In this document: positions 1-51,726 of the stretch, in pieces | Layout: every line of letters starts with the position of its first letter | Position numbering within the stretch: position 1 is the stretch's first letter | Assembly (NCBI GenBank): GCA_017623575.1 | Contig: JAGAOS010000061.1 | Location: 1-51,726, forward strand | Reading direction: 5' to 3' | Length of the DNA: 51,726 nt | Source: Clostridia bacterium | Lineage (GTDB): Bacteria > Bacillota > Clostridia > Oscillospirales > Acutalibacteraceae | Translations under genes and position numbers: made by a program | Notes under the pieces: model-generated | What the model saw: only the letters and a program-made list of their open reading frames with translations | Told to the model about the DNA's origin: nothing | Databases searched by the model: none

Positions 1-31
1 GAAAGTGGGCTTTTGGTGTTATACTTTTCAT
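1..31 (-). CDS. 5' end of an unidentified gene cut by the left edge
   Basis: An ATG at 31-29 on the minus strand is preceded by AAAGGAG about ten bases upstream and opens a frame reading MKSITPKAHF before the window ends. Ten residues cannot identify a protein. A short Ser/Thr-Pro-Lys start like this occurs in some insertion-sequence transposases, but that is a guess. The call rests only on the good ribosome binding site and open frame. Confidence 0.3.
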   Translation of the reverse strand, partial: MKSITPKAHF

Positions 32-162
32 TGGAAAAACAACTCCTTTGTGCTGATGTTTTGTTTGGTCACTTTACATCTTAACACATTTGAGTTGTTT
101 TTTCTATTTTTACTGTTACCTATCTATTGTATCATAACAAGATTAATAATAAAGGCAGATGC

Positions 163-223
163 TTAAGCAGAGGAGGAATAAACGAACCCGATTTTGACGG
201 GTTCATTTTCCTCCTCTGCTTAA
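163..223. terminator. Long hairpin downstream of the acyltransferase gene
   Basis: A perfect 16-bp inverted repeat (163-178 with 208-223, TTAAGCAGAGGAGGAA and its complement) encloses a second 7-bp repeat (GAACCCG 184-190 with CGGGTTC 198-204). It lies just past the stop of the minus-strand acyltransferase gene. No long U-run follows on the minus strand, so it could be a processing or stabilising hairpin, or a small palindromic insertion, rather than a canonical intrinsic terminator. Confidence 0.55.
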
Positions 224-238
224 CACCTGCCCTTGTTT

Positions 239-1342
239 TTACCATATATTTTTAAACAGCTTTAATTCTATTTTTTGAAGAATTTTTTTGACTCTTAAAA
301 GCTTAAATATCTGCTCGCGGAGCATATCTATAGCCGCGCAAACAAGATAAATTGCAACAGCCGATATAAGAAGGGCAAAAAAGATTTTTACTGCACCGAA
401 TTTTGGAAAATCAACAAATAACTTTTTAATTACTGCTTCTCTGACATAGGGATTTTCATGTATCAGATAAACGCTAAATGAAACGGGAGCAAAAATACCA
501 ATCAGCTTTGAAGCTATTTTTTCTGTTTTTATTTTTGAAAATCCCATTATTAAAAAGATTGCAGAGAATAATACTGTAGGTGAGGTATATAATGTAAGCC
601 TTATTTTAAGCAAATCGTCCCCTGTGCGACCTGAATTAAGATAATCGCATATAAGCCGCTCACCCCAGGTTATTACAACCATAAGAAAATACAAAAGTAT
701 AAATACCACAGGCTTTGTTTTGCTGAACAAATCGCATCTTGCTATTATTCCGCCCAGTACATAAAGCAAAATCAACCAGATTGGAGAATAACCTCTGTTG
801 GTGAAAAAAACATCTTTTTCTGCTAAAAGCGGCAAAACGCTAAAGAGCAAGATTATTGCAACGCCAATTGCCTTTAACTGACCGTTGGTTAGGCTTTCAA
901 AAGCTTTGTTTACCACAGGAGTAAAAAACGAAATGCAAAAATACGCTGTAAAATACCAATATGTTTTATTAGAAACGGGGAAAAAGGCATTAAACACCTC
1001 TGCCTTACCCATATTTGGTGAAACAATTGCCATAATAACAGCAATTGAAACGGTATAAAAAGCAACCTGCAGCCACAATGCGGCTATACCGGAATATTTA
1101 AATTTGGATTTAATTCCCACATAGCCTGAAATCAAAGCATAACAATTTACCGCGCAGTAGGATGCCGTTTCTAAAAACCAGGCAACCTCATATCGGTAGG
1201 AAAGCGGCACTGTATTTTTTAAAATTCCGCCGTGTCCACACATATGTAAAATAATTATCATAAGCATAGAAACAATTCTGAGTAGGTCTATGCCGTAATT
1301 GCGTTCTCTTTTTGTATTTAAAACTGCAGGTGCTATTTGCAT
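239..1342 (-). CDS. Acyltransferase family 3 membrane protein
   Basis: A 367-residue polytopic membrane protein with about ten hydrophobic segments. The N-terminal GIDLLRIVSMLMIIILH has the family-typical R-x10-H arrangement, with the Arg and His in the first membrane helix, and VYLIHENPYV near residue 293 matches the late conserved segment. Such proteins O-acylate surface sugars or other exported glycans using acyl-CoA from the cytoplasm. Length is normal for the family. The start follows an AAGGGGGA site. It stands alone, so the acceptor cannot be inferred. Confidence 0.85.
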   Translation of the reverse strand: MQIAPAVLNTKRERNYGIDLLRIVSMLMIIILHMCGHGGILKNTVPLSYRYEVAWFLETASYCAVNCYALISGYVGIKSKFKYSGIAALWLQVAFYTVSIAVIMAIVSPNMGKAEVFNAFFPVSNKTYWYFTAYFCISFFTPVVNKAFESLTNGQLKAIGVAIILLFSVLPLLAEKDVFFTNRGYSPIWLILLYVLGGIIARCDLFSKTKPVVFILLYFLMVVITWGERLICDYLNSGRTGDDLLKIRLTLYTSPTVLFSAIFLIMGFSKIKTEKIASKLIGIFAPVSFSVYLIHENPYVREAVIKKLFVDFPKFGAVKIFFALLISAVAIYLVCAAIDMLREQIFKLLRVKKILQKIELKLFKNIW

Positions 1343-1410
1343 TTTTATCCCCCTTCAGGTTTCATCAACAGTATTGTAACATTTATGTCTTTCTTTTTCA
1401 AGCCAAATAT

Positions 1411-1457
1411 AAAAAATAAAAGATTGCCTCGCATTAAACGGGACAATCTTTTGTTTT
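1411..1457 (-). terminator. Intrinsic terminator of rpmE
   Basis: Arms AAAAGATTG (1418-1426) and CAATCTTTT (1444-1452), extended by inner pairs with one mismatch, are followed on the minus strand by a T-rich run. The other strand also has a T-run (TTTTGTTTTTT), so the structure may work in both directions. Confidence 0.75.
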
Positions 1458-1469
1458 TTAGTAATTGAA

Positions 1470-1676
1470 TTACTTGCTCTCCATATTGAAACGCTTCTTG
1501 AAACGATCAACGCGTCCACCGGTATCAACCAGCTTCTGCTTTCCAGTAAAGAACGGATGACATTTGGAACAAATATCAAGACGGATGTTTTCCTTGGTTG
1601 AGCGAGTTTCAAATTCAGCACCACAAGCACACTTAACGATGGTGGTTTCATACTTAGGATGTATTCCCTGTTTCAT
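1470..1676 (-). CDS. rpmE: 50S ribosomal protein L31 (zinc-binding form)
   Basis: A 68-residue protein beginning [10 protein letters not shown], the usual start of L31. Four cysteines (C16, C18, C36, C39) form the zinc site of the C+ type, so this is the zinc-replete paralogue rather than the YtiA-like form. The C-terminal [12 protein letters not shown] matches the family. A longer frame exists upstream, but the start at 1676 follows AAAGGGGTGA and gives the family length. The gene is monocistronic, with its own promoter and terminator. Confidence 0.97.
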
Positions 1677-1710
1677 ACTGTCACCCCTTTCAAATTCGGT
1701 TAACGGTACA

Positions 1711-1739
1711 ATGATACCACAAATAAAATCAAATTGCAA
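1711..1739 (-). promoter_or_regulatory. sigma-A promoter of rpmE
   Basis: On the minus strand, -35 TTGCAA (1739-1734), a 17-bp spacer and -10 TATCAT (1716-1711) lie about 35 bases upstream of the rpmE start codon. Confidence 0.65.
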
Positions 1740-1793
1740 TAGCAAATTTTAAAAATTTTAAATTTATATATACCAAATATTTGTGTATATAGA

Positions 1794-2426
1794 CTACATT
1801 GCCCTTATAAATGCGGCAACCTTCTCTGCAATCAGGTTATATCCGGCGGCATTTGGATGAAGTCCGTCAGGCATATAGGTTTCCTTCATAATGGGTACCT
1901 GAGGATTAACCCCAAGATTTGCATACAAATCCAAAACGGGCAACGAATAGAACTCTGCAACCTCACGAACAACCCTTACAAAATCAATAAGCTTATACTG
2001 GGGCTTTTCTTCACCCAATCTGTGAAGAGGGGTAATAACGCAGATTTTTGACTTGGGATATTTATTTATAAGCCCTGTAAAAAGGGTGTGAAGCGCACCG
2101 TAGAAGGTGTAGGGAGTTCTGTCAGTAAATCTTCCGATAGGGGCATCACCGTGACCAAAATCGTTGGTGCCGCCAAAAACAAAAATCATATCGGCATCGT
2201 CATCCATCTCAGCAAAGCGGCCACAGTAATCCTTATCATGTATGGGCGCCTCTGAGGGTATTGTCTTTCGTGCAATACGGGTTCCGCCAATACCGTAGTT
2301 ACGGCAAACGGCACCGTATTTATTGCGGATTATAGAAACAAAGCAGTCGTTTTCCTTATCTGCAACACCTACACCCTGGGTAATGCTATCACCTAAAAAA
2401 TTAATTTTAAGACCTTTAATTTCCAT
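1794..2426 (-). CDS. SGNH/GDSL family hydrolase
   Basis: A 210-residue protein with GDSL block I (GDSITQGVG, catalytic Ser), block III (GGTND) and block V (DGLHPN, catalytic Asp and His). The group includes small esterases, acetyl-xylan or sugar esterases and acyl-protein hydrolases; no signal peptide is seen, so it is probably cytoplasmic. The start at 2426 is preceded by AGAGGTAAC; a longer frame reaching 2492 would overlap the upstream gene and lacks that site. Only 5 bp separate it from the upstream stop codon, so it is probably translated from the same mRNA. Substrate unknown. Confidence 0.88.
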   Translation of the reverse strand: MEIKGLKINFLGDSITQGVGVADKENDCFVSIIRNKYGAVCRNYGIGGTRIARKTIPSEAPIHDKDYCGRFAEMDDDADMIFVFGGTNDFGHGDAPIGRFTDRTPYTFYGALHTLFTGLINKYPKSKICVITPLHRLGEEKPQYKLIDFVRVVREVAEFYSLPVLDLYANLGVNPQVPIMKETYMPDGLHPNAAGYNLIAEKVAAFIRAM

Positions 2427-2431
2427 TTTTG

Positions 2432-2869
2432 TTACCTCTTTTTTAGTAAATTTTCTGTAAGCTCTGCGGCTTTTTCTACAAATATAAGGCAAGGACGATT
2501 TTTATAGGCTTCGTCGGCTGGAACTTCATATTCACCCTTATCAAGCTTTGCCAACAGCTCAGGGCAACGAATTTCTGAAAATTCAGCCTTAAACTGCTCA
2601 GACAAATCCTCTATTAATTTGTAGTGCTGTTTTTTGGCATCTGCATCAGTAAAATCTTTATAACCCAGAACAGCGCCAACCGCCATATACATACCGGTTG
2701 CGGCTCCGCAAGCCTCCCCTGTATGACCCATTCCCCCACCAAATGAGGTGGAAATTAAAAATGCCTGCTCCTCGCTTATTCCCGTTACATCCGAAAATGC
2801 AACAAAAACGGCTTGGGCGCAATTATAACCCTTTAAAAATAATTCTCTTGCTTTTTCTATATGATTCAT
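2432..2869 (-). CDS. C_GCAxxG_C_C family redox-type protein
   Basis: A 145-residue protein. The spaced cysteines (YNCAQAV near residue 17, the motif GEACGAATG near residue 52, then RCPELL and RPCLIF) define the C_GCAxxG_C_C family, a small conserved group in anaerobes presumed to bind metal or act in thiol redox chemistry; no biochemical role is established. The ATG overlaps the stop of the upstream metallophosphatase by 4 bp (ATGA) and the downstream hydrolase follows after 5 bp, so the three genes form a tight operon. Confidence 0.85.
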   Translation of the reverse strand: MNHIEKARELFLKGYNCAQAVFVAFSDVTGISEEQAFLISTSFGGGMGHTGEACGAATGMYMAVGAVLGYKDFTDADAKKQHYKLIEDLSEQFKAEFSEIRCPELLAKLDKGEYEVPADEAYKNRPCLIFVEKAAELTENLLKKR

Positions 2870-3639
2870 TTCTTCACCTTTTTTCGTTTATTTTTTTTAG
2901 TTTCTGCAACGGGCTCATCATCAAAAAACGATAACTGCTCCGCCTTATTGCTTTCATAGATATATGTATCAATGGGCAAAATCTTGTTGAAGATACAAGT
3001 ATGGCGAGGGGTAATTCGCCTATCCTCATGAAGAGAACCAAAGTACCACTGCTTATAGGTGCAAAAGCGACCTATTTCCTCTAAAAATCCGTTTAGCTTG
3101 TTTACATGGTCGGCATCACCTGTGCGAAGAAGCATTGCGCTTTTTACAAGTGACGGCGGCTCGTGAGACAGAATATAATCTATTTGACCTGCACATTCAT
3201 CCAAATTAGACGCCGCGTGCGCCATTTCAGCGGGGGAAGGCAGCTCAGCTCGCCACCAATGCTGCTGCTCCATACGAATATCCTTATCCAGACTTTCGCC
3301 ACCACCGAAAACAAAAATTTTATTGCCTTCAATTTCAAAAATCTCGCCACGCATAAGGTGAAAAAGATTGCCCGATATTCTGTGAACCTTGCCACCCTTC
3401 CAAACCGTTTGACGATATTTTTTAATAAGCTCAAAATTCTCATGGGCGCCATCTAAAAAACAAACGGTAAATTTTCGGCTGCCTAAATATTTAAGGGTGC
3501 TGCGCTCTCTTGGACTGTCATCCCACACAAAGCCGAAATCGCCGCATACAATAAGCACATCGTCCTTTTTTAGCTTGCGCCATTCTTTATCATACAAACG
3601 GGATTCATCACCGTGCATATCACCCGTAATATATACCAT
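2866..3639 (-). CDS. Calcineurin-like metallophosphoesterase
   Basis: A 257-residue protein with the metallophosphatase signature: ITGDMHGD (residues 4-11), CGDFGF (near 32), DGAHEN (near 63) and SHEPP (near 158) supply the Asp, His and Asn ligands of a two-metal site. The C-terminus is a basic tail rich in Lys. Targets in this group range from nucleotides to phosphoproteins, and none can be assigned here. It is first in a three-gene operon with a GGAGG site six bases before the ATG. Confidence 0.87.
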   Translation of the reverse strand: MVYITGDMHGDESRLYDKEWRKLKKDDVLIVCGDFGFVWDDSPRERSTLKYLGSRKFTVCFLDGAHENFELIKKYRQTVWKGGKVHRISGNLFHLMRGEIFEIEGNKIFVFGGGESLDKDIRMEQQHWWRAELPSPAEMAHAASNLDECAGQIDYILSHEPPSLVKSAMLLRTGDADHVNKLNGFLEEIGRFCTYKQWYFGSLHEDRRITPRHTCIFNKILPIDTYIYESNKAEQLSFFDDEPVAETKKNKRKKVKK

Positions 3640-3757
3640 TTTTTGCCTCCCATCTAAAATTAATTAAAAATTAATGATTTTTACCCTTTAAAAATCGACA
3701 AAAATAATGTATAATCATAATATAAATCAATTATACTACATCTTGAGGAAAAAATCT

Positions 3758-5098
3758 ATGGTAAAAAAATCAATTTCTTTAATTATTTCAATTTTTTTGG
3801 TTTGCCTTGTTTTTACAACACCTGCTTTGGCATACAAGCCATCTACCTTCACCCTAACTGCAGAGGGGTGTCTTATAGCAAATGTGGATACCGATGCCGT
3901 TATTTATGAAAAAAATGCCGATGAAAAGCTCTACCCCGCCTCCCTTACAAAAATTATGACTGCGGTGGTGGTTCTGGATGAGTGCGACGATTTAGAAAAT
4001 ACCATTTTAACCTGCAATCAGGATACCCTTAACCTTTTGCTTGGCACCGATTCATCGGTTTTTAATCTTGTTGGGGGCGAACAGCTTCCGGCATTAGAGC
4101 TGCTTTATATTTTGCTTGTTCATTCGGCAAATGATGCCGCAAACACTTTAGCCGAGCATTTTGGCGGCACTATTCCCGGATTTGTGGATAAAATGAACGC
4201 AAAGGCAAAGGAACTGGGTATGACAAACACCCACTATATGAACCCCCACGGTCTGCATGATGAGGAGCACTATACCACCCCGCGTGATATGTACACCCTT
4301 ACAAAATATGCTTTAAAAAATGAAACCTTTAAAAAGATTTTTGGAACGGTACGCCACACAGTACCCGCAACAAATATGAATCCTAAAACGCGGATTCTTG
4401 CAACCACCGTATTTATTCAAGACCCAAACACATCCCTGCCCAACACCTATTACCGACCTGTTGACGGCGGCAAAACGGGATACACCGACCCTGCGGGTCG
4501 TTGCCTTGTAACCTATGCCGAGGAGGACGGAATAACCTATGTTTGCGTTGTTATGAAATGTCCTGTTAAAAATGATGCAGGTGTAAAGGTAAGGTATGAA
4601 TTTGCCGAAACCAAGCAGCTTTATGAATGGGTTTTTAATGAGTTTGAATACCGCGAGGTTTTTGACACCGCCACCCCTGTTGACGAATGTAATGTTGAGC
4701 TTTCTACCGACACCGATGCCGTTGCGGTTGTTCTTAAAAATCCGGTTAATGCCGTTGTGCCAAAGGAAGCAGAACCATCCAGCTTTAAGATAGAGGTTGA
4801 ATTCTTTAAAAATCCTGCCGAAGCACCTATTACCTTGGGTCAGGAGCTTGGTACCGCCACCATAAAATACGCGGGCGAAACCATTGGTACAGTACCCGTT
4901 GTTGCAATAACCGCGGTGGAAAAAAGTGGTATGCTTGCCTTTGTTAAAACCATTACCGACTTTTTTGGCAGTTCTGTTTTTGCAATTGCTGTGCTTATAA
5001 TAGTGCTTATAATACTAGCCCTTGTTCTTTATATTATTATAATAAATCATAACCGCAAAAAACGCCGCCGAAACAGAAGAAGGGTTAAAATTAAATAG
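3758..5098 (+). CDS. D-alanyl-D-alanine carboxypeptidase (DacA/DacF-type PBP)
   Basis: A 446-residue low-molecular-weight penicillin-binding protein that trims the terminal D-Ala from peptidoglycan stem peptides outside the membrane. Catalytic motifs are SLTK (S62, K65), SAN (S123-N125) and KTG (K239-G241). A signal peptide occupies residues 1-25 (ending TPALA). The C-terminus carries a hydrophobic helix and a very basic tail (KKRRRNRRR), so it is anchored by a true transmembrane segment rather than only an amphipathic helix. The start follows TGAGGA at 3744; an earlier in-frame start at 3707 overlaps the promoter and is rejected. Confidence 0.93.
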   Translation: MVKKSISLIISIFLVCLVFTTPALAYKPSTFTLTAEGCLIANVDTDAVIYEKNADEKLYPASLTKIMTAVVVLDECDDLENTILTCNQDTLNLLLGTDSSVFNLVGGEQLPALELLYILLVHSANDAANTLAEHFGGTIPGFVDKMNAKAKELGMTNTHYMNPHGLHDEEHYTTPRDMYTLTKYALKNETFKKIFGTVRHTVPATNMNPKTRILATTVFIQDPNTSLPNTYYRPVDGGKTGYTDPAGRCLVTYAEEDGITYVCVVMKCPVKNDAGVKVRYEFAETKQLYEWVFNEFEYREVFDTATPVDECNVELSTDTDAVAVVLKNPVNAVVPKEAEPSSFKIEVEFFKNPAEAPITLGQELGTATIKYAGETIGTVPVVAITAVEKSGMLAFVKTITDFFGSSVFAIAVLIIVLIILALVLYIIIINHNRKKRRRNRRRVKIK

Positions 5099-5160
5099 TA
5101 AAAATATGTTTTGAATTAATACGCAAAAAAGCAATTCTAAAACAACTGAATAAAAATTTA

Positions 5161-5207
5161 AAATCTGCAATAAAAGTGCATTTACACATTTTTATTGCAG
5201 ATTATTT
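5161..5207. terminator. Bidirectional terminator between convergent genes (repeat copy 1)
   Basis: The 14-bp perfect arms AATCTGCAATAAAA (5162-5175) and complement (5190-5203) lie between the convergent carboxypeptidase and EamA transporter genes. The left arm and its upstream flank recur almost unchanged at 9305-9327 after the rhamnosidase gene. Confidence 0.7.
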
Positions 5208-5234
5208 TATGTAAATATATTGATAAATTAATGT

Positions 5235-6155
5235 TTATCGGGCGGTTTTCCCTTTAAAATTAATCTGTGCCAGAATAACGGCGGCAAACATTAAAACACA
5301 GCCTACAATTTCTCTGCCGCTCATAATTTCGCCAAAAACGGCGCCCGAAAGCACTGCAAAAACCGATTCCAGACTCATAATAACCGATGCTACGGTTGGA
5401 TTGGTATTTTTTTGCGCCACAATCTGCAGAGTGTAGGCAACACCACTGGAAAGAAGTCCCGCATACAAAATAGGTACTATATCATTAATAATTCCGCCTA
5501 TGCTTGGGGATTCAAAAATAAACATAAATATTGTACCCAAAATACTGCTTACCAAAAACTGAAGTGCCGAAAGCTTTACCCCGTTTACAAAAGGTGAAAA
5601 CCTATCAATAACCAGAATATGGGCGGTAAAGCCTATGGCGCAAAGAAACAAGATAAGGTCGGCATAATGAACAGAAAAACCGCTTTTAACACATAGCAGA
5701 TACATACCAACCGTTGCAATGGCAACGCTTATCCAAATATTTATTCCCGCTTTTTTCTTTAAAAAAAGTCCTGCAATGGGCACCAACACTATGTAAAGAG
5801 CTGTTATGAAGCCTGATTTTCCTGCGGCGGCGCCGTCACTTGGGTAAAGAAATATTCCATACTGCTGAAGAGATGCGGCAATAAAAAGAATTACACCGCA
5901 GAATATACCGCCTATAACCTCTTTTTTAGAGTATGAAAGCACCTTAAAATCCTTGGGCAAAATTCCCTTTTTCTTAGAAAAAACATCTATTACGGCAATA
6001 ACAGGCACCAAAACAAGGGCGCCTATTAAATTTCGGCTGGCAATAAAGGTGAATGGCTCGGTGGCTGCCTTATCCTGAGCCACAAAGGTAGAGCCCCATA
6101 TAAAAGCCGCAAGCAAAAGCATTAAACTGCCTTTAAGTTGTGATTTTGAGTTCAT
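5235..6155 (-). CDS. EamA/DMT-family transporter
   Basis: A 306-residue membrane protein with ten predicted helices arranged as two EamA repeats (WGSTFVAQDKA near residue 20; ALLSSGVAYTLQIVAQK in the second half). Members export amino acids, purines or other small metabolites; the substrate here is unknown. The chosen ATG at 6155 has GGAGAG seven bases upstream, whereas an in-frame TTG at 6170 lies inside that ribosome binding site. It is transcribed away from uppP. Confidence 0.87.
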   Translation of the reverse strand: MNSKSQLKGSLMLLLAAFIWGSTFVAQDKAATEPFTFIASRNLIGALVLVPVIAVIDVFSKKKGILPKDFKVLSYSKKEVIGGIFCGVILFIAASLQQYGIFLYPSDGAAAGKSGFITALYIVLVPIAGLFLKKKAGINIWISVAIATVGMYLLCVKSGFSVHYADLILFLCAIGFTAHILVIDRFSPFVNGVKLSALQFLVSSILGTIFMFIFESPSIGGIINDIVPILYAGLLSSGVAYTLQIVAQKNTNPTVASVIMSLESVFAVLSGAVFGEIMSGREIVGCVLMFAAVILAQINFKGKTAR

Positions 6156-6191
6156 AACAATACTCTCCAAAAATTATAAAATACTCAAAAA

Positions 6192-6220
6192 AGTATATCA
6201 TATATTTTTTTGCCTGACAA
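6192..6220 (-). promoter_or_regulatory. sigma-A promoter of the EamA transporter gene
   Basis: Minus strand -35 TTGTCA (6220-6215), 17-bp spacer, -10 TATACT (6197-6192). Confidence 0.6.
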
Positions 6221-6233
6221 GTACATATTTTGC

Positions 6234-6261
6234 ATTTTATGCTATACTTTTAGCATAAAAT
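6234..6261. promoter_or_regulatory. Perfect 11-bp inverted repeat between EamA gene and uppP
   Basis: ATTTTATGCTA (6234-6244) pairs with TAGCATAAAAT (6251-6261) around a 6-bp centre. It lies in the divergent intergenic region, upstream of the EamA -35 box and just before uppP. It could be an operator serving uppP or both genes. No regulator is encoded nearby. Confidence 0.45.
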
Positions 6262-6293
6262 ATGATAAAATAATTTTGATTGGAGGTATTTTT

Positions 6294-7133
6294 ATGTTTT
6301 TGGATATTATTAAATCAATTATTTACGGAATTGTGGAAGGCATTACCGAATGGCTACCCATTAGCAGTACGGGGCATTTGATTTTATTAGAGGATTTAAT
6401 TCCTTTTAAAAATGTTTCGGCAGGCTTTTTTGAAATGTATGAGGTTGTAATTCAGCTTGGTGCAATCATAGCTGTAATTCTGTTGTTTTTTAAAAAGCTA
6501 TGGCCTTTTCAAAACAAGCCATCCTTAGAGGGGGCTGAAAGATACATAAATTTAAAATCTATCAACTTATGGCTTAAAGTGCTTGTGGCATCTCTGCCCT
6601 CTGCAATAATCGGTCTGCCGCTGGACGATATTTTAGATACCCACCTTTACAACAAAACCACCGTTTCCATAACTCTTATTTTATATGGTATTCTTTTTAT
6701 TCTGGTAGAACGCTTTAATAAATCCCGAACACCAAAAATCAACAAAACAAGCGGAATTACCTTTAAAACCGCCGCTTTAATAGGCTGTTTTCAAATGCTT
6801 GCATTAATCCCCGGTACATCCCGTTCGGGCGCCACCATTTTAGGCGCTATTCTTATTGGGCTCTCCCGCCCTGCCGCCGCAGAATTCAGCTTTTTCCTTG
6901 CTATTCCCACAATGGTGGGGGCAAGCCTTTTAAAAATAGTTAAGTTTTTAAGCGAAGCATCCTTTACGGGGGAAGAAATTTTTATACTTTTGGTAGGTAT
7001 GATAGTTTCCTTTGTGGTATCGGTACTGGCAATCCGCGCGCTTATGGCGTATGTTAAGAAAAAGGATTTCTCATTCTTTGGATACTACCGAATAGTGCTT
7101 GGACTTATTGTTATGGCATTTGTAATATTGTAA
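6294..7133 (+). CDS. uppP: Undecaprenyl-diphosphatase UppP/BacA
   Basis: A 279-residue integral membrane phosphatase that recycles undecaprenyl diphosphate to the monophosphate carrier for wall synthesis; high expression gives bacitracin resistance. Both family signatures are present: GITEWLPISSTGHL near the N-terminus and PGTSRSGATI near residue 178. Length is typical. The start has TGGAGGT at 6281; the in-frame start at 6210 would put 28 atypical residues in front and is rejected. The stop lies 18 bp before the next gene, so they may be co-transcribed. Confidence 0.96.
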   Translation: MFLDIIKSIIYGIVEGITEWLPISSTGHLILLEDLIPFKNVSAGFFEMYEVVIQLGAIIAVILLFFKKLWPFQNKPSLEGAERYINLKSINLWLKVLVASLPSAIIGLPLDDILDTHLYNKTTVSITLILYGILFILVERFNKSRTPKINKTSGITFKTAALIGCFQMLALIPGTSRSGATILGAILIGLSRPAAAEFSFFLAIPTMVGASLLKIVKFLSEASFTGEEIFILLVGMIVSFVVSVLAIRALMAYVKKKDFSFFGYYRIVLGLIVMAFVIL

Positions 7134-7151
7134 ACTAAGGACTGATAAAAT

Positions 7152-9233
7152 ATGACTCCATTTAAAGGCAAATGGATTTGCAGAGAAGAATTTTTAAAGC
7201 TTTCTCCCATTAATGTGTTTCACCGTGAAGCTGAACCCGATAAAAACTACTCACACAGCGATGCGCTTAAAAACATCCACACACTTTTTAAAAAGGATTT
7301 TATTTTTAAAGGCGCAAAAAAGGCGATTATACGCATTACCGCCGACGATTACTTCAAGCTTTATGTAAACGGCGAATTTGTAGGTCAGGGTCCCACTGCA
7401 GGCTATCCGTTTTGCTACTACTACAATGAATTTGATATAACAAAACTACTAAAAATCGGTGAAAACAAAATATCGGTACATAACTATTATCAGGGCAACA
7501 TTAACCGCGTATGGAACAGCGGCGACTACCGAATGGGTATGATTGCCGACCTTATTGCCGACGGTGAGATTGTGCTTTCCACCGACGAAAGCTGGCAATA
7601 TTCCCCCATCAATAGCTTTTCGGGGGAATGTAATATTGGCTACGAAACGGGCTACAGTGAGTGCATTGATGCGCGAATTGTTCCAAATGCTTTTCGTCCT
7701 TGCTGCGTAAAAGCTGTTGATTACAAATTTGCCGCTGAGCCTTCGGTTAATCTGCAGGTTTATGAAAAAAAAGCGGCAGATATAAAAACCCTGAACGGCG
7801 GCGGAATTTTTCTTGATTTTGGTCAGGAAATAACCGGTACGCTACGCCTTACCGCCCTTGGAAACAGTGGTGATGAGGTTATTATTCACTATGGTGAGGA
7901 GCTTAATGACGACGGCACCGTACGCTATGATATGCGATGCAACTGCCATTATGAGGATAAACTGATTCTTGGGGAAGGAGAATCCGACTTTTCAGGCTAT
8001 GATTACAAGGCATTCCGCTATGTGGAGATACTTCCCCAAAATCCCGAAATCTCTATAAAGGATATTACCGCAATTGTGCGGCACTACCCCTTTGATGACA
8101 CCGCCTGTACCATTAAAAGCAGCAATAAAATTTTAGAGGCTGTTTTTAATATATGCAAAAATGGTGTTAAGTACGGTAGTCAGGATATTTTTGTAGATTG
8201 CCCCTCCCGTGAAAAGGGACAGTATGCAGGTGATATGACCGTTACCGGCGCATCCCACATTTATCTGACAGGTGATATACGGCTTGCAAAGAAGGCTATT
8301 ATAAATCAGGCTCAATCTCAGACTGTGTCCGACGGAATTTTAGCCGTTACCCCCGGCTCATATATGCAGGAGATTGCCGATTATTCACTGCAGTTCCCCA
8401 TTTTGCTTCTCCGCCATTATATGCATACGGGTGACAAGGAATTTTTAAAAGAAATGCTTCCTGTATGCGAAAAGATGCTTGCGCATTTTAAAAAATTCGA
8501 CCGTGGTGACGGTATGCTGGAGCTGGTTGATAGCTGGAATTTAGTGGATTGGCCCGATAATCTCCGTGATAATTATGATTTTCCCCTTACCATCCCCATT
8601 GGCAAAGGAATTCACAATGTTATAAATGCTTTTTATGTTGGCGCGGTTTCTCAGGTGGAACAAATTAAGGATATTTTAGGTGTTCCATACAAAAACCAAA
8701 GCAACGCCCTAAAGGCAACATTCAACAGTATTTTTTATAATGCCGAGCTTGGACTTTATGTAGATAGCGAGGGTAGCCGCCATTCCTCTCTTCATGCTAA
8801 TGTAATACCTCTTTACTACGGTCTGGAACCCGACGGAACCACCCATACCATTGCTGATTTTATTGCTGAAAAGGGTCTTGTATGCGGCGTTTATATGGCA
8901 TATTTTTACCTTAAGGCATTAGCCAGAACAGAGCGATATGATGCCGTTTGGAATACCCTTGTAGCAGAAAACTCCACCTCTTGGTTCAATATGGTAAAAG
9001 AGGGCGGTACTACCTGCTTTGAGGCTTGGGGCAAGGATCAAAAGTTTAACACAAGTCTTTGTCACCCGTGGGCAAGCGCCCCAATTTCGGTAATTATTGA
9101 GGATATTTTAGGTTTAAAGCCTACCGCCCCCGGTTGGGAAGCTTACACCTTTAATCCACATCTGCCCAAAGATGTTTCGATTACGGCAACTATCCCCCTT
9201 GTAAACGGAAAAACAGCAAAATTTTCTGTTTAA
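7152..9233 (+). CDS. GH78 alpha-L-rhamnosidase-like protein
   Basis: A 693-residue protein without a signal peptide. The N-terminal beta-rich part resembles the rhamnosidase N domain (YVNGEFVGQGP near 71-81, FDITKLLKIGENKI near 94). The catalytic (alpha/alpha)6 region contains DCPSREKGQYAGD (D349 to D361), a variant of the GH78 signature, followed by VDSWNLVDWPD. GH78 enzymes release terminal L-rhamnose from glycans. The C-terminal segment (PHLPKDVSITATIPLVNGK) matches the usual end domain. The signature lacks the usual ER-x-GW pattern, so specificity may differ. A link to the propanediol microcompartment 20 kb away is only speculative. Confidence 0.85.
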   Translation: MTPFKGKWICREEFLKLSPINVFHREAEPDKNYSHSDALKNIHTLFKKDFIFKGAKKAIIRITADDYFKLYVNGEFVGQGPTAGYPFCYYYNEFDITKLLKIGENKISVHNYYQGNINRVWNSGDYRMGMIADLIADGEIVLSTDESWQYSPINSFSGECNIGYETGYSECIDARIVPNAFRPCCVKAVDYKFAAEPSVNLQVYEKKAADIKTLNGGGIFLDFGQEITGTLRLTALGNSGDEVIIHYGEELNDDGTVRYDMRCNCHYEDKLILGEGESDFSGYDYKAFRYVEILPQNPEISIKDITAIVRHYPFDDTACTIKSSNKILEAVFNICKNGVKYGSQDIFVDCPSREKGQYAGDMTVTGASHIYLTGDIRLAKKAIINQAQSQTVSDGILAVTPGSYMQEIADYSLQFPILLLRHYMHTGDKEFLKEMLPVCEKMLAHFKKFDRGDGMLELVDSWNLVDWPDNLRDNYDFPLTIPIGKGIHNVINAFYVGAVSQVEQIKDILGVPYKNQSNALKATFNSIFYNAELGLYVDSEGSRHSSLHANVIPLYYGLEPDGTTHTIADFIAEKGLVCGVYMAYFYLKALARTERYDAVWNTLVAENSTSWFNMVKEGGTTCFEAWGKDQKFNTSLCHPWASAPISVIIEDILGLKPTAPGWEAYTFNPHLPKDVSITATIPLVNGKTAKFSV

Positions 9234-9312
9234 AAAATGTTGCAAAATTAACAGAAAAAGTGTTAGTAAAAAACAAAGTTTATTAAATACATTTATATAA
9301 GGGTAAAATTTA

Positions 9313-9360
9313 AAATCTGCAATAAAAGGATAGAAAAGTCCTTTCGTTGCAGATTTTTAT
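9313..9360 (+). terminator. Terminator after the GH78 gene (repeat copy 2)
   Basis: Arms 9313-9330 and 9339-9356 pair with two mismatches, followed by TTTTT. The left arm and the flank before it share about 24 identical bases with the terminator at 5161. Confidence 0.7.
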
Positions 9361-9420
9361 GTTTATAAATATATTAGACAGATAAATTATAGTTTAGTGG
9401 TGAGTAGCGGCTTTCTTTTA

Positions 9421-9485
9421 GCCGTCCCCGGACGGGGAAGGTGGATTTTGTGCGGCGAATAGCCGTGCAAAAGACGGAAGGGGAG
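9421..9485 (-). repeat. GC-rich palindromic repeat, inverted variant copy (A')
   Basis: This reverse-orientation copy of the 54-bp family keeps both outer parts (GCCGTCCCCGGACGGGGAAG at 9421-9440 and GACGGAAGGGGAGA near 9473-9485). The CCGCC/GGCGG hairpin in the middle is replaced by a different one (TTTTG-x-CGGC ... GCCG-x-CAAAA). Together with the copy at 9533 it forms a large inverted repeat. Confidence 0.65.
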
Positions 9486-9532
9486 AAAAACCGTCACTAA
9501 CCGCTTTATTAAGGGCTTTCTGCTGTGAAAAA

Positions 9533-9586
9533 TCTCCCCTTCCACCGCCGTTCGGCGGTCCCCCTTCCCCGTCCGGGGACGGCCTC
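9533..9586 (+). repeat. GC-rich palindromic repeat, copy A
   Basis: About 54 bp made of TCTCCCCTTCCA, a hairpin CCGCC-GTTC-GGCGG, the run TCCCCCTTCCCC and a second hairpin CCCCG-TC-CGGGG, ending GACGGCCTC. Other copies start at 28342, 33195 and 36931. It lies about 60 bp beyond the 3' end of mnmA. Bases 9361-9420 and 9587-9642 show nothing else recognisable. Confidence 0.85.
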
Positions 9587-9642
9587 CTAAACCGCAAATT
9601 TGTACGTTCAAACAATAATTTATCAGGCATCGGGTTTTAGCC

Positions 9643-10695
9643 TTATTCTTTTTCTATCTCTCCACCGCAGATTACGGTATCGCCATCATAAAAAACGGCG
9701 GCTTGACCGTGGGTTGGGGCTCTTTGTGGTTCGTTAAACTCGGCAAGCAGAGTTGTTTCATCCAAGGGAATAATTCGGCATGGCTGTTCGGTATGTCGGT
9801 AACGGAGCTTGCCCTTGCAGTTAATAGGTGCTGTAAGACCATTTATACCCATAAAATTAACATTTTTAACAAGAACTCTCTTTTTAAAAAGCGCATCCTC
9901 GTCGCCTAAAATCACCTTGTTTTCGGCGGGAATTTTATCCAGCACAAAAATGGGTCTGCCAAAGCCCATTCCCAGCCCCTTACGCTGGCCAATGGTATAA
10001 CGAATCATACCCTTGTGCCTGCCTATTACCTTACCGTTTACATCTACATAATCACCATCGGGAAAGGTAATATTAAGCCAATTTGATATAAATTCTGTAT
10101 AATCGCCGTCGGGCACAAAGCATATATCCTGACTATCTGACTTATGGGCGGTTATAAGACCGTTTTGCTCCGCCATTTCCCTGACTTCAGCCTTAGTAAA
10201 CTCACCTAATGGCATAATGGTGTGGGCAAGCTGATGCTGAGTTAAACCGTAAAGCACATAGGATTGGTCCTTAGCCTTATCCTTTGGTTTTACAACAACA
10301 AAGCGGTCGCCCTGCTTTTTAATTGCGGCATAGTGCCCCGTTGCAATTTTTTGGTAGCCCATATTAATTGCCGCGTTCAGCATTTCGCCAAATTTTATAT
10401 GCTTATTACATTCAATACAAGGGTTAGGGGTGTTGCCCGCCCTATATTCAGCAATAAATTTATCAATTACTGCCCTTTCAAACTGATTTTTAAAATCTAA
10501 TACAAAGTGACTTATACCAAGCTTCTCACATACTGCGGCGGCATCGTCTGCATCCCTCGATGAACCGCATTTTTCACCCTCCCAAAGGCGAAGTGTGACG
10601 CCTGCGGTGTTATATCCTGCATTTAAAAGCAACAAGGCGGCGGCAGAGCTATCCACTCCCCCGCTCATACCTACAAGCACCTTTTCGGAAGTCAT
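9643..10695 (-). CDS. mnmA: tRNA-uridine 2-sulfurtransferase MnmA
   Basis: A 350-residue enzyme that thiolates U34 of Glu, Gln and Lys tRNAs. The PP-loop ATP site is MSGGVDSS (residues 10-17). The catalytic pair is C93 (NPCIECN) and C192 (SQDICFV), and the TGHYA segment near 119 is family-typical. Length is slightly short of the 355-375 norm but both domains are complete. It sits 38 bp downstream of uxaC, so it may receive read-through transcription despite the unrelated function. Confidence 0.96.
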   Translation of the reverse strand: MTSEKVLVGMSGGVDSSAAALLLLNAGYNTAGVTLRLWEGEKCGSSRDADDAAAVCEKLGISHFVLDFKNQFERAVIDKFIAEYRAGNTPNPCIECNKHIKFGEMLNAAINMGYQKIATGHYAAIKKQGDRFVVVKPKDKAKDQSYVLYGLTQHQLAHTIMPLGEFTKAEVREMAEQNGLITAHKSDSQDICFVPDGDYTEFISNWLNITFPDGDYVDVNGKVIGRHKGMIRYTIGQRKGLGMGFGRPIFVLDKIPAENKVILGDEDALFKKRVLVKNVNFMGINGLTAPINCKGKLRYRHTEQPCRIIPLDETTLLAEFNEPQRAPTHGQAAVFYDGDTVICGGEIEKE

Positions 10696-10733
10696 AATTC
10701 TGTCACCACCCTTAATTTATTGTTTCAGATTTT

Positions 10734-12137
10734 TTAGTTTTTATCCCAACCAAAGTAGGTGCGCGCGTTGTTGCAGCATATATCCTCAACAATCGCCTTA
10801 AGGCGGGGCATATCTGCAGGATATTCACCGTTTTCTACAAGGTCACCTATATAGTTGCAGAGAATTCTGCGGAAATATTCGTGACGGGTATAAGAAAGGA
10901 AGCTACGGCTATCGGTAAGCATACCAATAAAGCAACCAAGCACAGAAAGGTCAGAGAATGCTTTAAGCTGAGCCTCCATACCTGCCTTGGTATCATTAAA
11001 CCACCAAGCGGCACCCTGCTGAACTCTACCCTTAATGCCCTCTGCCTGAAATGCACCGCAGATGGTTTCAACAGAAGTGTTGTGAGAGGGGTCAATGGGG
11101 AATATTACCGTTCTGGGAAGGGTATCGGATGAGATGAGTAAATCTAAAAGATAGGCAAGATTTGCGGCATCCAGATGCTGGTCTACTGCATCATAGCCGG
11201 TATCGGGACCAAGACGCTTGAACATAGCCGAATTGGTGTTACGGATAACGCCGTAATGCAGCTCCATAACCCACTCACGCTTTGCATATTCGGCGGCACA
11301 GCAGGCAATAAGTGCGGTTTTGTAGCCGTCGATTTCATCGGCGGTAAGAGCTTCGCCCTTCATAGCCTTTTTAAAGGCTATATCAAGTGCGGCATCATCC
11401 AAAACCTTAAAGGGAACATAATCCAAGCCGTGGTCGGCGGCGCGACAACCGTTTTCAGCAAAGTATTCAATTCTGCTTACGATTGCGGCCTTAACATCGG
11501 CAAAGGATTCAATTTTTTTGCCCCAAACCTCTGCAAGAGAGTTTATGTAATCGGCAAAAATGGGTTTATCAATATTAACAGCCTTATCAGGACGGAATGC
11601 AGGGTACACCTTGGTTTTAAAGGTTGAATCTGCCGCAATTTCCTTATGGTAGGGCAGGGTTTCTACAGGGTCATTGGTGGTACAGATGATTTCTACATTG
11701 GATTTTTCAATCATTTTGCGAACGGTAAGGGTTTTAAGCTGTTCATTGCACTCATTCCAGATTTTTTCGGCAGTATCCTCACTTAAGGTATCGGTAATGC
11801 CAAAGTAGCGCTGAAGCTCTAAATGAGCCCAATGGTAAAGGGGGCTACCAATCATTTTTGGGGCGGCAGTGCAGAATGCAAGCCACTTTTCCCAGTCAGA
11901 TGCATCACCTGTAATGCATCTTTCGGGGGTGCCGCAGATACGCATTGCGCGCCACTTGTAGTGGTCGCCGCCAAGCCATACCTGAGCTATGTTATCAAAC
12001 TTTCTATCCTCTGCTATTTCCTTAGCCTCAATATGGCAATGATAGTCAATAATGGGCATTTTTGCGGCGGCTTCGTGATAAAGCACCTTAGCAGTTTCGG
12101 TATTAAGAATAAAATCTTTGTCCATAAAAGGTTTCAT
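10734..12137 (-). CDS. uxaC: Glucuronate/galacturonate isomerase
   Basis: A 467-residue member of the amidohydrolase-like uronate isomerase family, converting D-glucuronate to D-fructuronate and D-galacturonate to D-tagaturonate. DYHCHIEAKEIAED near residue 31 is the conserved metal-binding start, and MLTDSRSFLSYTRHEYFRR near 410 is the C-terminal signature. The ATG at 12137 is preferred because GGAGG lies eight bases upstream; the ATG at 12152 overlaps that site. It has its own strong promoter, and no other uronate genes are in the window. Confidence 0.95.
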   Translation of the reverse strand: MKPFMDKDFILNTETAKVLYHEAAAKMPIIDYHCHIEAKEIAEDRKFDNIAQVWLGGDHYKWRAMRICGTPERCITGDASDWEKWLAFCTAAPKMIGSPLYHWAHLELQRYFGITDTLSEDTAEKIWNECNEQLKTLTVRKMIEKSNVEIICTTNDPVETLPYHKEIAADSTFKTKVYPAFRPDKAVNIDKPIFADYINSLAEVWGKKIESFADVKAAIVSRIEYFAENGCRAADHGLDYVPFKVLDDAALDIAFKKAMKGEALTADEIDGYKTALIACCAAEYAKREWVMELHYGVIRNTNSAMFKRLGPDTGYDAVDQHLDAANLAYLLDLLISSDTLPRTVIFPIDPSHNTSVETICGAFQAEGIKGRVQQGAAWWFNDTKAGMEAQLKAFSDLSVLGCFIGMLTDSRSFLSYTRHEYFRRILCNYIGDLVENGEYPADMPRLKAIVEDICCNNARTYFGWDKN

Positions 12138-12172
12138 AAAATTTTCCTCCATTAAAATTTTTCTACATATTT

Positions 12173-12201
12173 ATTTTAAGATTTTTACGGAAAAAAGTCA
12201 A
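12173..12201 (-). promoter_or_regulatory. sigma-A promoter of uxaC
   Basis: Minus strand -35 TTGACT (12201-12196), 17-bp spacer, -10 TAAAAT (12178-12173), about 36 bases upstream of the start codon. Confidence 0.7.
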
Positions 12202-12245
12202 TTGAATATAAGAATTAATTATATTGCAAAAAACACTATTTCTAT

Positions 12246-13025
12246 TTATTTTGGTCCTTTAAGATATACACCTTCAATGTTACGCATTTCTTCGGTATAT
12301 ACCCCGTTTTTATAGAGATTTAAATTAGGGAGTATTCGCATACCCTTGCCGCCCCCAAGTCTGCCCTCAACAAGCACAAGCCAAGGCTCGTCACCCTCAC
12401 TGCGGCAGACAAGGCGAAGCCTTTTGGGTTCCAGCTTGTGTTCGGTCATTAACGAAATTATTTCGCCAAGCCTTTCGGGGCGTTGACAAATCACAAACCT
12501 ACCGCCGAATTTTAAAAGTCCTGCGGCGGCAGAAATAACATCCCTTAAATCACAGGCAGTTTCGTGTCTTGCTTTTTTATCGGCATCACTTTCGCTTATG
12601 ATTCCCGCACCCGCCGCCTTATAGGGCGGATTGCAGGTAACCAAGGTATAATCCCCTTTTTTAAGGTGAACAAAGGGTTCTTTTATATCCCCCTCAAAAA
12701 AATCGAGAGAAGCTTCAAAATTGTTTTTTATGCGGGATGCATTTGCAAGGGCAACACCCTCAGAAGATATTTCAAGTCCCGCCGCATATTTTAATGCTTT
12801 ATCCCGCATCCAAAGCAAGGGGATTATTCCGCACCCCGTACCCATATCCACTGCTCTGTCACTTTTTTTAGGGTTAGCAAAGTGGCTGAGAAGTACGGCA
12901 TCTGTACCGAAGGTGTGGTTTTTGGAAACAAAAATTTCCACACCTTCGCCAAGAGGCTGTAACGAAATATTTTCGCCAAAATCTCCCGCGAGCAATTTTT
13001 CGGTTTTAACTATGCTCTGCGCCAT
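12246..13025 (-). CDS. tRNA1(Val) adenine-37 N6-methyltransferase (TrmN6/YfiC-like)
   Basis: A 259-residue class I SAM-dependent methyltransferase. The SAM loop is VDMGTGCGIIPLL near residue 59, and the N6-adenine motif NPPY near residue 131 marks a base amino-methyltransferase. The N-terminal FGTDAVLLSHFA segment is typical of the YfiC group. The gene overlaps the 3' end of cysS by 16 bp, so it is translated from the cys T-box operon. Assignment to the exact tRNA position is by family only. Confidence 0.85.
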   Translation of the reverse strand: MAQSIVKTEKLLAGDFGENISLQPLGEGVEIFVSKNHTFGTDAVLLSHFANPKKSDRAVDMGTGCGIIPLLWMRDKALKYAAGLEISSEGVALANASRIKNNFEASLDFFEGDIKEPFVHLKKGDYTLVTCNPPYKAAGAGIISESDADKKARHETACDLRDVISAAAGLLKFGGRFVICQRPERLGEIISLMTEHKLEPKRLRLVCRSEGDEPWLVLVEGRLGGGKGMRILPNLNLYKNGVYTEEMRNIEGVYLKGPK

Positions 13026-14395
13026 TTTACACCTGCGGCAGAATCCTCTAAAATAATGCCCTTTGCTTTAAGCTCATCGCGAATACGGTCGGCAGTAGCA
13101 AAATCCTTATTTTTTCTGGCCTGAGTACGCTGTTCAATCAATGCCTCAATATCAGCATCTAACAACTCTTCCTCGCGAACATAAACTAAACCAAGCACCT
13201 CAGTAAGCTCATTAAATAAATCAAGAGCCGCCTGAATGGTATTTTTTGCGGGATTTTCGGCAAGCATTATGTTAATATCCTTAACAAGATTAAATATTGC
13301 TGCCAAAGCATCTGCGGTGTTTAAATCGTCATCCATAGCGGTGATAAATTCTGCCTTGCGAGTCTCTAAAAACGCGGGTGCCTCGCCACCATCGGCGGCA
13401 TTTTTTAAGGCAAAGTTCATATTATCAAGGCAGGTGTAAAGCCGTTCTAGTGCGTTTTTGGACTGATTTAAAATATCCACACTGTAGTTAATGGGACTGC
13501 GGTAGTGCGATGAAATCATAATGTAGCGAATAGGCTCATAGCCAAATTTTTCTGCCACCTCACGAACGGTAAAGAAGTTGCCCAGTGACTTGGACATTTT
13601 GCGGTTATCTACATTAATATAGCCGTTATGCATCCAGAAATTTGCAAAGGTGCAACCGTTGGCGCACTCCGACTGAGCAATCTCATTTTCGTGGTGGGGG
13701 AAGATTAAATCCTGACCGCCGCAGTGAATATCAATGGTTTTACCCAAATATCTGCCTGCCATTGCCGAACATTCTATATGCCAGCCGGGGCGACCCTTAC
13801 CAAAGGGAGATTCCCAATAGGGTTCACCCTCCTTTGCACCCTTCCAAAGACAGAAGTCCATAGGATTTTCCTTAAAATCAGCGGCATCTACACGCTCGCT
13901 GGCGCCTGCCAGAAGCTCCTCTAATGGCTGATGTGAAAGCTTACCGTATTCATTAAATTTGGTAGCACGGAAGTAAACATCCCCCTCTGCCTGATATGCA
14001 TATCCCTTTTCTACAAGTGCGGTTATAATTTCAATAATGGCATCAATATTCTCGGTTGCTTTGGGGTGGGTTGTAGCCTCACGAACATTAAGACCCTTGG
14101 CATCAATCCAAAATTCCTCAATATATCTCTTGGCCACCTCGGGAACGGTAATACCCTCCTCATTTGCCTTTTTTATAAGCTTATCATCAATATCGGTAAA
14201 ATTCTGAACAAAGTTTACCTTGTTACCGCGGTATTCCAAATAGCGGCGAAGAACATCAAAAACACAAAGGGGTCTTGCGTTACCAATGTGAATAAAGTTG
14301 TACACTGTAGGACCGCAGGCATAGATTTTGTACTCCTTGCCATCTACGGGGGTAAGCTTCTGCTTACTTCTTGTCATAGTATTATATATTTGCAT
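13010..14395 (-). CDS. cysS: Cysteinyl-tRNA synthetase
   Basis: A 461-residue class I synthetase charging tRNA-Cys. The HIGH motif is FIHIGNARP (near 32-40) and the KMSKS loop [10 protein letters not shown] (near 266). The zinc ligands include the Cys of YACGPTVYN and the [15 protein letters not shown] segment. The chosen ATG at 14395 has GGAGG eight bases upstream; the ATG at 14410 overlaps that site. The gene follows cysE by 74 bp and shares its T-box leader, coupling Cys synthesis and tRNA charging. Confidence 0.97.
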
Positions 14396-14469
14396 TTTGT
14401 TTTCCTCCAAAACAATTTAAGTTTACAGTTTACGATTTGCCATAGGCAATGATAGTTGTATATTACAAG

Positions 14470-15156
14470 TTATTTATCACAGCTTGGGCATTTAATATCT
14501 AAGGGTGGTAGTTCTTTCAGCTTATCGGGTGCCACTTCATTAAGCGCCTTTTCAAGCTGACGGACTCTGCAATCAAGTCGGCAAAGCTGTTCTGCGACGG
14601 GGTCAGGAATATGCACCTGATCAAGAGGCAGTACCTTTGCTCCGTTACGGCGAACAATACGGGCGGGAACACCTGCGGCGGTGCAATCGGGCGGAACCTC
14701 CTCCAGCACTATTGCACCCGATGCAATTCGGGCATTATCACCCACCTTAAAGGGTCCAAGCACCTTTGCGCCCGAGCTTATCATAACATTATTACCAATG
14801 GTTGGATGTCGCTTTCCAACATCCTTACCCGTACCGCCAAGTGTAACACCTTGGTAGATAAGGCAATCATCACCGATTTCTGCCGTTTCACCAATAACAA
14901 CACCAACACCGTGGTCAATAACGAGTCTGCGACCTATGGTAGCGCCGGGGTGAATTTCAATACCTGTTTTTCTAACCGCCCTTTGGGAGATTGCGCGGGC
15001 AATAAACTTCATATTATGCTTATAGAACCAATGGGCTCTGCGGTGCATACGAATTGCCTTTACACCGGGGTATAAAAAGAATATTTCAAAGGGGTTACGG
15101 GCGGCGGGGTCGCGCTCCATAACGGCGGCAATATCTTCTTTTATTCGTTTAAACAT
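14470..15156 (-). CDS. cysE: Serine O-acetyltransferase
   Basis: A 228-residue protein that makes O-acetylserine from serine and acetyl-CoA, the first step of cysteine synthesis. The left-handed beta-helix carries hexapeptide repeats (IEIHPGATIG, VVIGETAEIG, IYQGVTLGGTG) with the catalytic DHG near residue 92. The C-terminal extension ends in CRLDCRVRQLEKAL and CPSCDK; the Cys-rich tail is longer than in some short clostridial versions. The ATG at 15156 follows GAGGTGA; the GTG at 15165 is inside that site. Confidence 0.95.
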   Translation of the reverse strand: MFKRIKEDIAAVMERDPAARNPFEIFFLYPGVKAIRMHRRAHWFYKHNMKFIARAISQRAVRKTGIEIHPGATIGRRLVIDHGVGVVIGETAEIGDDCLIYQGVTLGGTGKDVGKRHPTIGNNVMISSGAKVLGPFKVGDNARIASGAIVLEEVPPDCTAAGVPARIVRRNGAKVLPLDQVHIPDPVAEQLCRLDCRVRQLEKALNEVAPDKLKELPPLDIKCPSCDK

Positions 15157-15274
15157 AAAAATCACCTCGAATTTAGGAAGTTTAATTAAAAAACTAAAAA
15201 GCTTAAATATCTTAAATATGATTATAACACCTCAAAAAGAGTTTACTGCTTGCATTTTGCCTGACATTCCCACT

Positions 15275-15592
15275 AAAAAAACAAAAGCCTCCTATAACGC
15301 GTGTGCGCTACAGGAGGCGGTAAAGCTTACCTCGGTTCCACTCCGATTTTACTTTTAATTTTTTGGATTTGGCAAAATTACAACGGTATAAATTTTCCAA
15401 AAACATTAAAAAGTCTTTTAAAGCCTTTAACGGGGCAATCCGCAGAAGAATACTAAGCGTGCAGCCGTTCCTCCACCGTGCTGATGGGTGCATTTCGTTA
15501 ATCATCATCCGACAGACCCTTTCAGTCTATGAGGTCTGCTCCCTGGCGGTGAATTGATAAACTACTTCTCCCACTAAGCGCATTTAAACTAT
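15275..15592 (-). ncRNA. T-box riboswitch, probable Cys specifier, upstream of cysE-cysS
   Basis: The minus-strand leader contains the T-box core GAGTGGAACCGAGG (complement of 15331-15344) and then a terminator hairpin (arms GCCTCCT and AGGAGGC, 15287-15318) with a T-rich tail at 15275-15286. The base after UGG in the core is A, which pairs with a U discriminator, as in tRNA-Cys. A UGC followed by A (GGCTGCACGC, near 15460) on the 3' side of the long stem I is the likely specifier. The leader is placed directly before cysE and cysS. Stem I boundaries were judged by eye. Confidence 0.88.
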
Positions 15593-15599
15593 TTATATT

Positions 15600-15628
15600 A
15601 TTATACCCAAAACACAGGCATTTGTCTA
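15600..15628 (-). promoter_or_regulatory. sigma-A promoter of the cys T-box transcript
   Basis: Minus strand -35 TAGACA (15628-15623), 17-bp spacer, -10 TATAAT (15605-15600), just downstream of the pgsA stop codon. Confidence 0.7.
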
Positions 15629-15631
15629 CAC

Positions 15632-16204
15632 TTATTTTTTAGGGTCAATAAAATCCTTATTCTGAACAACATATATTACGCCTGAAATTACCGTTAAAAC
15701 AGCAGAAATCCAAAGCATAATATTAGTAATAACATCTATTACGCAAAATACGGTTGAATTATTAAAAAATGATTCAATATACCTTCCGCCAATAGCAACA
15801 ATAATAGCAAGCATCTGGCTAACTGTTTTAGCCTTGCCCCAGATATTTGCGGCGATTACATTGCCCTTGCCCGCCGAAACAAGGCGAAGAGATGTAATTA
15901 AAAATTCCCTGATAAGCACTATAAAGGTTATCCAGGTTATGCCGTAACCAATACCCAAATGAATAAAGCCCAAAAATGCAGATGTTGTGAGCATTTTATC
16001 GGCAAGGGGGTCTAAAAATTTACCGAAATCTGTAACAAGACCGCATTTTCTTGCCATATTTCCGTCAATATAATCGGTAATGCTTGCAACGCAAAAAATG
16101 ATTAAAGCCACAAGATAGTGATGCGGAAAATCAATTAAAAAGGTAGCAAGAAAAACAGGTGTCATTATAAGACGGGCAATAGTTAGTTTATTTGGTAAAT
16201 TCAT
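15632..16204 (-). CDS. pgsA: CDP-diacylglycerol-glycerol-3-phosphate 3-phosphatidyltransferase
   Basis: A 190-residue membrane enzyme making phosphatidylglycerol phosphate. The CDP-alcohol phosphatidyltransferase motif D-G-x2-A-R-x8-G-x3-D-x3-D is present as DGNMARKCGLVTDFGKFLD (near residues 47-65). Several hydrophobic helices follow. Its ATG overlaps the rimO stop by one base (TAATG), with GGAGG inside the end of rimO, so the two are translationally coupled. Order recA-recX-rimO-pgsA. Confidence 0.95.
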   Translation of the reverse strand: MNLPNKLTIARLIMTPVFLATFLIDFPHHYLVALIIFCVASITDYIDGNMARKCGLVTDFGKFLDPLADKMLTTSAFLGFIHLGIGYGITWITFIVLIREFLITSLRLVSAGKGNVIAANIWGKAKTVSQMLAIIVAIGGRYIESFFNNSTVFCVIDVITNIMLWISAVLTVISGVIYVVQNKDFIDPKK

Positions 16205-17538
16205 TATTCCACAACCTCCAATTCACCTAAAAGGTCATATTCAATAACATCATTAATTAAAACCTTAACAAACGAGCCTACTTCAAGGCTTCTATCGGAC
16301 ATAAAGAAAACCTTACCGTCAATATCGGGAGCATCGGCGGCGCTTCTGCCGTAAAAGCATTTAATATATGAGTCATAGCCCTCAACCAGAACCTCTACCC
16401 TACTGCCGATTTTTTGTTGATTCTTCTCCTCGGCAATAAGCATCTGGTCGTTCATAATATTTTCGCTTCTGTCCTGCCTTAGCTGAGGGTCAACTTGGTC
16501 GGGAAATTCGGCGGCGGGGGTATCCTCCTCTGCCGAATAGGCAAAGCAACCAAGCCTATCAAAGCGCACCCTGTTTACAAACTCGGCAAGAAGGGTAAAA
16601 TCCTCCTCACTCTCACCCGGAAATCCGGTGATAAGAGAGGTGCGAAGGGTGATTTGGGGGATTTTTTCTCTTATTTTATTAATCAGCGCCTCTATTTCAG
16701 CAGAAGTTCCGCGGCGATTCATTCTTTTTAAGATTTTATCACTTGCGTGCTGAATTGGAATATCCAAATACGGCACAAGCTTGGGTTCGCTTGCAATAAG
16801 CTCTAACAGCTCATCGGTAATTTTATCGGGATATGTATAAAGGGTGCGAATCCAGTGCAGACCCTCAATTTTAACAAGCTCCTTTAAAAGCTCGGTAAGG
16901 GCGGGCTTTCCATAAATATCAACACCGTAATTTGTGGTGTCCTGAGCCACTACAATAAGCTCTTTAACGCCGCCTTCGGCAAGCTTTTTTGCCTCATTAA
17001 CGCAATCCTCAATGGGCAGACTGCGGAAATTACCCCTTATATCGGGAATTGCACAGTATGAGCAACGATTGTTACAGCCCTCTGCAACCTTTAAATAGGC
17101 GGTATAAAAGGGAGTGGTTAAAACACGCTCACCTGTTAATGGCAGACATAATTTATCGGCAGGATAAAGCTCCTTTTTGCCGTTTAAGGTTTCATTTACA
17201 ATATCTACAATATTTTTATTGGCACCTATGGTAACAACTGCATCCACCTCAGGAATTTCGCTGAGAATCTGCTCCTTGTAGCGCTCGGCAAGGCAACCGG
17301 TAACAATAAGAGCCTTTAAGGCACCGCTTTCCTTATAGGCGGCAACCTCAATAATATTTTCAATTGCTTCGGTTTTTGCAGACTCAATAAATCCGCAGGT
17401 ATTTACAATAATAACCTCAGCCTTTTCCTCTTCATTTGTTATTTCAAAATCGGCGGCCTTAAGGTCTGCCAGCATACGCTCGGCATCTACCTGATTTTTT
17501 GGACATCCAAGCGACACCATACCTATTTTTTGCGACAT
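16204..17538 (-). CDS. rimO: Ribosomal protein S12 methylthiotransferase RimO
   Basis: A 444-residue radical SAM enzyme that methylthiolates Asp of ribosomal protein S12. The N-terminal UPF0004 domain has three cluster cysteines (C12 in LGCPKNQVD, C48, C82), and the radical SAM domain has CNNRCSYC (C155, C159, C162). A C-terminal TRAM domain closes the protein. The LGCPKN start and IRTLYTYP segment point to RimO rather than MiaB or MtaB. It overlaps recX at its start and pgsA at its end by one base each. Confidence 0.95.
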   Translation of the reverse strand: MSQKIGMVSLGCPKNQVDAERMLADLKAADFEITNEEEKAEVIIVNTCGFIESAKTEAIENIIEVAAYKESGALKALIVTGCLAERYKEQILSEIPEVDAVVTIGANKNIVDIVNETLNGKKELYPADKLCLPLTGERVLTTPFYTAYLKVAEGCNNRCSYCAIPDIRGNFRSLPIEDCVNEAKKLAEGGVKELIVVAQDTTNYGVDIYGKPALTELLKELVKIEGLHWIRTLYTYPDKITDELLELIASEPKLVPYLDIPIQHASDKILKRMNRRGTSAEIEALINKIREKIPQITLRTSLITGFPGESEEDFTLLAEFVNRVRFDRLGCFAYSAEEDTPAAEFPDQVDPQLRQDRSENIMNDQMLIAEEKNQQKIGSRVEVLVEGYDSYIKCFYGRSAADAPDIDGKVFFMSDRSLEVGSFVKVLINDVIEYDLLGELEVVE

Positions 17539-18197
17539 TAATAAATCTCCTCATTAACCCCTGACAGGAGTTCTATTGCTTTTTTTATATCCGAATAGGA
17601 AAAACCGCGGCGCATAAGCGCGGCAAAGGTTTTTTTGCGGTTTTCCTCGGTAGAAATTTTATTTATGTATTTTGATTTTATAAGCTGAAGGGCGCGTTCA
17701 AAATCGGTTTCAAAAAGATTTTCCTCACCTAAAACAGAATTGGAAATTTCCTTTGAGATGCCGCTTTTTACCAGCTTTTCGGCAATGCCCCGCCTTGACA
17801 TATTTTTAGCCTTACAGCTTGAAACCAAGGCGGCGGCAAAGCGATTATCGTTTACATAGCCGCGGCTTACCATCTGCGAAACTGCAAAGGCAGCCGCCCT
17901 TTCGGTGTAGGTTTTTGTAAGCTTTAAATACAGCCCTTTTTCAGAGTAATCCTGACCCGACAAAAGCCATATTGCCCGCTCCTTTGCCCTATAACACTCA
18001 CTTACATAAACAAGCTGTAAAACATCATCATTTGACAGTACAGCACCCTCGGCAATACTGCATCGGGCGGCTATTGTCTTATCAATAAGCAGTTTTTCGC
18101 CCTCATATTCGGCGCCCGCAAGCTCTTTTGGGGGTGGGGGCTGAAAAGTTACCGCTACCCTGCTTTTGCGCCTTGGGGCTATGTTTACAACTGTCAT
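17538..18197 (-). CDS. recX: Regulatory protein RecX
   Basis: A 219-residue protein built from helical RecX repeats (for example FAVSQMVSRGYVNDNRFAAA and AEKLVKSGISKE). RecX inhibits RecA filament growth. The start overlaps the recA stop by one base, the classical recA-recX coupling. The first 40 residues are proline- and lysine-rich and vary widely in this family. No frame disruption is seen. Confidence 0.9.
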   Translation of the reverse strand: MTVVNIAPRRKSRVAVTFQPPPPKELAGAEYEGEKLLIDKTIAARCSIAEGAVLSNDDVLQLVYVSECYRAKERAIWLLSGQDYSEKGLYLKLTKTYTERAAAFAVSQMVSRGYVNDNRFAAALVSSCKAKNMSRRGIAEKLVKSGISKEISNSVLGEENLFETDFERALQLIKSKYINKISTEENRKKTFAALMRRGFSYSDIKKAIELLSGVNEEIY

Positions 18198-19342
18198 TAG
18201 TCATCCACTGCAACATCAATACTAATGCGGCTTGATGCCTTCTTTTCCTCTGCTAAGGGTGTATCGTTTACGGTATCGGCGAAAGCAGAGCTTCCACCCT
18301 CATCATCTGCGGTATCATCATTGCCGTTAGACATAATTGCAGACATAACCTTGTTATAAATATCCTCAAAAACATCGGGATTTTCGGTTAAATAGGTCTT
18401 TGCATTATCGCGACCCTGAGCCATTCTCAGCTCGCCGTAATAGAACCACGCACCCGAACGCTTGGTTATACCAAGCTCGGTAGCAAGGTCAATAAGCTCG
18501 CCCTCTTTGGATATGCCCTTACCATACATAATATCAAATTCGGCAGTTTTAAAGGGGGGTGCAACCTTATTTTTAACAACCTTTACCTTTGTGTGGGCGC
18601 CAACTACTTCGCTACCGTTTTTAATGGCTTCTGCCTTGCGGATATCAAGACGAACGCTGGCATAGAATCTGAGTGCGCGACCGCCTGTGGTGGTTTCGCT
18701 TGGACCATAGAACACGCCGATTTTTTCGCGAAGCTGGTTAATGAATATTGCAATACAGTTGGATTTGGAGATTGCGCCTGCCAGCTTGCGAAGTGACTGT
18801 GACATAAGTCTTGCCTGCAAGCCTACATGAGAATCACCCATATCACCCTCAATTTCTGCCTTGGGAACCAAAGCGGCAACCGAGTCAATTACAATAATAT
18901 CAATAGCGCCCGAGCGGATAAGTGCTTCGGTAATTTCCAAAGCCTGCTCGCCTGTATCAGGCTGAGAAACCAAAAGCTGATTAATATCAACACCAAGATT
19001 TGCGGCATAAATGGGATCCAAAGCGTGCTCAACATCAATAAAAGCGGCTTGACCACCTGCCTTTTGAGCCTCTGCAACGGCGTGAAGGGCAAGTGTGGTT
19101 TTACCTGAGGATTCGGGACCGTACATTTCAATAATTCTACCCTTTGGAAGACCGCCTATACCAAGAGCGGCATCCAAGGTTATAGAGCCTGTGGAAATAT
19201 GCTCTACATTCATTCCAACATTTTCACCAAGGCGCATAACTGTGCCTTTACCATATTCTTTTTCAAGCTGATCCAAAGCGGTTTTTAGGGCTTTTTCTTT
19301 ATCTGGATTGGGTTGTGCAATTGCTTTTTTCTTTTCTGCCAT
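18197..19342 (-). CDS. recA: Recombinase RecA
   Basis: A 381-residue RecA with Walker [10 protein letters not shown] (near residue 70), Walker [11 protein letters not shown] and the L1/L2 DNA-binding loops ([35 protein letters not shown]). It drives homologous recombination and LexA cleavage. No intein or insertion is present. The C-terminal tail is long and acidic ([10 protein letters not shown]). The start follows AAAGGATG. No LexA-type box was recognised upstream, and the gene appears to lie inside a longer operon. Confidence 0.98.
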
Positions 19343-19375
19343 TTTATATACATCCTTTCGGTTATTTTACTTAAA

Positions 19376-20212
19376 TTATTCGGCAAGGACCGCCGAAACA
19401 ACGCGGTCATTTCCCTGAAGGTCCTTAAATACCTCCACCTGCTCAAAGCCTGATGAGGAAAAAAGCTGACATACATCCTCTGCCTGAGCATAACCTATTT
19501 CAACTAATATTTTTCCGCCAACCTTTAAAAAATCGTGAGCTCTGCGACAGAGTAATCGGTAAAACCTAAGTCCATCCTTACCGCCAAAAAGCGCGGCGGT
19601 AGGCTCCATTTTCACCTCTTTTTGAAGGTCGTGCATTTCTTGCTTTGTTATGTAGGGCGGATTGCATATAACAATATCTGCCGTTTCTTTGGGAGCCCAT
19701 TTGAAAATATCTGCCCTTACGGCATTTACGGTGACTCCGTTAAGAATAATATTTTCCTTTAAATATGAAAATGCCTTGCGGCTTTTTTCTACCAAAGTAA
19801 CCCTTGCATTGCGGCATTTTTTTGCTACTGCGATACCAAGCGCACCACTGCCTGAGCATAAATCCAAAAGGGATTTTTCCTCAGCCTGATAAAGCTCCTC
19901 AATAACAAGGTCAATTAAAAGCTCGCTATCCTGCCTTGGAATAAGCACTCCCTTACCAACTTTAAAGGGCAGGCCGTAAAACTCCCACTCACCTAAAATG
20001 TACTGAAGAGGAACGCCCTTTTTTCGCTTGGCAAGGCACTTTTTTATGGTTCGGCGCTGAGATGCCGAAAGCCGTTCATTCTGCTTATAAAGAATTGCCG
20101 ACCTATCTAAATCGGTTGCAAAAATAATAATTTCTGCCGCCTCAAATGCGGGGGAATCGCTTACAAGAGAAAGCTCGGAAATAAGCAGTTCTTTTTGTTC
20201 TTTTACCGTCAT
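19376..20212 (-). CDS. prmC: Peptide chain release factor N5-glutamine methyltransferase
   Basis: A 278-residue SAM methyltransferase that methylates the GGQ glutamine of RF1 and RF2. The substrate motif NPPY is within ADIVICNPPYIT, and the SAM loop is LLDLCSGSGALGIAV near residue 118. The ILGEWEFYGLPF segment and the VLIPRQDSELL helix are PrmC-specific. It starts 3 bp after the DUF1385 gene stops, with no strong ribosome binding site, suggesting translational coupling. Confidence 0.94.
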   Translation of the reverse strand: MTVKEQKELLISELSLVSDSPAFEAAEIIIFATDLDRSAILYKQNERLSASQRRTIKKCLAKRKKGVPLQYILGEWEFYGLPFKVGKGVLIPRQDSELLIDLVIEELYQAEEKSLLDLCSGSGALGIAVAKKCRNARVTLVEKSRKAFSYLKENIILNGVTVNAVRADIFKWAPKETADIVICNPPYITKQEMHDLQKEVKMEPTAALFGGKDGLRFYRLLCRRAHDFLKVGGKILVEIGYAQAEDVCQLFSSSGFEQVEVFKDLQGNDRVVSAVLAE

Positions 20213-20215
20213 AAG

Positions 20216-21322
20216 CTACTGTAAATCGGGGCAACAGCCGTCACCGCTGAGTTTTTCGGGGTCATCGGGCAAAACTGCCTGAATAGCGGCAATTGCAACC
20301 TCAATCATATCGTCCTCCGGCTCCTTGGTGGTGAGTCTTTGAACCCACATACCGGGGGCGGAAATTATATGGGTTACAATGTTATTATGCTTGCCGCAGA
20401 ATCTTATAAGCTCATAACCGATACCGCAGATAAGGGGTACCATAAGCACCTTTATAATAACCCAAATGGCAGCAAGCTTGGTAACGCTTGGGAAAAGTGT
20501 TACTATTAAAAGATTAATTAAAATTCCCACAACCAACATTAAAATCATAAAGGATGTGCCGCAGCGGGGATGGAAACGACTTTGTTTTTTAACATTTTCA
20601 ATGTTAAGCTCCAGCTCATTTTCCAAACAGAAAATGGTTTTATGCTCGGCTCCGTGATACATAAATACGCGCTTAATATCCTTGGTAAGTGATACAAGTG
20701 CAACATAACCAACAAAAATACTGATTTTAAGCACACCCTCAATAAGCGGGCGGAATTTATCTGAAATAGCGCCGCCTGCAATAAAATTAATGCCGTTGAA
20801 AACTGCGGTGGGAAGCCACATAAAAAGCACTAATGCCAAAGCAACGCCCAAAACAACACCAACAACCATAACGGCGGTAATCAAAATAGAGTTGCTTTTT
20901 TCTTTGCTTTTTGAATCCGATTCAGACTCATTACAAACCTTGTTTTCTGCATCATCCAAAGTTGATTCCGTTACAGGCTCCTCGGCAGGAAGCTTGCCTT
21001 TAGCAATAAGCTTTGCGCGTTTTTTAGCCTCCTTTTCGGCTTTGCGCTGACGCTCCTCTTCCTCCTCTAAATCGGTCATACCCGATTTATCCGCCGACAT
21101 CATAAGCGTTTTGTAGCCTAAAATCATAGACTCTATAAAATTAACCACGCCCCTGATAACGGGCCAGCCCATAGGGGGAAACTTATCCTTAATATGCTTT
21201 TCCTTAATATATTCTATATCAATTGATTTGTCAGGAGTGCGAACCGCCATTGCGGTTTTTTCGGGGCTTTTCATCATAATGCCCTCAATAAGCGCCTGAC
21301 CGCCTATGCTTAGTTTTTTCAT
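20216..21322 (-). CDS. DUF1385 membrane protein (YqhQ-like)
   Basis: A 368-residue protein with the DUF1385 start (SIGGQALIEGIMMKSPEKTA) and the conserved FMYHGAEHKTIFCLE segment and FHPRCGTSFM motif. Four to five hydrophobic helices follow. A strongly charged linker of about 60 residues (EEEEERQRKAEKEAKKRAK onward, roughly 85-145) interrupts the family fold and is longer than usual. In Firmicutes this gene is commonly next to prmC and prfA. Its molecular function is not established. Confidence 0.9.
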   Translation of the reverse strand: MKKLSIGGQALIEGIMMKSPEKTAMAVRTPDKSIDIEYIKEKHIKDKFPPMGWPVIRGVVNFIESMILGYKTLMMSADKSGMTDLEEEEERQRKAEKEAKKRAKLIAKGKLPAEEPVTESTLDDAENKVCNESESDSKSKEKSNSILITAVMVVGVVLGVALALVLFMWLPTAVFNGINFIAGGAISDKFRPLIEGVLKISIFVGYVALVSLTKDIKRVFMYHGAEHKTIFCLENELELNIENVKKQSRFHPRCGTSFMILMLVVGILINLLIVTLFPSVTKLAAIWVIIKVLMVPLICGIGYELIRFCGKHNNIVTHIISAPGMWVQRLTTKEPEDDMIEVAIAAIQAVLPDDPEKLSGDGCCPDLQ

Positions 21323-21346
21323 TTAAATATAACCTCTTTATAAATT

Positions 21347-22843
21347 TTAAGATTCATCTGTTTTGGACTTTTCATCTGCAATTTCGGGCGGGAAATCTAC
21401 TGCTGCTGCCTCATTTTCAGGGGCATCGGCAGGCTCAGCAATTGGAAGTACAACCGTAACGGTGGTTCCAACACCCTCCTTACTTTCTACAAAAAGAAGT
21501 CCGTTGTGCTGTTTTATAATTTCATCGGCAACGGCAAGGCCAATACCCGAACCGCGTACCGTAGTGTTTGATTTGAAAAACTTTTCTTTAACCCTGTCAA
21601 TATCCTGCTCGGGTATGCCCACACCCGTATCTGAAATGCAGATGTGAATACAGTGCTCCTCCTCATGGCAATCAATTAAAACACTGCCGCCGTCATTAGA
21701 ATATTTTATTGCGTTATCAATAACATTAATGAATACCTGCTTGAGTCGGGCGGGATCACCCATAACATCATTAGGGGCAACGGGGCAAATGAAATCCATT
21801 TTAATATTATGCTGTTTGGCGACCTCTTCATACATATCCGCCGCTTCACGAAGGGATGTAACCACATTCATAAGGCGCATTTTAATGGAAAGTCGACCCG
21901 ATTGCATACGAGAGAAATCCAGCAAATCCTCAACCAGACCTGAAAGTCTGTCAGCCTCTGACAAAATAACATCAATGCCCTTGGAAACCAGCTCATCATC
22001 ATACCCTAGCGACATTTTTGCCGTTTCACCCCATCCACGAATGGCAGTTAAAGGGGTGCGGAGCTCATGTGAAACGGATGAAATAAAGCTGTTTTTAACA
22101 TTTTCAGCCTGACCTAATTCGCTTGCCATATAGTTAATGGCATCGCAAAGCTCGCCTATTTCATCATCCTTTTTTTCTACCTCTAATCGGGATTTAAAAT
22201 CGCCCATTGCCATTTTTCTGGCAACATTGCTAACCTCACGAACGGGGCGAACAATGGATTTTATGAAGTAAAGACCTGTCATTGCGGTTAAAAGAATTAT
22301 GCCTATACCTATTACAACGCAAAGGGCAATTATCCAGATAATATGCTCCTCTACAGTATCCAACGAAATAAGCCACCTGATAGCACCGTTAGAGCCGTCA
22401 CCGTAATCACCAAGAATGGTAGTTTGCGCCATTACGCTTTCGCCCTGCTCGGTTGTGCCTACCCATAACGCGGTAGCGCCTTCGGAGGCTATTGCATTTT
22501 CATAATCGGGCATTTTAGGTTTTCCGGGGTCAAAACCGTTTGAGGTGATTAAAATTTTACCATTTGAATCTATTATCTGAACCTCGATTTTATCCTTATG
22601 CTCAAAGTTTTCAATGTACTGATGGGCTTTTGCAGGGAAATCTGCCGCCGATACGGTTGCCAGCAAGGAAAAACCCTGACAAAGTTCATTTGCCCTGCTT
22701 CGGGCAGTATCGTTATAAAAGGTCTGCACAAAAATGCCCAGAATGACCTCTACAACTATTACAACGGCAACTACCACCGACATAACATTCACCAGCCAGC
22801 GCTTTGTAACGCCCTTTATTTTCCATTTTAAATGTGATAGCAT
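21347..22843 (-). CDS. Two-component sensor histidine kinase
   Basis: A 498-residue membrane kinase. Two transmembrane segments (about 18-38 and 165-190) enclose an extracytoplasmic sensor region of about 125 residues. These are followed by HAMP, a HisKA domain with VSHELRTPLTA (phospho-acceptor His) and a HATPase domain with NAIKYS (N box), DTGVGIP (G1) and GSGIGLAV (G2). The C-terminal 35 residues are acidic and disordered-looking. The ATG at 22843 has GGGAGGTG upstream. The partner regulator gene lies just upstream. The signal is unknown, but the PhoR/ResE-like architecture suggests envelope or phosphate-type sensing. Confidence 0.93.
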   Translation of the reverse strand: MLSHLKWKIKGVTKRWLVNVMSVVVAVVIVVEVILGIFVQTFYNDTARSRANELCQGFSLLATVSAADFPAKAHQYIENFEHKDKIEVQIIDSNGKILITSNGFDPGKPKMPDYENAIASEGATALWVGTTEQGESVMAQTTILGDYGDGSNGAIRWLISLDTVEEHIIWIIALCVVIGIGIILLTAMTGLYFIKSIVRPVREVSNVARKMAMGDFKSRLEVEKKDDEIGELCDAINYMASELGQAENVKNSFISSVSHELRTPLTAIRGWGETAKMSLGYDDELVSKGIDVILSEADRLSGLVEDLLDFSRMQSGRLSIKMRLMNVVTSLREAADMYEEVAKQHNIKMDFICPVAPNDVMGDPARLKQVFINVIDNAIKYSNDGGSVLIDCHEEEHCIHICISDTGVGIPEQDIDRVKEKFFKSNTTVRGSGIGLAVADEIIKQHNGLLFVESKEGVGTTVTVVLPIAEPADAPENEAAAVDFPPEIADEKSKTDES

Positions 22844-22860
22844 ACCGTTTTCACCTCCCC

Positions 22861-22875
22861 CGAACCCTAGGTTCG
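22861..22875 (-). promoter_or_regulatory. Small hairpin abutting the kinase ribosome binding site
   Basis: CGAACC-CTA-GGTTCG forms a 6-bp stem directly next to the GGGGGAGG ribosome binding site of the histidine kinase. It could tune kinase translation relative to the regulator, or act as a weak attenuator. Confidence 0.35.
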
Positions 22876-22928
22876 GTTTTATTGCTGACAAGCTTTATAA
22901 TTAATTACGGAGCAAAGCACCGATTTTG

Positions 22929-23630
22929 CTAATTGGTATTCCACTTATAACCCATACCCCATACGGTAAGAAGATGCTTGGGATGTGATGGGTCGTCCTC
23001 AATTTTAATACGGAGTCGGCGGATATTTACATCCACGATTTTTTCCTCGCCAAAATATGCCTCGCCCCATACGCGATTTAAAATATCGGTTCTGTCCAAA
23101 GCTACATCAGGATTGGTGAAAAAGTATTCAACGATTTGGAACTCCACCTGAGTAAGCTCAATATTATTACCGTTTTTGCTTAGGGTTCTGCGGCGGACAT
23201 TCAGCGTAAACTCACCAAGACGAATTTCATCGGCAGACTCCTTAGCGGCGGTAGCCTTGCCCATATCCACCCTACGGTAGAGAGAATCCACGCGGGCAAG
23301 CAGCTCGGTAGGACTAAAAGGCTTGGTTATATAATCATCGGCACCAATCATAAGACCGTGGATTTTATCCATCTCCTGAGCGCGGGCAGTGAGCATTATT
23401 ATACCAAGGGCAGGGGAACGCCTTCTAAGCTCCTTGCAAAGGGTAAGTCCATCCATACCGGGCATAGAAATATCCAAAAGTGCAATATCAATATCACCAT
23501 GCTCTTCATAAACAGCAAGAGCCTCCTCGCCCGAGCCTGCCTCTACCGTTTCATAGCCTACGCGTCTTAGGTTAATTACCTCAAATTCGCGAATAGCCAC
23601 TTCATCCTCAACAACAAGAATTTTTTTCAA
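22929..23630 (-). CDS. OmpR/PhoB-family response regulator
   Basis: A 233-residue regulator. The receiver domain has the acidic pair near residues 8-10, phospho-acceptor D53 (LLDISMPG), T81 and K103 (TKPF). The C-terminal winged helix includes NIELTQVEFQIVEYF and VDVNIRRLRIKIED. It starts with TTG at 23630, nine bases after AGAGGAG, a rare start codon here. It lies between the lipoprotein gene and its kinase, forming one operon. Confidence 0.95.
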   Translation of the reverse strand: MKKILVVEDEVAIREFEVINLRRVGYETVEAGSGEEALAVYEEHGDIDIALLDISMPGMDGLTLCKELRRRSPALGIIMLTARAQEMDKIHGLMIGADDYITKPFSPTELLARVDSLYRRVDMGKATAAKESADEIRLGEFTLNVRRRTLSKNGNNIELTQVEFQIVEYFFTNPDVALDRTDILNRVWGEAYFGEEKIVDVNIRRLRIKIEDDPSHPKHLLTVWGMGYKWNTN

Positions 23631-23648
23631 TTAATTACACTCCTCTGC

Positions 23649-24992
23649 TCAAATAATATGAAGTATCTCTTTAAGTTCTGCAAGGGTTATTTTTTCTGCA
23701 CCCTCATAGCTGCTGAACATTGCGGCATAAACAACACCCTTATGCCGCGTTATTTCCTTAAACTCGTTAAATCCGTTATCGGGCTTATCCCAATTAACCT
23801 CTGACACTGCGCGAATACGCACAAGCTCACTTTTAATTACGCCTGCCACAGTATCCCACAAAAATACAGTGCGAACCCGATTTTCAATCTCCGTACTTAT
23901 GGTAGTGCAGTTCTGCCATTTTTGTGGAAATTCTATATAGTAGCCATCGGTATAGTTCATAATTGCCTGCATTGTTAAATTAAAGTTACTGCCATTATAG
24001 GTATACCAGCTTGTTATGGGATTAAGGGTGGTGGTATCCATTTCAATTCCAAAGGTATTTACGGGATTAATAATAGGAATATCAAGATATCCGTCGCCGT
24101 TTATATCCAAAGATTCAACGGTACTGTTGCGGTAGGTGGGAGAAATATAATTCTCGGTTGCCGCCGAATTGTAAAACGAAGCCATAAGCTTGCCTTTACT
24201 ACAATATATTATTTCGGTTTGCATACCTGCACCCTTAACGGCATCTACATATATTGCCGAAGTGCCGTTTGGCATTGCGCCGAAAACAGGCTCATTATAG
24301 GATACTACCGTACCGTCAATAGGGCAGGAATCAGACTGATTTACCTTATCTGCACCAAAGGAATAATACTTTGCAAGGGCGGTAGCGCTAACGGTATCAT
24401 GATAGATTATAAAAAGCTCCTTGCGACCGTCCCCAACCATATCACAACACATAAAACTGCTATAGCTTTCCTGCATAAGGGGTTCAAGCTTTAGTCCGCT
24501 AAGGGCATAGGCGGTTACTTTTTTATCCATTCCGCCGTACACATTCCAGCCAACCGTTATTTCTTTAACACCGTCACCGTTTAAGTCATATATTTCTACC
24601 TTTTCTACACCAACGGCATTAACAATAATATCGCTTACCGAAATCCACTCTTCACCCACCTTTTGCATAAGCTTAAGGTTCATAAAGGTGGCGTTTTCTT
24701 CATTTATGGTGCTGTAAAAAGCCATAGCAAAATTTTCGGTGCCACTGCCTGTAAGGTCTGCCAGAATATATGCCGAACGATACTCACCCGCTGTAGGATA
24801 TTTAAGGGTATAGGCGGTTTTTACATTGTCCTTTAAGGTTTGCTCAACCGCATACATTTCACCGTTTGCGCGGGGCGGAGAAAGAAAATCATCGGCAGTA
24901 ATATTAAAGCCTGAGCAAGCCGAAAGAAGTGTAAGGGATAAAATCAACACTGTAGCCAACAAAGCCCTTAACGCTTTTTTTATAACCGACAT
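23649..24992 (-). CDS. Lipoprotein with VCBS/FG-GAP-like repeats
   Basis: A 447-residue exported protein: a signal peptide with the lipobox LSAC (Cys near 26), then a beta-rich region carrying calcium-loop-like repeats DLNGDGVKEI and DINGDGYLDI and related DLTGSGTENF and DMVGDGRKEL. This is the pattern of FG-GAP/VCBS beta-propeller blades. It heads the two-component operon, so it may be an accessory sensor for the kinase on the outer membrane face; that is inference. The ATG at 24992 follows GGAGG; a GTG at 25001 lies too close to it. Confidence 0.8.
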   Translation of the reverse strand: MSVIKKALRALLATVLILSLTLLSACSGFNITADDFLSPPRANGEMYAVEQTLKDNVKTAYTLKYPTAGEYRSAYILADLTGSGTENFAMAFYSTINEENATFMNLKLMQKVGEEWISVSDIIVNAVGVEKVEIYDLNGDGVKEITVGWNVYGGMDKKVTAYALSGLKLEPLMQESYSSFMCCDMVGDGRKELFIIYHDTVSATALAKYYSFGADKVNQSDSCPIDGTVVSYNEPVFGAMPNGTSAIYVDAVKGAGMQTEIIYCSKGKLMASFYNSAATENYISPTYRNSTVESLDINGDGYLDIPIINPVNTFGIEMDTTTLNPITSWYTYNGSNFNLTMQAIMNYTDGYYIEFPQKWQNCTTISTEIENRVRTVFLWDTVAGVIKSELVRIRAVSEVNWDKPDNGFNEFKEITRHKGVVYAAMFSSYEGAEKITLAELKEILHII

Positions 24993-25385
24993 ATCTTCCA
25001 CCTCCTGAATGTTTTTTCAAAATCTAATTATTCATTTTATTTTATCATAAAACAAAACAAAAATAAAGTATTATATTTAAATTTAATAATTTTTTTATAA
25101 TTTTTTCGCGCCGATTCATAAGACTGTTTATTTTAAGGGGGGACACTTTTTTAACTATAACAATTTTAACCTTTAAGGTGTCCCAAAATCTGTACATCCA
25201 AAAGCGTTTTTTTGCCTTACCTTATAACCTTTGTTAAAATTTGGCGATTACGAACTGCTGACAGGGTTGGTGGGGGGAAATAAATTTTAAATAGTGTTAT
25301 GATATAACAAAAAGGTAAACCGGTACAGAAAGTGAAGCAAATGATAATTAGGTAATAAACCTTCTTTAAAAAACAAAAGTGTGTG

Positions 25386-25536
25386 TTTGTTTTTATAAAT
25401 CCACCAACAAAAAATTTTTAGAAACCCTTTTAAAATGGGAAAAATTTAATAAAGCTTAAATTTTTTTACCAACAAGCGAACAACAAGCGAACAACAAGTG
25501 AACAACAAGCGAACAACAATAAAAGAATTAAAATAA
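25386..25536 (+). pseudogene. Possible relic of a replication-initiator / DnaD-type gene
   Basis: Two short open stretches read like the end of a coding sequence: KSTNKKFLETLLKWEKFNKA followed by a stop, then in a different frame TTSEQQVNNKRTT and ELK before a TAA at 25534. A Thr/Gln/Asn/Lys-rich repeat tail encoded by an iteron-like array is common at the ends of phage replisome-organiser or plasmid initiator genes. Both frames are too short to be sure, and the frameshift is inferred. Confidence 0.25.
25470..25519 (+). repeat. 11-bp tandem repeats (iteron-like)
   Basis: Unit ACAACAAGCGA occurs at 25480-25490, 25491-25501 (one base changed, AAGTGA) and 25502-25512, with partial units on both sides (from 25470 and to 25519). 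There are no spacers, so it is not a CRISPR array. Confidence 0.85.
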
Positions 25537-25639
25537 TAAAAAGAATGTAAAGAATTATTTATTACGCGCCCGCGCGCGAGAAAAAATTAAAACAAATAAC
25601 GGATGTATTAATTTTCAATTTTCCGCTTTCCATTTTCAA

Positions 25640-25688
25640 TTTAAAAAAAAATTCCCCGTTCTGCAAACCTTTCGGCTACAAAACGAGG
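25640..25688 (-). terminator. Intrinsic terminator, second of a tandem pair
   Basis: On the minus strand a 10-bp stem (CCTCGTTTTG with CAGAACGGGG, using G-U pairs) continues into AGCC-GAAA-GGTT with a GNRA loop, followed by AATTTTTTTTT. Confidence 0.75.
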
Positions 25689-25709
25689 CTTGATTATGCA
25701 TATGAAATT

Positions 25710-25752
25710 TTTAAAAAGCAACCTTCCCGATCGGAAATTGCGACCGAGAAGG
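25710..25752 (-). terminator. Intrinsic terminator of the small lipoprotein gene
   Basis: Minus-strand arms CCTTCTCGGTCG and CGATCGGGAAGG (25722-25752) pair at all 12 positions with two G-U pairs, then TTGCTTTTTAAAAA follows. This is the first terminator after the gene ending at 25799. Confidence 0.8.
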
Positions 25753-25798
25753 CTATAAAAACTTATTAAAATAAATGAACAGAGGAAATTTTAAAAAT

Positions 25799-26476
25799 TT
25801 ACTGTGGATATTCTTCCTCACATATGGTAGTTCCATCAGCGTTAACATATTTAATACCCAAAATCATCTTGGTCATTACCTCAGTTTGCATTTGGGCAAC
25901 CTGAGAATTAAATACTTGCTTTTGGCTTTTCAAAGCTTCTTTTAATTCTCCCTCAATAGCTTCGCCATTCACTTGAGTTAAAAACTTATAAACGATGGTT
26001 AACTTTTCTTCATTTCCCTCTAACGATATATGCATACCGAGATCCTTATAAGTTTCGTTTAACTGCTCAATTTGAGCTTTTAATTCCGGGTCGTTACACA
26101 TTTCCTCGGCAAACATATACTTAGCTGTACCCCCACCATTAGGTTTACTGCTAAAAGGAATTATTGGTTTGGTTTCAACTACAGAATCTTCCGGTGGAAC
26201 CCAAACATTTTTGCTTGAAGTACTAACCTTTTCAGAAGATGTTTCGGTCTTAGCCTTTGAGGTTGTTGTGGTTTCTCGGCTTGTAACGGCGGGCTTACTG
26301 CTTGTTACATTTGCCTTTGAGGATATTTCAGATGTATTTGTTAATTCAGAATTATCGCTTTCAATATGTACAGTTGCTTGCTCTGAGGATGAATTTTCAA
26401 CCGTTTGTTTATTTGAACAAGCCGAATTGGATATTGTAAGAACAAAAACTAAAATTATAATGATTAATTTTTTCAT
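25799..26476 (-). CDS. Small secreted lipoprotein with Ser/Thr-rich linker
   Basis: A 225-residue exported protein. Its signal peptide ends in a lipobox-like SNSAC (Cys near 20), then a low-complexity Ser/Thr/Lys linker runs to about residue 100, then a globular alpha/beta domain of about 110 residues (EEMCNDPELKAQIEQLNETY ... KYVNADGTTICEEEY). It resembles small lipoproteins of Firmicutes with DUF4854-type C-terminal domains, but this was not verified. GAGGAG lies before the ATG at 26476. It follows the iron alcohol dehydrogenase by 37 bp, so it may be the last gene of the microcompartment transcript. Confidence 0.7.
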   Translation of the reverse strand: MKKLIIIILVFVLTISNSACSNKQTVENSSSEQATVHIESDNSELTNTSEISSKANVTSSKPAVTSRETTTTSKAKTETSSEKVSTSSKNVWVPPEDSVVETKPIIPFSSKPNGGGTAKYMFAEEMCNDPELKAQIEQLNETYKDLGMHISLEGNEEKLTIVYKFLTQVNGEAIEGELKEALKSQKQVFNSQVAQMQTEVMTKMILGIKYVNADGTTICEEEYPQ

Positions 26477-26513
26477 AAAATTCTCCTCAAACCTTTCAAA
26501 AACCAACCTATGC

Positions 26514-27647
26514 TCAAGGTGTTATATGACTTAAAATTCTTTCAATTCCCGCGGCATCCACCTCACGAGGGTTGGTTGCTGTGCAGGCATCCTCTAAAGC
26601 AGAGGCAATAATGTTTTCTTTTTCTTTTGCATACTGCTCACGAGTAACACCACAATCCCAAAGGGTGGCAGGCATACTCATACGGCGCATCATATGCTTT
26701 ATTTCTTCAATAAGGCTTTCTACCGCAATACGGATGTTATCATGCGGGAGTCCAATCATAAGGGCAATATCGGAATAACGCTGTGCGGCATCGGTAGGCT
26801 CATTACCAAAGCAGGCGGTAAGATGGGCGTTATAGCGAATTACATGGGGTAAAAGCAAAGCATTTGCCCTACCGTGGGGAATGTGGAATTTAGCACCCAA
26901 AGCGTGGGCTATACCATGGTTTATACCAAGTCCCACATCGTTAAATGCCATACCTGCAAGGCAGGATGCCGAGTGCATTTTCTCCCTTGCCACAATATCA
27001 TCGCCGTGCTGATAGGCAAAGGGTAAATACTTAAAGGCAAGCAAAAGCGCCTTTTCTGCCAAAGCATCAGATGCATCGTTATTATCTACCGACACAAGCG
27101 CCTCAAAGGCGTGGGTAATAACATCCATACCCGTATCGGCAGTTACTGAAGGTGGTGCAGATACAACCAGTTCGGGGTCAAGAATTGCCAAATCGGGAAT
27201 AAGCTGTTCATCCACAAGAGGGAATTTTCTACCCTCCTCTAAATCGGTAACAACGGCAAATTTTGTAACCTCACTACCTGTACCGCTTGTGGTGGGAATA
27301 GCAATGAGCTTTAAATCACCCATACCCGATTTTTCACCCATTAAAACAATCGCCTTTGCAGCATCAATAGCCGAGCCGCCGCCAAGAGCGATTACAATTT
27401 CACCACCGTTTTCGGTAATGAATTTAAGACCCTTTGCAATAAGCTCGGTAGTGGGGTCGGGTGTGATTTCATCAAAAACAGCATAGCTTTTATAGCCCTG
27501 CATTTTATCGGTTATTTTATTAATAATACCCGATGATACCATAAATTTATCGGTAATGATTATTGCGGTTTTACCGTTAAATTCATAAAGGGTATCAAGA
27601 GCGTTCTGATTAAAACGCACCTCGGTACGAATTTTAAATCTATTCAT
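26514..27647 (-). CDS. Iron-containing alcohol dehydrogenase (PduQ-like propanol dehydrogenase)
   Basis: A 377-residue group III dehydrogenase. The NAD-binding ALGGGSAIDAAKAI lies near residue 92, TSGTGSEVT follows, and HGIAHALGAKFHIPHGRANA supplies iron-ligand histidines. In propanediol microcompartments this enzyme reduces propanal to 1-propanol and regenerates NAD for the aldehyde dehydrogenase. No encapsulation tail is evident. Its position 19 bp after pduL supports the role; substrate preference is inferred from context. Confidence 0.9.
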   Translation of the reverse strand: MNRFKIRTEVRFNQNALDTLYEFNGKTAIIITDKFMVSSGIINKITDKMQGYKSYAVFDEITPDPTTELIAKGLKFITENGGEIVIALGGGSAIDAAKAIVLMGEKSGMGDLKLIAIPTTSGTGSEVTKFAVVTDLEEGRKFPLVDEQLIPDLAILDPELVVSAPPSVTADTGMDVITHAFEALVSVDNNDASDALAEKALLLAFKYLPFAYQHGDDIVAREKMHSASCLAGMAFNDVGLGINHGIAHALGAKFHIPHGRANALLLPHVIRYNAHLTACFGNEPTDAAQRYSDIALMIGLPHDNIRIAVESLIEEIKHMMRRMSMPATLWDCGVTREQYAKEKENIIASALEDACTATNPREVDAAGIERILSHITP

Positions 27648-27666
27648 AACAAAACCTTACTTAAAA

Positions 27667-28305
27667 TTACTTTACAATGCTAACCTTAGAGCCGTTTTTA
27701 AGTCCTGCGGCATTAGCATCATCAGTGTCAAGATGCATCTCTAAACGGAAGTCCTTGTGAACACGAACCTGAACATCAAAAAATCTTGTTTTGCGCTCAC
27801 CAAAGGCATCAATATCTACATAGTCATTATCCTTAACGCCAAATTTTTCGCCCTCTTCAAGGCTCATATGTATATGACGGTTAGCAATAATACAGCCTTC
27901 TTTAAGGGTTACAACACCCTTGGGTCCGATTATGGTAATGGGTGCCGAGCCTGCGATTTTACCGCTTTCCCTAACGGGGGGCGCAACCTTAAGGGCATAG
28001 GCATCGGTGCGGGAGATTTCTACCTGAGAAGCGGGGCGAACAGGACCTAAAACGCGCACCTTTTCAATGGGGCGGAGTGAAGGTCCAACAATTGTAAGCT
28101 GCTCCTTACAGGCATACTGACCGGGCTGAGATAAATCCTTAAAAGGGGTTAGCTCATAGCCTGCACCAAAAAGAATCTCTACATGCTCTTTTGAAAGATG
28201 TATGTGGCGGTTGGATATACCTACGGGAATATCCCCCTCAGCTTCAGTTGTGTTTTCGAGAGCCTTTAATACGGCTTCGGTTATTGCAGAAATGTTTATA
28301 TCCAT
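27667..28305 (-). CDS. pduL: Phosphate propanoyltransferase PduL
   Basis: A 212-residue protein that converts propionyl-CoA and phosphate to propionyl-phosphate, recycling CoA inside the compartment. The zinc-site histidines are in SNRHIHLS, ANRHIHMS and EMHLD, spread over the two PduL beta-barrel domains. The first 18 residues (MDINISAITEAVLKALEN) form an amphipathic helix typical of an encapsulation peptide. The start follows GAAAGGAAC, the operon's common ribosome binding site. No acetate/propionate kinase gene is in the window. Confidence 0.95.
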   Translation of the reverse strand: MDINISAITEAVLKALENTTEAEGDIPVGISNRHIHLSKEHVEILFGAGYELTPFKDLSQPGQYACKEQLTIVGPSLRPIEKVRVLGPVRPASQVEISRTDAYALKVAPPVRESGKIAGSAPITIIGPKGVVTLKEGCIIANRHIHMSLEEGEKFGVKDNDYVDIDAFGERKTRFFDVQVRVHKDFRLEMHLDTDDANAAGLKNGSKVSIVK

Positions 28306-28341
28306 AATAAATGTTCCTTTCGGATAAAATGGAAAGGTTTT

Positions 28342-28395
28342 TCTCCCCTTCCACCACCGTTCGGTGGTCCCCCTTCCCCGTCCGGGGACGGCCTC
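28342..28395 (+). repeat. GC-rich palindromic repeat, copy B
   Basis: Same element as at 9533, but the first hairpin reads CCACC-GTTC-GGTGG: both arms changed together, so pairing is kept. It lies between the aldehyde dehydrogenase and pduL genes. Confidence 0.9.
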
Positions 28396-28433
28396 AGAGG
28401 GTTAAAAGCTTAATGTTTTTAGTATTGCAAGAA

Positions 28434-28513
28434 ATTGTTCAGTTTGCCGTTTTGAGTGAGCGGTGCTGTACATTAAGTACTGCCCCGAGCGAAAAAACGG
28501 TAAGATGGGCAAT
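28434..28513 (+). repeat. 80-bp imperfect palindromic element, copy 1
   Basis: Begins ATTGTTCAG and ends GGGCAAT. Inside are TGCCGTTTT ... AAAACGGTA arms and a central hairpin GG-GC-GTAC ... GTACTGCCCC. It is followed 24 bp later by a second copy of exactly the same length. Confidence 0.9.
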
Positions 28514-28537
28514 CTCAAATAGGCAGAATTAAGATAA

Positions 28538-28617
28538 ATTGTTCAGTTTGCCGTTTTGAGTGAGCGGTGCTGTACATTAAGTACTGCCCCGAACGAAAAA
28601 ACGGTAAAATGGGCAAT
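28538..28617 (+). repeat. 80-bp imperfect palindromic element, copy 2
   Basis: Nearly identical to the copy at 28434 and also 80 bp. Its last base abuts the stop codon of the aldehyde dehydrogenase gene. Confidence 0.9.
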
Positions 28618-30075
28618 TTAGATAATTCTAAAATTATCTGCTAATACGCAACGACGCTTTCTTGTAAAGCTTCTTGCCGAGGTAATTCCTTCACCTGTAG
28701 GTCCTGCAATGGTAAAGGTTGTGTGACCCTCGCCGCCAAAACCAATACCCGCATAAGAGGGTGCATTTTTAACAAAAATGGTGGTTTCAACTGCGGCGGC
28801 AAAGCGGGAAAGATGATCAATATTCTTGGAATGCATATGTGCGGTGTGACGGTTGCCATGCTCTGCCTTAACAGCAAGCTCAATGGCATCGTCGATATTA
28901 GAAACACCAACAATGGGCAGAATGGGCATCATAAGCTCCTCCTGAACAAAGAGGTGGTCAAAGCCTGTTTCACAGATAATGCAACGGATGTCATCACCAA
29001 CGGTAACACCAATCATATTAAGAAGAACCTTGGCATCACGACCAACGCACTTGCGGTTGACGCTCTTTTTGGTTTTACCGGTCTTTTTATCGGTAACATC
29101 TACCAAAACAATTTCTGCCAAGGCGTCTGCCTGAGCGGCAGAGATAAGGTAAGCGCCGTTCTTCTGCATTTCGGAAATGAGTCTATCCTTAACATTGTTA
29201 AAAACAAAAACTTCCTTTTCAGCAATACAGGGAAGATTATTATCAAAGGTACATCCATCGATTATATCCTTACCTGCCTTAACGATGTCAGCAGTATCGT
29301 CAACGATAACGGGAGGATTACCTGCGCCTGCGCCAATTGCCTTTTTACCCGAGGAAAGCACCGAACGAACAACACCGGGACCACCTGTACAAACAAGCAG
29401 ACGGATTGCGGGATGGGTTTGCATAATCTTTGCGGAGTCCATAGTAGGCTTATCCATAGAAGCAACAAGCACATCAGGACCGCCCGACATACGGGATGCA
29501 CGGTTTACAAGGTCAACCGCATAGTTGGAAACGCAGATAGCACCGGGATGAGGATTGAAAACAACGCCGTTGCCCGCCGCAATCATACCAATACTGTTGC
29601 AGATTACCGTTTCGCTGGGGTTGGTACTGGGAGTAATGGCGCCAACAACTCCAAAGGGAGCCATTTCGGTTAAGGTAAGACCTGCATCACCTGTTTTTGC
29701 CTCACTTACAATATCCTCGGTGCCGGGAGTTTTATCGGCAACAAGCATATGCTTGGCGGTTTTGTGGTCTACCCTGCCCATACCTGTCTCGGCAACACCC
29801 ATTTTAGCCATTATGGGAGCCTCAGCGCGGGTAAGCTCACGGATAGCGGTGATGATTTTCTCACGCTTTTCCACACTCATTGCGCGAACAGCCTTATAGC
29901 CCTCGGTTGCGGCATCAATAGCCTCATTCATATCAGAATAAATACCAAGCAGCTTTCTTCCCTCATAATGGGTGCTTGTATATGAAGCGGTAGGGGCGGC
30001 GGCAGTACTACCGCCTAAATTACCAACTACCTCTCTTACGATTTTTTCAATATCTGCCTTACTGATTGCGGCCAT
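28618..30075 (-). CDS. CoA-acylating propionaldehyde dehydrogenase (PduP-like)
   Basis: A 485-residue aldehyde dehydrogenase oxidising propanal to propionyl-CoA with NAD. Catalytic C283 is in FDNNLPCIAEK; APFGVVGAITPSTNP near 139 is the nucleotide-binding segment. Residues 1-20 (MAAISKADIEKIVREVVGNL) form an amphipathic helix followed by a Ser/Ala/Pro-rich linker, the classical lumen-targeting tail. RBS AAAGGA. It follows the DeoR regulator by 37 bp. Length fits the PduP/EutE group. Confidence 0.95.
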   Translation of the reverse strand: MAAISKADIEKIVREVVGNLGGSTAAAPTASYTSTHYEGRKLLGIYSDMNEAIDAATEGYKAVRAMSVEKREKIITAIRELTRAEAPIMAKMGVAETGMGRVDHKTAKHMLVADKTPGTEDIVSEAKTGDAGLTLTEMAPFGVVGAITPSTNPSETVICNSIGMIAAGNGVVFNPHPGAICVSNYAVDLVNRASRMSGGPDVLVASMDKPTMDSAKIMQTHPAIRLLVCTGGPGVVRSVLSSGKKAIGAGAGNPPVIVDDTADIVKAGKDIIDGCTFDNNLPCIAEKEVFVFNNVKDRLISEMQKNGAYLISAAQADALAEIVLVDVTDKKTGKTKKSVNRKCVGRDAKVLLNMIGVTVGDDIRCIICETGFDHLFVQEELMMPILPIVGVSNIDDAIELAVKAEHGNRHTAHMHSKNIDHLSRFAAAVETTIFVKNAPSYAGIGFGGEGHTTFTIAGPTGEGITSARSFTRKRRCVLADNFRII

Positions 30076-30112
30076 GAAAAATCAATCCTTTCGAAATATA
30101 TATTAAAACTCT

Positions 30113-30883
30113 TTAATTTTCTCTTTCAAAAACAACAGATGTGTTTGCTCTTTCTAAAATTTCCTTAAAGGCTTCGCCCGGATCGGAATCGGTTACAATC
30201 AAATCAATATCCCCTATTGAGCAAACCTTAACAAAGGAAACCTTATTGAATTTTGAAGAATCAACGGCAAGCACCTTGCGGGTGGCAGATGCAAAAAATG
30301 CCTTTTTAATTTCGCTGTCCCGTTCATTGGAATCGGTAACACCGTTTTCGGCATCAATACCCTTGCAGGAGCAAATTGCCATATCTACATGAAATCCTTC
30401 AACCATTTTTTCTGCTTGATAACCTACCAATGAAAGCCCACCCTCTTTAAGGGTTCCGCCTGTGGAGATTACGGTCCAATCGGGCTTATTGCAAAGCTCA
30501 ATAAGGATTTCAATTGAATTAGTAATAATGGTTATTTTTTTAAGATGCAGGATTGCCTTTACCACATTAAGGGCGGTGGAGCTGGCATCCAGCATAATGT
30601 AATCGCCATCCTTAATCATATCGGCAATGATTGTAGCAATTTTCTGCTTATTTTCCACATTGGATTGCTTGCGGATATGAAAAGGAAGGTCGGTATTAAA
30701 GTTTTCAACCTTAACGGCGCCGCCGTAGGTTTTTTTTGCCAATCCGTCATTATCCAATTTTTCCAAATCGCGACGGATGGTTTCTTCGGTAACATCAAAT
30801 TCTCGACTAAGGTCACTTACAACAACCTTGCCTTCCATAGAAAGCTTTGCAAGAATTGCGTTTCTGCGCTCTATTGCGAGCAT
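30113..30883 (-). CDS. DeoR/GlpR-family transcriptional regulator
   Basis: A 256-residue repressor-type protein: the N-terminal winged helix (VVSDLSREFDVTEETIRRDL, near 21-40) ends in KKTYGGAV, and the C-terminal DeoR sensor domain contains IMLDASSTALNV and TNSIEI. Members sense sugar phosphates. Located inside the microcompartment operon, it is the obvious candidate regulator of the locus, perhaps responding to a deoxysugar phosphate or lactaldehyde precursor. The operator is not proven. Confidence 0.92.
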   Translation of the reverse strand: MLAIERRNAILAKLSMEGKVVVSDLSREFDVTEETIRRDLEKLDNDGLAKKTYGGAVKVENFNTDLPFHIRKQSNVENKQKIATIIADMIKDGDYIMLDASSTALNVVKAILHLKKITIITNSIEILIELCNKPDWTVISTGGTLKEGGLSLVGYQAEKMVEGFHVDMAICSCKGIDAENGVTDSNERDSEIKKAFFASATRKVLAVDSSKFNKVSFVKVCSIGDIDLIVTDSDPGEAFKEILERANTSVVFEREN

Positions 30884-30916
30884 AAATATATCTCTCCCTT
30901 GGTGTTTAAATATGCA

Positions 30917-31465
30917 CTAGAGAATACTTTGCCAAAGCTTATTATCGGGTCTGGGAATAACAGAGCTGTCAAGGAACATACCCCTGTCACTAGCCTCATT
31001 TTCGGCGCGCTCAATAGCGGCGGTAACTGCCGAAACGCTACCCGTAAGCAGTAAATAGGATTTACCGCACATACCCCTTGCCAAACGCAGCTCAATAAGC
31101 TCGACAAGTGAGGTTTTGGCAGCGGCATCTGCCGCTACAATAGCGGTGGCGGCGGAAAAGCTTTCCATAACGCCTAAAGCCTCCACACCCTCGGGCTGGG
31201 TTGCTCCGTAAATGGCAGAGAAGATAGAATCGTGGGGATTACCTAACACAAAGCTATCAATAACCTTTTCGGTGAACTTTGTTTTTGCGGCATCAACCGA
31301 AGCCTTAACTGCACTGATTTCACCGCTTATAATAACAATATATTTACCGGGGCAAACGGTAGCACATTCTACAATATCAACCTCGGCGGTTTTAATCATA
31401 GTATCGGCGCCGTTCATACCCGTTGAAACGGTTTGAAATTCAACCATTCCTATTGCTTTACCCAT
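30917..31465 (-). CDS. Trimeric shell protein BMC-T (PduT-like)
   Basis: A 182-residue protein of two fused BMC domains (MGKAIGMVEF at residue 1 and GVEALGVMESFSAATAIVAA near 93). In PduT a [4Fe-4S] cluster sits at the trimer pore on Cys38; here C38 is conserved in ATVCPGKY, with C34 nearby. This suits electron transfer across the shell with the neighbouring PduS-like protein. It is 25 bp after that gene. Confidence 0.93.
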   Translation of the reverse strand: MGKAIGMVEFQTVSTGMNGADTMIKTAEVDIVECATVCPGKYIVIISGEISAVKASVDAAKTKFTEKVIDSFVLGNPHDSIFSAIYGATQPEGVEALGVMESFSAATAIVAADAAAKTSLVELIELRLARGMCGKSYLLLTGSVSAVTAAIERAENEASDRGMFLDSSVIPRPDNKLWQSIL

Positions 31466-31490
31466 AGTTTAATTACTCCTTTGGTCGGCA

Positions 31491-32819
31491 CTAATTTGCC
31501 GATACAACTATATACTTATCTGTAACCTCGGTAACCATACCGTTTATCGAGCTGTGAATTGCAACACCCAATGCGTTTTCATCAGCGGCGGCTAACAAAT
31601 CGCCTACCTTTACGGTATCACCCATTTTAACAACCGCCTCAGCAGGCTTGCCAATGTGCTGTGAAAGTAACAGCTTAACCTTTTTGGGGTTGTACTCTTT
31701 TTCATCAAGAGGTGCCGAGTGATTATATTCGGTAAGTCCAAGTCTTGCGGTAAGGCGGGATTTTAAAATATATCTTCCGCCCCGCTCCTCCTTAACGGGA
31801 GCTTCTTTAACCTCAGGAACGGGAATTCCGCCCTTACGGAGCGAGCCCTTTACCATACCCATAAGGGTACGGGGATTAAGTCCCTGGAAGCAGGAATACA
31901 TTTCACAAAGTCCGCATCCCGAGCAGAAAAAGGTGCCAAGATAGGGTTCTACATCATTTGCCACACCGCTGGAAATATTACGCATAAACTTGTGAGGCTC
32001 AATTGGGTGACCCAGCAAATTACGGGGGCAAAGGTCGGTACACATTTTGCACTGACAGCAAGCCGACATTGCCCTTTTAAGGGAAACCTTGGGATTGTTC
32101 TGACGCTTTTTGATTACATATTGGTCAGCGGGCAAAACAAGAATTGCGTTTGATGTTTTTGTTATTACATCGGTTTCACTTACTATGCTGCCGGTCATAG
32201 GACCGCCGTTTATAAGCGCATAATCCTTAATGGTTGCGCCGCCTGCCAAAGCAATAACCTCTTTTACGGTTATGCCAAGAGGCACCCTTAAAGTAATGGG
32301 ATTTTTAACTGCGCCCGTAACGGTTATGTACTTGTGGGTAACACCTGCGCCGCTTTTAATTGCATAGTATGCATTTAAAATGGTTTCAACATTAAATACC
32401 GTTACACCCACCTCAATGGGAAGCTTGCCTGCGGGTACCACACGACCTGTAGTTTCATATATGGTTACAACCTCATCACCCGCGGGGTAAACCTCGGGCA
32501 AGAAGCCAATTTCAACATTTTTAAAATCCTTAAGAAGCGCTTTTACGGCATCTACCGCTTTTTTGTAGGACGGCTTAATTGCAATGATTGCACGCTTTGC
32601 GCCAACCGTTTTGCGTACCGTTTCAAAGGCTTCTAAAATTTCATTTGCATATACCTGCATAACCTGACGGTGAAGCTTTAAAAGCGGCTCACATTCAGCG
32701 CAGTTAAGCAGGATTATATCGGCCTTGTCACTAAGCTTGGCATAGCAAGGAAAACCTGCGCCGCCCGCACCGACAACACCGCTATTTTTCAAAATTAATT
32801 TAAGCTCATTTATATTCAT
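31491..32819 (-). CDS. PduS/RnfC-like flavo-iron-sulfur protein
   Basis: A 442-residue protein related to the RnfC subunit and PduS. It has a glycine-rich N-terminal nucleotide site (VVGAGGAGFP, 15-24), a SLBB-like middle, and two ferredoxin clusters (C254, C257, C260, C264 and C299, C302, C305, C310). In cobalamin-dependent compartments PduS acts in B12 reduction. This locus is B12-independent, so a redox-shuttle role with the BMC-T cluster, perhaps feeding the radical activase, is more plausible. That is inference. Confidence 0.92.
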   Translation of the reverse strand: MNINELKLILKNSGVVGAGGAGFPCYAKLSDKADIILLNCAECEPLLKLHRQVMQVYANEILEAFETVRKTVGAKRAIIAIKPSYKKAVDAVKALLKDFKNVEIGFLPEVYPAGDEVVTIYETTGRVVPAGKLPIEVGVTVFNVETILNAYYAIKSGAGVTHKYITVTGAVKNPITLRVPLGITVKEVIALAGGATIKDYALINGGPMTGSIVSETDVITKTSNAILVLPADQYVIKKRQNNPKVSLKRAMSACCQCKMCTDLCPRNLLGHPIEPHKFMRNISSGVANDVEPYLGTFFCSGCGLCEMYSCFQGLNPRTLMGMVKGSLRKGGIPVPEVKEAPVKEERGGRYILKSRLTARLGLTEYNHSAPLDEKEYNPKKVKLLLSQHIGKPAEAVVKMGDTVKVGDLLAAADENALGVAIHSSINGMVTEVTDKYIVVSAN

Positions 32820-32824
32820 AAAAA

Positions 32825-33094
32825 TCAGTCTTCCATAAGTCCGATAGAATTATCTACAATACCTACTATTGCTGCATCAACAGGCGCATTAGCCATATCA
32901 CAGCCTATTCTTGCCGCACTGCCTAAGGCTACAAGCACAATTTCACCAATACCCGCGCCTACATTATCTACCGCAACAATGCGACCGTTAGCCGACATAT
33001 TTGAAAGCGGCTCTACTATCATAAATTTGCTGCCAACCAGCCCTTCGTTCTTACGAGTGGCAACTACGCTGCCAACTACCTTTCCGACTACCAC
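32825..33094 (-). CDS. Pentameric vertex shell protein BMC-P (EutN/CcmL family)
   Basis: An 89-residue protein with the EutN/CcmL fold signature GKVVGSVVATRKNEGLVGSKF and the conserved VDNVGAGIGEIVLVALGSAAR. Five subunits cap each icosahedral vertex of the shell. Starts with GTG, six bases after GAAAGGGGT. It ends 5 bp before the PduS-like gene. Confidence 0.95.
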   Translation of the reverse strand: MVVGKVVGSVVATRKNEGLVGSKFMIVEPLSNMSANGRIVAVDNVGAGIGEIVLVALGSAARIGCDMANAPVDAAIVGIVDNSIGLMED

Positions 33095-33194
33095 GAAAAT
33101 ACCCCTTTCAGGAAATTTTTCAAAATTTAAGACGAATTACTTAAGATTTTACTATGTATTCCAAAATCTTAATTGTGGTGTTGTAGAGTTGTTT

Positions 33195-33245
33195 TCTCCC
33201 CTTCCACCGCCGTTCGGCGGTCCCCCTTCCCCGTCCGGGGACGGC
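33195..33245 (+). repeat. GC-rich palindromic repeat, copy C
   Basis: Same element as at 9533, with the CCGCC-GTTC-GGCGG hairpin intact but diverging after GACGGC. It lies between the first shell-gene cluster and the BMC-P gene. Confidence 0.85.
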
Positions 33246-33358
33246 ATATATAGCCGCATTTTACAACACAAAAGGGAAGGATGTAAAAAGTTTAAAACTA
33301 ATAGTTTTTGCCCCAAGGCGAAATGATAACTATAAGCTATAAGTTGATAATATGCTGC

Positions 33359-33402
33359 CTGTTGGGCGGCTAATCCAAACAGGGACGCCGCCCGTAAAAC
33401 AG
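33359..33402 (-). other. Strong stem-loop after the BMC-H gene cluster
   Basis: GGGCGGC (33364-33370) pairs with GCCGCCC (33387-33393), extended after a small bulge by CTGTT and AACAG. There is no T-run on the minus strand. It lies 24 bp past the last of five shell genes and may protect or separate that part of the mRNA. Confidence 0.6.
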
Positions 33403-33425
33403 TCAGAAAAAGCGTTTGAGACAGA

Positions 33426-33704
33426 TTATTTAAGGGTAGGTAAAATCTTCTCAACATCTGCATGGGGTCTGGGAATTACATGAACTGCTACGAGTTCGCC
33501 CAGCTTGGAAGCAGCTGCAGAGCCTGATTCGGTTGCTGCCTTAACAGCTCCTACATCGCCTCTAACCATAACAGATACCAAACCGCTACCGATTTTCTCA
33601 GTACCGATAAGCTCAACATTGGCTGCCTTTACCATAGCATCGGCTGCTTCGATAGCTGCAACCAAACCTCTGGTTTCTACCATACCAAGTGCTTCGAGTG
33701 CCAT
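33426..33704 (-). CDS. Hexameric shell protein BMC-H (copy 3 of 3 near-identical)
   Basis: A 92-residue canonical BMC domain of the PduA/EutM type ([20 protein letters not shown] at the N-terminus, [18 protein letters not shown] at the end). It differs from the two paralogues at 33786 and 34579 by only a few residues. Six subunits form a flat hexagonal tile with a central pore lined by the IGSGLVSV-adjacent loop. RBS AAGGAGG. Confidence 0.96.
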
Positions 33705-33785
33705 TTTTCTTTTCCTCCTTATAAAATCAGTAAATATGCATATCTACCGCAAAGCGGAGATTAACAAAATTTAGTTACCCTTTAA

Positions 33786-34166
33786 TTATTTAAGCTTGGG
33801 TAAAATCTTCTCAACATCTGCGTGAGGTCTGGGGATTACATGAACTGCTACAAGCTCGCCCAGCTTAGAAGCTGCTGCAGAGCCGGACTCGGTTGCTGCC
33901 TTAACTGCACCAACATCGCCTCTAACCATAACAGATACAAGTCCGCTACCGATTTTCTCAGTACCGATAAGCTCAACATTAGCTGCCTTTACCATTGCAT
34001 CGGCTGCTTCAATTGCTGCTACTAAACCTCTGGTTTCTACCATACCTAATGCTTCAAGTGCCATTTTCTTTTCCTCCGTTACTACTTTTACTTCGGCTGC
34101 TTCTGCCGCCTTAGTTGCTGTTTTTTTAGGTGCAGATTTTTTTGCACCGCTTTTGGCTGCTGCCAT
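33786..34166 (-). CDS. BMC-H shell protein with Ala/Lys-rich N-terminal extension
   Basis: A 126-residue protein. Residues 35-126 are almost identical to the 33426 product, while residues 1-34 form a basic low-complexity tail ([20 protein letters not shown]) ending VVTEEKK. The codons for TEEKK contain GGAGG placed eight bases before the internal ATG at 34064, and the first ATG has its own AAAGGTGG. Both a tailed and an untailed protein could therefore be made. The tail resembles histone-H1-like or ribosomal basic tails and is not part of the BMC fold. Confidence 0.9.
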
Positions 34167-34207
34167 AATGCATCCACCTTTCGGATAGATTACTTATTGT
34201 ATAATTT

Positions 34208-34549
34208 TTAAACTTCTTGTAAAAACTTCTCGGCTTCCTTTTTTGCTTTTTCCTCAGCCTGTTGTTTTTTCAAGATTCTGGAAGCGCTGAGCTTAACCAT
34301 ACGCTGGGTTTCGCTGTGGGGACTTGCAATTACGGCAGATGCCGCAAGCTCTTTGATAGCACCGTTTGCCGCTGCCTCAACCGCCGCTTTTACTGCGGAT
34401 ATCTGACCCTCGACAATAACGGTAACAAGTCTGCCGCCAAGCTTTCTTTCCCAGGTGACAAACTCTACATCAGCCGCCTTGCACATTAAATCCAGTGCAT
34501 CAACTGCCGCCGCAACGCTCTCCACCTCAATAAGTCCTAATGACTTCAT
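34208..34549 (-). CDS. BMC-H shell protein with C-terminal helical tail
   Basis: A 113-residue protein. Residues 1-85 are a BMC domain diverged from the neighbours (SLGLIEVESVAAAVDALDLM; GGRLVTVIVEGQISAVKAAV). Residues 86-113 are a charged helix (LKKQQAEEKAKKEAEKF) that may be a coiled coil for cargo or shell contact. It lies between two of the near-identical BMC-H genes. RBS AAAGGAG. Confidence 0.92.
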   Translation of the reverse strand: MKSLGLIEVESVAAAVDALDLMCKAADVEFVTWERKLGGRLVTVIVEGQISAVKAAVEAAANGAIKELAASAVIASPHSETQRMVKLSASRILKKQQAEEKAKKEAEKFLQEV

Positions 34550-34578
34550 AGGAGTTTTCTCCTTTACTTTGCTTTATT

Positions 34579-34854
34579 TTACAGCTTGGGAAGAATCTTC
34601 TCAACATCTGCGTGGGGTCTGGGGATTACATGAACTGCTACAAGCTCACCCAGCTTGGAAGCTGCTGCAGAGCCGGACTCGGTTGCTGCCTTAACTGCAC
34701 CAACATCGCCTCTAACCATAACAGATACAAGTCCGCTACCGATTTTTTCGGTACCGATAAGCTCAACCTCTGCTGCCTTAACCATTGCATCAGCGGCCTC
34801 AATTGCTGCTACTAAACCTCTGGTTTCTACCATACCTAATGCTTCGTATGCCAT
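34579..34854 (-). CDS. Hexameric shell protein BMC-H (copy 1 of 3 near-identical)
   Basis: A 91-residue BMC domain. It differs from the 33426 product at the third residue (Y for L), one residue near position 29 (E for N) and the C-terminus (ILPKL). Likely a bulk facet protein. RBS ACGGAGG. Confidence 0.96.
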
Positions 34855-34873
34855 TTTTATTTCCTCCGTTTAA

Positions 34874-35188
34874 TTAGTTTTTATCAAAAGCGTTAAGCTT
34901 TAACATTTTTTCGGTATCATCCTCAACATTTGGAATAATGTGAGTGCAAATTACGCCCGAAACGGCATTTGCGGCATCCTTGGCGGCTTCAATAGCGGCT
35001 GTTACATCAGCCACACCACCACGGAATTTTACTGCCACAATAAGGGGAACTTTAAGTCCCTCCGGATTGCCGGGTTTATTTTTATCAAAGTTTTCTACGG
35101 TTACATTTGCCGCTTTGCAGCCTGCATCACAAGCCACAAACGCCGCCGCAAGACCGTATACCTCAATAATTCCTACTGCTTTTCCCAT
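34874..35188 (-). CDS. BMC-H family shell protein with loop insertion
   Basis: A 104-residue BMC domain (KAVGIIEVYGLAAAFVACDA) with an insertion of about ten residues after the second strand (NKPGNPEGLK). The inserted loop may alter the hexamer face or pore. It precedes the block of near-identical paralogues and follows the Zn dehydrogenase by 11 bp. RBS AAGGGTGA. Confidence 0.9.
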   Translation of the reverse strand: MGKAVGIIEVYGLAAAFVACDAGCKAANVTVENFDKNKPGNPEGLKVPLIVAVKFRGGVADVTAAIEAAKDAANAVSGVICTHIIPNVEDDTEKMLKLNAFDKN

Positions 35189-35199
35189 TTAAATCACCC

Positions 35200-36399
35200 T
35201 TATTCGTTAATAACGGCTATCTTAAGTCCTTCCATTGCAAGGTTGGTCTTAAGGGCTTCATTAATCTGCTCTAAGGGGAAGCGATGGGTAATAAGCTTTT
35301 CAACGGGAAGTCCAATACCCTTTGCACGCTTTAGGAAATCAAAGGTGGTTGCATAATCGCGAAGGGTGTATACCCAAGAACCAACTGTTGTGATTTCCTT
35401 TGCGCAGATGTCAAAGTGGGGATTGATGGTTGCATCACCGCCATTGATGAAGAAACCAAGCTCACAAAGTCCGCCGCCATTGCGAATGAACTTGTAGATG
35501 TTTGCGTGAGCAATGGGTGAGCCTGTACACTGGAAGCCAAAATCTGCGGGATAACCGCCAAAGGCATCCTCAACCGCTTTGGTGAGTTCTTCAATGCCCT
35601 TGTGATTTTTAAAGTTTACAGATTTATCGGCGCCCATTTCCTTAGCAAAGGCAAGGCGCTTATCCTCACCGTCAACCGCTACGATATTTTCAATACCCAT
35701 TGTGCGGAGAACTGCAATACAAAGAAGACCGATAGGTCCACAGCCCTGAACAACAACACGGCTGTTAAATCTTAAAATGCCGGTAGTTTTTGCACGCTCA
35801 ACTGCGTGAATTAAAACTGCCGCAGGCTCGATTAAGATTCGAAGATCCAAGCTCAAATCGCTTACATTAAATATTGTAGAGCCGCCGCGAACCACTATGT
35901 AATCGGCAAACCAACCGTTGTGATGAACATCATCATCGGGAAGAAGACCGTAAACATCAGCGCCGCCTACATTTTGTTTGTTAAGGTCAAACATTGTGAT
36001 ATCAGGATTATCCTTGAATATCATACAGGTAACAACCTTATCGCCAACGGCAAGGGGCTTACCTGCGCTGTCCTTTTTAACATTTTTACCCATAGCAATG
36101 ATTTCGCCTGTACCCTCATGTCCGAGAACTACGGGAATCATACCAAAGGGGTCACGCTTAAATTCGTGAGCATCTGTACCGCAGACGCCGCAACCCTCAA
36201 CCTTAACAAGAACATCATCATCACCCAAAGCGGGGATGGCATATTCTTTAAGCTCGAACTTTTCAAGCTCGGTGAGCATTGCAACACGGCCTGTTTTGGG
36301 GATAGGACCGCCGCTTTTTTTAGGAGCAGCAGCTGTACCCTGCATCTGACCGATTACCTGACGGACAATTTGCTCAATATCAGCAGAATTTACGCTCAT
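35200..36399 (-). CDS. Zinc-dependent medium-chain alcohol dehydrogenase with encapsulation tail
   Basis: A 399-residue dehydrogenase. Residues 1-20 (MSVNSADIEQIVRQVIGQMQ) closely resemble the aldehyde dehydrogenase tail and are followed by an Ala/Pro/Lys linker. The MDR core has catalytic zinc ligands C73 (GVCGTD) and H94-E95 (GHEG) and a Rossmann site VVQGCGPIGLL. The four structural-zinc cysteines of the usual enzyme are not seen. In deoxysugar-type compartments such an enzyme could reduce lactaldehyde to 1,2-propanediol; this role is inferred. Confidence 0.9.
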   Translation of the reverse strand: MSVNSADIEQIVRQVIGQMQGTAAAPKKSGGPIPKTGRVAMLTELEKFELKEYAIPALGDDDVLVKVEGCGVCGTDAHEFKRDPFGMIPVVLGHEGTGEIIAMGKNVKKDSAGKPLAVGDKVVTCMIFKDNPDITMFDLNKQNVGGADVYGLLPDDDVHHNGWFADYIVVRGGSTIFNVSDLSLDLRILIEPAAVLIHAVERAKTTGILRFNSRVVVQGCGPIGLLCIAVLRTMGIENIVAVDGEDKRLAFAKEMGADKSVNFKNHKGIEELTKAVEDAFGGYPADFGFQCTGSPIAHANIYKFIRNGGGLCELGFFINGGDATINPHFDICAKEITTVGSWVYTLRDYATTFDFLKRAKGIGLPVEKLITHRFPLEQINEALKTNLAMEGLKIAVINE

Positions 36400-36418
36400 T
36401 TCTGCACATTCCTTTCTG

Positions 36419-36889
36419 TTATTTTATAAGGGCTTTGAATACTTCGCCGCCAAATTCGGCAAGTGCAGTATCCTGACCCTCACTTCCGCCACTTACACCA
36501 AGACCGCCGATTATTTTGCCTGCCTTGTTGTAAAGGGGAACTCCGCCACCGAAAATAACAATCTTGCCACCGTTTGTAAACTGTATGCCGTAAAGTGAAC
36601 CGCCGGGGGTGGCAAGCTCCTTTAGGGTGGTGGTTGGCATTTTCAGGGCTACTACGGTGTATGCCTTATTAAGGGCTACATCATAGCTTGCAATGTAGGA
36701 ATCATCCATACACTGCACCGTTACGGGGTTTCCTGCGGAATTTGATACGGCAACTACCGCATTAACACCCATTTCTTTTGCCTTTGCCTTTACCTTTTCG
36801 GTAAGGGTTAAGGCTAAATCTAAGGTCATATCACCGCCGAGGCTTGAAACCACTTCGGTAATGAGCCTTTTAAGTTCCTGCTCGGTCAT
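36419..36889 (-). CDS. GlcG/HbpS (PduO C-terminal domain) family protein with encapsulation tail
   Basis: A 156-residue protein. Residues 1-19 (MTEQELKRLITEVVSSLGG) form a targeting-helix-like segment. The rest is the GlcG/HbpS fold (NAVVAVSNSAGNPVTV; TPGGSLYGIQFTNGGKIVIF; GGLGVSGGSEGQD). This domain binds heme or cobalamin-like cofactors in some relatives; its role in B12-independent compartments is unclear. An upstream GTG at 36943 would extend it into a repeat element, so the ATG at 36889 is used. Confidence 0.88.
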   Translation of the reverse strand: MTEQELKRLITEVVSSLGGDMTLDLALTLTEKVKAKAKEMGVNAVVAVSNSAGNPVTVQCMDDSYIASYDVALNKAYTVVALKMPTTTLKELATPGGSLYGIQFTNGGKIVIFGGGVPLYNKAGKIIGGLGVSGGSEGQDTALAEFGGEVFKALIK

Positions 36890-36930
36890 AGAATGACCAG
36901 TCCTTTCGAGGGATTTTGAAAAGTCGGGTT

Positions 36931-36984
36931 TCTCCCCTTCCACCGCCTGACGGCGGTCCCCCTTCCCCGTCCGGGGACGGCCTC
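36931..36984 (+). repeat. GC-rich palindromic repeat, copy D
   Basis: Same element as at 9533, with the loop of the first hairpin changed to TGAC (CCGCC-TGAC-GGCGG). It shares the additional flank AGAGGGTT with copy B. Confidence 0.9.
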
Positions 36985-37029
36985 AGAGGGTTCCTGCAAA
37001 ATGTTAATTAAGATTAAAATTTTGAGAGA

Positions 37030-37099
37030 TTTTTGTTCACAGTATGCATTTTGGAGCGAGGGTGCTGTACTAAGGTACCGCCCCGAGTCATAGCCAATT
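37030..37099 (+). repeat. Degenerate copy of the 80-bp palindromic element
   Basis: TTGTTCA at the left, a central GGTGCTGTAC ... GTACCGCCCC hairpin and CAATT at the right match the 28434 element, with the flanking arms decayed. Confidence 0.65.
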
Positions 37100-37143
37100 G
37101 CAAACTCCTATCCCTACATTATAAAACATAATTTTGAGAGAAA

Positions 37144-37223
37144 ATTGTTCAGAGTGCCGTTTTGCAGTTTGCGGTGCCGTGCTTTAGGCACTGCCCCAAA
37201 CAAAAAACGGTGCTATGGGCAAT
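37144..37223 (+). repeat. 80-bp palindromic element, copy 4
   Basis: Exactly 80 bp from ATTGTTCAG to GGGCAAT. The central hairpin has GTGC ... GCAC where copy 1 has GTAC ... GTAC, a compensatory change. It ends 18 bp from the aldolase stop codon. Confidence 0.88.
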
Positions 37224-37241
37224 TTAATCCAAAATTCAAAA

Positions 37242-38051
37242 TTATTTGCCGAGTTGCTCCATTACCTTTTTGGTGATTTGAGCTACTAAATCTTCGTTAG
37301 CGCCGCCATCTGCATTTAAGGTTGCACCACATGTACCCTTACAGCTGTGACAGCTGGGAAGACCTGCTTTTGCATTGGGGCAGAGGTTTGCGGGGTGCTT
37401 ACCGGGAAGACCGAATGCACGACGAATTTCAAAAAGTCTTTCAACCTGACCCTTGGAAAGCTCTTTAGCGCCACCTAACTGACCGGAGAGATATAAAAGC
37501 TTTGCATAAAACTCAACAGATTCCATTTTGTGGTATGCGTTGAGAAGTGAATCAGAGAAAGCAAGTGCGCCGTGGTTCTCTAAAAGAACGGCATCAAAAT
37601 AAGGAAGATACTTTTCTACTGCATCGGGAATTTCATCGGTAGAGGGTGTGCCGTACTCAGCAATGGGAACGCAACCAAGTGCGATAACTGCCTCAGGCAT
37701 AATGGGCTGAGTAAGGGGAATACCTGCAATAGCAAAAGCAGTTGCATACATAGGATGAGCGTGAACAACCGACTGTACATCAGGACGGTTTTTGTAAACT
37801 CTCATATGCATTTTAATTTCAGAAGAAGGTCTGAATCCGGGGTTAGCCTGAATAACCTTACCCTCAGCATCTACCTTACAGATGTACTCAGGGGTCATAA
37901 AGCCCTTACTAACACCTGTGGGGGTGCAAAGGAACTCGTTATCGTTAAGCTTTACAGAGATGTTACCATCGTTAGATGCAACCATACCTCTGTCATAGAT
38001 GCGCTTACCGATTTCGCAAATTTGTTTTTTGATTTCGTACTCGGATACCAT
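37242..38051 (-). CDS. Class II aldolase (fuculose/rhamnulose-phosphate type) with Cys4 linker and encapsulation tail
   Basis: A 269-residue protein. Residues 1-215 are a class II aldolase with zinc ligands H97 and H99 (VVHAHP) and H160 (LLENHG) and catalytic E78. It would split L-fuculose- or L-rhamnulose-1-phosphate into dihydroxyacetone phosphate and lactaldehyde. Residues 220-245 form a linker with C224, C234, C237 and C241 (C-x9-C-x2-C-x3-C), possibly a metal site. Residues 252-269 (NEDLVAQITKKVMEQLGK) form a C-terminal encapsulation helix. It has its own promoter, upstream of the shell genes. Confidence 0.92.
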   Translation of the reverse strand: MVSEYEIKKQICEIGKRIYDRGMVASNDGNISVKLNDNEFLCTPTGVSKGFMTPEYICKVDAEGKVIQANPGFRPSSEIKMHMRVYKNRPDVQSVVHAHPMYATAFAIAGIPLTQPIMPEAVIALGCVPIAEYGTPSTDEIPDAVEKYLPYFDAVLLENHGALAFSDSLLNAYHKMESVEFYAKLLYLSGQLGGAKELSKGQVERLFEIRRAFGLPGKHPANLCPNAKAGLPSCHSCKGTCGATLNADGGANEDLVAQITKKVMEQLGK

Positions 38052-38097
38052 TTTAATTTCTCCTTTATTTAAAGTTTTTAATATCCAAAATGGGTTT

Positions 38098-38117
38098 AAG
38101 CGGGCAGATGCCCACTT
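38098..38117. promoter_or_regulatory. Operator-like palindrome near the aldolase transcript start
   Basis: AAGCGGGCA-GA-TGCCCACTT, nine-base arms with one mismatch, centred about 20 bases downstream of the -10 box. It could be an operator or a 5'-leader hairpin. Confidence 0.45.
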
Positions 38118-38127
38118 TTCTATTCAT

Positions 38128-38156
38128 AATATACCACACAAACAAACAAAAGTCAA
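38128..38156 (-). promoter_or_regulatory. sigma-A promoter of the aldolase-shell operon
   Basis: Minus strand -35 TTGACT (38156-38151), 17-bp spacer, -10 TATATT (38133-38128). The 5' leader is about 70 bases. Confidence 0.75.
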
Positions 38157-38276
38157 CACAAAATCACATATTTTTCTTGTTTTTTGTGAAAGTTTGTTGG
38201 TTTTTTCTGTGTTTTGGTATATTCAGAACCAAAATTATAGTAGATTTGGGATTAAAATAGCTTTTTGGTGTTGTTT

Positions 38277-38753
38277 TTATAGATTAAACATCTTTTTTCT
38301 GTTTTCCTTATAAAACTTCTTTGTATCAAAGGTTGTAAGGAAGTTGCGAAGCTCCTCGATCCCCTCACCCGTAACGGCGCTTACCTTAAAGATAATCTCA
38401 CAGCCTGCAAGACGAAGCCAGCGTTCCGCCCTTTCGGGGTTGGCGTTTTTTTGGTCAATTCCTGTAATAATACCTATTACAAGTCGGTTTGCCATAGATG
38501 TAATGTTAGGACTGAATAAGGAATACGGCTCGGTTGCCGATAAAAGCAGACCTACAATATCACTTTCATATGCGTAAACCGCCAAAGCACCGCCAAAATT
38601 TCTGGTTTGTATGTACTCGCCGGGGGTATCAATAATAAAGCCTTCACGCTCAACACTCTGGGTTTTATCATAATGAATTTTTTCGCCCTTAAGAGCTTGA
38701 GTCAATGTTGTTTTGCCGCTTTCACTGCGACCTATTAATATAACCTTATTCAT
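38277..38753 (-). CDS. EutP/PduV-like small GTPase
   Basis: A 158-residue Ras-like GTPase with P-loop GRSESGKTT (8-16), DTPGEY (near 43) and a G4-like TGIDQKNAN. EutP/PduV proteins accompany microcompartment loci and have been linked to compartment movement or acetate metabolism; the role is not settled. It starts 3 bp after the EutS-like gene, without a clear ribosome binding site, so it is probably coupled. Confidence 0.88.
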   Translation of the reverse strand: MNKVILIGRSESGKTTLTQALKGEKIHYDKTQSVEREGFIIDTPGEYIQTRNFGGALAVYAYESDIVGLLLSATEPYSLFSPNITSMANRLVIGIITGIDQKNANPERAERWLRLAGCEIIFKVSAVTGEGIEELRNFLTTFDTKKFYKENRKKMFNL

Positions 38754-38756
38754 ACT

Positions 38757-39134
38757 TTAAGTTTTTGTTATGGGGCAAACCGTAAAGCCTAAAGTTTCTC
38801 TTACATAAGTACAAACGGCATCTACGGCTTCTTCAATTTGGGAAACACTGCCCACTACTATAAGTGTACCGCTGAATCGGTCTACAAAACCAAGCTCTGC
38901 GCCCGATGCCTTGGTAGCAATATCGCCTGCGATGATTGCTGTTTCGGCAGGGCTTAGGGTGATAATACCAATGGCAGAGGTTTTGTAATCGGCGGCAGGG
39001 TCAAGACCGAGCTTTTGATAAAGCACAGGGTCGGGATTAGCAATTACATGAGCCAGAGTTATTTGCTTACCCGGAACAAGCTCCTGAATAATGCGTGCCT
39101 TACCGTCATTTTTAAGCACATCAAACATATCCAT
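38757..39134 (-). CDS. EutS/PduU-type permuted BMC-H shell protein
   Basis: A 125-residue protein. The N-terminal IIQELVPGKQITLAHVIANP is the hallmark of circularly permuted EutS/PduU shell proteins, which form a beta-barrel over the pore; SAIGIITLSPAETAIIAGD begins the BMC core. The ATG at 39134 has TAGGAGG nine bases upstream; the ATG at 39143 is too close to it. It lies between activase and GTPase genes. Confidence 0.92.
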   Translation of the reverse strand: MDMFDVLKNDGKARIIQELVPGKQITLAHVIANPDPVLYQKLGLDPAADYKTSAIGIITLSPAETAIIAGDIATKASGAELGFVDRFSGTLIVVGSVSQIEEAVDAVCTYVRETLGFTVCPITKT

Positions 39135-39139
39135 TTTTA

Positions 39140-39928
39140 TCATCCTCCTATCTTTGCTTTAAGTCCGTAGCTTAACGCTACCTCTAAAAGCTCATTCATA
39201 TGCTCATCGGTTGGGGGTGAGATTCCCTCTAAAAGGTATTCTCTGCCCAAACCTTTATATTTATCCTGCCCCAGACGGTGGTAAGGAAGCAGGTTGATTT
39301 CGCCACCCGGCATAATTTCTGAAGTATATTTTGCTATGGCGGCGATTTCTTCCTTTGTATCATTAAAGGTGGGAATCACAGGCACCCTTATTACAAGGTG
39401 TTTTGCCTCTTTTGCCAGAATTTTTGCATTTTCCAGCATTAAAGTATTTTCTCTGCCTGTAAATTCCTTATGCTTATTGGGGTTCATATGTTTAATATCC
39501 ATAAGGTAGTGGTCGAGGTATGGAAGTAATCCGCGGATGGTATCAATGGGGGCGCAGGCGGTGGATTCTATAGCGGTGTTGAGTCCCGCATCCTTAGCCG
39601 CTCTGAGAAGTGCGGTTGCAAACTCAGGCTGACAAAGGCTTTCACCACCCGAGAGGGTGAGTCCCCCACCCGAACGGCGGTAATAGACTCTGTCCTTTAA
39701 AACATCCTCCAAAACCTCTTTTACGGTTACATCGCGACCTACCGTTTTGGTTTTGCCTGCGGTGGTCATCTGCTCAATCTCATACCTTTGTGATTCGGGA
39801 TTACAGCACCAGCGGCACCTTAGCACACAGCCCTTTAAAAAGACTATTGTACGAACTCCCGGACCATCGTGCACCGAAAACCTTTGAATATCAAAGATGC
39901 GACCCTTGGTATTTAGGTAATCCTGCAC
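39140..39928 (-). CDS. Glycyl-radical enzyme activating enzyme
   Basis: A 262-residue radical SAM protein that installs the glycyl radical on the adjacent dehydratase. The cluster motif CxxxCxxC is C34, C38, C41 (GCVLRCRWC), followed by TLSGGESLCQPEFA. Many dehydratase activases carry an extra eight-Cys ferredoxin insert after the first motif; here CNPESQRYEIEQ runs directly into the next helix, so that insert is absent. It starts with GTG immediately after the dehydratase TAA, with GGGAGG seven bases upstream. Confidence 0.95.
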   Translation of the reverse strand: MQDYLNTKGRIFDIQRFSVHDGPGVRTIVFLKGCVLRCRWCCNPESQRYEIEQMTTAGKTKTVGRDVTVKEVLEDVLKDRVYYRRSGGGLTLSGGESLCQPEFATALLRAAKDAGLNTAIESTACAPIDTIRGLLPYLDHYLMDIKHMNPNKHKEFTGRENTLMLENAKILAKEAKHLVIRVPVIPTFNDTKEEIAAIAKYTSEIMPGGEINLLPYHRLGQDKYKGLGREYLLEGISPPTDEHMNELLEVALSYGLKAKIGG

Positions 39929-42457
39929 TTAAAAACCTCCCTGCTCGGTACGGTTTATAATATCATCCTGAAGGGAACGGGAAAGGGTTGTGAATAATGC
40001 GCTGTAACCCGCAACTCGTACCACAAGAGATTTATATTTTTCGGGGTTTTTCTGTGCATCCAAAAGGGTTTCACGGCTTACTACATTAAACTGAACGTGC
40101 ATTCCTTTTTGGTCAAAGTAGCCGCGTATCATAGCAACAAAGCTTTCAAGTCCGCTTTCGCCCTTTAGTGCGCTTGGGTGGAACTTCATATTAAATAAGG
40201 TTCCGTTGGATGCAATAAAGTGGTCGAGCCTTGCAACCGAGTTGCAAGAGGCTGTAGGACCGTTTATATCCTTACCTGCCGAGGGGGAAACGCCGTCTGC
40301 CACGGGTGTGCCTGCCAGACGACCGTCAGGTGTGGCGCCTGTTTGTGCGCCAAGGGGCACATTTGCCGATACGGGGTAAAGTCCTGCCTGGAAGATACCG
40401 CCTCTGGGATTTTTGTAATCCTGCAGAGGGCGAGTATATGTATAGGCAACATCCCTTGCAAATAGGTCAATTTCTTTAATATCGTTACCGAATTTAGGAA
40501 GTGAATCTATATCCGCGCGGAGCTTATCATAAAACGCTTTTTTATCAGCAGGGGTTTTATTTTCGCTGATTTTTGTGTAAATATCAGCAATTGTCTGCTC
40601 GTTTGGAGTCTTGCCCTTATCTGCCAATTCTTTAGCGGCATAGGTTGTAAGCTGAGATGCAATTACGGGCGGCATTGCCTCGCCGTAGTTGTTTTTAAGG
40701 GCATTTGCAAACTGCTGGAGAGTGTATTTCTTTTCATCATACACAAGAGTTTTTATAGCATAAAGTGCATCTGCCATATTGGCAATACCAAAGCCCTGAG
40801 GACCTGTAAAATTATAAACAGCACCGCCGTTTTGCACCGATTTACCCCTTGCAATACAGTCATCCACCATTGATGAAAGGAAGGGCAGAGGGCAACGCTC
40901 GGCGTGGGCTAAATCTATACTGTTATCGGCATTAACCATCATTTCAATCATATAGTTCATCTGTGCCTTGTAGGCATCATAGAACTTATCAAAGGTGGTA
41001 AGTTCCGGAAGAGAGGGAGTTTTGGGACCTACCTGCTCACCCAACTCTGCGCCACCGCCGAAAACAAGCTCCAAGGGGCGACACATATTAAAGAATGCGG
41101 CATCGTGCCAGCCGTCGGTTTTACCGGGGGTCTGAGGCTCAACACAACCTATAATACAGTAGTTTCTTGCCTCCTCTAAGCTAAGGCCTCTGTTTACAAG
41201 GGCGGGGATAATAACCTCATCATTATAATAGGCGGGAAGTCCCACACCTGTGCGGGTAAGCTCACCTGCGCGAAGCAAAAATTCGTGGGGGGTGCCGTTC
41301 CAAACACGAACCGAGAAGGAAGGCATTGGGAGCATTACATGAAGGGATGCCGAAATACACATAAAGGAAAGATCGTTGGTGGCATCTAAGCCCTCTTCGG
41401 TCTGACCGCCTGCTATAAGGTTCTGGAAAAGGCTGTAGCCTGCAAAGCCCTCAGCAGAGGCAGCATCGCGAACCTTATTAAGGTCATTAAGCTTAACCCA
41501 GATACAATCCATTAATTCCTGAGCAAACTCGCGGGTGATTTTACCTTGATCCAAATCCTTTTTATAATAAGGATACATATATTGGTCAAAGCGACCGGGC
41601 GAAATGGAATGTCCGCTAGCCTCGGTTTGCAGAAGCATCTGCACAAACCAGAAGGACTGACAAGCCTCATAGAAGGTGGTTGCGCCCTTACGGGGAACAT
41701 TAGCGCAGTTATTGGCTATTAAAGCAAGCTCTAATTTGCGTCTGGGGTCGGTTTCCTTTTCTGCCATTTCTACTGCAAGCAAAGCGTATCTTTCGGCGTA
41801 ACGGCTTGCCGCCTCCAGCGACATTATAACAGCCTTTAAAAAGGCGGTTCGGGTTCCGTAATCGGCATCACCGGGGGTGAGCTTTAAAAGGGCATCCACA
41901 GCCTTGGCTTTAATACCGTCAAAGCCAATAGCCAAAACCTCATCATATTTAACACACAAATGTCCAACGCCGTTGTAGAAGTAGTTACCGGGGGTGAAGA
42001 TGTTATGCTTCATTGCCATTTTGGCGCCGTCGGACATATACTCCTCTGCCAGCTCGCTTGTGGTTTTACCGCCCCAATATTTATAAACCTCACGAAGAAT
42101 TTTTTTGTTCTCCTCTGAGATGTAGAAGGGGTCGGCCGAGCGGGTTTCTACGGTATCAAGCTCGTCCTCCAGCCATCGATAAGAATATTCGGGGAATACC
42201 TGACAGCTACGGGGACGGATGGTATTACTGCCTACAATCAGCTCATCGGGACGAATGGTGATGGGCAGATTTTCCATAATATGAGCAAAGGCCTCGGCGC
42301 GGCGGGTAATTACAGGCTTACCCTCTGATTTTTTGTAGGCTTCGGTAAGCAGTACCGCACGGTCTGTTTCTATTTGAGGCATCTGCTCAAACAGATGTGA
42401 AACAAGCCTTGCTATACGGGGACTTTTAGGGATTTCGGGAATATAATAATCAGGCAT
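39929..42457 (-). CDS. B12-independent propanediol/glycerol dehydratase (glycyl radical enzyme)
   Basis: An 842-residue glycyl radical enzyme. The thiyl-radical Cys is C438 in IIGCVEPQ, with E440 as general base, and the radical glycine is G817 in RVAGYSALF. The GCVEPQ and PSAGKDINGPTA segments match diol dehydratases rather than choline TMA-lyase or formate-lyases. Compared with the C. butyricum glycerol dehydratase as recalled, about 50 extra residues precede PKFGND (near 690). No encapsulation tail is obvious. The ATG at 42457 follows AAAGGAAGG; a frame extending to 42532 lies in the 5' leader. Confidence 0.95.
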   Translation of the reverse strand: MPDYYIPEIPKSPRIARLVSHLFEQMPQIETDRAVLLTEAYKKSEGKPVITRRAEAFAHIMENLPITIRPDELIVGSNTIRPRSCQVFPEYSYRWLEDELDTVETRSADPFYISEENKKILREVYKYWGGKTTSELAEEYMSDGAKMAMKHNIFTPGNYFYNGVGHLCVKYDEVLAIGFDGIKAKAVDALLKLTPGDADYGTRTAFLKAVIMSLEAASRYAERYALLAVEMAEKETDPRRKLELALIANNCANVPRKGATTFYEACQSFWFVQMLLQTEASGHSISPGRFDQYMYPYYKKDLDQGKITREFAQELMDCIWVKLNDLNKVRDAASAEGFAGYSLFQNLIAGGQTEEGLDATNDLSFMCISASLHVMLPMPSFSVRVWNGTPHEFLLRAGELTRTGVGLPAYYNDEVIIPALVNRGLSLEEARNYCIIGCVEPQTPGKTDGWHDAAFFNMCRPLELVFGGGAELGEQVGPKTPSLPELTTFDKFYDAYKAQMNYMIEMMVNADNSIDLAHAERCPLPFLSSMVDDCIARGKSVQNGGAVYNFTGPQGFGIANMADALYAIKTLVYDEKKYTLQQFANALKNNYGEAMPPVIASQLTTYAAKELADKGKTPNEQTIADIYTKISENKTPADKKAFYDKLRADIDSLPKFGNDIKEIDLFARDVAYTYTRPLQDYKNPRGGIFQAGLYPVSANVPLGAQTGATPDGRLAGTPVADGVSPSAGKDINGPTASCNSVARLDHFIASNGTLFNMKFHPSALKGESGLESFVAMIRGYFDQKGMHVQFNVVSRETLLDAQKNPEKYKSLVVRVAGYSALFTTLSRSLQDDIINRTEQGGF

Positions 42458-42499
42458 AAAAACCTTCCTTTCTTTTAAAAGGATAATTGTAGCGAATAG

Positions 42500-42512
42500 A
42501 AAATGTGGGATT
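42500..42512. promoter_or_regulatory. 13-bp repeat downstream of the dehydratase promoter
   Basis: AAAATGTGGGATT, the exact inverted partner of AATCCCACATTTT at 42618-42630. The two bracket the promoter at 118 bp start-to-start and may be an operator pair. Confidence 0.5.
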
Positions 42513-42553
42513 TTTTGGGAGTACAATACCACAAACGCTACTGATACATCATT

Positions 42554-42582
42554 ATTTTAAACCAAAAACCACAATTTGTCAA
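42554..42582 (-). promoter_or_regulatory. sigma-A promoter of the dehydratase operon
   Basis: Minus strand -35 TTGACA (42582-42577), 17-bp spacer, -10 TAAAAT (42559-42554), giving a leader of about 90 bases. Confidence 0.8.
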
Positions 42583-42617
42583 TACCAAAACAAGAAAAAA
42601 ACAGAAAAATATGGCAC

Positions 42618-42630
42618 AATCCCACATTTT
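42618..42630. promoter_or_regulatory. 13-bp repeat upstream of the dehydratase promoter
   Basis: AATCCCACATTTT, inverted partner of the site at 42500. It also lies just upstream of the promoter for the divergent TIR gene, so one regulator could affect both directions. Confidence 0.5.
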
Positions 42631-42640
42631 AACAAAATGC

Positions 42641-42669
42641 TTGATTTAACTATAAAAGGATGTTAAAAT
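42641..42669 (+). promoter_or_regulatory. sigma-A promoter of the TIR-LRR gene
   Basis: -35 TTGATT (42641-42646), 17-bp spacer, -10 TAAAAT (42664-42669), 38 bases before the ATG. Confidence 0.65.
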
Positions 42670-42707
42670 CAAAATATGCGAATAACACCCTTTGGAGGTT
42701 AAAATAA

Positions 42708-44408
42708 ATGAATAATTCTTCTGTTGAAACACCCATTGAAGAAACACTTAGCACAGAACAAAAAATAAAAGCCTTGCGTGAGGCTATTATGGCATCAAAG
42801 GATCTTGATGATTGGCCAAAGATTCAAGCCTTTGAGCCTAACGGAGAAAACAATTATATATGTATAAGCTACTCCCACAAGGATTATAAACCTGTTTACT
42901 GTGACATTGTTAATATGGCGCTTTCGGGGGTGCGGGTATGGTACGATGAAGGTCTTTCGGCAGGTATTAACTGGCGAAAAGAGGTTGAAAAGCGCATTGC
43001 CGACCCTTGCTGCAGCGGTGTAATATTTTATCTTAGCGAAAATCTTTTCACCAGTAGCTCTATTCAGTATGAAATTAGTCTGATATATAACAAAAAACCT
43101 TTTTTTGCTGTAAATTTAACCGATAAACAGCCCTTTAAAATTCTTCAGGGATGTATAGATAAAATAAACTCCTCTGATGATAATATGGATTGGCTACATA
43201 ATCTGAGCGGTGCCTTTACAGATGCTAAGACCTACCTGCCCTACAACGGCGCCAACCACGATAAAAACCTACTGCGACAGATAAAAAAACAGTTTAATGT
43301 TACTGTAGAGTCGCAAACTCAAACTAAAGCAAGGGCTGAAGCCACCACAGTTGTTCCACCCCAACAAACTAATAATAAAAAGGAAGATACATTTTTAATA
43401 AATGACGGCGTTTTAGAAAAATATATTGGCGAATCAAAATCAGTTATAATCCCCGACTCGGTTAAGATAATTGGCAACAATGCCTTTAAAAACACCGTTC
43501 TGCTAGAGAATGTAACTATACCCGACTCTGTAATCCGCATTGAAAACGGAGCCTTTAGCGAAAACCGATATTTAAAAAGTGTTGTTCTGCCCGCAAGGCT
43601 TGAATATATTGGTGATGAAGCCTTTGCCAATTGTGAAAAGCTTACCAATATTATTTTACCAAACAGCATTACCCACATTGGAAGAAGAGCTTTTGAACGC
43701 TGCTATTCTATTGAAAATCTTGCTTTGCCCGAAGGTCTTACCAAAATAAGCCCCGAAGCATTTATAGGCTGTGGGGGAATAAAAATTTTAACCCTGTCCC
43801 AAAAGCTTACCCACATTGGCGCAAGAGCTTTCTTTGGTTGCAGAAATCTTGAGGCGATTTCAATTCCAAACGGCGTTACACATATTGATGACGGCGCCTT
43901 TGAAAAATGTTCATATTTAAAGGGTATTGCACTGCCTTTTAGCCTGACCTCTTTGGGTGACAATGTGTTTGCTAATTGCCACCTGCTTACCACCGTCACC
44001 CTGCCTGACAGTATAACAAATATTGGAAAAGGTATTTTTGCAAATTGCGGTGAGCTTACAAATGTTATTCTGCCAAACAACCTGACCTATATAAGTAACG
44101 AAATGTTTTTTGCTTGCTTTAAGCTTGAAGAAATAAATATTCCCAAAAGTGTTACCAATATAGGCTGCTGTGCTTTTGAGGATTGCCTGAATCTTCATAA
44201 CATTGAACTGCCTGACGGACTTATAAGCATTGGTGACAACGCTTTTTCCCACTCCGGAATTTATGGAATCTTTATCCCCGCAAGTGTTACAGAAATCGGA
44301 CGAAGGGTTTTTAAGGGCACATTTATACGCCCCACAATACACACTCCACGCGGTTCATATGCCGCAAAATACGCCCGCAAGCGATTTATGAAGGTTAATT
44401 ACATTTGA
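42708..44408 (+). CDS. TIR-domain / BspA-type leucine-rich-repeat protein
   Basis: A 566-residue cytoplasmic-looking protein without signal peptide or membrane segment. Residues 49-195 are TIR-like: ICISYSHKDY (51-60), VWYDEGLSAGINW (77-89) and SSIQYEISLI, where E122 fits the catalytic Glu of TIR NADases. A polar linker (about 200-230) leads to some 13 BspA-type leucine-rich repeats (unit LPxSITxIGxxAFxxCxxL) to about 545. Bacterial TIR proteins include NAD-cleaving defence effectors; TIR-LRR fusions are poorly known. RBS TTTGGAGG. It is transcribed divergently from the dehydratase. Confidence 0.85.
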   Translation: MNNSSVETPIEETLSTEQKIKALREAIMASKDLDDWPKIQAFEPNGENNYICISYSHKDYKPVYCDIVNMALSGVRVWYDEGLSAGINWRKEVEKRIADPCCSGVIFYLSENLFTSSSIQYEISLIYNKKPFFAVNLTDKQPFKILQGCIDKINSSDDNMDWLHNLSGAFTDAKTYLPYNGANHDKNLLRQIKKQFNVTVESQTQTKARAEATTVVPPQQTNNKKEDTFLINDGVLEKYIGESKSVIIPDSVKIIGNNAFKNTVLLENVTIPDSVIRIENGAFSENRYLKSVVLPARLEYIGDEAFANCEKLTNIILPNSITHIGRRAFERCYSIENLALPEGLTKISPEAFIGCGGIKILTLSQKLTHIGARAFFGCRNLEAISIPNGVTHIDDGAFEKCSYLKGIALPFSLTSLGDNVFANCHLLTTVTLPDSITNIGKGIFANCGELTNVILPNNLTYISNEMFFACFKLEEINIPKSVTNIGCCAFEDCLNLHNIELPDGLISIGDNAFSHSGIYGIFIPASVTEIGRRVFKGTFIRPTIHTPRGSYAAKYARKRFMKVNYI

Positions 44409-44450
44409 TTTTTTGTAATATTAAATTCAAATATATATTATCAACACAAA

Positions 44451-44485
44451 AACCGTACCAGAACATTTTTGTTTCCGGTACGGTT
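44451..44485. terminator. Terminator between convergent genes
   Basis: AACCGTACC (44451-44459) pairs with GGTACGGTT (44477-44485). It serves the TIR-LRR gene and the convergent small membrane protein gene; T-runs are modest on both strands. Confidence 0.65.
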
Positions 44486-44492
44486 AATTAAT

Positions 44493-44876
44493 TTAGCTTT
44501 CTATTATTTTTTTGCCAATTAAATCAATTAAAAAGAAGAGTATGCATCCCGCGGCATAGCAAATAATATCATAAAAGGAAAAATATCTGCCAAACCAAAC
44601 AGAAATAAATTTGAAGTCCTCTAATCCCAAAAGCTTTACCACATCAAAATACTGGCAAAGCTCTACTACTGCAGAAAATATAAAAACATAAATCGGCAAA
44701 GGTCTTATTCTTTTTGGAATTACGGCGGCCAAGAAGCAACAAATAAGCAGGGTTATAAAAACATCGCCAAGATATGACCTTACAAAAATATTTGTTACAA
44801 ATGCCGCAATGTAAATTTCTATAAGCAGTAATAAAACAAAAACCACCGCATATATTTTTCGCAATTTTTTATACAT
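44493..44876 (-). CDS. Small DUF2809-like membrane protein
   Basis: A 127-residue protein of four predicted membrane helices. The segment VRSYLGDVFITLLICCFLAA and the later FSAVVELCQYF match the DUF2809 family of unknown function. It starts 29 bp past the end of the TlpA-like gene and so may be last in that operon. RBS ACAGGAG. Confidence 0.75.
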   Translation of the reverse strand: MYKKLRKIYAVVFVLLLLIEIYIAAFVTNIFVRSYLGDVFITLLICCFLAAVIPKRIRPLPIYVFIFSAVVELCQYFDVVKLLGLEDFKFISVWFGRYFSFYDIICYAAGCILFFLIDLIGKKIIES

Positions 44877-44905
44877 ATAAAGCTCCTGTTTATTATAGGG
44901 CGTTA

Positions 44906-45469
44906 TCAGGTTATAGACTCAATGCCTGCTATAAGTCTATCATAATCCAGCGCGCCGATTTGCTTAGCGGCAAGCTCGCCCTCGGAATCAATAAAAATGG
45001 TTGTGGGATAGCTTGTTATATAATAATCGTTTACCCCCTCCATATAAATATCAAAGAAAACATCAAACTCATAACCGTTATCTTCAATATACTTTCTTGC
45101 TGATTCCTCAGTTTCTCTTAATCCGTCAGTAACATTTAGCATTATAAACTGTACATCGGGGTATTCCTTGGCGGCTTTGTCAAATTCGGGCATTTCTTCT
45201 TTACAGTAATAACACCAGGTAGCCCAAAAATTTAAAACTATCGGCTTACCCTTAAAATCCGAAAGATTTACCTCTTTACCGTTATAATCCAGCATAGTAA
45301 AATCGGGCACTGCAAGAGCCTCATCCTCTGCAGTATTCTCTCCCGAAGCAACCTTGGAATTGTTGTTTTCTTTATAATCCTTACTTAGTCGGTTGTACAA
45401 AACGGTAGACCCGCCTATAATACCAGCCAACAGCACCAAAATTAATAACCATTTAAACATATTTTTCAT
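44906..45469 (-). CDS. Membrane-anchored TlpA/ResA-like thioredoxin
   Basis: A 187-residue protein. One N-terminal membrane anchor (residues 6-24) is followed by a linker and a thioredoxin fold with active-site WCYYC (near 85-89) and the cis-Pro loop SYPTTIFID. Outside the cell it would reduce or exchange disulfides. The ccdA gene directly upstream supplies electrons across the membrane, so the pair forms a thiol-reducing relay. Targets are unknown; no cytochrome c genes are in the window. Confidence 0.92.
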   Translation of the reverse strand: MKNMFKWLLILVLLAGIIGGSTVLYNRLSKDYKENNNSKVASGENTAEDEALAVPDFTMLDYNGKEVNLSDFKGKPIVLNFWATWCYYCKEEMPEFDKAAKEYPDVQFIMLNVTDGLRETEESARKYIEDNGYEFDVFFDIYMEGVNDYYITSYPTTIFIDSEGELAAKQIGALDYDRLIAGIESIT

Positions 45470-45485
45470 AAAATCATCTCCCTGT

Positions 45486-46145
45486 CTAGCCCAGTAATGC
45501 TAAAAATTTGCCGAACATACCGGTAGCCATAAGCACACCCACCGTTACAAGCAATGTGCCGCTTATGATATTAATTATTTTATAATGTTTTTTTATAACA
45601 GCAAAGGCGCCTTTAAGCTTGTCTATTAATATTGCGCTTACAAAAAAAGGTATTCCAAGACCAAGGGAATACAGAAGAAGCATAAAAATGCCCTCCATAA
45701 CACTTCCCCTGCTTGCCGCCAGCATAAGGGCAGAGCCTAAAAACGCACCTACGCAGGGGGTCCATCCAATGGAAAATACAACGCCGAATAATGCTGATGA
45801 AAAAAATCCAAGATTTTCTGTTTTAGCCGAATTACTGCCCTTAAAAATATTAAGCTTAAAAAAGCCTAAATAGTTAAGACCAAAGATAATAACAATAAGA
45901 CCGGTAACAATATTAACTGCTACACTGTACTCTTTTAAAAATCTGCCAAAGCTACCCGCAAGGGCACCAAGAAGTATAAAAACAGCCGTGAAGCCCAGTA
46001 TAAAGCCTAAGGCATTTGTAATTACCTTTTTAGTGTTTTTTTCACTTCCACCCGCAAAATACGAAATGTAAATAGGAAGCATTGGTAAAAGGCAGGGTGA
46101 AACAAAGGTTATAATTCCTTCTAAAAATGAAATAAAATATTGCAT
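45486..46145 (-). CDS. ccdA: CcdA-type thiol-disulfide transporter
   Basis: A 219-residue protein with six membrane helices. The paired redox cysteines are in TFVSPCLLPMLP (helix 1) and IGWTPCVGAFLG (helix 4). CcdA passes electrons from cytoplasmic thioredoxin to extracytoplasmic TlpA-like proteins, and that partner follows after 16 bp. RBS AGGGAGG. Confidence 0.93.
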   Translation of the reverse strand: MQYFISFLEGIITFVSPCLLPMLPIYISYFAGGSEKNTKKVITNALGFILGFTAVFILLGALAGSFGRFLKEYSVAVNIVTGLIVIIFGLNYLGFFKLNIFKGSNSAKTENLGFFSSALFGVVFSIGWTPCVGAFLGSALMLAASRGSVMEGIFMLLLYSLGLGIPFFVSAILIDKLKGAFAVIKKHYKIINIISGTLLVTVGVLMATGMFGKFLALLG

Positions 46146-46178
46146 ATTGTGATTATACCTCCCTATACAACCTATCTA

Positions 46179-46235
46179 AAAAGGCTATTTTCTTTATAAC
46201 GCAAAAGTTAAACTAACGCAAGAAAATAGCCTTTT
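46179..46235. terminator. Terminator after gatB
   Basis: Perfect 16-bp arms AAAAGGCTATTTTCTT (46179-46194) and complement (46220-46235). On the minus strand the stem ends in TTTTT just after gatB. Confidence 0.75.
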
Positions 46236-46244
46236 AATGCAAAA

Positions 46245-47663
46245 TTATTTTAATTTTTCAATTAACAGGGTTCTTATAACTGCGGGGTCGCCTGCGCCCT
46301 TAAGCTCTTTCATACAGGCACCGAATATTGCTTGCAGAGCCTTTTCCTTACCGCCCTTATAATCGGCAACGGCGGCGGCATTGGCGGCTATAACCTTATC
46401 AATAACGGCATTAATAGCACCCTCATCCACCTTGGCATCAAGAGCATTTTTCTTAATGAACTCCATAGGGTCAACCTTATCCTCAATAACGGCAATAAGA
46501 ACCTTTTTACCTGCACCGCGGTTAATCTTGCCATCTGCAACCTGCTTAATAACCAAGCTGAGTGCATCAGGGGTGATTTCAAGATCGCTAAGCAGTAATC
46601 CATCCTTACGGAGAATACCTGCGCAATCAGTTAAAATCCAAGCGGCGCTATCCTTAGCGTTACAGCCAAGGGCAATAACATCATCCAAAAGCTTGCTGAT
46701 TTTAAAGTTTCCAATAAGCATTTCTATTTCTTTTTCAGAAATGCCCGCCTCCCTATATGCATCTGCCTTTTCATCAACGGCAACAGGCTTGGCAGATTTA
46801 ATCTGCTCCAGCCATTCATCATCAATGATAATGGGCATAAGGTTTGCATCGGGGAAATAACGGTAATCCGCCTCGGTTTCCTTGTTACGCATAGCAAAGG
46901 TTTTACCGCTTACATCATCAAAGCGTCTGGTTTCCTGAACAAGCTCCTCGGTTTCAAACTCCAAAGCATCCATATGACGCTGTGCCTCATAACGGATAGC
47001 CTTTTCAATAGCTTCCAGAGAGCTCATATTTTTAATTTCGGTACGAACACCGTATTCCTCGCTACCCTCAGGACGGACAGAGATGTTTATATCGCAACGC
47101 ATTGCGCCCTCTTCACACTCAGAAATTCCACCCGAACGGAACATTGATTTAAGCTTTGAAAGGTATGCCACAACCTCCTCCGCACTGCGGAAATCGGGCT
47201 GAGTAACAATTTCAATAAGGGGTACGCTGGTACGGTTAAAATCCACAAAGGAGAACTTGCCCTCATGCACAAGCTTACCTGCGTCCTCCTCCATATGGAT
47301 CTGCTTTATTCTTATATCACGCTTACCCTGAGAGGTTTTTACGGGAACAAGACCATTTGTACAGATAGGATGATTAAGCTGTGTTATCTGATATGCGCAG
47401 GGAAGATCGGGGTAATAGTAATTTTTCTTATCAAAAGTAGTGTATCTGCTAATTTCACAGTTAAGCATAAGTCCTGCGGTAACTGCAAGCTCAACAACAC
47501 GCTTGTTCATAACAGGCAGCATACCGGGCATACCGCTACAAGCAGGGCATACACAATCGTTTGGCTCTTTAGGTGAAGAATGACCGCCGCAGGAACAGAA
47601 AATTTTAGACTGAGTATCCAGCTCTACATGGGTTTCAAGACCAATTACAAGCTCATAATTCAT
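46245..47663 (-). CDS. gatB: Asp-tRNA(Asn)/Glu-tRNA(Gln) amidotransferase subunit B
   Basis: A 472-residue protein that activates the mischarged aminoacyl-tRNA by phosphorylation and binds its tRNA. The N-terminal VIGLETHVELDTQSKIFCSC and VCPACSGMPGMLPVMN carry the conserved metal-binding cysteines. The C-terminal helical YqeY-like tail is complete (to LLIEKLK). Length and motifs are normal, in contrast to the altered subunit A next door. Starts 2 bp after the gatA stop. Confidence 0.96.
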   Translation of the reverse strand: MNYELVIGLETHVELDTQSKIFCSCGGHSSPKEPNDCVCPACSGMPGMLPVMNKRVVELAVTAGLMLNCEISRYTTFDKKNYYYPDLPCAYQITQLNHPICTNGLVPVKTSQGKRDIRIKQIHMEEDAGKLVHEGKFSFVDFNRTSVPLIEIVTQPDFRSAEEVVAYLSKLKSMFRSGGISECEEGAMRCDINISVRPEGSEEYGVRTEIKNMSSLEAIEKAIRYEAQRHMDALEFETEELVQETRRFDDVSGKTFAMRNKETEADYRYFPDANLMPIIIDDEWLEQIKSAKPVAVDEKADAYREAGISEKEIEMLIGNFKISKLLDDVIALGCNAKDSAAWILTDCAGILRKDGLLLSDLEITPDALSLVIKQVADGKINRGAGKKVLIAVIEDKVDPMEFIKKNALDAKVDEGAINAVIDKVIAANAAAVADYKGGKEKALQAIFGACMKELKGAGDPAVIRTLLIEKLK

Positions 47664-47665
47664 AA

Positions 47666-48850
47666 TTATTCACCCATCCTTTCCACACTGCCGGCAAGAC
47701 TAAGCAGTGTACCCTCTGCAAAATGCCAGCCCATTAGCTGTACGCCGTCGCTTACCAAAGCGGGGGTACCGATAAGATTGGCAATTGCGGTAAATATGCC
47801 TTCCTCAAAGACCTTAATAAAGGCATCGTCAACACTATAGGGAGCAAATTCACCCTTACTGCAAGCAGGAGTAAGAACAGCATCGTACTGTTTCATAAGC
47901 TCCTCAAATTTTTCGGCAACAACTCTGCGAACCTTAAGAGATTTGCCGTAACATTCATCATAACGCTTTTTAGAAAGCACATCTGAGCCGTAAAGAATAA
48001 CCGCCTTTGTAAGGAAATTAAATCCATCGGTTCTGGAATTTACATACAGCTCATCAATATTTTTGTATTCAGCGGCACGATAGCCGAATTTGACACCGTC
48101 ATAGCGGGAAAGATTGTTGCAGGTTTCGGCAGAATAAAGAATCTGCCAAGCGGTGTTTGCTACATCGGCAAGGTCAAAGGAAACCTCATCCACAATCACA
48201 CCGTTTGCGCGGAGCTTATCGGCATAAGCCTTTACCTTAGCCGCGGTTTCTGCATCAGCCTTTTCTAAAAGCTCTTTAACAATGCAAACTCTTTTGCCCT
48301 TAACGGCGGCGGTGTTGGTGTAATCCAAATCCTTATTTTTAAGGCTGGTTCCATCCTTTTCATCATAACCCGAGATTACTTCCATAATCTCCTTTATTTT
48401 TGCAGTATCTGCGGCATAAACGCCAAGCTGCTCACCCGAGGCGGCAGTGGAAATAATTCCATAGCGGGAAACGGTGCCGTAGGTAGGCTTTAAGAAATTC
48501 ACACCCGACAAAGCGGCGGCGCGTCTTGTACTGCCGTTTACATCAACACCAAGGGCGGCCTCTACTTCGCCTGCCTTAACAAGCTCTGCGGCGGCGCCTT
48601 TTATAGTAGCATCGTTTTCGCCGTAGTAGGAAAACTCGCCTGCAAGGTCAAGTGCAAACTCGCCAACATTGGTTTTGCCCGAAACGGTATAACCCTTATT
48701 TTCAAGTCTTGTTACCGCCTCGGCACTGAAAAGAGGCTTAAAGCCCTCTAATATACGGGAGCCTGCCGTAGCCTCAACACCCTTAACAAGAATGGTATCG
48801 TCTACCGCAAGATTTCCCTTATCAGAAATTTTAGTTGCATAATATTTCAT
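47666..48850 (-). CDS. Shortened, active-site-altered GatA homologue
   Basis: A 394-residue amidase-signature protein clearly related to GatA (SGKTNVGEFAL; FLKPTYGTVSRYGIIS; ETCNNLSRYDGVKFGYR) but about 90 residues short of the usual 485, mostly at the N-terminus. By alignment from memory the catalytic Lys is D17 (AVDDT for VKDN) and the cis-Ser is A87 (GAAAEL for GGSAAA), while the nucleophile Ser remains as S107 (NGSTRR). The usual glycine-serine-rich loop is replaced. The frame is open and begins 17 bp after aspS-gatC, so it looks maintained, not a pseudogene. Glutaminase activity seems unlikely. Confidence 0.88.
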   Translation of the reverse strand: MKYYATKISDKGNLAVDDTILVKGVEATAGSRILEGFKPLFSAEAVTRLENKGYTVSGKTNVGEFALDLAGEFSYYGENDATIKGAAAELVKAGEVEAALGVDVNGSTRRAAALSGVNFLKPTYGTVSRYGIISTAASGEQLGVYAADTAKIKEIMEVISGYDEKDGTSLKNKDLDYTNTAAVKGKRVCIVKELLEKADAETAAKVKAYADKLRANGVIVDEVSFDLADVANTAWQILYSAETCNNLSRYDGVKFGYRAAEYKNIDELYVNSRTDGFNFLTKAVILYGSDVLSKKRYDECYGKSLKVRRVVAEKFEELMKQYDAVLTPACSKGEFAPYSVDDAFIKVFEEGIFTAIANLIGTPALVSDGVQLMGWHFAEGTLLSLAGSVERMGE

Positions 48851-48867
48851 TTTAAAGCCACCTCACT

Positions 48868-50940
48868 TTACTTAACAAGTCTTGGTACCTGCCAACTGTC
48901 ATCACTGCGCTCGGGCGCGCCCTCAAGCAAACTCTCTCTTGTAAAGGGCTGCTTGCGCTCATCCTCGCGGAGGACATTGGTCATAGGCATAACATATATC
49001 ATTTCTTCGGTTTCGTCGGTATTAACTTGACTTAGCTTTGCTTCGCTTTCGCTCATTTTTGCAAAAACCTTATTCATAACCGATTCCTCAGCTTCTGTAA
49101 GGGCAAGCTGATTAAGCTGCTGTGCGTTAGAGAAGGTAGAACGCTTTTCACCCTGCCTTTTAGAACCGCCTGCCGCCGCACGGGTAGCAAGCGCGCTGTT
49201 GTTACCAAGCAAATGAACATCTTCCAACTGCTGATTTGTAACCTCGCTTGGTGCGCCGAGTAAAAGGTCTTGAGCATTACCGTTTAAGGGGAAGGCAATA
49301 ACCTCAAGAATTTTTTCCTCATCGGTTAAAAGCATTACCATACGGTCAATACCGGGAGCCATACCTGCGTGGGGCGGTGCGCCATACTGGAAGGCGGTAT
49401 AAAGGGCATTAAAGCGGGATTTAAGCTCATCCTCAGAGTAGCCTGCAATCTCAAACGCCTTTTTCATTATATCAATATCGTGGTTACGAACTGCGCCCGA
49501 TGCAAGCTCAATACCGTTACAAACAAGGTCGTACTGATAGGCAAGAACCTGCGTGGGGTCATCACCGAGGAGGGCATCCATACCGCCCTGAGGCATTGAG
49601 AATGGGTTATGGGTGAAGATGGTATCGCCTGTTTCCTCATCAATTTCATACATTGGGAAGTCTACAATAAAGCAGAATTCAAAGGCATCGTCTTTAATAA
49701 GGTCAAGCTGTTTTTTATCAGCCAGCCATGTGCGGATGTGACCTGCCTTTTTCTCGGCATCATTTTTCTTATCATCACAAATAAAGAATAATGTTTCGCC
49801 CTCTTTAACACCTGTAAGCACAGTGATTTCTGCCTTTTTTTCATCGGTTAAGAATTTGGCAATAGGACCTAAGAAAACGCCATCCTTAAGGGCGATATAG
49901 CCAAGACCGCCAAGACCAACCTCAGGTGAAGTGGCAAACTTTAAAGAATCCTCAAAGAATTTGTTGGATTTACCCTGACAGTTTGCAACAATACCGCGAA
50001 CAGGCTTACCCCTGAAGGCAGGGAAATTAACATCGGCAAAAAAGTCGGTTAAATCACAGATAATAAGGGGGTTTCTAAGGTCGGGCTTATCAGAGCCGTA
50101 TTTCATCATAGACTCTGCATAGGTAATGCGGCGGAAGGGCTTTTCGGTTATTTTTTTATTAGAGAAGGTTTTAAAGGTATCATAAACAACATCCTCGCAA
50201 ACCTCTAAGACCTCTTCTTGAGTGGCAAATGCCATTTCAAAGTCGAGCTGATAAAATTCGCCGGGCGAACGGTCGGCGCGGGCATCCTCATCGCGGAAGC
50301 AGGGTGCAATCTGAAAATATCTGTCAAAGCCTGAAACCATAAGCAGCTGTTTAAACTGCTGAGGTGCCTGAGGCAGAGCGTAGAATTTACCCGGATGCTT
50401 ACGGCTGGGTACAAGGAAATCTCTGGCACCCTCAGGTGAAGATGCGGTAAGAATGGGGGTTTGCATATCTAAAAATCCCTTGTCCTCCATTTTATTGCGC
50501 AGATGACGGATTATTTTAGAGCGAATAACAAGATTTTCGTGATTTTTGGGGTTACGCAAATCAAGATAGCGGTATTTAAGGCGAAGCTCATCCTTACTGT
50601 TGCGGGATGCTCTTACCTCAAAGGGAAGCATATTATAGCTTTTGCCAAGAACATCCAAGCTTTCGGCAACAAGCTCAACTGTACCCGTTTCAATTTTGGG
50701 GTTTACGGTTTCGGGGTCGCGTTTTTCAACCTTACCCGTTACCGAAATAACCGTTTCGCGGTTCACATTTTTTAAAAACTCCTCATTGTGAACAACAACC
50801 TGTGTAACACCTGTGTAATCGCGCAGGTCAATAAATATAACGCCGCCGTGATCGCGTACAACATCAACCCAGCCTGCAAGCTGAACGGTTTTGCCGATAT
50901 GCTCATCACGAATATCGTTACAAAATAGTGTTCTGTACAT
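48868..50940 (-). CDS. aspS: Aspartyl-tRNA synthetase fused to GatC
   Basis: A 690-residue protein. Residues 1 to about 575 are a bacterial-type AspRS: anticodon-binding OB fold (VQLAGWVDVVRDHGGVIFID), class II motif 2 (FRDEDARADRSPGEFYQLD) and motif 3 (GIDRMVMLL). After a Gly/Ser/Ala linker, residues 602-690 form a complete GatC: a helical start (QLNQLALTEAEE), then PMTNVLREDE and the GAPERSDDSWQVPRLV end typical of GatC. No separate gatC exists in the operon. The start at 50940 has TAGGAGG seven bases upstream; a frame to 51054 runs into the T-box terminator. Confidence 0.94.
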   Translation of the reverse strand: MYRTLFCNDIRDEHIGKTVQLAGWVDVVRDHGGVIFIDLRDYTGVTQVVVHNEEFLKNVNRETVISVTGKVEKRDPETVNPKIETGTVELVAESLDVLGKSYNMLPFEVRASRNSKDELRLKYRYLDLRNPKNHENLVIRSKIIRHLRNKMEDKGFLDMQTPILTASSPEGARDFLVPSRKHPGKFYALPQAPQQFKQLLMVSGFDRYFQIAPCFRDEDARADRSPGEFYQLDFEMAFATQEEVLEVCEDVVYDTFKTFSNKKITEKPFRRITYAESMMKYGSDKPDLRNPLIICDLTDFFADVNFPAFRGKPVRGIVANCQGKSNKFFEDSLKFATSPEVGLGGLGYIALKDGVFLGPIAKFLTDEKKAEITVLTGVKEGETLFFICDDKKNDAEKKAGHIRTWLADKKQLDLIKDDAFEFCFIVDFPMYEIDEETGDTIFTHNPFSMPQGGMDALLGDDPTQVLAYQYDLVCNGIELASGAVRNHDIDIMKKAFEIAGYSEDELKSRFNALYTAFQYGAPPHAGMAPGIDRMVMLLTDEEKILEVIAFPLNGNAQDLLLGAPSEVTNQQLEDVHLLGNNSALATRAAAGGSKRQGEKRSTFSNAQQLNQLALTEAEESVMNKVFAKMSESEAKLSQVNTDETEEMIYVMPMTNVLREDERKQPFTRESLLEGAPERSDDSWQVPRLVK

Positions 50941-51023
50941 TAAAAAACCTCCTAGTATTTTCCTGTAGTTCAAATTTACAAATAGGAATTTTTGTATTTT
51001 AGGAAACCAAAAAAGGCCATTTG

Positions 51024-51246
51024 TAAAAAATAAAAAGTCCCGAGAATATAACATTTATATTCTCGGGACGAGTAAATAAAAATTAACCCGCGGTGCCACC
51101 CGTATTGATATGCAAAAAACATATCCGCTTTAATATTAAGTTTTAGGTCTGCCGCGAAGTGTTGCCATAGCTACTACTCACCTGTTGCGCTTTCAGTCGG
51201 TGACGCAAATTCCCTGTAAGGCTTTCCACAAAACTATGGGTCTTCA
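51024..51246 (-). ncRNA. T-box riboswitch, probable Asn specifier, upstream of aspS-gatC
   Basis: The minus-strand leader contains the canonical T-box core GGGTGGCACCGCGGG (complement of 51087-51101) and a terminator with perfect 13-bp arms (51037-51069) and a T-rich tail. The base after UGG is C, pairing with the G discriminator of Asn, Asp and Glu tRNAs. In stem I the loop above a GAAG/CTTC helix reads GGCAACA, giving AAC (Asn) followed by A as the likely specifier. No GAC or GAU lies in that loop. Confidence 0.88.
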
Positions 51247-51251
51247 TAAAT

Positions 51252-51279
51252 ATTATACGCGTTTTTTTTGATTTGTCAA
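51252..51279 (-). promoter_or_regulatory. sigma-A promoter of the aspS-gatC operon
   Basis: Minus strand -35 TTGACA (51279-51274), 16-bp spacer, -10 TATAAT (51257-51252). Confidence 0.8.
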
Positions 51280-51308
51280 TATTTTTTTGAAAGTTTAAAA
51301 GCAGTAAT

Positions 51309-51726
51309 TTATATAATATTAGGTGAAGCAATCCATTTCCAGTCTTTAAGGGCGGGAAGCTGCTCAAAATTAACATCATTACAACCATAGCCTCTGAAAA
51401 GTAAAATTTCTTCATCCAGCTCATCAATTTTTTCTACCTCGCCCGCCATAAAGGATAGAAGTCTTTCCCTTGCAAAACGAAGCCTTGTTAAAATAGCACC
51501 TATGCGGATTTCGGTAACATCTATTCCGTGAGGCTTGTTTTCCTCAAACCACAGCTTGCGGAAACAACTTAAAAACTCCTCAATTCTTTCCATTGTAAGC
51601 AGATAATCATCACATATAACCTTTAAAGCATCCATATCCTTTGCCTTGTATGCCTTTCTGGTGCGAACACCAAGGTCATATTTAACGGCAAGCGCACGGC
51701 AAAGAGCAGCCTGGCTTTTAAAAATA
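51309..51726 (-). CDS. 3' part of a GH20-like beta-hexosaminidase (cut by the right edge)
   Basis: The frame is open to the window edge (upstream residues read SQAALCRALAVKYDLGVRTR) and gives 138 codons ending WIASPNII. The Arg-rich helices (TEIRIGAILTRLRFARERL) and the acidic LDEEILLF segment resemble the C-terminal helical domain of Firmicutes family 20 hexosaminidases. The catalytic domain lies outside the window, so the family assignment is tentative. Confidence 0.5.
   Translation of the reverse strand, partial: IFKSQAALCRALAVKYDLGVRTRKAYKAKDMDALKVICDDYLLTMERIEEFLSCFRKLWFEENKPHGIDVTEIRIGAILTRLRFARERLLSFMAGEVEKIDELDEEILLFRGYGCNDVNFEQLPALKDWKWIASPNII

Follow-up and report, generated by a model that had tools for sequence, protein, structure and literature searches.

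To our knowledge, the known tRNA-dependent amidotransferases generate ammonia in their amidase subunit and then channel it. In the Asn-transamidosomes of Thermus and Helicobacter, AspRS, tRNA-Asn and GatCAB are associated non-covalently and GatA is a working glutaminase; the chains of PDB 3kfu, which were met in our GatA and GatB comparisons, presumably belong to such an Asn-transamidosome. In Clostridium acetobutylicum, the tRNA-dependent Asn pathway is reportedly under T-box control, and its operon is said to consist of separate genes including a catalytic GatA. In archaeal GatDE, a GatB-type kinase/transamidase is served by the asparaginase-family protein GatD for the formation of Gln on Glu-tRNA(Gln). 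Asparagine synthetases are known in an ammonia-dependent (AsnA) and a glutamine-dependent (AsnB) form. Also, annotation already recognizes chains in which AspRS is continued by GatC, namely the bifunctional AspRS/GatC of the NCBIfam model NF009460 (PRK12820), which is silent on GatA. An excerpt of PMC4206432 groups C. acetobutylicum with the organisms possessing GatCAB plus AsnRS, i.e., as having kept AsnRS.

In this study, we analyzed a stretch of 51,726 nucleotides from a Clostridia bacterium (contig JAGAOS010000061.1), hereafter the window, which carries on its minus strand and in this order a putative T-box leader, an aspS-gatC fusion, a short gatA and gatB (Table 1). This operon, here called the cassette, probably encodes a dedicated Asn-tRNA(Asn)-forming transamidosome in which GatA is dead and ammonia is either free or provided by a partner enzyme. 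As in Thermus and Helicobacter, AspRS and GatCAB would cooperate on tRNA-Asn, and the cassette differs by the covalent link and the dead GatA. With C. acetobutylicum it would share tRNA-dependent Asn synthesis, T-box control and a second AspRS encoded with GatCAB, unlike that operon with its separate genes and catalytic GatA. With archaeal GatDE it would share a GatB-type kinase/transamidase supplied by an asparaginase-family protein, for which an ORF is often found nearby, but it retains GatC and the dead GatA, and the partnership is only hypothesized. AsnA and AsnB illustrate the same donor switch as proposed here, although they are unrelated proteins and yield free rather than tRNA-bound Asn. 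Compared with a canonical GatCAB, GatB and GatC are present in the cassette, whereas a glutaminase GatA is absent.

Table 1. Features of the cassette in the window (positions of the window; all on the minus strand).
Feature	Position	Strand	Evidence or remark
Putative T-box leader, Rfam RF00230	51061..51256	-	model aligned over its whole length (1-219) at 46.2 bits, below gathering score 93; E 6.9e-9
Putative specifier AAC (Asn codon)	51161..51163	-	in an internal loop (3′ side) flanked by helices CCATAG/CTATGG and GAAG/CTTC
Shine-Dalgarno sequence AGGAGGT	50947-50953	-	read from the letters
Fused aspS-gatC, one open frame	48868-50940	-	690 aa, ATG at 50940
AspRS portion (residues 1-577) with OB-fold, class II core, GAD insertion and His31	49210..50940	-	Pfam/TIGRFAM profiles
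Linker, residues 578-601, variable among relatives	49138..49209	-	alignment; bounds are the TIGR00459 end (577) and the TIGR00135 start (602)
GatC domain, residues 602-690	48871..49137	-	PF02686 at 614-685, TIGR00135 at 602-689
Stop codon of the fused frame	48868-48870	-	
Short GatA, predicted pseudo-amidase, 394 aa	47666..48850	-	profile matches and alignment
GatB, 472 aa	46245..47663	-	exceeds the cut-off of TIGR00133; Zn cysteines and the residues for ATP/Mg conserved

The sequence-only reading had proposed that the AspRS carries a complete GatC domain at its C-terminus and that no free gatC lies between aspS and gatA. Both proposals were borne out: in the single frame, the domain search placed a GatC match in the region of residues 600-690, PF02686 being aligned over its whole length (profile 1-66 of 66, E 3e-9, 37.4 bits versus a cut-off of 23) and TIGR00135 reaching 46.3 bits, slightly below its cut-off of 47.1, and the ORFs of the window include no separate gatC between the two genes. 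The remainder of the chain is a bacterial-type AspRS (Pfam tRNA-synt_2, 374.7 bits) with an OB-fold anticodon domain and a GAD domain. NF009460 aligns with residues 5-660, but at 473 bits versus a cut-off of 1379, which is below membership. The remark that no characterized example was known stands in so far as neither a characterized AspRS-GatC fusion nor an amidase-dead GatA is reported in the literature searched, outside which most subscription papers lie; it has to be qualified in that the protein type exists as an annotation.

To judge the GatA, residue roles were taken from the yeast GatA description in section 16 of PMC4027206 and transferred by alignment with the canonical GatA of the window's genome. 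The window's GatA lacks about 80 residues at its N-terminus, and the KDNI of intact GatAs has become VDDTI; its catalytic Lys is replaced by Asp, the loop with the cis-Ser is lost with Lys at that column, and the glutamine-binding Arg and Asp are replaced by Val and Gly, while the nucleophile Ser is retained. Among 97 distinct short GatAs, the column of the catalytic Lys (position 98) contains D in 90, E in 4 and a gap in 3 fragments not reaching it. None of the 97 has a GGSSGG[SA] loop carrying the cis-Ser (Ser is still found in that column in six), and none has the glutamine-binding Arg or Asp; the nucleophile is still S in 28, and is A in 58, T in 7, Y in 3 and F in 1. Out of five key residues, 65 of these proteins have kept none, 30 one and 2 two, and Lys, Arg and Asp are missing in all 12 further carriers of a class-wide sample as well. 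In the same alignment, the motif is present in 11 of 12 full-length GatAs, the exception being the half-eroded GatA of locus L047 described below. The short GatA therefore lacks what a glutaminase was required to have, i.e., Ser-cisSer-Lys plus the glutamine-binding Arg and Asp, and the genes now named gatA in these genomes would not be glutaminases.

GatB presents a different picture. The cysteines C23, C25, C39 and C42, which we take to be Zn ligands, and E10, H12, E125 and D191 are each conserved in at least 90% of 94 GatBs; the roles of the H and E residues follow the account of yeast GatB in section 16 of PMC4027206. Of the residues invariant in the canonical GatBs compared, 78 of 96 are kept in the cassette GatBs, whereas only 39 of the 93 invariant in the canonical GatAs compared are kept in the short GatA. 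For the short GatA, dN/dS is about 0.1 (0.096-0.142, seven pairs; GatB 0.050-0.105, three pairs). The catalytic loss is thus selective while the gene is kept, and a reading of the short gatA as a pseudogene was ruled out by these values. Judged by residue conservation, the predicted active site of GatB is thus shown to be intact, and the short GatA is shown to be a putative pseudoenzyme conserved under purifying selection.

For recurrence, 11 short GatAs were aligned and used to scan genomes, and the best 80 of 563 loci were taken; according to their source titles, all of these stem from uncultured genomes, most of them from ruminant gut or rumen. The search of related genomes suggested by the sequence-only reading confirmed the fusion in other metagenome-assembled genomes (MAGs): among the best 80 of 563 loci, AspRS and GatC are fused in 67, encoded by separate neighboring aspS and gatC genes in 9, and cut off by a contig end in 4. 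With 12 further loci, seven of which are copies of loci among the 80 or of another fetched locus, and the window itself, the numbers are 73 fused, 15 separate and 5 cut off, and the operon order is conserved in 88 of these 93 loci, the remaining five ending at contig edges. A class-wide sample of 391 genomes contained 13 carriers, 12 of them new, and in 10 of the 12 the two genes are fused. In a quick GatB tree (short search, no bootstraps), the 94 GatBs that have a dead GatA as neighbor all group in a single clade (SH-aLRT 99). The fused state has to change twice on this tree, and the fused rows fall into two clades, one of 52 and one of 16.

Two further loci, in which GatA is half-eroded or intact, bear on the history. 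L047, whose GatB is sister to that clade, has an aspS-gatC-gatA-gatB operon with a half-eroded GatA of 441 aa (L047:5926-7251, genome G019), in which Lys is changed to Thr and the cis-Ser loop is gone, but the nucleophile Ser and the Arg are retained. L180 (genome G417) encodes a third, independent fusion of 696 aa (L180:1185-3275; TIGR00135 76 bits) followed by an intact GatA of 477 aa (L180:3294-4727). Because this fusion stands beside an intact GatA, fusion and amidase loss are separate events. The series of intact GatA, half-eroded GatA, dead GatA and AspRS-GatC fusion shows a complex being rebuilt stepwise.

Several neighboring genes were recorded. An AlaRS-like editing protein (tRNA_SAD, DHHA1) is encoded to the right of the cassette on the same strand in 19 of 94 loci, e.g., L120:8738-9904. 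By eye, the window has a CcdA-like/thioredoxin-like pair adjoining gatB (44906-46145, minus strand) and an ORF with a TIR-like N-terminus followed by leucine-rich-like repeats (42708-44408, plus strand). In L139, L142, L152 and L160, the cassette with the dead GatA is followed in tandem by a complete canonical set of gatA and gatB, the gatB of L160 running off the end.

In the predicted fold of the window's leader, the lower helix is topped by a loop that contains AAC. RF00230 was matched in five relatives at 39-53 bits, with E between 3e-5 and 7.5e-9; these scores likewise miss the gathering score, and none of 11 loci had a T-box above it. The antiterminator motif is present in 80 of 96 leaders, most of the 16 without it being unfused early-branching carriers. 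AAC occupies the putative specifier position in 78 of the 80 motif-bearing leaders (73 by pattern and 5 by eye; missing in L160 and L169), or in 69 when recounted with a stricter pattern, and it is the constant triplet because the letters on both sides vary. In the regions of four asnS and 16 other aspS genes, taken as controls for the specifier reading, no T-box motif was found. Within the synthetase, His31, which we take to be the mark of an AspRS accepting tRNA-Asn, is present in each of the 95 AspRSs encoded in the operon, 92 of which neighbor a short GatA and 3 an eroded or intact one, whereas all 16 other AspRSs have Leu at this position. Bacterial GatCAB reportedly favors tRNAs with U1-A72. 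Near two fused carriers, tRNA-Asn genes were found, one with U1-A72 (L133:1876-1951) and one with G1-C72 (L156:5-80); in 1.24 Mb searched, including the window and stretches of its genome, there was no tRNA-Asn gene. By its His31, the AspRS of the cassette, AspRS2, would be a candidate for an enzyme that accepts tRNA-Asn.

Whether the carriers have an AsnRS was assessed in an order-level sample of 394 genomes, 17 of which carry a dead GatA (at least 385 bits; next match 286). AsnRS was found in none of the 17 carriers and in 284 of the 377 other genomes, 93 being without it (Fisher 1.5e-10, with kinship ignored), and nine genera (g1, g46, g50, g53, g94, g106, g116, g121, g168) include both AsnRS-less carriers and AsnRS-bearing non-carriers. 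When 24 carriers were inspected gene by gene, 23 had no AsnRS above the cut-off; the exception, G021, also has an AsnRS, and the cassette is therefore not obligatory there. In 16 of the 24, the dead GatA is the only one (none other at E≤1e-20) and is accompanied by one GatB; seven of these genomes are at least 90% complete (G093, G126, G162, G179, G187, G211, G335). GlnRS is present in 15 of the 16. G220 (88% complete) has neither AsnRS nor GlnRS above the cut-off and only the dead GatA with its GatB; if complete, this genome raises the question of how Gln-tRNA is made. AsnB is above its cut-off in 15 of the 24 carriers, in which free asparagine could thus be made with no AsnRS to load it. The class IIb matches of the carriers have the sizes of AspRS1, AspRS2 and LysRS (LysRS by size only), and a hidden AsnRS was rejected because no additional class IIb enzyme is evident.

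The window's genome itself contains a free gatC-gatA-gatB set on contig C51, i.e., two GatCAB sets in all, and a second AspRS that is 42.5% identical to the operon copy. By eye, an NAD synthetase-like ORF (L002:1960-2694) lies divergently beside this canonical gatC. With a completeness of 70%, its own lack of AsnRS is weak evidence, and given the two GatCAB sets it would not bear out the argument by itself; the case rests on the relatives, whose gene content shows the cassette as the likely replacement of AsnRS.

The sequence-only reading had regarded the fusion as a covalent link between the enzyme that mischarges tRNA-Asn and the amidotransferase that corrects it, i.e., a built-in transamidosome. 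The single chain and an operon serving Asn-tRNA(Asn) formation are well supported, given the T-box codon, the loss of AsnRS and the His31-type second AspRS, but the glutaminase site that such an amidotransferase would use is lost. A physically built-in transamidosome is what the covalent AspRS-GatC link suggests, and the following course is proposed. AspRS2, as the second AspRS accepting tRNA-Asn, would charge it with Asp; the fused GatC domain would clamp AspRS2 to GatA and GatB, and the mischarged tRNA would be handed directly to GatB, which would activate the Asp side chain with ATP and then amidate it. GatA would have been retained as a scaffold for GatB and GatC and no longer as a glutaminase. 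Since GatA could not hydrolyze glutamine, ammonia would have to come from outside the complex, either as free ammonium, which is plentiful in rumen and hindgut, the source of most relatives, or released by a separate enzyme; the assembly, this ammonia source and the tRNA specificity of AspRS2 are all inferred. The transamidosome would have switched its donor from glutamine to ammonia. For the homologous yeast GatFAB, an excerpt of PMC4027206 states that ammonium chloride can replace glutamine in vitro. Within this explanation, we lean towards free ammonium, which is favored over supply by an asparaginase, and consider a dedicated protein partner rather doubtful.

A partner of this kind would be a divergent asparaginase-family protein (PF00710) that, in a GatD-like manner, provides GatB with NH3 by hydrolysis of Asn or Gln, leaving the dead GatA as a mere adaptor. 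Of 113 loci searched, 37 contain an ORF for such a family member, and 36 of these belong to the 104 short-GatA loci. In 28 of the 37, the ORF lies within 300 nt of gatB or aspS (21 of these gatB-adjacent on the same strand). By genome search, 21 of 24 carriers have an asparaginase-family protein, that of G220 being a classical asparaginase, and in genus g1 it is present in all five carriers and in none of three non-carriers. The divergent type, assigned manually from E-values of 1e-35 to 1e-20, occurs in 14 of the 17 carriers, in 17 of the 93 other genomes lacking AsnRS and in 1 of the 284 that have it (distribution compared by Fisher test). In addition, the protein of L203 matches GatD at 96.5 bits, slightly above its 92.1 bits with type I asparaginase, both far below the cut-offs. 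The divergent proteins of L095 (L095:7915-8967) and L203 (L203:1223-2146) are roughly equidistant from archaeal GatD and type I asparaginase, and are tied to AsnRS-less genomes. However, asparaginase-family proteins reached only 80.3 and 83.8 bits with the GatD model TIGR02153 (cut-off 324) and are without the N-terminal part of GatD, the gene lies on a different contig in the window's genome, adjacent and unlinked g1 proteins clearly differ, and no such protein was found in G046 (97% complete), G021 and G294. Moreover, the divergent type also occurs in AsnRS-less genomes without a dead GatA, so that it may just recycle free Asn, which would be useful once no AsnRS can use it. On this ground, the asparaginase as sole ammonia source was demoted to a rival, and we consider it unlikely.

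Far less probable is a loan of glutaminase activity, in which the intact GatA of a second, canonical GatCAB would serve AspRS-GatC and GatB by subunit exchange. The window's genome and eight others of 29 have a second GatB together with an intact-type GatA, either above the cut-off or fragmented, and in such two-copy genomes an exchange is conceivable; the 16 single-GatB carriers rule it out as a general mechanism. Equally improbable is that the cassette is not an Asn-tRNA synthase at all but a decaying operon, a regulator or a tRNA chaperone in genomes with an undetected AsnRS. A GatA without most of its catalytic residues would fit this view, but the dN/dS values, the preserved GatB site, the operon order conserved in a set that includes the best 80 of 563 loci, the nine genera switching between AsnRS and cassette, and the sizes of the class IIb enzymes argue against it. 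Finally, although the relatives in the 80-locus set (best 80 of 563) are MAGs, nine of them with unfused neighbors, the chance that an assembly or sequencing error joined two genes is negligible and was ruled out by the recurrence of the fusion in 67 of these 80 loci, in 10 of the 12 new loci of the class-wide sample and in two clades of the GatB tree.

The preferred reading thus remains an Asn-tRNA(Asn)-forming transamidosome with a dead GatA. On a wider scale, we think it rather likely that a GatCAB lineage in gut and rumen Clostridia has turned its amidase into a pseudoenzyme, was welded at least twice to AspRS via GatC and has repeatedly replaced AsnRS, which would make it a widespread ammonia-dependent tRNA amidotransferase, possibly with a GatD-like asparaginase acting in trans. 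The new element would be an amidase-dead, AspRS-linked GatCAB standing in for AsnRS. With AsnRS lost and the tRNA-modifying half retained, the asparagine codons of the cell appear to depend on the cassette. If true, this would be the first tRNA-dependent amino acid synthesis without its own glutaminase. It would become testable whether tRNA-dependent amidation needs glutamine hydrolysis, which roles GatA has besides that of a glutaminase, and whether ambient ammonium may feed translation directly.
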